IMG/VR virus record: IMGVR_UViG_3300006224_000034 | Span: 1-27,405 of that record | Source of the DNA: a virus | Direction: 5' to 3' (one strand) | DNA: 27,405 bases | Part shown: positions 1 to 27,405 of the stretch, piece after piece | Layout of the letters: every line of letters starts with the position of its first letter | How positions within the stretch are numbered: the stretch's first letter is position 1 | Notes under the pieces: generated by a model | The model's database searches: none | What the model was told of the DNA's origin: nothing | The model's input: only the letters and a program-made list of their open reading frames with translations | Position numbers and translations under genes: made by a program

Positions 1-274
1 TTGCTTGCTGAATCTGGCCGGGCATCTGCAAACCTGCAGCTGATGTTTGTGCCTCTTTTTGCAGGTCCGTCATTGGCGCTACATAATCGGCACCACTGGT
101 TGAATAGGGCGTATAAGCCTTTATGCCATGAACGCCACCAGCAGCGTCCATGTTATAGACTTGTTGGCTCGCAGCCCCTAATAATGTCTGAACATTAGGC
201 TGGAGAAATTCAGGGACAGTATTCTGGTTCTGCGTTGTGGTAGTGGAGGTTGGGATTGCAGCGGGGCTAGACAT
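1..274 (-). CDS. Virion-type protein, N-terminal part only (runs off left edge)
   Basis: Reading leftwards from an ATG at 274, the frame stays open for 91 codons to the window edge, so only the N-terminus is present. The start follows TTTTAGGAACTACC, a modest ribosome-binding site. The protein begins MSSPAAIPTSTTTTQNQN, a Ser/Thr/Gln-rich low-complexity leader. Then come PEFLQPNVQTLLGAASQQVY, NMDAAGG and PYSTSGADYVAP. This Gln/Ala-rich style resembles N-termini of long internal or tail-associated proteins in podovirus-like genomes, but that is an impression and no function can be assigned. It is the last gene of the minus-strand virion unit, 93 bases after the GNAT-like gene. The unusual composition, open frame and position make a real gene likely. 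Confidence 0.72.
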   Translation of the reverse strand, partial: MSSPAAIPTSTTTTQNQNTVPEFLQPNVQTLLGAASQQVYNMDAAGGVHGIKAYTPYSTSGADYVAPMTDLQKEAQTSAAGLQMPGQIQQA

Positions 275-367
275 GGTAGTTCCTAAAACAAATTAATTTA
301 TACCCACAAATGATGGGTTTCTATTTAAACTGTTCAGGCGAATGTCTGATTTTGCTAATATACTCTT

Positions 368-784
368 TTATAACGGGAGTTCAAAAACTTCATGGGTTTT
401 TTTGTACCCGAAATCTTTCAGTCGTCTACTCCAACCGTTTCTGCCATACCCTTCGATACACACACATCCTGTTTCACGGGCATATTGCCTTAATATCTCA
501 AGCAGTTGTGGTCCAAAGTCCTCTAAGGGAATCAAACCGCCCCAAAACCCAATTCCAAGAACTGTTTTTTGTGGATAATCAATTTTATGGGTAGTAGCAG
601 CTGCTACTATCTTGCCTTCGTCATGTGCTACCCATAATGCCATTGACTCATCAATAATGTATTTATAAACATCTTCAATTAAATACCGGCCATTTGAGTA
701 GTCAGCAGCAGGCTTAAGTATGGGTTCTACCTGCTGCCAGAAAATGTCAAGATGCTTGACTGGAACAATCGAAACTTCAATCAA
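368..784 (-). CDS. GNAT-like acetyltransferase-fold protein
   Basis: A 138-residue protein, the usual size of a single GNAT domain. It has the pattern of that fold: a strand ALWVAHDEGKIVAAATTHKI (about residues 49-68), then LLEILRQYARETGCVCIEGYG and RLKDFGYKKTHEVFEL, which matches the typical ending in which a late helix is followed by a GY..... strand. The acetyl-CoA-binding R/QxxGxG/A loop is not clear, so catalysis is uncertain. The start is a TTG at 784, because a TAG stop lies just upstream in frame and no ATG or GTG occurs in the first residues. It overlaps the end of the 42-residue membrane protein gene by 8 bases, so translation is probably coupled. Small GNAT-like genes are common in virion clusters of such phages, where their role is unknown. 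Confidence 0.7.
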   Translation of the reverse strand: MIEVSIVPVKHLDIFWQQVEPILKPAADYSNGRYLIEDVYKYIIDESMALWVAHDEGKIVAAATTHKIDYPQKTVLGIGFWGGLIPLEDFGPQLLEILRQYARETGCVCIEGYGRNGWSRRLKDFGYKKTHEVFELPL

Positions 785-905
785 AAAACACCACCACTAT
801 ACCGGTAGCTGCTGCTACAAACGCACAGCCCCAAACAAACCATTTTTCCAGTCCAGTTTCTTCGACTGGATAAATGTGGAACTCGTCATCATCTTCATCG
901 TACAT
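777..905 (-). CDS. Small single-pass membrane protein, 42 aa
   Basis: A short gene with a good ribosome-binding site (AAGGAATTAAAA before the ATG at 905). Its product has an acidic N-terminus, MYDEDDDEFH, a linker with EETGLEKW, and one hydrophobic segment at about residues 22-41 ending VVVFFD. The acidic N-terminus would be expected in the cytoplasm, but topology is an inference. The stop overlaps the TTG start of the GNAT-like gene, and a second micro-membrane gene lies 30 bases upstream, so the pair is probably co-translated. It may be involved in lysis or membrane passage of DNA, but nothing in the sequence proves this. It is short enough to be missed by most gene callers. Confidence 0.6.
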   Translation of the reverse strand: MYDEDDDEFHIYPVEETGLEKWFVWGCAFVAAATGIVVVFFD

Positions 906-935
906 TTTTAATTCCTTATAATAATGTTTTAAAGC

Positions 936-1046
936 CTATACAGATAAGGCTATCGATAAGATTAACATAACTATTAAAATAATAACCACTAATTCCATGT
1001 GTGAGTGGGATGGATGCTTTAACGCTGGGTAATGAGGAAATAACAT
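936..1046 (-). CDS. Micro membrane protein, 36 aa
   Basis: A 36-codon gene starting at an ATG at 1046, preceded by a strong ribosome-binding site (AAGGGGAGCGAA). The first 18 residues are polar and His-rich (YPALKHPSHSHMEL). The rest is almost wholly hydrophobic (VVIILIVMLILSIALSV), one membrane helix reaching the C-terminus. It starts 10 bases after the stop of the Gly/Ala-rich virion protein, so it belongs to the same transcript. The family is unknown. A tail-anchored peptide of this kind could act in lysis or at the membrane during DNA entry. The strong ribosome-binding site is the best evidence that it is translated. Confidence 0.58.
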   Translation of the reverse strand: MLFPHYPALKHPSHSHMELVVIILIVMLILSIALSV

Positions 1047-1056
1047 TTCGCTCCCC

Positions 1057-2523
1057 TTATGCTGGCATTGATCTCCGGGCTCTAGCATCTACTGCTATCT
1101 TGCCTTTGCCCACTGTTTTTTTACGGCTGGTCTGAATTCGCTCAACCATTTTATCCAACCTTTTTGCCCCGGCCTCACTACTACCATTGCCCAATTCGCT
1201 TACCGCTCTTGCGGGTACCACGTATTCATTTGAAGCAAGTCGTGCTGGTTGTTGACCGTCTATGCTGGAAATTATAGAATCTGATACACCATCCCCACTA
1301 CCACTAATTAGGCGACCCCGTGCAAATTTCTGAACTCCTGCTATACCTGATGGCGCTACCGGTGCTGCTGATGTTGGCGGTAATTGTGCTGGTTGCTGCT
1401 GTACTGGCGCTGGCATCACTTGTTGTGGTGCTGCTTGCTGTTGGGTTTGAAGCTGTGCAAGTGCATCTGCATAATACTTATTTACCGGAGGAGTTACCTC
1501 ACCACCATTAGCAAATCCGGTTTCTGCGCCTGTATAGGTATTTGTCTTGGTATCGTAATCTGAATTTACATCCCGTTGAAGCTGTAAAGCTTGCGCTGGC
1601 ATCTGAGCCGGAGTTGCATATTGACTGGCATTCATTTGGGATTGAGGGAACATACCAGACTGACCAACAGTTCCTATACCACTTACATCCCCGCCATCAG
1701 CATAAGAAGCCAAAGGCTTCATGGATGTTGAGGTGGAGGGTTTATAATCTGAAGCCAAATGGATGTTGCTTGGTGGTAGATTCTTACCTGTATTGGGCAA
1801 GTAAGTAGGGTATTGTTGTGTTAAAGCATTAATACCTTGGCCAGCTGCTGCTACACCTTGAATAGCTTGAGCTGGATGTTCGGCTGCCCAAGTACCGACA
1901 GAACTTAATCCTTGAGAGAACATTGAAGGTGCTACTTCAGATGCTGCCCCCGCCGCTGGCATAACTGCACCGGCTATTAGAGGGGAGGCTTGCTGTGCTG
2001 CAATCGTTTGTGCTGCGGTGTTTCCTGTATTACTTGCAATACTCGTGATTTCATTTGCTGATGATAGCGGTACATTAACCCCGGAAGGTATTGCACTGGC
2101 TGATTGTTGTGCCAGCTGTTGAGCTGCTGTTTTTCCGACTTCAGGTACTGCTCCAGCAATACCACTTGAAGTACCCGCAGTTCCTTCAACTGCGGAAGCA
2201 GCACCAGCTCCGGGGCCAGCAAGTGCACCGCCTATACCTCCGGTAATAGCACCCCCTACACCTCCATAGAGAGCGCCCTTCCCAACATCGCCTCCAGTTA
2301 TCGCTGCCGTTCCAGCACCTAAAGCAGCTCCAGTAGCAGCCCCAGCTAAACCTCCACCAATAGCAGCCCCAGTACCTGCGATAGCCCCGGCAGTCAACCC
2401 GGCAGTTCCAGCGGCTACAAGACCAGACGCTATTGAAGCTCCGATTGCTGCCCCGGCTGTGACAAACACACAGCACTTATGCGATAGTCTGTATCCGATA
2501 TCCTCATTTAAGTGACTTTTCAT
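1057..2523 (-). CDS. Gly/Ala-rich virion protein with glycine-zipper segment
   Basis: A 488-residue protein with three visible parts. Residues about 22-112 are a long Gly/Ala run with many small-xxx-small spacings (GAAIGASIASG, GGGLAGAATGAALGAG), a glycine-zipper-like composition seen in membrane-inserting proteins. The middle is Gln/Ala/Pro-rich and carries YADGGDV (274-280) and FANGGEV (337-343). The C-terminus (about 398-464) reads GSGDGVSDSI, IDGQQPARL, EYVVPARAVSELGNGS and AGAKRLDKMVERI, a block I recognise as recurrent in podovirus-like phage proteins without a firm function. A role as an ejected or channel-forming internal protein is an inference from composition. The start overlaps the cupin gene by 20 bases and follows AAGG. 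The last residues are basic. Confidence 0.75.
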   Translation of the reverse strand: MKSHLNEDIGYRLSHKCCVFVTAGAAIGASIASGLVAAGTAGLTAGAIAGTGAAIGGGLAGAATGAALGAGTAAITGGDVGKGALYGGVGGAITGGIGGALAGPGAGAASAVEGTAGTSSGIAGAVPEVGKTAAQQLAQQSASAIPSGVNVPLSSANEITSIASNTGNTAAQTIAAQQASPLIAGAVMPAAGAASEVAPSMFSQGLSSVGTWAAEHPAQAIQGVAAAGQGINALTQQYPTYLPNTGKNLPPSNIHLASDYKPSTSTSMKPLASYADGGDVSGIGTVGQSGMFPQSQMNASQYATPAQMPAQALQLQRDVNSDYDTKTNTYTGAETGFANGGEVTPPVNKYYADALAQLQTQQQAAPQQVMPAPVQQQPAQLPPTSAAPVAPSGIAGVQKFARGRLISGSGDGVSDSIISSIDGQQPARLASNEYVVPARAVSELGNGSSEAGAKRLDKMVERIQTSRKKTVGKGKIAVDARARRSMPA

Positions 2524-2944
2524 GGCGGGGGCCTTCTAATAGGTAATTCTCAAACTCATCAAAATTGTTGCAGGTGAGTTCATTTTCAAGTTCTTCTATA
2601 TCCTGAATATCCGTACTCAGAACATTTATAAATACACAATCTGTTTCCGCATATCCTAGTCTCTTTATTCCGGGTTTACCATAAGCCACATATCCTGCCC
2701 CTACAATCCCCGCATTATCTCCGTCAGCAAGTCGCATTGTGCCTTTCGCTAAGATGGCGATGTGCGTGTGCTTGTGGATTTTACCGGTAAGTAATGTGCC
2801 AGCAGGAAGGTACATAACCCGTACACAGACACCGGGCAAGAAAAAATGTTGCAGGGGTAAGTCCACTTGCGGCATCTGGAGAAGCGCTTCTTCGACCCTC
2901 AAGATTTCAGGGATGTTTCCGTACAGTGCGAGTGGGCTTGTCAT
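2504..2944 (-). CDS. Cupin-fold phage protein
   Basis: A 146-residue protein with the signature of the small cupins found in phage structural clusters. The core is YLPAGTLLTGKIHKHTHIAI, with H57, H59 and H61 as likely metal ligands, followed by LAKGTMRLADGD and the second conserved block YGKPGIKRLGYAETDCVFINV. The C-terminus is acidic (DIEELENELT). The beta-barrel presumably binds a metal. Whether it is an enzyme or a virion part is unknown. Its ATG overlaps the stop of the upstream gene as ATGA, showing translational coupling, and its end overlaps the next gene by 20 bases. Confidence 0.85.
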   Translation of the reverse strand: MTSPLALYGNIPEILRVEEALLQMPQVDLPLQHFFLPGVCVRVMYLPAGTLLTGKIHKHTHIAILAKGTMRLADGDNAGIVGAGYVAYGKPGIKRLGYAETDCVFINVLSTDIQDIEELENELTCNNFDEFENYLLEGPRHEKSLK

Positions 2945-3246
2945 ACTTTCACTTTTAAAACATTACCAGCAGTCGTATCGTAGTAAACATCGCCTGCTCG
3001 TAAGCTCGCCACATCAGCCTGTGTAGGTAGACTAACAACACGAACTCCCAAAGGGTTTACAGAACTGAAATTCAGGGCAGAGTTTATGGTGGTACCCCTA
3101 TATAATGTGCTCATGGCTGATGGTCCGGGACTGTCAAGCTGAGCAAAATATAGGCGTAAAATGTTATTCATCGTATCCTGATAACGCTGACTATAATTTA
3201 CCGGCGCTATTGGGATTGAAGGGCATTTGGTCGTTCCAGTGGACAT
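2941..3246 (-). CDS. Small virion-associated protein, 101 aa
   Basis: A 101-residue protein of unknown function. It begins MSTGTTKCPSIPIAPVNYSQ and has a helical stretch QRYQDTMNNILRLYFAQLDS. It ends in SLPTQADVASLRAGDVYYDT followed by TAGNVLKVKV. That ending (QAD...LR.GDVYYDT.AGNVLK) is one I recognise from small proteins next to tail genes in podovirus-like phages, and suggests a virion or assembly role. It sits between the large nozzle-like protein and the cupin. Its ribosome-binding site (AGGAAATAGAA) lies over the stop of the upstream gene, and its own stop overlaps the cupin start as ATGA. Confidence 0.8.
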   Translation of the reverse strand: MSTGTTKCPSIPIAPVNYSQRYQDTMNNILRLYFAQLDSPGPSAMSTLYRGTTINSALNFSSVNPLGVRVVSLPTQADVASLRAGDVYYDTTAGNVLKVKV

Positions 3247-3248
3247 TT

Positions 3249-5369
3249 CTATTTCCTGCCATCAAGTCTACTATCAATTCGTGGCATACCCAGTTGCCAT
3301 GCCACACCAACTGCGTTGCTTTCAATACGAAAACTCATCTGCCTAGCCCGTAAACGTGTGTAAACCTGACCGGTGAATTGTTGAACAACATAAGCCCTTT
3401 GGGAGGTGAAGTTATTTTCACTGGCTACGGTCGGTGAGTCTGCTGCTCCGTAAGGCGCACCAGAATTTCTGCGAGGTTTAATGGTCATCGTTACATACGG
3501 GCTATTGATATTTGACCCGTTAAAATTTATGTCGGGCAATATCCTCCAAACGAAGCCAAATACTTGACCGTCCTCAATATCAAAATCAGAGGACTCGACA
3601 TAAGCATTAATCGCTACCGGCGTCAGTCCTGATACATCGTCTACATCGGCTTCATGATAAAGAACGCGATTATCATAGCTAATAGCCATAGGAAATTGGC
3701 GTATTCCAGAGTCCAGCCAAAAAGTTCTTGCCATCGTACCTGTGTACCAAACTCTATCCAAATAGTTATAGATAACATATTTATCTATAACGGTTGAATT
3801 ACGGGAGCAATAGAACCACCAGATTTCGTTATACCCTTCATTGGTACCAGCAACAACTTGAAAGGCTTGGTCCTTGTTAATATCCTCAAATACATACTGC
3901 TTTACTGTACATGGCAGTGTTTCTACACGGCCTGAATAAATGTAAAATTTATCCGAACCCATCCAGTAAGTCACATTGCTGGCTGTTGCCATACAGTTCG
4001 GAGACATTACCGATATATTATCTTGGAGTGTGGTAAACCCCCATACATAGGGCGGTCCCAGATACTGCATTGAGTAGAGAGTAGAGTCTGTCCATACTAA
4101 TATTTCAGTACGAGCTATTCTGGCCCCCATAATAAAGGAGCCTCTGGACAAGTGGTATTCACCAGCCTGATTGGTGATTGAAGGTACCCATTCGTAAATG
4201 TTGTTTTGATCTGACCAGCGAACTAATAGTGGGTCCCATGCTGAGCCGGGGGTTGCAGGAATATAGGGGTTGGCACCGAAGGCAATGGCGAAGCGCTCAA
4301 CGGATGAAGCCATGATTTGGAAAGTAGTGTTGGGTATATAAGTCCCAGCAAACCCCGCAGCCGTTGCTAATGTTTGGAGAAGTTGAGCTCGTACTGTTAC
4401 ACCCGTCGAGTCCACCCAATAATAGATAGCCCCACCGCGAGGTGCGATAAGCAAATTTGCTCCATAATTATCATTAGACCATAACCGCAATTGTTGGCCT
4501 ACACCGGCCCCAATCCCCCCTCCTGTATATGGACCTCCCCAAGGACTAGCACCCCAAGGACCCGCACCCCAGCCTAAACCAAAAATATAAACATCTAAAC
4601 CAGTATTCACCTGATAGACAGCAACTACCGCTACACCCCCACCAACAACAGCACTGGTTGCAAATACGCCGGGTATATTAATGAGGTAGCTATTATTATT
4701 GACTATACCGGTTATCTGCTGCTCAATATTAATTTGAAGGGCTGTAAAACCATTAACAGCAGCAGACCCACTGAAAGTCACAAAGTCTCTAAGTACAGCG
4801 CCATTGCTGGTATCTGTTACCATTAACGACGAACTTCCAACAGCAGCCCCTGTTAGATGTGAGGCTGCTGTAGTTCCATTATATCCTCTGATAATCCCGG
4901 ATAGGGTATTAGTAATTTTGGTATCATAATAAATTTGCTCTGAATCTATTAGAATAATTCCGGGTAGACTTACAAAAGTAGTTCCTGAAGTTAGTAGGAT
5001 AGTAGTTTGAGTTGCAGTAATCCCCCCATTTAGAGTGCTGTACATCGTAGTAAAGGGGTTATTCGCCATGGGTGAAACCGTTAAGCGAATTGGTGTTATG
5101 TCGAAGTATTGGCCTGCTTTCTCGATATAATATTTTAAGCTCGTGCCAATACCTAAATAGGTGCTCCCCAAATCTAAATCCAGCCAAGCCCACATAGACC
5201 GGCAAATGCCTAAAAAGGTATTCGCTGACAGTCGAACCCAGCCGCCTATTTTTTCGGGGAATCCTGAACGAAAGCGAACTTTATCGCAGTCGAACCAACC
5301 TCCTTCATTTGAGTATGAAGTTGATTCTTTGTTAATTCCGGGTCGGAGTTCAAGTTTTTTTAGGGTCAT
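3249..5369 (-). CDS. Large tail nozzle / DNA-stabilisation-like virion protein
   Basis: A 706-residue protein with a good ribosome-binding site (GAGGGGCGTACG). The N-terminus LELRPGINKESTSYSNEGGW, then CDKVRFRSGFPEKIGGW, is a signature I know from large virion proteins of marine and freshwater podoviruses. A Gly/Trp-rich loop (GLGWGAGPWGASPWGGPYTG) and many aromatic strand-like repeats such as IYEWVPS, YWMGSDKFYIYSG and YNEIWWFYCS suggest a beta-propeller. By analogy it may fill the position of P22 gp10 or T7 gp12 at the tail tip, plugging the DNA channel. That comparison is positional and structural inference, not visible homology. It is directly followed by the small 101-residue virion protein gene. 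Confidence 0.78.
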   Translation of the reverse strand: MTLKKLELRPGINKESTSYSNEGGWFDCDKVRFRSGFPEKIGGWVRLSANTFLGICRSMWAWLDLDLGSTYLGIGTSLKYYIEKAGQYFDITPIRLTVSPMANNPFTTMYSTLNGGITATQTTILLTSGTTFVSLPGIILIDSEQIYYDTKITNTLSGIIRGYNGTTAASHLTGAAVGSSSLMVTDTSNGAVLRDFVTFSGSAAVNGFTALQINIEQQITGIVNNNSYLINIPGVFATSAVVGGGVAVVAVYQVNTGLDVYIFGLGWGAGPWGASPWGGPYTGGGIGAGVGQQLRLWSNDNYGANLLIAPRGGAIYYWVDSTGVTVRAQLLQTLATAAGFAGTYIPNTTFQIMASSVERFAIAFGANPYIPATPGSAWDPLLVRWSDQNNIYEWVPSITNQAGEYHLSRGSFIMGARIARTEILVWTDSTLYSMQYLGPPYVWGFTTLQDNISVMSPNCMATASNVTYWMGSDKFYIYSGRVETLPCTVKQYVFEDINKDQAFQVVAGTNEGYNEIWWFYCSRNSTVIDKYVIYNYLDRVWYTGTMARTFWLDSGIRQFPMAISYDNRVLYHEADVDDVSGLTPVAINAYVESSDFDIEDGQVFGFVWRILPDINFNGSNINSPYVTMTIKPRRNSGAPYGAADSPTVASENNFTSQRAYVVQQFTGQVYTRLRARQMSFRIESNAVGVAWQLGMPRIDSRLDGRK

Positions 5370-5379
5370 CGTACGCCCC

Positions 5380-6294
5380 TCAAATCTTGTAGATGTACGC
5401 TAAAGCATAGTAAGGAACCAGATTGGCCCCAACTCCAGTTACACCCGCTGCAGTTATTGTCGTGGAAGTTGATACACCTCCACCGATAGCATGGTTATGA
5501 GCTGCTGTTTCTGCACCGAGATTAGCAGCTCCAATGCTGGTACTGCCGCCACTAGGGATAGGAGTAGAACCAGCCTGAACGACAACTCCAATATTCTGAG
5601 CACCACCGGGATGGGTATGACCCGAATCGATATGGCTGTGAGAAGCAGATTCTGTTCCCGTAAAAATGTTGTGCGTCGAAGATGAACTGGCAGCATGAGT
5701 ATGACTGACCACAACAGCATCAGCACTACCGCCCGTTGCCGCTACTGCATACGTAGTCCCTGCCCCGATTACAAACCTATCCCGTAAGTTAGGCGTGCCA
5801 TTGGTTCCATCGCATAATAGCCAGCCAACAGGGATGGAAGCAATCGAACCAGACCACATTACAATCATGCCTGTGGTAATTGAGTTTGATGCGGGAGATA
5901 CTGCATAGAAGTTTATTCCATCGCAGTAAACTAATTGGGTAGCGCCAGCGGGTATTAGTACGGCTGTACCGGTAGCTGCCCGAATGTTAATGGCGAAACC
6001 GCCCGTTGTAGAATTCTTGATTACGTAAAGCTTTTTAACCAGAGGTGCGATGATATCCCTGACCGCTGCGTTGGTTCCGGTCGCTACAATTACAGCATTT
6101 CGGGATTCATCAACGACATAGTTAAAGACAGTCAATGTGTAATTTGCATCGACCATCGTGATACTAATATTACCCGCTATTGCTTGTTCAAGTAATGTGC
6201 CGAGATTTATGTTGGTTGTCGTGCCCCAAAGACCGGCTTGCTCACCATTCGCAATGAGTTCGAGTCTGAGTGAAGGCGAAGCTGTGCTTGGCAT
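5380..6294 (-). CDS. Tail fibre with phage tail-collar domain
   Basis: A 304-residue receptor-binding-type protein. The N-terminal part (LRLELIANGEQAGLWGTTTN) is typical of fibre proteins that attach to a virion. The middle contains the tail-collar domain seen in T4 gp12-like fibres: GMIVMWSGSIASIPVGWLLC, then DGTNGTPNLRDRFVIGAGTT. The C-terminal part is rich in His pairs (SHTHA, SHSHIDSGHTHPGG, AAHNHAIGG), which in gp12-like fibres bind metal ions along the trimer axis. The protein ends VPYYALAYIYKI, also typical of collar fibres. The start follows AGGACATTGAC. It closes the adhesion set at the distal end, so it is a candidate host-specificity determinant. Confidence 0.9.
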   Translation of the reverse strand: MPSTASPSLRLELIANGEQAGLWGTTTNINLGTLLEQAIAGNISITMVDANYTLTVFNYVVDESRNAVIVATGTNAAVRDIIAPLVKKLYVIKNSTTGGFAINIRAATGTAVLIPAGATQLVYCDGINFYAVSPASNSITTGMIVMWSGSIASIPVGWLLCDGTNGTPNLRDRFVIGAGTTYAVAATGGSADAVVVSHTHAASSSSTHNIFTGTESASHSHIDSGHTHPGGAQNIGVVVQAGSTPIPSGGSTSIGAANLGAETAAHNHAIGGGVSTSTTITAAGVTGVGANLVPYYALAYIYKI

Positions 6295-6303
6295 GTCAAT
6301 GTC

Positions 6304-6963
6304 CTACTGGTTATCGTCTATATCGTTCCAGCCGGGAGTCTGGTTATCATTTACATCAACCCACACTACTGTCTGATTATCGTTTATGTCTGTCCACACT
6401 GTAGGGGTATTGTCGTTTATTTGACTCCAGCCTCTAGCATACTCTGATTCAATCAATGTGATGATATCAAAAACGCTTACGGAAAATACGACTAATACAT
6501 CGTTAGAATCCGTTAAAGTAAGGCTTTCAAATATATTTCCGAGGAATGCAACAAGTCCTACATTGGTGTCTGTTAAAGTAAAACTCTCCGCTAAATCAAC
6601 TGAGAATACGGCGCTTGTGTTCTGAACATCGGTTAAGGTAAGGGCTTCTGCAATGACTCCTACAAACGCCCCTAAAACAGTTTGAGCATCAGTTAAGGTA
6701 AAAGATTCATTATTAACCGCTGGCCATGTCGCTAAGCCGGTTTGGGTATCGGTTAATGTAAAACTATCTGATACGTCTGCCGGGAATAAAGCATTAATAC
6801 TCTGTACATCAGATAGAGTAAAACTCTCGGTTTGAGCCCCTAAAAAAGCCCCTAAAGCAGTCTCACTGTCGGATAGCGTAAAACTTTCTGCTACATCCAC
6901 TGCATAAAATGCACCAGCTAAAGACGCGAAGGGGACTTGGGCAAAAGCAGCTATGCCGAACAT
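6304..6963 (-). CDS. Doubly periodic repeat protein, candidate tail fibre
   Basis: A 219-residue protein built almost wholly of repeats. Eight 20-residue units carry ESFTLSD-like cores starting exactly at residues 26, 46, 66, 86, 106, 126, 146 and 166; the last, DIITLIE, is degenerate. Then four 11-residue units start with Trp at 179, 190, 201 and 212, with consensus W-x-D-I-N-D-N-Q, and the gene stops at the end of the last unit. The first 25 residues are hydrophobic and may be an attachment segment. It lies between two fibre genes, so an elongated fibre or spacer role is likely but unproven. The Asp/Asn-rich 11-mers could bind divalent ions. The start codon overlaps the upstream stop region (TAAATG). 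Confidence 0.78.
   Translation of the reverse strand: MFGIAAFAQVPFASLAGAFYAVDVAESFTLSDSETALGAFLGAQTESFTLSDVQSINALFPADVSDSFTLTDTQTGLATWPAVNNESFTLTDAQTVLGAFVGVIAEALTLTDVQNTSAVFSVDLAESFTLTDTNVGLVAFLGNIFESLTLTDSNDVLVVFSVSVFDIITLIESEYARGWSQINDNTPTVWTDINDNQTVVWVDVNDNQTPGWNDIDDNQ
6307..6429 (-). repeat. Four 33-bp units encoding 11-residue W..INDNQ repeats
   Basis: Four units of 33 bp at the 3' end of the repeat protein gene encode GWSQINDN, VWTDINDN, VWVDVNDN and GWNDIDDN cores at a strict 11-residue spacing. The last unit is cut short by the stop codon. The array slightly overlaps the end of the 60-bp repeats in coordinates because unit limits are conventional. Confidence 0.88.
6409..6888 (-). 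repeat. Eight 60-bp tandem units encoding 20-residue repeats
   Basis: The coding sequence shows eight tandem 60-bp units with no insertions or deletions, each encoding the core E-S-F-T-L-S/T-D or a variant. DNA copies have diverged at many positions while the protein core is kept, so the array is not very recent. The last unit is the most degenerate. Confidence 0.9.
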
Positions 6964-8061
6964 TTAAGGAATCTCTGCTGATGCTGTAATCCCACTACTC
7001 GTGTTATTGTACCAAACCCCTCTTCCAGCTGCCGCTGGAGCATAATACGCACATAAAGTTTGGGTATCCACTTGAGTGAGATTAATGCTGCCTGTTGTAT
7101 TTACTGTAGTAAAAGCGCCTATCACTCCCATAAATGGTATAGCACGTTTTGTCTGTTTAAAGTTAAAGCATAAAGGTATCGCTACTCCTCCTGTTGGGAC
7201 TTGTATTTCTGCATAAATTGACCCTAATGTTGTGCCTCCTATAACTTCAAAATACCTCTGACACATCTGCAACTCACGGCCATAATCCCTAAAGTCATAA
7301 TCCGTTTTTACTGCACCCTTTTCAAATTGGGCTCTTCCCATCGTCCACGTACCGGATGTTTGGGCTCCGACCGTAAAGAGAATTTCCACGCCTGTGATAG
7401 CCGCAGCAGGCACTATAAACGATGTCTGGTAATTAGTGAGACTTGCACTGACTGTGAAAGTGCCGGTGGCAATTTGGGTTTTTGTTGGCGTTCCGATTGT
7501 CCCAAATGTATCGGCGGTCGTTGTGGCATAAGAAGCTGTCCACGTTACTGTAGTGAGTAAAGAGTTGGCTAAATCAACAGACAGCGTACAAGTGCTGCCA
7601 GCCAAATCATAGACATTATTTGATTCAATTCTCTGGCCAATACCAATAGCTGTAACGGAAGCCGCACCGGTCACTTGTAGTAAATTCTGAATAGCGCCAG
7701 CACCTGCGATTTGTGCTGCTGTTACATTGGCACCAGTACAATAAACAAACCATCTATCTACACAGGGGTAGCCTGTTGATATCGTAGGTACCGTAGTAGC
7801 GGCAGTTACGGTAGCTGACGTAGCCCGTTGAGCAAAGCGCATACGGCCATTAATAAACCGGTTTTTGAAGCCGGTATAATTGGTGCTGCCTGTAATTAAT
7901 CCGGCTACTGAGAGTGAGCCGGGAAGGGCTACGGCTGGGGAAACGGATGTTAAAACAGTTCCGGTTTCTGCTGGCAATGAGAGAACATTCGACCCCGCTG
8001 CTGCTGGGGCTTGAAGTGTTATTGTGCCAGAAGTATCGCCTGCGATTATTAGACTAGACAT
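6964..8061 (-). CDS. Tail fibre protein, paralogue A
   Basis: A 365-residue fibre-type protein. The N-terminus (MSSLIIAGDTSGTITLQAPA, then NVLSLPAETGTVLTS) is a common phage fibre beginning. Next is the motif GFKNRFINGRMRFAQ, then a beta-rich body with GYPCVDRWFVYCTGANVTAA, and LEVDL-like and TVGAQTSGTWTMGR strands. RDYGRELQMCQRYF follows, a recurring end to the conserved fibre domain. The last roughly 90 residues differ completely from paralogue B, as expected for a receptor-binding tip. It starts immediately after B (TAAATG). The shared body and swapped tip point to gene duplication with tip diversification or exchange. Confidence 0.88.
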   Translation of the reverse strand: MSSLIIAGDTSGTITLQAPAAAGSNVLSLPAETGTVLTSVSPAVALPGSLSVAGLITGSTNYTGFKNRFINGRMRFAQRATSATVTAATTVPTISTGYPCVDRWFVYCTGANVTAAQIAGAGAIQNLLQVTGAASVTAIGIGQRIESNNVYDLAGSTCTLSVDLANSLLTTVTWTASYATTTADTFGTIGTPTKTQIATGTFTVSASLTNYQTSFIVPAAAITGVEILFTVGAQTSGTWTMGRAQFEKGAVKTDYDFRDYGRELQMCQRYFEVIGGTTLGSIYAEIQVPTGGVAIPLCFNFKQTKRAIPFMGVIGAFTTVNTTGSINLTQVDTQTLCAYYAPAAAGRGVWYNNTSSGITASAEIP

Positions 8062-9165
8062 TTAAGGAATCTCTGCTACTAATTGTAAATCTGCATTGGT
8101 ACCCATTGTAACAAATGCCGGTTGGCCAGCAGTATAGGGGGCTCCTGTCCCAGTAACTGTAAAAGATACGTTATGTTTAGCGTACCCGGAGATACTAATA
8201 ACAGTAATAGCAGATTGTACTGATTGAGTAGTTAATGCTCCTGCACCATTAACTATTAATACTGGCAAAGATTTAAGCTCGTTAGGTAGTTGGTATGTAC
8301 ATGTTGCAGCAGATGTAGATGCAGTTAAGCCCATCATGCAATACGCGACTCCTGATATAGTACCCCCAAATCTAAAGCAGTATCGTTCACATAGCTGCAA
8401 CTCACGGGTATAGTCCCTGATGTCATAACTTGTAGGAATAGAACCTTTTTCAAGTTGAATTCTACCTAATGTCCATGTGCCTGATGTTTGTGCCCCAACA
8501 GTAAATAAAATCTCTATGCCAGTTGTGGCAGCTGCTGGTACTGCTATGGCTACATTATAATTTGTAATTGTGGAGTTAACCGTAAAGGTGCCGGTGGCAA
8601 TTTGAGTTTTGGTCGGTGTGCCTATTGTGCCGAATGTGTCTGCTGTTGTGGTAGCGTAAGAAGCTGTCCAAGTAACAGTGGTTAGTAATGAATTAGCTAA
8701 ATCGACAGATAGATTGCAGGTACTACCGGCAAGGTCAAAAGAATTATTCTGTTCAATACGTTGACCAACACCAACAGCAGTAACTGATGCTGCTCCAGTA
8801 ATCTGTAGTTGATTCTGAATAGCACCTACACCAGCCACTTGAGCAGCTGTAACATTGGCTCCAGTGCAATAAACGAACCACCGGTCTACGCATGGATATC
8901 CGGTTGAAGCCGTAGGTACTGTTGTACCAGCGACAACTGTAGAAGAAACTCCCCACTGAGCAAATCTCATCCTGCCGTTAATAAACCGGTTTTTAAACCC
9001 AAACGTATTCGGTAAATTAACAGGGTTAGCAAACACGACATTCTGCGTGGCATCAATAGTTACCGCTGCTACACCGGCTGTCTGGATTTCTAAAATTCCC
9101 GAAGCGTCTGCTGAGGTTATTACACCCCCGCCTGCTGCCGTGGCTGCATTAATCTTTGAGGTCAT
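8062..9165 (-). CDS. Tail fibre protein, paralogue B
   Basis: A 367-residue fibre protein, paralogous to its downstream neighbour. Both share GFKNRFINGRMRFAQ, the segment from GYPCVDRWFVYCTGANVTAA through LSVDLANSLLTTVTWTASYA and GTPTKTQIATGTFTV, and LFTVGAQTSGTWTLGR. The N-terminal roughly 60 residues and the C-terminal tip (from about residue 285) are unrelated to those of A. I chose the ATG at 9165 because it overlaps the upstream stop as ATGA. An in-frame TTG four codons earlier is possible but less likely. Both paralogues end in AEIP within a shared 20-bp DNA stretch. Codon third positions differ widely between copies while the protein is conserved, so the duplication is old or was exchanged between phages. 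Confidence 0.88.
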   Translation of the reverse strand: MTSKINAATAAGGGVITSADASGILEIQTAGVAAVTIDATQNVVFANPVNLPNTFGFKNRFINGRMRFAQWGVSSTVVAGTTVPTASTGYPCVDRWFVYCTGANVTAAQVAGVGAIQNQLQITGAASVTAVGVGQRIEQNNSFDLAGSTCNLSVDLANSLLTTVTWTASYATTTADTFGTIGTPTKTQIATGTFTVNSTITNYNVAIAVPAAATTGIEILFTVGAQTSGTWTLGRIQLEKGSIPTSYDIRDYTRELQLCERYCFRFGGTISGVAYCMMGLTASTSAATCTYQLPNELKSLPVLIVNGAGALTTQSVQSAITVISISGYAKHNVSFTVTGTGAPYTAGQPAFVTMGTNADLQLVAEIP

Positions 9166-9677
9166 AAAACCACCCAACGGCTACCCGAAGGCACCGTAAC
9201 AGTAACACCACCAGCAACAGTAACCGGTCCAACACTTGAAGCGCTGTAGCCTGCTGGTATTGCGTAGGTTGTTGCGATAGTCATGTTATTAATAATTAAC
9301 CCGTTTGAGGCAAGTAATTCTGCCGCTGTTAATTGTAAGAGAATAGTGCAATTACCAACAGCATCCAGATTAACCGATTTCTCGGCTGGGTAAGTGACAA
9401 ACACATCCTTTGTACCGGCAGAGAAGTTAACCAGCGCCCCGCCATTGGATGAAGCCAACACTGTTGTTCTGGCCAATGTTGTTCCAGCCAGTGTGTAAGT
9501 ACCAATGCCCACTTCCCAGTTTGGTCCCACTTGATCGGCAATACAGTAAAGAGTTGTGTTGCCATTACCAATAACAGAGAATGCTTGGTAACCCGTTGAT
9601 GCACCCAAAAGCGTAGCCGTGCCCGTACTGACAACAGCAGTGGTTTCTTTTACGCGATCTTTGAGTACGAGGGCCAT
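9162..9677 (-). CDS. Fibre adaptor / head-binding protein
   Basis: A 171-residue protein whose first part, MALVLKDRVKETTAVVSTGT, then GYQAFSVIGNGNTTLYCIAD, WEVGIGTYTLAGTTLARTTV and GGALVNFSAGTKDVFVTYPA, is a very widespread module at the N-terminus of phage fibres or as a short separate protein. It is thought to link fibres to the virion. The C-terminus (TIATTYAIPAGYSASSVGPV then VTVPSGSRWVVL) is typical of small beta-strand virion proteins. The ATG overlaps the stop of the upstream endonuclease by one base (TAATG), and its own stop overlaps the paralogue B start (ATGA), so the endonuclease and the fibre set are tightly coupled. Confidence 0.88.
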   Translation of the reverse strand: MALVLKDRVKETTAVVSTGTATLLGASTGYQAFSVIGNGNTTLYCIADQVGPNWEVGIGTYTLAGTTLARTTVLASSNGGALVNFSAGTKDVFVTYPAEKSVNLDAVGNCTILLQLTAAELLASNGLIINNMTIATTYAIPAGYSASSVGPVTVAGGVTVTVPSGSRWVVL

Positions 9678-10411
9678 TACATTACGTTCCCATATCTATT
9701 TCGGCTAATAATCATTGAAATTAATGTTCGTGAGACTCCAAATTTATCTCCAAGGACTTGTTGAGTATCACTACTGGTTCTAATCTCCTTTACTTGCTCA
9801 TCCGTTAAACTACCAGATTTTCTCGGGGTTGGTTCAGTCCTTACATCACCCTGCAAGTCTTTAAATATCTTCCCGTGGACAATGTTCATTATGGTCTTCT
9901 TACTAACCATAAGGTGAGTGGCTATCTCTTGATAAGTATACTCTGGATAATTAGCCCTTGCATAAAGCACTTGTTCATCCGTTAACCTAGAATTAGGTCG
10001 TTTTGGTATAGGCTTCATAACAACCTCATCCAGCGACATTCCCTGTCTTAATCTATAAGTGATTGCTCCACCGGTACATCCTAAATCCCTTGCCCATTCA
10101 GCTAATGTTTGGGTTGTCCCATTAGCAGTTAAATTATGATTGTTACTTTTATTATGAGCTTGTTCTAAGCGTGTAGCCCATCGACAGTTGGAAGGTTCGT
10201 AATTTCCATTATTGTCTTCTCTCTCTAAAGTAAGCCCATCTTTATAAGAAGCCATATCAACTAAGAATTTTACAAATCCTTCAGCTCCACTCCATTGTTC
10301 ACAGACGTTAATTCCCCTAGCTCCATAATAAGCATAAGCTTTATTTTTAGGGTTCTCACATCTATTATGCATAGCTCGCCAAATATTAAATATTTTCTTA
10401 ACTTGTTTCAC
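9677..10411 (-). CDS. HNH-like homing endonuclease with two helix-turn-helix repeats
   Basis: A 244-residue protein of the free-standing phage endonuclease type. Residues 9-40 (FNIWRAMHNRCENPKNKAYA, YYGARGINVCEQW) and 61-90 (LTLEREDNNGNYEPSNCRWA, LEQAHNKSNN) match the degenerate HNH/AP2-like pattern with R, D, N and C-R-W-A-T landmarks. The C-terminus holds two LTDEQV helix-turn-helix units (142-184 and 202-240) of the kind used to recognise a target. It sits between a virion gene and the fibre adaptor and does not interrupt either. The start is GTG at 10411, because AGGAG lies 8 bases upstream and no ATG fits. That ribosome-binding site is inside a hairpin, suggesting restricted translation. 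Confidence 0.85.
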   Translation of the reverse strand: MKQVKKIFNIWRAMHNRCENPKNKAYAYYGARGINVCEQWSGAEGFVKFLVDMASYKDGLTLEREDNNGNYEPSNCRWATRLEQAHNKSNNHNLTANGTTQTLAEWARDLGCTGGAITYRLRQGMSLDEVVMKPIPKRPNSRLTDEQVLYARANYPEYTYQEIATHLMVSKKTIMNIVHGKIFKDLQGDVRTEPTPRKSGSLTDEQVKEIRTSSDTQQVLGDKFGVSRTLISMIISRNRYGNVM

Positions 10412-10445
10412 TAGAGTATCTCCTATTATAGTAGGGGATACTCTA
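10412..10445 (-). promoter_or_regulatory. Hairpin sequestering the endonuclease ribosome-binding site
   Basis: The two arms 10412-10425 and 10432-10445 pair over 14 positions, with one C-A mismatch in the transcribed strand and a 6-base loop. The 3' arm contains the AGGAG ribosome-binding site of the endonuclease, 8 bases before its GTG, and ends just at the start codon. No U-run follows, so it is not a normal terminator. T4 homing endonuclease genes such as that of I-TevI use similar hairpins to limit translation from long transcripts, so the same is inferred here. Confidence 0.75.
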
Positions 10446-10452
10446 CTCTAAT

Positions 10453-11025
10453 CTATAAGCATGTCAAGTTATAGCTAACACTCAAAGTATCACCCGCCGT
10501 TACGATTTTATTACCCGCTGTAAAATCCCCAGCGCTGAACAGTGTACCAGTCGTGTCATCAATAGTTGCCGACCCGCCTATGTTAATAAAACATCCGGCA
10601 ATTGTTCCCGGACCGGTGGCAATAAAAATTACTGGCGATGATGTTGCTTTAACACCAGCCACTGCTGCCCCAAATACAGGGGTCTTACGAGGTGCTGTAT
10701 AGGTTGGGGGATTAGCCAAACCCACTTCAAGCCATAGAGCATGGTTCGATTGAATGTCTGTCACCACAGCGGTACCAACACCCTTTAACCCCATAACCAC
10801 AGCACCGGCTGCAGCGTTTCCAAGGAGGGTATCGAGGGCTAAATTTTTGCCAAGAGTAGTTACGAGGTTATCAATAGTATCTTCCCATTTCAAGTTACCA
10901 CAACAATCGTAGCATTTAACCGTGAAATGCCCATGGAGGCTTGATTCCTCTTTTATAGCCCCGCCATAAACTGCTACAGCATCGCAGGAATCCGTTAATT
11001 TTGTAATATCATTGTTAGAGCTCAT
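10453..11025 (-). CDS. Virion structural protein, 190 aa
   Basis: A 190-residue protein of a type I recognise from podovirus-like virion clusters. The diagnostic part is GHFTVKCYDCCGNLKWEDTI, then DNLVTTLGKNLALDTLLGNA. After it come beta-rich strands with LWLEVGLANPPTYTAPRKTP and an ending VTAGDTLSVSYNLTC. The precise role is unknown; a tail or capsid-surface part is possible. The ATG overlaps the upstream stop as ATGA, so it is coupled to the 131-residue gene. The endonuclease gene starts 41 bases downstream after the hairpin, suggesting that the endonuclease entered an originally tight junction between this gene and the fibre adaptor. Confidence 0.82.
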   Translation of the reverse strand: MSSNNDITKLTDSCDAVAVYGGAIKEESSLHGHFTVKCYDCCGNLKWEDTIDNLVTTLGKNLALDTLLGNAAAGAVVMGLKGVGTAVVTDIQSNHALWLEVGLANPPTYTAPRKTPVFGAAVAGVKATSSPVIFIATGPGTIAGCFINIGGSATIDDTTGTLFSAGDFTAGNKIVTAGDTLSVSYNLTCL

Positions 11026-11417
11026 GCGAACCTCAATATTGCGGTGGTAGATGTGTTGGGAGGGAAGGTAACCGTAAAAGGACTAACCGCTGTTTTATCA
11101 GAGCCAAAATCCAATACTGCTATCGCATCTAATGTAAGGCTATTATAAATTAAAGCGCCCCGGCAAATAAACCCAGCTACCGGCCACACAGCATTGGCAA
11201 AAGACATAAAAGCGGTTGTATCGGTGGATGTTGGAGTAGTGGGCGTTAGCACAATTCCACCCGCTGTATACCCAGTTCCAACTACTTCACCAATCGTTGT
11301 GTAGAGTAACGTATCTGAATCGAGATTAGCCAGAGCAGTATATAGGGCTATCTTGGCACCGTTCGGCAATGCCAGCGCCCGTACTTTGAAAGCCGTGGTC
11401 ATGCCTTGAACTATCAT
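11022..11417 (-). CDS. Virion structural protein, 131 aa
   Basis: A 131-residue beta-rich protein. It contains ALPNGAKIALYTALANLDSD, then YTTIGEVVGTGYTAGGIVLT, FANAVWPVAGFICRGALIYN and VAVLDFGSDKTAVSPFTVTF. This layout is familiar from small virion proteins next to adaptor genes in podovirus-like genomes; the function is not established. It starts at an ATG overlapping the upstream stop as ATGA, with AAGGA about 10 bases before. A second in-frame ATG five codons later is too close to its AAGG to be preferred. It ends overlapping the 190-residue gene in the same way. Confidence 0.82.
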   Translation of the reverse strand: MIVQGMTTAFKVRALALPNGAKIALYTALANLDSDTLLYTTIGEVVGTGYTAGGIVLTPTTPTSTDTTAFMSFANAVWPVAGFICRGALIYNSLTLDAIAVLDFGSDKTAVSPFTVTFPPNTSTTAILRFA

Positions 11418-12070
11418 TTGATTGGTATCCTTGGTGTTCCAGCACGATAAGAGTCTGACATTTCAAAACCTTCACAAAGCGTTCTATATTGAGTTAACGC
11501 TTCTTGGTACTTGGCTTCGTAATAGGTCACCATGTCTTGTTCGGCCTTCATAAATATAGCCGCTTCTCTTAAAGCACCGTAAAACAGCACGGGGTCAAAG
11601 TTATCCCCTATAAAACTGGTACCGGCAATTGTGATAGAAACCGGGTAGTAGAAATAATGTAATTCTACTGCGTAATTGAGGTCAGGTGTAGGTGCCAATA
11701 TAAAGCTCAATTCGGTGAGGGCAGCTAAAGTCGGACCAAACAGAGAGTAAAATTTTGGTGTGCCCAGCACAAGCGGATTTGGGTATGCCTCACGCATAAA
11801 GCTGACATCTTTAGTCAGTAAGTAAGTGTACGTTCCATCAGCCTGAATAACTGCCAAAGAATAGGGCGCAAGGAAGTCCGTAGGGCACGATAAGTATTTA
11901 TTGCCGAGCGTTAGTGTGCCAGTGACATTACGCCTCAATATGGGGTTTTTTACGCTGTTCGCTATCCTGAGCTCTGCCTGTTGAATGAACACAGGGATGT
12001 TACTGACGAAAAGTGCTTCCGTGTTTTCGACGTAATCTTGGATAGCTTGAGTTAGTTGTGCCAGATTCAT
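11414..12070 (-). CDS. Head-tail adaptor-like protein
   Basis: A 218-residue protein with an alpha-helical N-terminus (MNLAQLTQAIQDYVENTEAL, then IPVFIQQAELRIAN), a beta-rich centre (YLSCPTDFLAPYSLAVIQAD), and a helical C-terminus (FYGALREAAIFMKAEQDMVT, YEAKYQEALTQYRTLCEG). The conserved feel of YLSCPTDFL...SL.V...G, with VLFYGALREAAIFMKAEQD.. YEAKYQEAL, is that of phage adaptor proteins (T7 gp11 or P22 gp4 position), which join the portal to the tail nozzle. This is a family impression, moderately firm. The stop overlaps the next gene as ATGA. Confidence 0.78.
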   Translation of the reverse strand: MNLAQLTQAIQDYVENTEALFVSNIPVFIQQAELRIANSVKNPILRRNVTGTLTLGNKYLSCPTDFLAPYSLAVIQADGTYTYLLTKDVSFMREAYPNPLVLGTPKFYSLFGPTLAALTELSFILAPTPDLNYAVELHYFYYPVSITIAGTSFIGDNFDPVLFYGALREAAIFMKAEQDMVTYYEAKYQEALTQYRTLCEGFEMSDSYRAGTPRIPIK

Positions 12071-12073
12071 GGC

Positions 12074-12244
12074 TTAGCCCATGGGTCCACGGGCAGTTTT
12101 GCCTTTTGTAGCAGCCCCATTGCCCCGAGTAACGATACCCGAGGTTTTTGCCTTTTCGGGGTAGCCGTTCCCTACAGGCGGCGTAGTCACCACATTACGC
12201 GGAATCTGAGTTGGGGTGTTGAATTTCTCTCTTGTGTTATTCAT
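12074..12244 (-). CDS. Small basic Gly/Lys-rich protein, 56 aa
   Basis: A 56-residue gene starting at an ATG at 12244, two bases after the stop of the 59-residue gene. It encodes MNNTREKFNTPTQIPRNVVT and ends in VTRGNGAATKGKTARGPMG. The tail motif RGNG...KGKT is shared with the upstream small protein. It is basic and probably disordered. The ribosome-binding site is weak, so translation is likely coupled to the upstream gene, and the adaptor gene starts 3 bases later. The function is unknown; binding to DNA or to a virion surface is possible from charge alone. Confidence 0.65.
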   Translation of the reverse strand: MNNTREKFNTPTQIPRNVVTTPPVGNGYPEKAKTSGIVTRGNGAATKGKTARGPMG

Positions 12245-12246
12245 GA

Positions 12247-12426
12247 CTATTTACCCACTTGATTGTTGCGTTTAGCCAAACCCCGGCCTACCGCTTTTTG
12301 TTCAGCTGAGCTAACGCCTTTAGGAGAGCCGGTTCCACCACCTTGCAACCCCACTTTGGGGCCGTCATTGCCGAGATTCTTGCCTTTCGTTTTGCCCTTC
12401 GATTCAATCCCATTTCCGCGTGCCAT
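12247..12426 (-). CDS. Small basic Gly/Lys-rich protein, 59 aa
   Basis: A 59-residue gene with a good ribosome-binding site (AGAGGACAAGACA) before the ATG at 12426. It begins MARGNGIESKGKTKGKNLGN and continues VGLQGGGTGSPKGVSSAEQK to a basic end. RGNG...KGKT near the N-terminus recurs near the C-terminus of the next gene. The composition (Gly, Lys, Arg, Asn) suggests an unstructured cationic peptide. It lies between the zinc-site protein and the 56-residue protein, inside the tail-connector gene group. The function is unknown. Confidence 0.7.
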   Translation of the reverse strand: MARGNGIESKGKTKGKNLGNDGPKVGLQGGGTGSPKGVSSAEQKAVGRGLAKRNNQVGK

Positions 12427-12437
12427 TGTCTTGTCCT

Positions 12438-12821
12438 CTATGCTACTGTTACTGTGCCTACATAACCGATGGCTACGAGGTAGTTTGGTGTTAGTGCTGC
12501 GTCAAACTGTTGAGCCATGCCGATTGGAGCCCAGCCCCATTGAATTGCTCTGGAGCCTGATGCTGGATAACCGTCTACTGCTATCCCTGATGTTTGGTAA
12601 GTCGTATCAGGGCGTGGGTTTTTCAAAGCTTGTGGGTCGAAAACCGGATAACGCCCCAGCTGTAATTGGGGGTGAGAAACCTCGAAATCAGCTTTACAAA
12701 CCATTATTTGGGTCAGAGTATCCTTTATCATTATCCGCTTCATATCTTTCAATTTAAAGCGCTGCGAACAACGGTCGCAATAGCCGAATGCCTGTTTTCC
12801 GACTGCGTATTTATGTGCCAT
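12438..12821 (-). CDS. Virion-cluster protein with N-terminal zinc-ribbon-like Cys pair
   Basis: A 127-residue protein with MAHKYAVGKQAFGYCDRCSQ, where C15 and C18 form a CxxC knuckle, and MVCKADFEVSHPQLQLGRYP, where C42 and H49 could complete a metal site. The typical second CxxC is reduced to one Cys, so metal binding is plausible but not certain. The C-terminus is beta-rich with repeated small residues (GWAPIGMAQQFDAALTPNYL). Proteins of this kind occur next to adaptor genes in podovirus-like phages. The start overlaps the upstream stop by one base (TAATG), showing coupling. Confidence 0.78.
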   Translation of the reverse strand: MAHKYAVGKQAFGYCDRCSQRFKLKDMKRIMIKDTLTQIMVCKADFEVSHPQLQLGRYPVFDPQALKNPRPDTTYQTSGIAVDGYPASGSRAIQWGWAPIGMAQQFDAALTPNYLVAIGYVGTVTVA

Positions 12822-13531
12822 TAGATGCCCATCCTACGGGGCACAAGCAATAACGAAGCTTTTTCACGATCTTCGTCAATGGCCAATTGCATCTGCTCTA
12901 AGTAATCAGCTTTTAATGCCTGAGCACGCCCCATATCCATTCCCGGAATTTTTGGGGATAGGTAAACAGATAAACCGGCAATCAATGCGTTTAGAAATCT
13001 GAAAGGTATATCTTGGGTATTTGCACCATCACCTGCATCTTGGAGTCTACGAAGTCTCCAGTATACGAATGTATACAAATTGTTTACATTAGCAGTAGGC
13101 CAGATGTTTATAGTTGGGGCTGCAACTCCCGTTGGAGTCGTGGCTCCCGTTTGCCGATTGACCCAAATCTGAACCGGACGACCCTGAGTGTTTTTCGTGG
13201 GAATAGTCGAGTAGGTAGAGGAGGATATTCTTGTCGCACTAAGGTCCATCTGGTTTGTACCGGTGCCTGTTCGTATGACAAAATCAAGCAAATCAATTGT
13301 ATCAACTGGTAAAACATAAGTAATAGTCCCAAGTGTTAAAGGAATGCTGCCCTGTTCAATAGTCCATAAATTTATGCCTCTGTTACTCCACTCGACAGTC
13401 AATAGATTAAGCGAACGCCGGGCTGTTTTAAAGTCAAAACCTGAGCGTACTTCTGAACCACAGCGTTGAAATGACTCTTCGATAATTTCTTCGAGAGGCA
13501 TGTTGAATATGGCTGTTCCAGTAGTTGTCAT
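12821..13531 (-). CDS. P22 gp4 / T7 gp11-like head-tail adaptor candidate
   Basis: A 236-residue protein. FNMPLEEIIEESFQRCGSEV, then SGFDFKTARRSLNLLTVEWS and NRGINLWTIEQGSI is a signature I know from podovirus-like virion clusters, often annotated as a packaged-DNA stabilisation or adaptor protein. Later segments are VLPVDTIDLLDFVIRTGTGT, QGRPVQIWVNRQ, and a helical C-terminus with QALKADYLEQMQLAIDEDRE. The N-terminal helical bundle with LN.L..EW fits a ring protein docking on the portal. Both this and the 218-residue protein could be ring subunits of the connector. It is coupled at both ends by ATGA and TAATG. Confidence 0.78.
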   Translation of the reverse strand: MTTTGTAIFNMPLEEIIEESFQRCGSEVRSGFDFKTARRSLNLLTVEWSNRGINLWTIEQGSIPLTLGTITYVLPVDTIDLLDFVIRTGTGTNQMDLSATRISSSTYSTIPTKNTQGRPVQIWVNRQTGATTPTGVAAPTINIWPTANVNNLYTFVYWRLRRLQDAGDGANTQDIPFRFLNALIAGLSVYLSPKIPGMDMGRAQALKADYLEQMQLAIDEDREKASLLLVPRRMGI

Positions 13532-13686
13532 GGATAAACTCGGGTAGCCCTACGGTGCATATCCCGTATGGACTTTGGATTAAACACAGGAGGCAAAGAG
13601 GCAACAGGTTTCTCTGCCGCTCTATGCTTCTTCGATTTCGGAATCTTGGCTGGGTTTATAGCGCCCATGCCTCTTGAACTTCTCAA
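13528..13686 (-). CDS. Small basic phage protein, 52 aa
   Basis: A 52-residue gene. I chose the TTG at 13686 because AGGGGG lies 6 bases upstream, and the product then begins RSSRGMGAINPAKIPKSKKH, which resembles the N-terminus of small basic proteins in related phage clusters. It is rich in Lys and Arg and ends SIRDMHRRATRVYP. Longer versions of this frame would overlap the preceding gene by up to 50 bases, and an internal ATG at 13668 is a shorter option. It follows the Lys-rich virion protein by 10 bases and its stop overlaps the adaptor start as ATGA. The function is unknown. Confidence 0.68.
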   Translation of the reverse strand: MRSSRGMGAINPAKIPKSKKHRAAEKPVASLPPVFNPKSIRDMHRRATRVYP

Positions 13687-13696
13687 GACACACCCC

Positions 13697-14635
13697 CTAT
13701 ATAAAACGTCCACGAGTATGTCCTTTAGAAACACAACCATCGGCACGAGTCACAGAACCACCACCTTTCATCACTCTTGGAGCCACTACCGGTTGCTGAA
13801 CAGGCAGCGCTTGCGGAGCTACCACAGGAGCCCTAACTGGGACAGCAGCAGGAACTACCCCGCCAGTCTGCATACATTTAGTTTTGCCACCTTTTTTCAT
13901 ACCGGGACTCCCTTGAGTCATTGCGGATAGTGGGTCACGACTTGACCCCTTCCAGTCCGCATAAGCGGCCATTCTACGTTCTTTACTGGCTGATGTTTCG
14001 CCAGAAGGGCGAGCTTTAGCAGCTGGTTTGGGTGCTGCCTTTGGAACTGCTTTTGGGGCGGTTTTTGGTTCAGCTTTTGTAGCCGGGGGAGGTGAAGATG
14101 CTGTCTTTGCAGGCGGGGTATTTATTTTGGCAACCCTAGCCTTATGCGAAGAGCCTACTTCATCAGAACCGGGAGGGCGCATACCCTGACCTTCACTAAC
14201 CTTACGGGACCCGAATAATGCCAAGTTACCACCCTCAGCCTTCTTAACGACGCCGCCTTTTTTAAATTGCGGGTAGTCGTCAGTTTTGTGTTTTTCAGCA
14301 TCGTACTTGTCAGGAGTGACTTTACCCCCGTCTTTGAATTTCTTCATTTCGGACTTTTCAGGCTTTTCCATTTTTTCACCCTTGGCATACTGTGCCGGGG
14401 TAATCTTGCCTGACTTGATAGCCTTAGCTTCTTTCAATTCTTCACTATGGGTATCTTTACCCTTGAATATGCTTTTTAACTTTTTCACTTCCCCACCTTC
14501 TTTGAATTTTTTGCCTTTGTCGGCGTGCATGAATTCAGCGCCAACAGATTGTGGAATTTTTAATCGCTTCGCTGCTTTAGGGTCAGTAGCCACCATCGAC
14601 ATTAAGCGGTGTTGTTTAAGATTTTTCGATGGCAT
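13697..14635 (-). CDS. Lys/Ala/Pro-rich protein with GG-V repeats
   Basis: A 312-residue basic, largely disordered protein. The N-terminus MPSKNLKQHRLMSMVATDPK and KIPQSVGAEFMHADKGKKFK is typical of a family seen in podovirus-like phages. It carries repeated short motifs: FKEGGEV (44-50), FKDGGKV (100-106), FKKGGVV (124-130), MKKGGKT (246-252), MQTGGVV (255-261) and MKGGGSV (289-295). Residues about 174-210 are a Lys/Ala/Pro-rich linker. It ends TRADGCVSKGHTRGRFI. The composition suggests nucleic-acid binding or an internal, flexible role, which is inference. The ribosome-binding site is GAGG. Similar GG-V motifs occur in the Gly/Ala-rich virion protein. Confidence 0.8.
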   Translation of the reverse strand: MPSKNLKQHRLMSMVATDPKAAKRLKIPQSVGAEFMHADKGKKFKEGGEVKKLKSIFKGKDTHSEELKEAKAIKSGKITPAQYAKGEKMEKPEKSEMKKFKDGGKVTPDKYDAEKHKTDDYPQFKKGGVVKKAEGGNLALFGSRKVSEGQGMRPPGSDEVGSSHKARVAKINTPPAKTASSPPPATKAEPKTAPKAVPKAAPKPAAKARPSGETSASKERRMAAYADWKGSSRDPLSAMTQGSPGMKKGGKTKCMQTGGVVPAAVPVRAPVVAPQALPVQQPVVAPRVMKGGGSVTRADGCVSKGHTRGRFI

Positions 14636-14648
14636 TTTACTACCTCAA

Positions 14649-14882
14649 TTAAAAACTAATATGAAAGGCTGACCCACAACTCCATGACCATGCAAATATG
14701 TTCGCCAAAGCCACCAAAATACACCCAACCCAAATCAGCATTCTTCGTCGGCCACGAAACTCAATCAGCTTTTCTTCAACATGATTGAGCCTAAGCATAG
14801 CGTTATCTACCTCACGTTGCATAGAGCGGAGCTGAGCGCGATGAACGGCCAGTTCTTCAAAATGCGGCACAACATCAGCCAT
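14649..14882 (-). CDS. Coiled-coil protein with C-terminal membrane segment, 77 aa
   Basis: A 77-residue protein with an N-terminal helical, heptad-like stretch (LRSMQREVDNAMLRLNHVEE, residues 18-37), a basic cluster EFRGRRR (41-47), and one hydrophobic segment (about 48-68, MLIWVGCILVALANIFAWSW). I took the ATG at 14882, which overlaps the upstream stop by 8 bases; a TTG seven codons earlier lacks a ribosome-binding site. A basic patch before the membrane span points to the coiled coil staying in the cytoplasm. It could be a lysis or membrane-attachment protein, but no family is evident. Confidence 0.7.
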   Translation of the reverse strand: MADVVPHFEELAVHRAQLRSMQREVDNAMLRLNHVEEKLIEFRGRRRMLIWVGCILVALANIFAWSWSCGSAFHISF

Positions 14883-15156
14883 AAAAAGCAGTGACTGAAA
14901 CAACAGTTGTTAACATAGTCAGGTATATTCCGGTATCCGCTAATATCCCTTCACCGGGTAACAGCATATAACTTTCACCAGCCGCTGCCGCCGTAGTTAG
15001 TGACAGTAATGTTTTTCCACCGAGGCCATCAGTTAAGAGAATAGCTCCGGCAGTTGCACCACAAGGGAAAGCAATAGCTTTCAATCGACATCTACCAACT
15101 ACCATTGCGCTGGCTGTTGCAACTGTCGCCGCTTTGACATCTGTTTGTACAGTCAT
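14875..15156 (-). CDS. Small virion-type protein, 93 aa
   Basis: A 93-residue beta-rich protein (MTVQTDVKAATVATASAMVV, then LKAIAFPCGATAGAILLTDG and YMLLPGEGILADTGIYLTML). The strand-turn style, lack of charged residues and location downstream of a fibre-like gene suggest a small structural or decoration protein; no precise function can be given. The ribosome-binding site is AAGG. Its end overlaps the coiled-coil membrane gene. Confidence 0.75.
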   Translation of the reverse strand: MTVQTDVKAATVATASAMVVGRCRLKAIAFPCGATAGAILLTDGLGGKTLLSLTTAAAAGESYMLLPGEGILADTGIYLTMLTTVVSVTAFYG

Positions 15157-15168
15157 GATTGCTTACCT

Positions 15169-16611
15169 TTATTCATAAAGTATTGTCCACCTAGAGGTAG
15201 TCGCAGTCGTTACTATCGTCAAACCAATATTAAAGGGGATACCTTTTAAATCCAGAGAGCCTGTAGAGTTTGGGGTCATTATGAGAATAACTTTACCCGA
15301 TGCCGCCGTATTATCATACAGAGTTATTATCCCCGTATTATCCCCATATACTATTCCATGTAAGTTTCCAGCCCCAATTTTTAAAGTGACTCCTGCGGTA
15401 ACACCTGACTGGAAAAAACTGATAGGCTGTGTTGCTGCAATACCATATTTCATTACAGAAGCACTAAATATATTGACAACTACGTTTGTCGCCAATCCAT
15501 TCGCATTCGTGCTCGTGATACTTATTGGTAAATCTAGTGTGGAAGACCAAGCACTATTAAAATGTACATGATGAGCAATCACCCCATCTACCAAAAAATA
15601 AACATCACTTAAGCTATAAATTATTTGGTAGTTATGCTCCAAAATATCCAGTATGACTGAGCTTCCATATCTGCCATTGTAATTACCGTTGAGTGTACGA
15701 CTTGTTTCTACACCTCCTTTACGTGTAACAACTGCGGATTGCGTGCCAGATATCTCCCAGAATGCTCCATCATTAGCCGTGAATACACCTGTTCGTCGAG
15801 TATTATTTACTACCCCTAAATCAGGTAGTTGTAATTTACAGCTAAACTTATTTATCTGCTCAGTAACGTATCGGGCTGTTTGGACTGAAGTTAGTGATAC
15901 AGCGTTATTCGCAGTCGTTCCTGTAGCAACTATAAGTGTACCATTTGTAGGCGCTACTGTGCCCCCAGTTCCGGTAACCGCTGTCCAAAAATTAGTGTCT
16001 AATGTAGAGCCGGGAAAAGCTGAACCTATCAAGCGATAGGTCGGTACTGAGAGCACTTCACCAAATGGCGATAACTGCTGAAGGAATCCATTGGCATCTT
16101 GAGAGGATTCTATAGCAACCTGTAAATTACCCTCTTGATTAAGTGATCTAGGCAACGAGGATATAATAGGCACCCCGATAGTTTGAATCCTTAAGTAAGT
16201 AGTTGGCGCTGACCCTATATTAATAAAGCGGACACGATAATACGAAGATACAAGCTGAACTGTATTACCATTACCTATACCGGGATAAACTGTATAGCTG
16301 TCTGAAATATCCCAATTTGTTCCGTCAGGGCTTTGCTCAATATAAATAATTCCAAGCTGGTCTGTTTTTACTGTGTACTGAACAGCAGTATAGGCTAAAT
16401 CGGGGGTAGCTGCCCCCACAAAACTAGCCCCTATAGCAAGATTAGCTACCGTACTATTTGATGGGTCAACATCTAAATTCTGACCAACCATCACCGCACC
16501 ACCGGCAGCTGCGCCTTCTACAAGGAGTGCCCCCGTGGTGGAATTGGCCAGCACCAGCACATCGGCTTTGCTCGGTGTGCTACTTTTAGCGGTTAATACA
16601 TGCATACTCAT
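15169..16611 (-). CDS. Virion structural protein, 480 aa, fibre-like
   Basis: A 480-residue protein rich in Ser, Thr, Gly and beta-strand patterns. The N-terminal segment includes YTVKTDQLGIIYIEQSPDGT followed by NWDISDSYTV, a sandwich-like module. The centre (FWTAVTGTGGTVAPTNGTLI, FWEISGTQSAVVTRKGGVET) looks like a jelly-roll. The C-terminus (LHGIVYGDNTGIITLYDNTA, ASGKVILIMT, IVTTATTSRWTILYE) repeats the ending of small phage virion proteins I have seen. It could be a fibre or surface protein. It follows the first gene of the unit by 12 bases. The start is one of two close ATGs (16611 and 16605). Confidence 0.75.
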   Translation of the reverse strand: MSMHVLTAKSSTPSKADVLVLANSTTGALLVEGAAAGGAVMVGQNLDVDPSNSTVANLAIGASFVGAATPDLAYTAVQYTVKTDQLGIIYIEQSPDGTNWDISDSYTVYPGIGNGNTVQLVSSYYRVRFINIGSAPTTYLRIQTIGVPIISSLPRSLNQEGNLQVAIESSQDANGFLQQLSPFGEVLSVPTYRLIGSAFPGSTLDTNFWTAVTGTGGTVAPTNGTLIVATGTTANNAVSLTSVQTARYVTEQINKFSCKLQLPDLGVVNNTRRTGVFTANDGAFWEISGTQSAVVTRKGGVETSRTLNGNYNGRYGSSVILDILEHNYQIIYSLSDVYFLVDGVIAHHVHFNSAWSSTLDLPISITSTNANGLATNVVVNIFSASVMKYGIAATQPISFFQSGVTAGVTLKIGAGNLHGIVYGDNTGIITLYDNTAASGKVILIMTPNSTGSLDLKGIPFNIGLTIVTTATTSRWTILYE

Positions 16612-16623
16612 TAGAGTAATCTC

Positions 16624-17289
16624 TTAAGCAATACGGCTGAATGTATACGCCGTTGCACTGGAAAACATCAGTCTGAAACAACCTTGGCCAGTTACACCAT
16701 TGGGAACGGTTAATAGACCAGAACCACCAGCTTCTGCTGCGGCCAGTGCCGAAAGAATACCATTAACAGCAACTACCATAGTGACAGTATTGGCACCGGC
16801 AGTATTATCAATGTAGAGGTCAAAAATAGTGCCTTGAACTGCCCCTAATTCGGTTCCGAGAAGGGTTCCGGTGGGTAGGGTAAGCGCTGTGGCTGCTGCT
16901 GACGTAGAAGTGATATAGCCGGTCGCCACTTGTGCAGCAGTAAGCACTGCATCAGCATTAGCCGCTGTTGGTGTATGGGTATTAACTGGATTAGCAATCT
17001 TGGGAGTACCGGTTATTGTTGGCGATACTGAGGCAACAAGAGAGGTTCCTGTACCGGTCTGAGTACCACTAACCAGACCTTTTGAGGCATCGGTGAATAC
17101 TGGCAATGAGGCAGTAAGGGAAGATAAAATTGGTTTTGCGGTAAGTGTGACAACGCCCGTGAATGTTGATGTTGTATTAACAAGAAGGGTGGTGACGGTT
17201 AGGCCGGTCGGGAGTGTGACGTTGCCGGTGATATCTCCGACAAAGCCTGCTGCTGAATAGACGGGCCCCGAAAAATGTGATGCTGCCAT
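16624..17289 (-). CDS. Virion structural protein, first gene of the second virion unit
   Basis: A 221-residue protein beginning MAASHFSGPVYSAAGFVGDI, then TGNVTLPTGLTVTTLLVNTT. The N-terminus is typical of small phage surface proteins, and DLYIDNTAGANTVTMVVAVN with VTGQGCFRLMFSSATAYTFS ends it in a jelly-roll-like way. The ATG at 17289 has GGAG 8 bases upstream; a TTG six codons earlier has no ribosome-binding site. It is the first gene of the minus-strand unit, with a 5' hairpin directly before the ribosome-binding site and a candidate promoter about 90 bases upstream. The exact role is unknown. Confidence 0.78.
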   Translation of the reverse strand: MAASHFSGPVYSAAGFVGDITGNVTLPTGLTVTTLLVNTTSTFTGVVTLTAKPILSSLTASLPVFTDASKGLVSGTQTGTGTSLVASVSPTITGTPKIANPVNTHTPTAANADAVLTAAQVATGYITSTSAAATALTLPTGTLLGTELGAVQGTIFDLYIDNTAGANTVTMVVAVNGILSALAAAEAGGSGLLTVPNGVTGQGCFRLMFSSATAYTFSRIA

Positions 17290-17301
17290 GATGGCTACTC
17301 C

Positions 17302-17333
17302 ATACAAAGAGATTCGCCTTAGAGTCTTTGTAT
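17302..17333 (-). promoter_or_regulatory. 5' UTR hairpin before first gene of the virion unit
   Basis: Perfect 9-bp arms (17302-17310 and 17325-17333, ATACAAAGA / TCTTTGTAT) with a 14-base loop. On the minus transcript it ends right beside the GGAG ribosome-binding site. No U-run follows, so it is probably an mRNA-stabilising or translation-control stem. Confidence 0.6.
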
Positions 17334-17381
17334 AGTCTGCTGGAACAGTCGCTAAGGCTTAAAGTTTCCAGAATTTCCTTC

Positions 17382-17412
17382 ATTATATACTCCAAATTTT
17401 TATACCATTCAA
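17382..17412 (-). promoter_or_regulatory. Candidate minus-strand promoter
   Basis: TATAAT at 17387-17382 is a perfect -10 box. TTGAAT at 17412-17407 is a four-of-six -35 box at a slightly long 19-base spacing. It points toward the virion unit starting at 17289. The -35 lies inside the small dyad at 17402-17419. Confidence 0.45.
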
Positions 17413-17419
17413 GTGGTAT
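17402..17419. promoter_or_regulatory. Dyad between divergent promoters, candidate operator
   Basis: ATACCA-N6-TGGTAT, perfect 6-bp arms. It covers the minus-strand -35 and ends 5 bases before the plus-strand -35, so a bound regulator could affect both promoters. Confidence 0.4.
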
Positions 17420-17424
17420 TTTAT

Positions 17425-17452
17425 TTGACATACTTCCAATCTCCGCTATACT
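17425..17452 (+). promoter_or_regulatory. Sigma70-type promoter of the PEP-CTERM cassette
   Basis: TTGACA at 17425-17430 (perfect) and TATACT at 17447-17452 (five of six) at 16-base spacing. Transcription is expected to start near 17460. It reads into a structured leader and then the PEP-CTERM gene. This is the strongest promoter match seen in the window. Confidence 0.72.
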
Positions 17453-17459
17453 TCAAATC

Positions 17460-17563
17460 GTTATCTCTGTACCAGCGTGAACTGTTAAAGAAATAGCTTA
17501 AAACCTATTAAACTAAAGCCTCGTCCTCGACCGTGTTCACGCATAGTCTACGAGGCTTTTTTT
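17460..17563 (+). ncRNA. Candidate leader RNA or small RNA with pseudoknot
   Basis: From the predicted start near 17460 to the terminator end at 17563 is about 104 nt with no convincing gene. GCGTGAAC (17475-17482) is the exact reverse complement of GTTCACGC (17535-17542), which lies in the loop of the terminator hairpin, so an 8-bp pseudoknot or a competing fold is possible. A weak GCTT/AAGC pairing (17496-17499 with 17516-17519) would overlap the terminator's left arm. It could be a free small RNA or an attenuator for the PEP-CTERM gene. It does not match a riboswitch class I can name. Confidence 0.5.
17515..17563 (+). terminator. Intrinsic terminator/attenuator upstream of the PEP-CTERM gene
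   Basis: Perfect 10-bp stem AAAGCCTCGT / ACGAGGCTTT (17515-17524 with 17550-17559), 25-base loop, then seven T's (17557-17563). It lies between the promoter and the start codon at 17588, so full transcription of the gene requires read-through or a regulated alternative fold. Confidence 0.7.
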
Positions 17564-17587
17564 ATGTCTTATTTTTGAGGTAATTAA

Positions 17588-18334
17588 ATGAAACTATTAC
17601 GACCCGCTCTGTTAATCGGTTTACTACTTGCCAGTAGTGCCCAAGCCGCGCCTATCTCCTTCACCAATATTTTTAATGGCTCATTGTCGTCGTGGCAAAC
17701 GGTAGGCACCGTTGATGATAGTATTGCTGATGCTCCGAATGGCCCTGATACACAATTCACTTTATTGAATCTAACCGGTCTTGCCGCTACTGATGCCCAG
17801 TGGATTAATGTAACCATTCAGGAAGCTCATTCTGGCTTATCAGATGTTTTGTATAACGTGGTGTTTACCCCTAACGTAACCAGTGCGGCAAGCCCATTTT
17901 TTGCTACTAGCGGCTACACAAATGGCTTAAGCTCTATTGGCTATCAAGTGACCGCACTAAAGAATGAGTTTCTTGCCAGTGTCCGTTTAGATGTCAATGC
18001 AGCTGGGGCAACCGCTACTGAAAGTGATGTTACTACTCTATCTGATGTGTCGCTGGCTAACCCTGCTTTTCTGACATTAACCAGCTTGGGTGGTCAGCCT
18101 GACCCAATATCTCCCCCCGGCTCTCACATTAACTTCTCACCTCGCAAAACCGTTTTCGTAAATAATTCCTTTGATGCGAATGGCGGTCTGATCAATTCTG
18201 TAAGCAATCAGTTCGATGTTCATACTGTTCCTGAGCCAGCAATTCCCTTATCTTTGGGTCTTGGTTTAATTGGCTTGGGTTTTATGAAAAATAAGAGTAA
18301 GCTATCTGCTAACACTCAGGTGTCTCTCGCGTAA
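17588..18334 (+). CDS. Secreted PEP-CTERM sorting-signal protein (phage moron)
   Basis: A 248-residue plus-strand gene with GAGG 7 bases before its ATG. The N-terminus MKLLRPALLIGLLLASSAQA is a classic Sec signal peptide, cut near residue 20. The C-terminus has VPEP (214-217), then a hydrophobic span AIPLSLGLGLIGLGFM (218-233) and a basic KNKSK, the tripartite PEP-CTERM signal recognised by exosortase. An extra tail of about ten residues follows. The mature body, with many Asn, Thr and Ser, has no recognisable enzyme motif. In bacteria PEP-CTERM proteins are processed and exported with exopolysaccharide, as in floc-forming and biofilm species. No exosortase is in the window, so a host enzyme would be needed. 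Its own promoter, leader and terminator mark it as a moron. Confidence 0.85.
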   Translation: MKLLRPALLIGLLLASSAQAAPISFTNIFNGSLSSWQTVGTVDDSIADAPNGPDTQFTLLNLTGLAATDAQWINVTIQEAHSGLSDVLYNVVFTPNVTSAASPFFATSGYTNGLSSIGYQVTALKNEFLASVRLDVNAAGATATESDVTTLSDVSLANPAFLTLTSLGGQPDPISPPGSHINFSPRKTVFVNNSFDANGGLINSVSNQFDVHTVPEPAIPLSLGLGLIGLGFMKNKSKLSANTQVSLA

Positions 18335-18342
18335 TATCTTTC

Positions 18343-18392
18343 AGCCCAAACCATTATGAGCTTATCCTCGTAATGGTTTGGGCTTTTTTTTT
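18343..18392 (+). terminator. Strong intrinsic terminator after the PEP-CTERM gene
   Basis: Perfect 14-bp stem AGCCCAAACCATTA / TAATGGTTTGGGCT (18343-18356 with 18371-18384), extendable by a wobble and two more pairs, then nine T's (18384-18392). It closes the PEP-CTERM cassette nine bases after its stop codon. Confidence 0.93.
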
Positions 18393-18404
18393 GTTTGAGG
18401 CTTT

Positions 18405-18605
18405 ATGAATATATTAAAGCTGTTAGGGCTGGAACCAGATACCCCGTTAATATTCCATCGGAATAATGTATGGCCTGATATTCAACGCGAATATCCCGAC
18501 CCAAAACGACCGGGTTTAGTCTTTACAGTCCCCCCAGAACATGTCCTACTATGCCCATTTGAAATCGAGAGACTTCAACAGGAGTGGGACGCTAAAAACC
18601 TTTAG
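18405..18605 (+). CDS. Small accessory protein, 66 aa
   Basis: A 66-residue plus-strand gene with GAGG close to its ATG. It begins MNILKLLGLEPDTPLIFHRN and contains DPKRPGLVFTVPPEHVLLCP and FEIERLQQEWDAKNL. No family is recognised. It starts 12 bases after the U-run of the PEP-CTERM terminator, so it depends on read-through or an unseen promoter. The next gene follows after 10 bases, so the two form one unit. Confidence 0.65.
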   Translation: MNILKLLGLEPDTPLIFHRNNVWPDIQREYPDPKRPGLVFTVPPEHVLLCPFEIERLQQEWDAKNL

Positions 18606-18615
18606 GAGATTTATT

Positions 18616-18831
18616 ATGGCAGACGGCCCCGGAATTTATGATTTTATCTGTACTCAAGTCAGAGAACAGACAAGTGCCAAAGGTGTTGTTATTCTAATTA
18701 TTGATGGCGCTATAGGCAGCGGGTTTTCAGTCCAGACTTCAAGCCTTGAACTGAATGATGCCCTACCCGCTGTACTTGAAGACATGGCTCGCCAAATACG
18801 TGAAACCGGCTTTGAGACTACTGAAGATTAA
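18616..18831 (+). CDS. Small phage protein, 71 aa
   Basis: A 71-residue protein beginning MADGPGIYDFICTQVREQTS, with a central VVILIIDGAIGSGFSVQTSS and helical ending LPAVLEDMARQIRETGFE. It resembles small conserved phage proteins of unknown function. The ATG at 18616 has AGGAG 7 bases upstream; a longer frame from 18541 overlaps the preceding gene and is less likely. It is the last plus-strand gene before the convergent endonuclease. Confidence 0.75.
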   Translation: MADGPGIYDFICTQVREQTSAKGVVILIIDGAIGSGFSVQTSSLELNDALPAVLEDMARQIRETGFETTED

Positions 18832-18838
18832 ATGGACT

Positions 18839-18866
18839 ATCGACACTTAGTTGTCTGAGTGTCGAT
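18839..18866. other. Hairpin between convergent genes
   Basis: ATCGACACTTAG / CTGAGTGTCGAT pair over 12 positions with one wobble and a TTGT loop. It lies between the plus-strand stop (18831) and the minus-strand stop (18875). No U-run follows on either side, so it is not a standard intrinsic terminator but may stabilise both RNA ends or stop read-through. Confidence 0.6.
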
Positions 18867-18874
18867 GTTCTGCG

Positions 18875-20332
18875 TTATTTACTCCATATCCATTTCTGAC
18901 TGCCTACTCCGTGGATTTTTGACCATCCTGCTTCTGTACAGATTTCATTTTCTGTTTTAGTCGGGGCATAAAACTTGTTTAACTGATGTTTGGGTTCAGC
19001 CAGTTTATGCTTCTGAACAGAATATCTCGGTATGCGCTTAACCTCTCCTTTAGGTACCCACCAATAATCAGGCTCTGTTATGCTAGCTAATGTAAAACCA
19101 GTAGCTTCGTAAAGCTTTCCATCACCATAACGAAGGTCACAGTAACTGATTATCTCGTTTGGGTCTACCTCAGTCTTAAACTGCTTTAAAAGCCTTGAAA
19201 AACCTCCCTGAACCCGACCGGTAGAAGCATATCGGGTTACTTCCCATCTACCCTCTACTTTAGCTCCTGTCATTGCCCCAGACCTTGCCTTTCCAAAAGT
19301 AGCCACAGCCACTATGTTTTCTTCGTCTTTCAGGGCATAGCAGTAAGACGCAACACCAGCACCTTGTATGTGTGTGGCTACCAAGAAAGGACGCGCCTCA
19401 GACATAGGGATTTGGCTTAATTTCAGCTTTCTTGCTTGATACTGTGGGGCTTTACCAATAAAGGCTAACAACCGATTCTTAACAATGTCTTGCTTATCCA
19501 GCCACTCATCCTCAAATATCTGAACCAAACGAATCCCGGCTTTGTTGGCCGCTTCGTATTTTTCGCGGTGGTAGTTACTGTGAGTGCGAGGGGATGAGTG
19601 CCAGTATAGACCATGATATTCAATACCCATCTTAAATTCAGGAAGGTAAATATCGATTTCTTTTGGGGCTATGATTTGCCGGTTGCGCCGCTCAACTACA
19701 GTGTATTGGGCCAAGAAGTCTGCTATGGCTTCCTCATCCTGTGATTTCATATTCCCACATTTATTACAAGTTATTTGGCCAGATAAATGATTTACCGGCC
19801 TCTGCATATTGGTCCCATGCTCACAAGTTACAGCAACTGTTGGCATCTGCATATTACTCCACTCTACAGCTTCATAAGTAAACTTATCTGGATGTATTGC
19901 TTGTGCCCTTTCTTTAAATACCTCAAATGTTAGTTGCTTTGATTTCCGTATTTTAGAACCCTTGCATTTCGGGCAACCCTGCTTACCTCTAAAATGATTA
20001 TCTGGAGACTGAAAGAACTCTCCATGAACAGAACACCCAATACTTACTTTTAAGTCTTTACCAATATATTTAACTTTAGAGTAGTCATATAAATCTCCAT
20101 GAATAGATTTGAACCTATCTACCCAGTCTGCCCCTCGGCCAACACATTTAGAGCATCCAGACCCTCTACTTGTAAAGCTTGTGGGGACTATGAAAAATGA
20201 CCCATGCTCTCTACATATAACTTCCACTGGAACCTTTGCAGCTTTATATACCAACTTGGAATAATCATATTTCTTCCCATGAATAGCCAGAACTCTACTC
20301 ATGTAATCTTCTTGGGTTATTAATTTTGGCAT
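18875..20332 (-). CDS. Vsr/EDxHD-like homing endonuclease with three zinc modules
   Basis: A 485-residue protein. It has three repeated Cys/His modules: C40, H43, C60xxC63; C100, H103, C120xxC123; C170, H172, C189xxC192. The first two carry the KYDYSKLVY / LYDYSKVKY core. A nuclease domain follows (about 195-290) with KEIDIYLPEFKMGIEYHGLY, where E225, D227, E238, H240 and H245 fit the Vsr/EDxHD active-site pattern of phage homing endonucleases such as I-Bth0305I. The C-terminus (about 300-430), with ATFGKARSG, GRWEVTRYAS and ISYCDLRYGDGKLYEATGF, is a separate domain of unknown role often found behind such nucleases. The ribosome-binding site is AGGAG. It ends in a convergent junction. Confidence 0.85.
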   Translation of the reverse strand: MPKLITQEDYMSRVLAIHGKKYDYSKLVYKAAKVPVEVICREHGSFFIVPTSFTSRGSGCSKCVGRGADWVDRFKSIHGDLYDYSKVKYIGKDLKVSIGCSVHGEFFQSPDNHFRGKQGCPKCKGSKIRKSKQLTFEVFKERAQAIHPDKFTYEAVEWSNMQMPTVAVTCEHGTNMQRPVNHLSGQITCNKCGNMKSQDEEAIADFLAQYTVVERRNRQIIAPKEIDIYLPEFKMGIEYHGLYWHSSPRTHSNYHREKYEAANKAGIRLVQIFEDEWLDKQDIVKNRLLAFIGKAPQYQARKLKLSQIPMSEARPFLVATHIQGAGVASYCYALKDEENIVAVATFGKARSGAMTGAKVEGRWEVTRYASTGRVQGGFSRLLKQFKTEVDPNEIISYCDLRYGDGKLYEATGFTLASITEPDYWWVPKGEVKRIPRYSVQKHKLAEPKHQLNKFYAPTKTENEICTEAGWSKIHGVGSQKWIWSK

Positions 20333-20365
20333 CGGCTATGTCTCCTAATTATTGAAAGAGATTTT

Positions 20366-20394
20366 ATTATATACCAAAGAGTTTATTTACGGAA
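20366..20394 (-). promoter_or_regulatory. Weak promoter candidate for the endonuclease
   Basis: TATAAT at 20371-20366 (minus strand) is a perfect -10 box about 35 bases before the endonuclease start. The -35 position (TTCCGT at 17-base spacing) is poor and falls in the most divergent repeat unit. Confidence 0.3.
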
Positions 20395-20450
20395 GGGTTT
20401 ATTTACAAAAGAGTTTATTTACAAAAGAGTTTATTTACAAAAGAGTTTAT
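20377..20450. repeat. Tandem 16-bp repeat, four copies plus a partial one
   Basis: Units of AAGAGTTTATTTACAA at 20377-20392, 20393-20408, 20409-20424 and 20425-20440, then ten bases of a fifth (20441-20450). The first ends GG in place of AA, and the second has GGG in place of GAG. The strict 16-bp spacing lies between the capsid terminator and the endonuclease start. It could be a set of protein-binding sites, an origin-like element or simple slippage. Confidence 0.85.
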
Positions 20451-20462
20451 TGTTTAAGGCAT

Positions 20463-20486
20463 AAAAAAGCCTCCCGAAGGAGGCTT
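20463..20486 (-). terminator. Intrinsic terminator after the major capsid gene
   Basis: On the minus strand AAGCCTCC-TTCG-GGAGGCTTTTTT: a GC-rich stem (20469-20474 with 20479-20484), UUCG loop, then six U's. It lies 26 bases after the capsid stop and ends the capsid transcript. Confidence 0.9.
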
Positions 20487-20511
20487 AGTTTTACATACAA
20501 GCTAGATAGAA

Positions 20512-21423
20512 TCAGGCCCCGGGGCTGGAATACGCACCCAAACTGTCGCTGAAACCGAACGAATATCTTTCGCGCGCCTTATATCTGCTGTTCCCCGACT
20601 CAAAATCACCATCCATGCCGGTTGTTAACGGAGCCCGAACGAACATTTTAAGACCATTCGGAACGTCAGTAGTCAACATCCAAGCGTTGGTGTCAGTGAA
20701 AAAGTGGTTGATCTTGTAGCCTTCGGGGATTGACCCGTTGTTTACTATCGCATTTATGTCGTTGTCGGTCGTTCCAACACGAAGTTGGGTTTCCAGTAAA
20801 CGGGTAGCAACGAATTGTAAGGCAGGAGGAAGCACCAGTTTTTTCGGTTTAGCAGCGATTAAAAGTCCGCGTTCGTCTGTCCACGCTGCGATTTGAATCA
20901 CAGCAGCTTCCAGTGAGGTTTCGTTTAAATCAGCAGCCACAGCCGGGGTATTGGAGTTAAATCCACCACCAACCAGAGGATGAAGGGTAGAGAATAATGC
21001 CACGCCATCACCACCCGGATAAGCAGCGGAGAAGCCGTTATTGATAACAGCTGCGCCTTTTACTTGTTTGGTGTAGGCCATGGCACGCGCCAATGCTTTT
21101 GTGTAGCGAGCAGAGAGAGAATCATAAAGGTTATCTTCTATCGCTTCCTCGGTTAAAGCAAAACCGAGAGCAATTGTTTCGTGATTGTAGCGGGCTGTCC
21201 ATGCTTCCTGCGCGTTGTCATATTGAATGGCAGCGCCTTCATATTTGACGGGAGCGGCAGAAAAGCCTGACAGTTTTGTTTCTTCTTCAAAACTACGTTC
21301 GGAAGATTCAATTTCGTAAATCTCTTTATGCTCTTCGCCGTAACGAGCATATTCCAGACCAAACAGAGCGTTTAGACCCGGTAGTAGTTCTTTGAGAAGT
21401 TGTGAACGGGAAATAGCAGCCAT
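20512..21423 (-). CDS. Major capsid protein
   Basis: A 303-residue protein with the sequence pattern of major capsid proteins in podovirus-like marine and freshwater phages. It includes LNALFGLEYARYGEEHKEIY, EEETKLSGFSAAPVKYEGAA, AWTARYNHETIALGFALTEE, AIEDNLYDSLSARYTKALAR and AMAYTKQVKGAAVINNGFS. The later INAIVNNGSIPEGYKINHFF and FVRAPLTTGMDGDFESGNSR are also characteristic. An HK97-type fold is expected from this family. It has a strong ribosome-binding site (TAGGAG), is preceded by the 283-residue virion protein, and is the last gene before a strong terminator, as usual for a highly expressed capsid gene. Confidence 0.93.
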   Translation of the reverse strand: MAAISRSQLLKELLPGLNALFGLEYARYGEEHKEIYEIESSERSFEEETKLSGFSAAPVKYEGAAIQYDNAQEAWTARYNHETIALGFALTEEAIEDNLYDSLSARYTKALARAMAYTKQVKGAAVINNGFSAAYPGGDGVALFSTLHPLVGGGFNSNTPAVAADLNETSLEAAVIQIAAWTDERGLLIAAKPKKLVLPPALQFVATRLLETQLRVGTTDNDINAIVNNGSIPEGYKINHFFTDTNAWMLTTDVPNGLKMFVRAPLTTGMDGDFESGNSRYKARERYSFGFSDSLGAYSSPGA

Positions 21424-21434
21424 GACATATACTC

Positions 21435-22286
21435 CTATGCGGCTATGGCTAACGCAACATTGTAACGATGCGAGCCAAAGTTAATTTTAACAAGCAACTC
21501 AGGATACTGGGTAATTATTAAGGTACCTGCCGAATTGGGAATTTGCTGTACGCCAGTACCAGAAGCGTCATAGTTAGTGACGATAGCGGTAGCACCGATA
21601 GCATAATCTGCCACAGTAAATGCGCCGGTCGGTTTTACTTGACCATTGGCTGCGACTACTTCAACTGAAGAACCGGCAATCAGGGCATGTGTTAATGCCG
21701 GGACAGTGATAGTTACAGTAGAGATAGAGGTATAAGGGACTGCGGTGGAAATTGCTGTATCTCTCACTACGTCAAGAACCCGTATAGGGAGTGCAGCGGT
21801 AGTTGCAGGAACACCGGCAACAATAGCTGTTAAAGCAAGCCGGGAATTGCCAGTAGCCAGATTAAGTACGTTATCAATGATGGACATATTCTGTCCGATC
21901 AATGCTTGGGAACCAGAACCGACAACAGTTGTTGCTGAACAGACTACTGCTTTGTACACTAAATCAGGGTCATCAGACACAACAGCAAAGATGTCTCCTG
22001 CCAAAGTGCCTGCTGGATAATATTGTGAAAATTGTTTTTGTTTTGTTACTGGATTAGTGAAAGAACAGCCCAGAAATACGCCAATATTTTCTTCAGCTGT
22101 GCCGTCAGTAGTCAATGTTGCCCGAATAACCAAGCCTTTTGCCAAGGCTACTACGTCACCGCAGCCTATACTGGTAGCATAGCCATACGCGATTTGGAGT
22201 TGTCGAACATTCCCCGCGTAAAATTGGCCTCCGATTAGGTTTACGGGTTTTAAACCGTAGGGACCTTGAACAGTTGGGTAAGCCAT
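21435..22286 (-). CDS. Capsid-associated virion protein, 283 aa
   Basis: A 283-residue protein beginning MAYPTVQGPYGLKPVNLIGG then QFYAGNVRQLQIAYGYATSI. This start is one I recognise as regularly preceding the major capsid gene in podovirus-like phages. GVFLGCSFTNPVTKQKQFSQ and YPAGTLAGDIFAVVSDDPDL lie in the first half. The second half (VTITVPALTHALIAGSSVEV, TNYDASGTGVQQIPNSAGTL) is beta-rich. A decoration or head-fibre role is likely, but unproven. The ribosome-binding site is AGGAG. Confidence 0.83.
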   Translation of the reverse strand: MAYPTVQGPYGLKPVNLIGGQFYAGNVRQLQIAYGYATSIGCGDVVALAKGLVIRATLTTDGTAEENIGVFLGCSFTNPVTKQKQFSQYYPAGTLAGDIFAVVSDDPDLVYKAVVCSATTVVGSGSQALIGQNMSIIDNVLNLATGNSRLALTAIVAGVPATTAALPIRVLDVVRDTAISTAVPYTSISTVTITVPALTHALIAGSSVEVVAANGQVKPTGAFTVADYAIGATAIVTNYDASGTGVQQIPNSAGTLIITQYPELLVKINFGSHRYNVALAIAA

Positions 22287-22307
22287 GTAAATCTCCTGAT
22301 ATGTGTG

Positions 22308-22826
22308 TTAACGACTGCCAAAAGAAGTAGTGGATTTCCGCTCTTTAAAAATTGGCATTCTTGGGTCACTTTGACGCATTAGATTGTTATCCACGGCTTC
22401 GGTCTGTGCTTGCGTCTGCGCTGCAAAATGAGCGGCACGTTGCTCAACAAACTCGGTAGGGGTTTTACATAACAATAAACCGCCAATTTCAATGTTGTTT
22501 TTATACCGGCTGTTTGGGTCGGACAGAAGCTGCATATCTGGTTGCTCTTCTATGGTTACCGGCTCCCAACCTTCACGGAGTTTTGCCGATACATTACGGG
22601 GGTCAGCTTGATTAAGAGTCGCTACGCGAATCCATCTATACGACCACCCCGGAATTTTGTTAGGCTCTGGCAGTAATTCAGCAGGTGCCCACGCTTTTTG
22701 GCGCATGGTCTTAGCTCTGCTTTCGGATTCGTGGCTTTGTGTAAGAGCACTAAAACCGGTTTTTGCCGCCCTCATCTTCGCCATTCTATCCTTTACAGCT
22801 TGTGATGTTTCTTTTGATTCAGCCAT
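22308..22826 (-). CDS. Capsid-module protein, 172 aa
   Basis: A 172-residue hydrophilic protein. The N-terminus is helical and basic (KDRMAKMRAAKTGFSALTQS). The centre has PNKIPGWSYRWIRVATLNQA then DPRNVSAKLREGWEPV, and GLLLCKTPTEFVEQRAAHFA. This W.RV...DP.N...K..EGW pattern is familiar from a small protein between scaffold and capsid genes of podovirus-like phages; its function is unknown. It overlaps the scaffold gene by 8 bases and has a strong GGAGG ribosome-binding site. Confidence 0.8.
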   Translation of the reverse strand: MAESKETSQAVKDRMAKMRAAKTGFSALTQSHESESRAKTMRQKAWAPAELLPEPNKIPGWSYRWIRVATLNQADPRNVSAKLREGWEPVTIEEQPDMQLLSDPNSRYKNNIEIGGLLLCKTPTEFVEQRAAHFAAQTQAQTEAVDNNLMRQSDPRMPIFKERKSTTSFGSR

Positions 22827-23754
22827 TTTTAGCCTCCAATTTATTTACTTCAGCTTCGTATTGTTGAGGGGTAACACCAAGTTTTTTGGCGATGGCCAAC
22901 TGAGAAAGCGTAAGTTTTGGCTTTACTGATGTTGTGCTTCGTCTTACCGAGGCTACCACGGAAGGTTTTGGTGTAGGAGTGTTGTCAACTTCAAATTCTT
23001 CTGGGAATCGTAGCTGCACTTCTTTGTTGATACTTTTGAAGTAGTCTTTGGAGCCCACATAGCCTTGTCCATGGGTTTCAATTAAGTCCTCATGAACGGC
23101 TAAAGCGAACTTGGCCATCTTCTTTTTTGATGGGTCGATGTACCATGGATTTTCAGCTACCCATTGAGTTACTTTTGGGTCAACTTGGGGGACGGTTTGC
23201 GTCCGGGGAAGCTCTATATCAATCTCTGGAATATTAGGACGGAAATCTTTAGTTTTGTCAAGCTTATTATTGGCTTTAATAAGCTCTGACTGGGCTTCCA
23301 CAATAGTATCGGTATCTCCACCATCATAAGCTTCTTTATAATTACGCTTTGCTGTCTCTAACTCAAGCTCGGCAGAGGACTTATAGGTATTAATTAGCTC
23401 TTCTTCGCCAGTATGTAGAAGCGCTTTTAAGCGTTTATTATCCTCAAGAATTTTTTGGGCAAACTTTATAGCCTCAGCTTGCTCACGCTGGGCAGCTTCT
23501 TTGCTTCTACGCTCATCGTGAAAAATTTTCTTGTATTGCTGAAATTTATTTTTAACGGTTTTTGAATAATCATCCGATTCTGGCAGGGCTTCTAAATCGT
23601 CCACCAGTTCTTTCGGCATTGGACGAATGTTTCTGTCGGCTTCTGGAGTGTCATCAATAATATCTACATCATCTTCATCACCATCGTCTTGGTCAATTTC
23701 TACATCGATTTCATCATCTATCTCGTCTGGAAAGCGAAAGTTTGTTGTGCTCAT
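22819..23754 (-). CDS. Capsid scaffold protein
   Basis: A 311-residue acidic protein. The N-terminus (residues about 10-38) is almost wholly Asp, Glu, Ile and Val. Residues about 65-185 are a long coiled coil with high Lys and Glu content (NKFQQYKKIFHDERRSKEAA, KRNYKEAYDGG). The C-terminus is basic with an ending SQLAIAKKLGVTPQQYEAEV. Composition, length and position two genes before the major capsid gene point to the scaffold that shapes the procapsid. The ribosome-binding site AGGGG is supplied by the end of the HNH gene, one base separating the stop from the ATG. Confidence 0.85.
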   Translation of the reverse strand: MSTTNFRFPDEIDDEIDVEIDQDDGDEDDVDIIDDTPEADRNIRPMPKELVDDLEALPESDDYSKTVKNKFQQYKKIFHDERRSKEAAQREQAEAIKFAQKILEDNKRLKALLHTGEEELINTYKSSAELELETAKRNYKEAYDGGDTDTIVEAQSELIKANNKLDKTKDFRPNIPEIDIELPRTQTVPQVDPKVTQWVAENPWYIDPSKKKMAKFALAVHEDLIETHGQGYVGSKDYFKSINKEVQLRFPEEFEVDNTPTPKPSVVASVRRSTTSVKPKLTLSQLAIAKKLGVTPQQYEAEVNKLEAKNG

Positions 23755-23755
23755 G

Positions 23756-24277
23756 TTATTTACCCCTAGGGAAATATGGTTGCATTATTCTGTCATATTT
23801 ATATCGGTTGTACCGTGCTGGGACTACTTGGATGTTGGTGTACTCACTTGTCCCACCTTTTGAGATAGGGATAATATGGTCTGTATGCCATTTAACCCCC
23901 GTCACATCATTACGTAATTGAATTAAATCTTTAGCCTCTTCAAATACAAAGCTATCAAAGTCTGACATAACCCTATAAGTTTCATACCTATCCTTCTGGT
24001 GCTTATCATGGCATAACTTACCGGCTTCTGATACTCGATATCTTACTGACGGTATTTTACCTTTATCAGACGCTCGATATTTCGCTGCCACTACTTTACC
24101 CTTACTAGATAACCCATACTTCGCAACTACTGCCTGTCTATTAGGGGCATTATGCTGATACTCCAATTTGCAAGAATTACAGCAACTCTGAAGCCCATCG
24201 TTTCGAGTTTTATTTTTGTTAAACTCAGATTCCGGTTTTTCAGTATTACATTTCCGACATACTTTCATTCTTGACAC
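23756..24277 (-). CDS. HNH homing endonuclease with zinc finger
   Basis: A 173-residue free-standing HNH enzyme. C7xxC10 and C33xxC36 form an N-terminal zinc site. Three 13-residue repeats follow (Y54, Y67 and Y80, consensus KYR.S.KGK), typical of phage HNH enzymes and probably a DNA-binding arm. The catalytic region is VKWHTDHIIPISKGG then NIQVVPARYN, with H131, D133, H134 and N148 as expected. GTG at 24277 has AGGAG 8 bases upstream; ATG at 24268 (three codons later) is an alternative. It lies between the GroES-like and scaffold genes without breaking either, and its last bases carry the scaffold ribosome-binding site. Confidence 0.88.
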   Translation of the reverse strand: MSRMKVCRKCNTEKPESEFNKNKTRNDGLQSCCNSCKLEYQHNAPNRQAVVAKYGLSSKGKVVAAKYRASDKGKIPSVRYRVSEAGKLCHDKHQKDRYETYRVMSDFDSFVFEEAKDLIQLRNDVTGVKWHTDHIIPISKGGTSEYTNIQVVPARYNRYKYDRIMQPYFPRGK

Positions 24278-24278
24278 C

Positions 24279-24725
24279 TTACTTTCTCCTTATCCCGACT
24301 GGATTTTCAACAACCGCCTCAACATTATCGTCGTTAATTAAACGAAATTCTTGGCCATGTATATCCAGCCGACTACCGGTATATGGGCGGGTGATAATGA
24401 AATCGCCAACTTTACACCACGGGCCTGTTGGGAACTTATGTTCGTCGTTATAGCAGTCTGGACCCATGGCCACGACGAATAATACAGTAGACAGCGTAGA
24501 CTCATCAGCCAGTGTTTTCTCGGCTTTGATGATACTGCTATTATCGAACTCTCTGTCAATATCAGGGATGGCACAGAGAATGTGGTATCCGGTTGGTTGT
24601 GGCAATTGTGTTGCCTGCCTTTTAGGTTTTGAATTTGGGTCGGCTTGCCCTATAAGAGCTTCGCGGCCAATAGTACCCACAACTTTTGGGTTTTTTGGGT
24701 CTGTTGCTAATAGAAAATCACTCAT
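24279..24725 (-). CDS. GroES-like co-chaperonin homologue
   Basis: A 148-residue protein whose C-terminal two thirds match Cpn10-like phage proteins. Key stretches are LADESTLSTVLFVVAMGPDC, FPTGPWCKVGDFIITRPYTG and SRLDIHGQEFRLINDDNVEA then VVENPVG. The order of strands (ADES..V...G......GD.....Y.G.....G.E..LI.D..V.A) is that of GroES. A phage Cpn10 could steer host GroEL towards capsid folding, as T4 gp31 does; here that is inference. It sits in the capsid transcript. The mobile loop region that contacts GroEL is not obvious. The ribosome-binding site is AGAGGAG. Confidence 0.8.
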   Translation of the reverse strand: MSDFLLATDPKNPKVVGTIGREALIGQADPNSKPKRQATQLPQPTGYHILCAIPDIDREFDNSSIIKAEKTLADESTLSTVLFVVAMGPDCYNDEHKFPTGPWCKVGDFIITRPYTGSRLDIHGQEFRLINDDNVEAVVENPVGIRRK

Positions 24726-25104
24726 CGTATTCTCCTCTTGCGTTAGGGTAGACTATGGGGGCTTCACCGGCTAAGCTCTCAAACAAAGAAGCTTGATATA
24801 ACTTCTCTTTCAACAGATAACCCTCAAGTGCCCATAATTCATCAATAGCACTGTCTTCGGCAATCTTTCCGCCTAACTCTTCGTTATCATTTTCAGGTGA
24901 AACACAGCAAGAAGGTTTACCAACTACTACATAGCCATTCTCCATTATTAAGATACAAGTGCGTATTATCTGGCCATTACTTACTGTTGTAGTAAGTATT
25001 TCTGCACGCGAAATCTTGCTTCGCATTCCTTCAAGAGTTACCCGTGGTGCAGTTAACCCTTTATCCAGTATCTCTCTCTCAATCTCTTCATTGGTCATCT
25101 TCAT
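24718..25104 (-). CDS. N4 gp49 / Sf6 gene 66 family protein
   Basis: A 128-residue protein matching the small Gp49/Sf6 gene 66 family (function unknown). Landmarks are APRVTLEGMRSKISRAEILT, QIIRTCILIMENGYVVVGKP, CCVSPENDNEELGGKIAEDS and AIDELWALEGYLLKEKLYQA. The CVSPEN...E.G..IA...AI...W.LEGYLLKE block is diagnostic. The start is ATG at 25104 or, with better spacing to AAGGGG, ATG at 25098. It overlaps the 70-residue gene upstream and the GroES-like gene downstream. Confidence 0.86.
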   Translation of the reverse strand: MKMTNEEIEREILDKGLTAPRVTLEGMRSKISRAEILTTTVSNGQIIRTCILIMENGYVVVGKPSCCVSPENDNEELGGKIAEDSAIDELWALEGYLLKEKLYQASLFESLAGEAPIVYPNARGEYDE

Positions 25105-25300
25105 CCCCTTCTACAGTTTCGTGATACAGCTCGTTTATGTTGCGGCATGCTTCCAACAGACCTACAATCTGCCCACATATTTCCCTATACTCTGCATAGT
25201 CTTTGGCAGTCCCTTTACTTACCCAGTCTTTTAAAAACTCTATTCTTTGGGTATGGATACTGTGTAATACTTCTAGTGCGTTATTCAGTTCTGCACTCAT
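25088..25300 (-). CDS. Small helical phage protein, 70 aa
   Basis: A 70-residue mostly helical protein (LEVLHSIHTQRIEFLKDWVS, YREICGQIVGLLEACRNINE) with a very acidic end (VEGDEDDQ). It starts at an ATG overlapping the portal stop as ATGA, with GGAGG upstream, and overlaps the next gene by 17 bases. Small proteins of this kind follow the portal in related phages; the function is not known. Confidence 0.8.
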   Translation of the reverse strand: MSAELNNALEVLHSIHTQRIEFLKDWVSKGTAKDYAEYREICGQIVGLLEACRNINELYHETVEGDEDDQ

Positions 25301-27405
25301 TTTTTACCTCCGGTAGGTTTGGTAGTTTTGGCCACTTTTATATCGTGTTCATGTTGAGCGGCTTGTGAGCCTATCTCATGCTCATGTTGAGCGGCAGTCT
25401 TGGCAATATCGGTACCGATCTTGGCAGCTGATGTCACATGTTGCTCCTGAAGCTTTGACTGGTTTATATGCAGGTTTGCTGCAACAGTGGCACCAGCTGC
25501 TTCTGCCGTACTATCGTTTTTATTTTTAGTTATTCCCAACTTGGCATATTCGACGGCTATATCTTCGTCGTCCCGTTTTGATTTTCTTGCCAAGTCGCTC
25601 TCTTTGATCTTGAGTTCCTGCTGTTGCATCTGGATAAGCGGGTCTTGTTGTTTTTGCTGATTCTGCTGATTTTGTTGTTCTTGCAGATTCTGCTGTAGTA
25701 GTTGCTGTGAGGCTTGGGCAGCAAGTTTGGATACTTGCAGTTCAATTTCAGCGGGAATCCCAACTTGGTTATCCTCATCCTCTGGACTATCACCGTAAGT
25801 TGGCAAGTCCCTCCCCATAGCCTGTTCAATCTGTTTTCTGTACTCATATCCTAAATGCTCCGCGATGTGGGCTCCCAGTGTTGCCTGTAGTGCAGCAAGA
25901 CCTTGTGGATTTGTGGCAAAAGCAGCCTGTAATACTTGCTGAACTTTGGGGTCATGCATTACTGCCGTGTGGACAATTATGTGCGCTTGATGGTCTTGAT
26001 ACAAAAACGCTTTTACCGGCTTTCCTTTGAGGATGTTTTGATTTTCAGTTACTGGGTCACGAGGTTTGAGGTCGTCGTCCATGGGCACGAGCTTCTGGTA
26101 ATTTGGTACACCCAAAACCTCCAGCATCTGCCTGTGTAATAGTGGCATATCATAGAGCTGTTGTGCTGTCTGGGCTAACTGGAGAACGGCTTGATATTGG
26201 ACAACCCTTTGTGCGAGAGTCGCAGCATTAGGGTCACTAACGGGTACAACTGCAACGTTCTTATAGTCAGAGCGTTTAGCTTTCGGAGTCCCTTCTTGTG
26301 GGTCATAGGAGTAAGTAGTTGGCGTATAATCACGGATAATGTTTCTGATGAGCTGAAGCTCACGCTTCATGGAATAGTGAACCCTGCCTTGGATGGCACT
26401 TATCAATTTCAATGTTCTTTCAAGCACAGCCAGCGTAGTGCCAACCGGTGAGTTAGAAGACATATCAGACACAGCCAAATCAGCACTGCCGGCCAGTTTC
26501 CGTCCTTCTTCAACAATAGATGTCAGTAAGGAAAACAGTGTTTGGTCAGCGCCCTTGTAGGGCAGTGGCAGGAAATTTTCTTTGAGCGTACCACTTGCCA
26601 CATCAACGTCACGCCATTCACCGGGGCTTACCGGCGTGTCATCGCCTTTTATTCTTAAACCCCTACTCTTGAATCCCCCCGGTAAATTAGACAGCGTACC
26701 GGCGTCTACCAATTGGCGAATCAATGAAGTGCCCGACTTGGCAAAGCCACCAATTAAATTTATCAAACCGAGACAGTAAAATCCGAAGGCTGGTATATAC
26801 CCGTAGTGGACAAGGTGTTCACGTTTTATAAACTTCTTATCGTCCGGTTCCCAGTTTCTACGGATGGCCAGTATAGTCGTAGTCCCCTTGTCAATGGTGA
26901 CAATGTAAGGTAGCTCTATACCCGTATATTCCCCGTTCTCGTCCTTATGTTCATAACCCTCTAAATCGAGGTTTACCTGCATTTCAAGCAGCTTGTACCT
27001 CTCATCCAAAGTAACCCGGAACCCTAAACGCTCGGCAATCTTCTTCTCAACATCATCAATCATGTTGGTAGGCTCGCCTATCTCAATCTCACGATAGAAG
27101 CCCTCATATTGCAGCTTGATAATCTCGTTCTTGGTTTTACGCATAACATGGGTTATACGTTCGGATGTTTCTAGGCTGGTAGAACCATAGGGCACCACAA
27201 TATCTTCTGCAGGAATATACATCGATACTTGGCGGTTTAGGCTTGGGTCAAAATACACTTTCTTAAAGGCATTACCACATAGCGCCAAACCAAACATCGC
27301 CCGTTCATGCTCTGGCCTGAACTCCACCATCACTTCAGTGAGGTTATAGTTCATGTCTTCCTGTACACGGATAGAGGCTTCTTTTAATTCCTCAGTCTGT
27401 TTACC
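25297..27405 (-). CDS. Portal protein, N-terminus missing (runs off right edge)
   Basis: The frame is open to the window edge, giving 702 residues with no start. An internal ATG at 27354 begins MNYNLTEVM but is not the true start, because 17 in-frame codons precede it. Typical portal segments include FGLALCGNAFKKVYFDPSLN, YIPAEDIVVPYGSTSLETSE, RITHVMRKTKNEIIKLQYEG, GYIPAFGFYCLGLINLIGGF and SDLAVSDMSSNSPVGTTLAV. The C-terminus (about the last 160 residues) is Gln-rich and helical, with a doubled AAQHEHEIG / AAQHEHDIK, suggesting a barrel or coiled coil as in P22-type portals. It forms the dodecameric DNA gate at one vertex. Terminase genes would be expected just beyond the edge. Confidence 0.9.
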   Translation of the reverse strand, partial: GKQTEELKEASIRVQEDMNYNLTEVMVEFRPEHERAMFGLALCGNAFKKVYFDPSLNRQVSMYIPAEDIVVPYGSTSLETSERITHVMRKTKNEIIKLQYEGFYREIEIGEPTNMIDDVEKKIAERLGFRVTLDERYKLLEMQVNLDLEGYEHKDENGEYTGIELPYIVTIDKGTTTILAIRRNWEPDDKKFIKREHLVHYGYIPAFGFYCLGLINLIGGFAKSGTSLIRQLVDAGTLSNLPGGFKSRGLRIKGDDTPVSPGEWRDVDVASGTLKENFLPLPYKGADQTLFSLLTSIVEEGRKLAGSADLAVSDMSSNSPVGTTLAVLERTLKLISAIQGRVHYSMKRELQLIRNIIRDYTPTTYSYDPQEGTPKAKRSDYKNVAVVPVSDPNAATLAQRVVQYQAVLQLAQTAQQLYDMPLLHRQMLEVLGVPNYQKLVPMDDDLKPRDPVTENQNILKGKPVKAFLYQDHQAHIIVHTAVMHDPKVQQVLQAAFATNPQGLAALQATLGAHIAEHLGYEYRKQIEQAMGRDLPTYGDSPEDEDNQVGIPAEIELQVSKLAAQASQQLLQQNLQEQQNQQNQQKQQDPLIQMQQQELKIKESDLARKSKRDDEDIAVEYAKLGITKNKNDSTAEAAGATVAANLHINQSKLQEQHVTSAAKIGTDIAKTAAQHEHEIGSQAAQHEHDIKVAKTTKPTGGKK

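Follow-up and report, generated by a model that had tools for sequence, protein, structure and literature searches.

A conserved hairpin over the Shine-Dalgarno sequence points to an RNA gate in a mobile HNH-family endonuclease cassette

Why should a phage endonuclease gene, set among virion genes, carry its ribosome-binding site inside a stable hairpin? The question is raised by the window analyzed here, an entire virus record of 27,405 bases, in which a free-standing, putative homing endonuclease gene of the HNH family (9677..10411, minus strand; 244 amino acids, GTG start) lies between an upstream virion-region gene (10453..11025; 190 amino acids, PHROG 8123-like) and a downstream tail-region gene (9162..9677), both also on the minus strand. 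The endonuclease stop codon overlaps the ATG of the downstream gene (TAATG). We propose, with a probability of about 0.8, that the hairpin is the RNA gate of a mobile, free-standing HNH-family endonuclease cassette and that this gate is opened by an internal sigma70-like promoter.

The hairpin and its gene

Read on the minus strand from 10445 to 10412, the hairpin is UAGAGUAUCCCCUA-CUAUAA-UAGGAGAUACUCUA, followed by GUG. The arms UAGAGUAUCCCCUA and UAGGAGAUACUCUA form a 14-position stem of 13 pairs and a single C·A mismatch, closed by the loop CUAUAA, and the 3' arm contains the Shine-Dalgarno sequence (SD) AGGAG (10419..10423, minus strand; placed from sequence to within 1-2 bases) and directly adjoins the GTG start (10411-10409). 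The preliminary description had reported a stem with one mismatch that pairs AGGAG and ends at the GTG, and we recovered it at exactly this interval of the minus strand. The predicted fold bears the pairing out at -18.8 kcal/mol (z = -4.15), and none of 200 dinucleotide shuffles is equally stable. The hairpin is one of only six inverted repeats in the whole 27.4-kb window with arms of at least 12 nt separated by at most 30 nt. The predicted pairing probability of its SD hexamer is 0.83, and an Rfam search of the window gave no match.

The open reading frame at 10411-9677 belongs to an HNH endonuclease family (PHROG 3377, E = 5e-50), and its predicted strand-strand-helix order resembles a beta-beta-alpha fold. 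Pfam matched the enzyme to HTH only, and HTH-like repeats lie toward its C terminus; a structure search with the enzyme matched no HNH structure and returned just weak HTH matches, leaving the HNH fold a prediction. About 58 additional C-terminal residues (9677-9850, minus strand), which comprise a further HTH-like unit, are missing from the core relatives. The portal protein is ~35-42% identical to Pelagibacter and Planktothrix phage portals and 32% identical to Caulobacter phage portals, and the phage is therefore not T4-like. The hairpin-bearing phages look to be non-T4, podovirus-like, uncultured aquatic viruses. Elsewhere in the window, we observed an adjacent pair of paralogous tail-fibre-like genes (6964-8061 and 8062-9177, minus strand) and an open reading frame (17588-18334, plus strand) with a signal-peptide-like N terminus and a C-terminal PEP-CTERM signal above the NCBIfam cut-off (18.5 versus 16 bits), a sorting signal that is unexpected in a phage.

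Conservation across the enzyme clade

We compared the window with 22 related loci whose enzymes share 45-60% protein identity, giving 23 loci with 20 clearly distinct leaders; the loci share ancestry, and counts across the clade are not independent. An SD-burying hairpin occurs at the same place in all 22 relatives, with differing sequences, so that in each of the 23 loci the start codon is directly preceded by a stem-loop whose 3' arm holds the SD. No related locus (0 of 22) keeps the enzyme and loses the pairing, the case that the preliminary description had named as evidence against its reading. The stems are as different as GGUACACUCUUACC...GGUAGGAGGUACC in L184, UACACCUUCA...UGGAGGUGU in L199 and GUAUCCUUCUAGU...ACUAGGAGGAUAU in L202. 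Mean SD pairing probability across the 23 loci is 0.95, versus 0.53 (n=71) and 0.62 (n=112) for the two sets of flanking genes in the same phages, control genes that do not share the hairpin.

Gaps in a MAFFT alignment of the hairpins were too many for pairs to be counted, and we therefore examined covariation by exchanging 5' arms between relatives. Stems built from their own arms average -14.6 kcal/mol and those built from swapped arms -6.1 kcal/mol, and none of 10,000 permutations reaches the real pairing. Compensatory change among homologues, which the preliminary description had put forward as a check, is thus strong. We also considered whether the constraint is common to all HNH relatives and rejected this possibility: broader relatives, in which start codons are less certain, are at background SD pairing (0.59 for viral sequences, n=90; 0.53 for bacterial genomic sequences, n=71). 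The device therefore belongs to this clade.

A promoter-like site within the hairpin

The preliminary description had raised the prospect of a transcript starting inside the hairpin, and a promoter predicted to start RNA there is present in the window and keeps its position in relatives. Its -35 hexamer, TTGACA (10462..10467, minus strand), overlaps the final codons (TTG ACA) of the upstream virion gene; its -10 hexamer, TAGAGT (10440..10445, minus strand), occupies the outer part of the 5' arm of the hairpin after a 16-nt spacer; and the predicted transcription start region (10432..10435, minus strand), placed 6-8 nt past the -10, falls at the inner end of that arm. In a simple scan of both strands of the 1.7 kb around the hairpin, TTGACA-N16-TAGAGT is the single sigma70-like site, and shuffles of the same 1.7 kb lead one to expect 3.8 such sites. 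Because the lone window site is within chance, the evidential weight comes from its recurrence at the same position in relatives.

The corresponding sites are TTGACG-N17-TACACT in L184, L186 and L325, TTGACG-N17-TATCCT in L192 and L202, GTGACA-N17-TATAGT in L180 and TTGCGG-N17-TATACT in L179. The best sites of the clade fit TTGACA/G-N16-18-TANNNT, which is sigma70-like and not the T4 late TATAAATA. When scored with generic E. coli-like frequencies, which may not be those of the host, the best promoter with its -10 at -45..-21 averages 9.7 in the clade, versus 4.2 and 3.8 for the flanking genes and 4.5 for shuffles. If the -10 is picked without knowledge of the -35, scores for the -35 show a sharp maximum at a spacer of 17 nt, the canonical length. 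In most members, the -10 of the best site lies inside or beside the 5' arm of the hairpin, and the -35 often falls within the closing codons of the virion gene that precedes it. Part of the -35 conservation may be protein-driven, since the hexamer is in coding sequence, but the reading frames differ (cTT GAC G in relatives whose upstream protein ends in SLDAA, TTG ACA in the window), which argues against a purely protein-level cause.

These features suggest how the gate would work. On read-through transcripts from the upstream virion genes, the full hairpin would form and bury the SD, blocking endonuclease translation on the long RNA. The sigma70-like promoter has its -35 a short way upstream and its -10 within the 5' arm or adjacent to it; transcripts from this promoter would lack the outer 5' arm, making the full hairpin impossible and freeing the SD. 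The predicted cost of opening the region from the SD to the start codon falls from a mean of 14.1 kcal/mol in the full RNA to 4.1 kcal/mol if transcription begins at the predicted point, and from 13.0 to 2.8 kcal/mol in the window. SD pairing itself drops only from 0.83 to 0.52 in window RNA lacking the outer 5' arm, and in L198-L200 the SD is still partly paired (~0.75) in RNA with a shortened 5' arm. A TATAAT in the window loop was also considered as a promoter and rejected, as its RNA would begin within the SD or past it and would probably not be a translatable message.

The hairpin might instead be a passive damper that keeps endonuclease translation constitutively low on all transcripts, with the promoter-like sites incidental. 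Low expression by itself would protect the phage, and every member has the hairpin, even L203 and L324, for which no convincing promoter is seen; promoters are weak in L189, L191, L204, L205 and L323. We nevertheless consider this explanation unlikely: promoter scores far exceed those of flanking genes and shuffles, a blind-chosen -10 still gives the 17-nt spacing peak, and the start is placed within the hairpin in most members. Compensatory change and a positionally conserved predicted promoter together support a T4-like silencing of the endonuclease on long transcripts, as the preliminary description had interpreted the hairpin.

Much less probable is a function at the DNA level, with the palindrome serving, for instance, as an operator to which the endonuclease or some other protein binds to repress the promoter. 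There is a precedent in T4 I-TevI, which binds an operator lying over the I-TevI promoter (PMC2988022), and overlap of the -35 with the retained half of the insertion site makes autorepression conceivable. Stem sequences vary among relatives, however, while their pairing is kept, and the SD is invariably in the 3' arm. Moreover, G·U pairs (37 of 274 in the clade stems) make the sense strand fold better than the antisense strand in 19 of 20 leaders (Wilcoxon p = 2e-4), which argues for RNA over DNA. The window is the sole member in which the antisense strand folds better, because its mismatch, C·A in the sense strand, becomes G·U in the opposite one. Overall, selection most likely acts on the messenger RNA.

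The insertion site and its other occupants

Among related phages, the endonuclease is present or absent at one defined intergenic junction. Most relatives have ~20 nt between the two flanking genes and no endonuclease insert, so that the tail-region gene directly follows the virion-region gene, whose 3' end constitutes the insertion site and provides the -35. The empty junction of L097 is GCTTAATAAGGAATAACTATGG, and in L145 the endonuclease sits between the stop codon and a downstream SD identical to that of L097. All core enzyme relatives with a readable upstream gene lie directly after homologues of the window's upstream gene, even those in which the homologue is just 29-38% identical to it. 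We found no hairpin between the flanking genes at the empty sites of relatives. Its absence there, together with the lack of a T-run after the stem, a negative terminator scan, the placement of the stem relative to the endonuclease SD and a length that is short for RNase III, leaves termination or processing of the upstream gene's transcript as the least probable role, even though a stable stem stands right behind the stop codon of that gene.

The junction is a hot spot for unrelated endonucleases. GIY-YIG endonucleases occupy it in L107, L111, L121, L123 and L126 without a clear SD hairpin, and those of L107 and L121 showed no significant hairpin. In the comparison between the window and L179, the enzymes are 59% identical and the upstream genes 36%; enzyme identity exceeds that of the flank by more than 15 points in 27 of 171 pairs, and the reverse holds in 15. 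These identities indicate more transfer between phages for the endonuclease than for its flanks, as expected of a mobile gene. Separately, among loci whose upstream gene ends in SLDA, the occupied ones invariably have CTTGA, part of the -35, and the empty sites compared with them (L052, L066, L073, L075, L078, L089 and L092) often have CTCGA, a suggestive difference in small numbers.

The window encodes two further endonucleases. In the leader (20333-20380) of the second, large one (20332-18875, minus strand; PHROG 559), the SD is predicted to pair (UCUCUU/AGGAGA), as is the AUG (UUUGGUAU/AUGCCAAA). Its close relatives L259 and L261 have the sigma70-like, almost consensus TTGACA-N17-TATACT with the -10 beginning 28-31 nt before the start codon, and moderate SD pairing. 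PHROG 559 hairpins are weaker and more variable than those of the HNH clade; the promoter placement is suggestive of the same arrangement in another endonuclease family, unrelated to the first, in phages of this kind. No SD hairpin was found for the third endonuclease (23756-24277). The second endonuclease gene is separated from the capsid-gene terminator by a region (20380-20450, minus strand) with tandem AATAAACTCTTTTGTA-like units.

Known gates and implications for timing

Gating by an RBS hairpin and an internal promoter has been demonstrated for T4 I-TevI and reviewed for I-TevII, I-TevIII, segB and Aeh1 mobE, and the endonuclease-specific promoters of T4 are middle or late, never early (PMC2988022). 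The clade resembles the three I-Tev genes in that the RBS is buried on read-through RNA and RNA from the internal promoter is short of the 5' side needed for the hairpin (PMC2988022). I-TevI and I-TevII (GIY-YIG) and I-TevIII (HNH), however, are intron-encoded and use T4 late or middle promoters, whereas the window gene is free-standing, of the HNH family, set in a podovirus-like virion-gene cluster and preceded by a sigma70-like promoter. T4 segB is likewise free-standing, with promoter and RBS structure similarly arranged, but it encodes a GIY-YIG enzyme in the tRNA region of T4. A further parallel is mobE of Aeromonas phage Aeh1, a free-standing HNH homing endonuclease gene whose RBS is sequestered by a hairpin (PMC2988022). 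It differs in belonging to a T4-like phage, in being inserted inside nrdA and in having T4-type promoters. The mobE hairpin was reportedly described by Gibb and Edgell in 2007 and 2009.

The literature that we searched describes RBS-hairpin control of homing endonucleases for T4-like phages only, and the logic of I-TevI and Aeh1 mobE has apparently evolved again in non-T4, podovirus-like phages. The preliminary description had suggested convergence with an HNH-like enzyme in an unrelated phage; the non-T4 clade agrees with this, although the HNH class is not new, Aeh1 mobE being already known (PMC2988022). It had also equated the device with that of T4, which holds for the hairpin and the internal placement of the promoter but not for the promoter itself, which resembles that of the host. 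Expression timing may thus differ from that in T4. That a promoter of host type sits in an operon of virion genes suggests that the endonuclease is expressed independently of the late transcripts and perhaps before them, and its expression might be early or constitutive.

More tentatively, and with rather more doubt than confidence, we suggest that this non-T4 clade independently evolved a two-part RNA gate, with the -35 taken from the insertion-site gene and the -10 carried in its own hairpin, yielding an enzyme that is made early and silent late. If so, insertion at the right site would put together a functional promoter of host type, which would at the same time undo the gate; host RNA polymerase would make the enzyme early, and late virion transcripts would be silent, the reverse of T4 timing. 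The clade supplies ~20 natural variants for testing the gating rule, and its host-type promoter would allow one to ask what is selected, early or late timing or exclusion from translation of the operon. That a hairpin of this kind is conserved and covaries throughout an endonuclease clade of unrelated aquatic phages suggests that the need to keep such enzymes from being translated on long transcripts is general and not peculiar to T4.

Follow-up and report, generated by a model that had tools for sequence, protein, structure and literature searches.

Mu-gpT-DE (RF03012), an RNA that lies directly 3′ of a gpT-type capsid gene and directly 5′ of the next start codon, is the closest known kind to the leader described here. 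It has been reported to have covarying pairs that are absent from its database (Rfam) structure (PMC7657543). Two further systems resemble parts of the same locus. Phage 'moron' cassettes hold a gene that is independent of the late operon, has its own promoter and terminator and is missing from relatives, with deviating base composition as an additional criterion. Transcription attenuators, such as amino-acid leaders, place a promoter, a short leader and a terminator ahead of a gene, with a leader peptide and an antiterminator strand that sequesters one arm of the terminator.

The locus lies in the window, the whole 27,405-nucleotide stretch of viral DNA analysed (IMG/VR record IMGVR_UViG_3300006224_000034), whose minus strand encodes a portal protein, a gpT-type major capsid protein and other head or virion proteins. 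Related capsid proteins occur in Synechococcus phage MinM2, Pelagibacter phages HTVC023P and HTVC027P, phage DSL-LC04 and Roseobacter phages CRP-901 and CRP-902. The major capsid gene is separated from the ATG of the next structural gene by a gap that contains an HNH homing endonuclease gene and a plus-strand cassette encoding a PEP-CTERM protein (Table 1). In our preferred reading, two transcription units are arranged back to back: an inserted plus-strand accessory cassette, of which 17460-17563 would form the promoter and an early, probably leaky terminator, and a minus-strand structural gene with its own leader. We assign this explanation as a whole a probability of roughly 0.6. The minus-strand structured leader is strongly supported and is a phage RNA new to Rfam whose three interleaved helices covary clearly, while the plus-strand element, which a sequence-only reading had singled out, is local and ordinary in kind.

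Table 1. Features in and around the gap that follows the major capsid gene, in window coordinates.
Feature	Position	Strand	Details
Structural gene 3′ of leader	16624-17289	-	start ATG 17289; position corresponds to the 'cement protein' gene of DSL-LC04
Shine-Dalgarno site GGAG, adjoining P3	17298-17301	-	read from sequence; same arrangement in relatives
Double-pseudoknot leader	17301-17371	-	P1 17371-17366/17345-17340; P2 17358-17352/17322-17316; P3 17333-17325/17310-17302
-10-like site TATAAT	17382-17387	-	10 nt 5′ of leader; read from sequence
Sigma-70-type cassette promoter	17425-17452	+	TTGACA 17425-17430, 16-nt spacer, TATACT 17447-17452; 11/12, shuffled windows score alike
Predicted terminated leader RNA, ~104 nt	17460-17563	+	prediction from sequence
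8-mer GCGTGAAC	17475-17482	+	exact complement of GTTCACGC (17535-17542) inside the terminator loop; P ~0.003
Intrinsic terminator	17515-17563	+	10-bp stem, arms AAAGCCTCGT 17515-17524 and ACGAGGCTTT 17550-17559; 25-nt loop; U7 (T-run 17557-17563); absent from 20 shuffles
PEP-CTERM protein gene	17588-18334	+	248 aa; signal peptide and C-terminal PEP-CTERM segment
Terminator of PEP-CTERM gene	18343-18384	+	one of the window's two perfect stems
HNH homing endonuclease gene	18875-20332	-	within the gap; homologue in locus L245
Capsid-gene terminator	20467-20486	-	3′ of the major capsid gene
Major capsid gene (gpT-type)	20512-21423	-

The leader lies about 90 bases from the flagged plus-strand stretch, on the opposite strand and just 5′ of the structural gene's start codon. 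It was found through a short blastn match in relatives that pointed to this position, after which the relatives were read side by side. Its strands follow the order P1, P2, P1′, P3, P2′, P3′, with P2 crossing both P1 and P3, and its conserved core reads ACUG..CCAGCAGAC..GA, the junction letters ACUG, CAGAC and GA being nearly invariant. On alignment A2, 91.5% of the cells of P1 and P2 are paired and 217 double changes occur, where shuffling gives a mean of 74; pairing drops to 29-50% in slid versions of the two helices. For P2, strands of the same sequence pair over 8.7 bp on average, compared with 4.9 bp when strands are swapped (61 sequences picked for differing P2 strands). Because the pattern scans of viral contigs had imposed P1, this helix was retested on 55 copies from loci selected independently of the motif's pairing, in nearly every case by similarity of their proteins; 49 of these carry the complement of their own 4-mer, as against 4.2% for other types. 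P3 was tested alignment-free, since the first MAFFT alignment had misplaced it between subgroups. Its own strands pair over a mean of 6.0 bp versus 4.1 bp when swapped, and pairing reaches at least 6 bp in 11 of 15 cases versus 11% of swaps; one subgroup is missing P3. All three helices are present in the window, which has an A-U pair in P1 where 59 of 59 other sequences have G-C. The window was among the 60 sequences used to build model R1, and its match to that model is therefore by construction.

Two pattern scans of viral contigs, combined with the earlier loci, bring the leader to at least 267 copies, at least 231 of them distinct. Among the matches listed, a capsid gene lies upstream in 241 of 267 copies, at a median distance of 106 nt, and an open frame lies 3′ of the leader in 264, with a similar N-terminus in 252. 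The corresponding distance in the window is about 3.2 kb because of the insertion. Carriers include Pelagibacter phage HTVC023P and lake phage DSL-LC04, and none of the 18 records searched holds more than one copy. In several relatives the terminator of the capsid gene stands just 5′ of the leader, and in a subset (44 of 231) a -10-like site, GTATNAT, stands 5′ of the leader at a constant spacing (-14/-15). Bacterial genomes contain 26 stretches with the leader motif; two that have a phage capsid gene nearby were accepted as real, and the remainder, with no such gene nearby, were not.

Some loci show further elements at this position. Directly 5′ of the leader, four of them (L065 7300-7365, L055, L062 and L064) carry a second conserved element, GTGGATGGC...GCCAT...GTCCAC, which is possibly a tandem RNA domain. 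Two others have possible variant leaders in the same place (L245 10360-10437 and L286 5470-5550), with a core CGACGG replacing ACUG...CAGAC and no match to model R1.

Searched against Rfam over the window and its relatives, the leader has no match at the gathering score. The same place in CRP-902 is occupied by Mu-gpT-DE. The RF03012 model does not match the window's leader even at E 10, and the leader model does not match CRP-902; the leader is therefore not filed as a member of Mu-gpT-DE. The two RNAs share their position and, as read from alignments, a short similar stretch (CUGAC-CUAGC/CUGACAcUAGC), on the strength of which a common origin is possible. In contrast, the sizes and order of the leader's helices are unlike those of the Rfam structure, a comparison made with Rfam's version only; the original Mu-gpT-DE alignment could be broader.

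P3′ abuts or overlaps the Shine-Dalgarno site in the window as in its relatives. As the conserved 5′ end with which the minus-strand structural gene would begin, the leader most likely controls initiation of that gene's translation, or shields a late message at its 5′ end. A wider interpretation, to which we give somewhat less than an even chance, is that the leader represents an undescribed and widespread phage class of double pseudoknots that times or balances a capsid-associated protein against the major capsid protein; Mu-gpT-DE would then be a narrow relative of that class. The nearly invariant junctions within so compact a double pseudoknot would also suit a self-cleaving ribozyme or a ligand-binding riboswitch in place of a translation or stability element, and the helix order resembles that of pistol ribozymes, which we treat as a lead only. 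However, the leader matches none of Rfam's ribozyme or riboswitch families, the pistol model included, and throughout the collected set it precedes one kind of capsid-region gene, not metabolic genes; a catalytic or ligand-binding role is improbable. The leader offers a defined RNA with which to study the setting of capsid protein ratios, or the stabilisation of late messages, in common aquatic phages, and it suggests that Mu-gpT-DE is one among several RNA forms at the post-capsid site.

On the plus strand, the sequence-only reading had described a strong promoter, a 10-bp terminator stem with a U-run and an upstream 8-mer exactly complementary to the terminator loop, and had proposed either an attenuator of the PEP-CTERM gene or a new phage small RNA. 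This interpretation is partly supported. The promoter exists and is the sole site in the window matching at least 11 of 12 positions, but shuffled windows yield 0-3 such sites; it is plausible from its position, not from its score. Transcription is predicted to start at about 17457-17460. The terminator is not a product of chance: among perfect stems of 10 bp or longer followed by T6, the window has just this one and that of the PEP-CTERM gene, and 20 shuffled windows contain none. A standard scan had overlooked it because of its loop limit of 8. The exact 8-mer match also holds, and is rarer than chance (P of a match of at least 8 = 0.0028 after shuffling, a post hoc figure); a plain terminator leaves it unexplained.

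The terminator ends 25 nt 5′ of the PEP-CTERM start codon. A promoter followed by a terminator at this distance from a gene implies either a short terminated RNA or control by read-through. Production of an RNA of about 100 nt is a prediction, although the underlying sequence elements are real. Such a promoter-to-terminator unit might produce an independent phage small RNA that folds into an H-type pseudoknot and acts in trans, the PEP-CTERM gene being merely its neighbour. Its predicted fold is stable (-26.5 kcal/mol, z -4.0, with the terminator contributing most), and the loops are long enough for the 8-mer pairing to form a pseudoknot. The stretch 17420-17590, on the other hand, has no relatives in phages, plasmids, some 280 fetched loci (the majority of which come from relatives) or a terminator-stem scan of viral contigs, and no Rfam small RNA reaches its cut-off, so that we regard a trans-acting RNA as unlikely. 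Twelve stretches returned by the stem scan were rejected as relatives, their loops being unrelated and their arrangement dissimilar. ACGCATAG is common to the plus-strand loop and the leader of L065, presumably by chance.

The proposed attenuator fares differently in its parts. A terminator does stand between promoter and gene, but no upstream segment competes for either of its arms (the longest complement is 3-4 nt) and no leader peptide fits, the sole candidate read from the sequence being GTG AAC TGT TAA. Classical attenuation is thus unsupported. An Rfam search, which the same reading had suggested for its leader, gave no match at the gathering score. No cis-element reached its cut-off, and the weak plus-strand hits to Phe_leader (21.5 bits) and isrJ (17.8 bits) fell far short of theirs. 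Because the partner of the 8-mer is the loop and neither arm, the pairing would decorate or delay the terminator without preventing it. Delay is what a true attenuator would exploit: the 8-bp helix would form first, and a signal would shift the balance towards read-through into the PEP-CTERM gene. Growing-prefix folding does predict this helix first (17542-17552), before the terminator fold prevails at 17558. However, with the helix occupying the loop both terminator arms stay free, and the terminator fold is much more stable, at a predicted -26.5 kcal/mol compared with -18.0 kcal/mol when the helix is forced. Together with the lack of a competing antiterminator strand and of a leader peptide, this leaves regulated attenuation a poor prospect.

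The inserted accessory cassette, our preferred reading, would span 17425-18384 and comprise its own promoter, the early intrinsic terminator, the PEP-CTERM gene and a second terminator, placed in the gap that follows the major capsid gene. Most transcripts would end at the early terminator, as an RNA of about 100 nt, and a fraction would read through into the PEP-CTERM gene, whose expression would stay low. The 8-mer pairing, if formed, would be a pseudoknot on the terminator, not an antiterminator. The gene is bracketed by terminators on both sides, and the promoter scan lists no second promoter-like site between the early terminator and the gene. Its product scores above the cut-off of TIGR02595 and slightly below that of PF07589. 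At the sensitivity used, searches of phages, viral contigs and bacterial genomes gave no relative of this protein.

The cassette is absent from relatives, in which the capsid gene and the next gene are usually about 100 nt apart and the flanks of the site are conserved. With its own promoter and terminator, as judged from sequence features, and a gene independent of the late operon, it resembles a moron; it differs in the extra terminator between promoter and gene and in encoding a PEP-CTERM protein. Its G+C content (43.1%) does not differ from that of the phage (44.7%), and composition therefore gives no support for a foreign origin. A full-text literature search found no paper combining PEP-CTERM, moron and phage. 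The terminator stem of the cassette (AAGCCTC/GAGGCTT) resembles that of the capsid gene (AAGCCTCC/GGAGGCTT), which may reflect shared design or recombination. A sub-threshold match to a Betaproteobacteria toxic small RNA at 18321-18391 on the plus strand (25.9 bits, cut-off 50), which covers the terminator of the PEP-CTERM gene, is probably a plain terminator hairpin.

Mobile endonucleases and accessory genes appear to have a hot spot in the gap after the capsid gene. In L245 this gap carries two small reversed genes besides an HNH gene; L002 has a GIY-YIG-like gene there and L230 a small HNH-like gene (both by reading the sequence), and in Caulobacter phage GB2A a homing endonuclease is annotated at this place. 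Genes inserted between a terminator and a promoter would leave both flanking units intact, and extra genes may therefore collect there. In the window, 5.3 copies of a 16-base repeat (TTATTTACAAAAGAGT) occupy 20367-20451, flanked by the capsid terminator and the HNH gene. In L230, an abiF RNA (RF03085, 45.5 bits, cut-off 37) at 1798-1835 lies between the capsid gene and the leader, adjoining the small HNH-like gene.

Follow-up and report, generated by a model that had tools for sequence, protein, structure and literature searches.

Does a tailed phage encode a protein addressed to the surface-sorting pathway of its bacterial host? PEP-CTERM is an address tag that many bacteria use for sorting proteins to the slimy outer surface, and some exosortase substrates hold together the flocs and biofilms of sludge, soil and lake bacteria; for most exosortase substrates, we know of no role. 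The question was raised by an initial annotation of one viral DNA, which described a gene lying amid capsid and tail genes on the opposite strand, with its own promoter and terminator, and encoding a protein with a Sec signal peptide and a PEP-CTERM C-terminus. The DNA, here called the window, comprises the whole of an IMG/VR virus record, 27,405 bases long.

The gene, its protein and its phage

Nearly all likely genes of the window lie on the minus strand, where a portal gene (phrog_1216), a GroES-like gene, a scaffold region and the gene for the major capsid protein (PF25209) are followed by structural and tail genes. The candidate gene is on the plus strand, opposite to the capsid, portal and structural genes around it, which without exception lie on the minus strand, as first described.

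17588 to 18334, plus strand: PEP-CTERM protein gene, 248 amino acids, ATG start, matched by TIGR02595; codon usage and GC3 are those of the phage genes
16624 to 17307, minus strand: flanking structural-region gene, 53% identical to the gene at the corresponding place in the relative L046 (sequence comparison)
18875 to 20332, minus strand: flanking nuclease-like gene, found repeatedly in this slot among relatives; weak MTES_1575/DUF723 matches
20512 to 21423, minus strand: major capsid protein (PF25209, phrog_371)
25297 to 27405, minus strand: portal protein, cut short at its 5' end by the edge of the record (phrog_1216)
18405 to 18605, plus strand: small ORF b, 66 amino acids, without homologue; may not be a gene
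18616 to 18831, plus strand: small ORF c, 71 amino acids, without homologue; may not be a gene

A capsid protein 80–87% identical to that of the window is carried by 80 viral contigs. A related capsid gene is also found in DSL-LC04 (OR003939), of the proposed family Dishuiviridae (PMC10611076), with DNA 67.5% identical over part and a similar order of head genes. Unlike the window, the 61.5 kb of DSL-LC04 contain no gene for a PEP-CTERM protein. It is predicted to be lytic, and its assignment to Pseudomonadota is also by prediction (PMC10611076).

Elsewhere on the minus strand, tandem paralogues at 6964-8061 and 8062-9177 share similar cores but diverge at their ends, a pattern like that of receptor-binding or tail proteins that have been duplicated, and the protein of 6304-6963 is made of repeated SFTLTD-type units. 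A protein among the tail genes (9677-10411) matches sigma-70 region 4 (PF04545, 32.5 bits). The region 24279-24725 gives a weak Cpn10 match (18.7 bits, below the cut-off), and DSL-LC04 has an annotated GroES co-chaperonin there.

The protein of 17588-18334 has the following parts.

17588 to 17647, plus strand: predicted Sec signal peptide, residues 1-20, with cleavage between AQA and AP (hydropathy scan and by eye)
18227 to 18295, plus strand: PEP-CTERM sorting domain, residues 214-236, consisting of VPEP, a hydrophobic stretch and a lysine cluster (TIGR02595 above cut-off; hhalign to phage family A, described below)
18296 to 18331, plus strand: atypical 12-residue extension past the profile match, SKLSANTQVSLA (comparison of PEP-to-end lengths)

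The signal peptide, MKLLRPALLIGLLLASSAQA with predicted cleavage before AP, was supported both by a hydropathy scan and by eye. The C-terminus reads VPEP-AIPLSLGLGLIGLGFM-KNKSK, and the protein terminates in VPEPAIPLSLGLGLIGLGFMKNKSKLSANTQVSLA. TIGR02595 scored 18.5 bits on the protein against a curated cut-off of 16, and 22.9 bits (E 6.6e-6) in a record-wide scan, a threshold at which none of 14 control genomes gave a match. The Pfam model PF07589 was narrowly missed, at 20.0 bits against a gathering score of 20.7, a difference of 0.7. Of the eight PEP tripeptides that a six-frame translation of the window contains, the one in 17588-18334 alone leads into a hydrophobic stretch and then into basic residues clustered close to a stop. 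The mature body contains no cysteine, 2% lysine plus arginine, 12% serine, 10.9% threonine and 8.9% asparagine; the published values for PEP-CTERM proteins are 0.4% cysteine, 8.8% serine, 8.8% threonine and 5.8% asparagine, with few basic residues (Haft 2006, PMC1569441). In direction and size, the bias of the predicted body matches the published signature. The window protein and its gene share with the known exosortase (EpsH) substrates (TIGR02595/PF07589, Haft 2006) a signal peptide, a tail of VPEP, hydrophobic and basic parts, composition, organization as a single-gene unit and lack of body homology; they differ from these substrates in lying on a phage among capsid and tail genes.

A search for homologues in viral and host genomes yielded matches to the tail and not to the body. 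The tail aligns with those of bacterial PEP-CTERM proteins, and no body homologue was found beyond it in viral contigs, GTDB genomes, isolate phages or plasmids. Matches in 399 genomes from the order of a Burkholderiales MAG were almost all tail-only, and hhalign against family A covered residues 203-237 only (probability 81). Solved structures gave no match, and an AlphaFold model from the single sequence was unusable (pLDDT 34). A search of isolate phages with the short PEP-CTERM peptide also gave no match, a result that is uninformative because the query is subject to low-complexity filtering. Residues 84-234 weakly match residues 120-257 of PepA (NF033554; 14.8 bits, E 0.018), a PEP-CTERM protein acting on exopolysaccharide retention; against the equivalog cut-off of 80, the window protein is not a PepA member. 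At the level of predicted sequence features, the identification of the open reading frame at 17588-18334 as a phage-encoded PEP-CTERM protein was confirmed.

The tail nevertheless differs from those of known substrates. In addition to the missed Pfam cut-off, its basic cluster consists of lysines only, with no arginine, and the distance from PEP to the end is 34 residues, compared with 22-31 in 55 phage tails and 23-30 in 19 bacterial tails; some later-found family A tails reach about 33 residues. The tail as first described, with VPEP, hydrophobic and basic parts, was borne out, with lysine-only composition and excess length to be added. An exosortase-independent type I inner-membrane protein, facing the periplasm, with a signal peptide and a C-terminal anchor and acting for example in superinfection exclusion, would account for a cytoplasmic tail that is lysine-only and overlong and that misses the Pfam cut-off, and would not need a host that carries exosortase. 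However, the exact placement of VPEP and the LGLGLxGLGF core resemble sorting tails and not generic anchors, and we consider such a protein distinctly unlikely.

Control elements and the insertion slot

Phage morons are autonomous promoter-gene-terminator units amid late genes, and we know of no moron or surface-modifying superinfection-exclusion protein that uses a C-terminal exosortase signal. Judged by sequence only, the window gene resembles such a unit: it has its own putative promoter and terminator, is absent from close relatives and is flanked by conserved phage genes.

17425 to 17452, plus strand: sigma-70-type promoter match, TTGACA-16-TATACT, 11 of 12 consensus positions; the best site in the window and the only one with 11/12
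17515 to 17563, plus strand: leader hairpin followed by T7, intrinsic-terminator-like, between promoter and gene; 10-bp stem, -19.1 kcal/mol
17577 to 17580, plus strand: ribosome binding site GAGG, 7 bases 5' of the ATG (read from the sequence)
18343 to 18392, plus strand: intrinsic terminator of the cassette, 18-pair stem and T-run; the longest terminator in the window

The gene is thus framed by the best sigma-70 match and the longest terminator of the window, in agreement with the promoter and terminator originally proposed. In total, the window has no more promoter-like sites than shuffled sequence, and its excess of terminator-like sites is only slight, so that the argument for a cassette is drawn from two extreme elements framing one gene. 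The leader hairpin, which the initial annotation did not list, has a z-score of -4.75, with 0 of 200 shuffles equally stable; it has no Rfam match and no counterpart in the other loci examined. Since the hairpin and T7 lie between promoter and gene, the promoter may yield an RNA of about 105 nt or an attenuated leader (17459-17563, plus strand), with the strong hairpin and T7 at its end. The hairpin may be an attenuator, or may end such an RNA while read-through or regulated attenuation carries transcription on into the gene, and it could switch the PEP-CTERM gene off. Most proteobacterial PEP-CTERM genes have a sigma-54 site upstream (Haft 2006, PMC1569441), in contrast to the sigma-70-type promoter match of the window gene. 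No sigma-54 site (TGGC-N7-9-TTGC) was found near or upstream of 17588-18334, and sigma-54 control of the proteobacterial kind was rejected for this gene.

Relatives of the phage carry variable, sometimes opposite-strand inserts directly behind the capsid gene (L027, L042, L046, L054, L056, L063, L076 and L109). The closest relative, L046 (capsid 87%, portal 70% identical), has both genes that flank the cassette (36% and 53% identical), and the opposite-strand open reading frames between them differ from those of the window, one of them encoding an Ig-like Big_2 domain. Opposite-strand cargo across these eight contigs includes GNAT-like, weakly HNH-like and Big_2-domain products, and other relatives have nuclease-like genes in the slot. 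A PEP-CTERM tail was found in 0 of 50 records of close relatives.

An assembly chimera, in which a phage contig was joined to a bacterial PEP-CTERM locus, would give the same arrangement, and the junctions were found in no second record, with near-identical records possibly lying outside the searched set. However, phage genes lie on either side of the insert, in the order seen in L046, and a false join at both ends is unlikely. By trinucleotide composition and codon use, the cassette does not stand out from the phage, and the insert sits in a known variable slot; on these grounds, the chimera reading was rejected as very improbable. Neither of the two refuting outcomes named in the initial annotation was seen: the main PEP-CTERM model is passed, and nothing in the sequence comparisons indicates a chimera. 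The family models, the control elements, the matching composition and the slot in relatives together uphold the initial reading of a PEP-CTERM gene that probably forms an autonomous cassette of the phage.

Such a gene could be a passenger, captured from a host and drifting without benefit to the phage. Its body is a singleton, its tail is overlong and it is missing from the 50 searched records of close relatives. Set against this, composition and codon use are those of the phage, the reading frame is intact, promoter, ribosome binding site and terminator are tightly arranged, and PEP-CTERM genes recur in many phages. We regard a passenger as distinctly unlikely.

PEP-CTERM proteins in other phages

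Two motif scans of IMG/VR identified about 54 other contigs with canonical PEP-CTERM open reading frames. Since these contigs were selected by the motif itself, a score check on the first 27 is not independent; independent support comes from signal-peptide-like starts, shared bodies and neighbouring genes. Clustering of the bodies put 20 in family A, 8 in family B and others in small groups, with the window protein as a singleton. A search with a six-member profile placed family A in 69 IMG/VR contigs, including the following.

L220, 3112 to 3762: family A member
L240, 5234 to 5887: family A member
L237, 10850 to 11485: family A member
L243 to L310: further contigs with family A members

A PEP-type tail stands at the end of 70 of the 74 family A rows (some rows duplicate one contig), and PEP is degenerate or missing in three. 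L246, L257 and L268 have the same body, but the PEP ahead of the hydrophobic stretch is degenerate (VSEP or VFEP) or was not seen, and they represent natural variants of the motif. The family A gene lies directly before the portal gene and behind TerL in L220 and L240, and TerL is nearby on the same strand in 17 distinct contigs of three TerL/portal lineages. Family B (L082, L092, L093, L094, L098, L105, L231 and L242) has a member just upstream of TerL in L092. A single portal family model matched in 6 of 48 PEP-bearing records, a figure that reflects the one model and not an absence of phage genes; some of the other PEP-bearing contigs may include bacterial flanks.

Like the window protein, family A is phage-encoded, with a signal peptide and a PEP-CTERM tail. 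It differs in its body, which forms a separate cluster with no homology to that of the window protein; in its tails, which are arginine-rich and mostly shorter, whereas the window tail is lysine-only and 34 residues long; and in its position, co-oriented beside TerL and portal genes and not in an opposite-strand cassette. Beyond the tail, family A has weak similarity to the floc protein PepA (up to 47 bits against a cut-off of 80). No family in PHROGs matches family A, which would appear to be a new family of phage proteins. One family A and one family B protein gave no match among 50,697 records of isolate phages, and family A was found in none of 349 genomes of the sampled order (that of a Burkholderiales MAG) at E 1e-12, in a search with no positive control.

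Processing and possible roles at the host surface

No exosortase was found on the window record or on 36 other PEP-CTERM-bearing records, so processing would need the enzyme of the host. In the order of a Burkholderiales MAG, which may not be that of the host, exosortase was present in 158 of 399 genomes sampled and PEP-CTERM in 107 of 300. These data are consistent with a host that carries exosortase, as initially suggested. Host assignment from MAG-binned capsid relatives was unusable, with bins that span many phyla. One bacterial bin, KR2_bin-0756 (L109, L110 and L112), contains three different phage capsid genes; because it holds several phage contigs, it is unsafe for host inference.

The best explanation, which we favour with a little better than even confidence, is a phage moron whose product is exported, is cut by the host exosortase and alters the surface of the infected cell. 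The phage, a tailed relative of the proposed Dishuiviridae, would have acquired the gene as cargo in the variable slot that follows its major capsid gene. Transcription would start at the gene's own sigma-70 promoter and run opposite to the late operon, and the terminator hairpin in the leader may tune it. Sec would export the product, whose C-terminal segment would keep it in the inner membrane until the exosortase of the host cleaves it at the PEP motif; the protein would then be set free to the outer surface or into the layer of exopolysaccharide. There it would change the cell surface, most likely affecting adsorption of rival phages or the holding of exopolysaccharide. We infer export, host processing and a surface role from these features, the surface role being modelled on PepA from floc-forming bacteria (PMC9012009); effects on adsorption, superinfection or flocculation, as originally suggested, would be plausible. 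Against this explanation stand a tail that is below the Pfam cut-off, lacks arginine and is overlong, a leader hairpin that could silence the gene, and the failure to find either a body homologue or a PEP-CTERM tail in the 50 relatives' records, so that selection on the gene is not demonstrable.

Whether Zoogloea cells retain their exopolysaccharide depends on PEP-CTERM expression, and loss of that expression leads to soluble exopolysaccharide and planktonic cells (PMC9012009). On this basis, display or decoy would both be reasonable by analogy. As a decoy, the phage protein would flood the host exosortase and block display of host PEP-CTERM proteins, loosening exopolysaccharide or floc and aiding the spread of progeny. 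The Zoogloea phenotype is in line with this proposal, as are a strong promoter match of constitutive type where a sigma-54 site would be usual and an atypical tail that could bind without release. In family A phages, however, the body is conserved along with the tail. A pure decoy would have no use for such a body, and we judge a decoy unlikely.

The occurrence of PEP-CTERM proteins in phages is more general than could be seen from the window by itself, given the canonical tails of the other contigs and the spread of family A. Uncultivated tailed phages of several lineages, that of the window included, may have repeatedly recruited the host exosortase pathway, with PEP-CTERM proteins of their own by which the exopolysaccharide surface of an infected cell would be rebuilt or stripped away, in superinfection exclusion or in dispersal of biofilms and flocs; in one widespread family, the gene would regularly stand next to those for terminase and portal. 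We advance this proposal tentatively, at somewhat less than even confidence. We found no report of phage-encoded PEP-CTERM proteins, or of a link between this sorting system and viruses, in the open-access literature searched. Because family A recurs in at least 69 contigs, the question can be tested without relying on the window record alone. Viruses may draw on a bacterial system for sorting proteins to the cell surface, and phage-encoded substrates, if true, would tie the exosortase pathway to phage-host conflict, would supply small testable substrates and would suggest that phages can change the aggregation of floc-forming bacteria.
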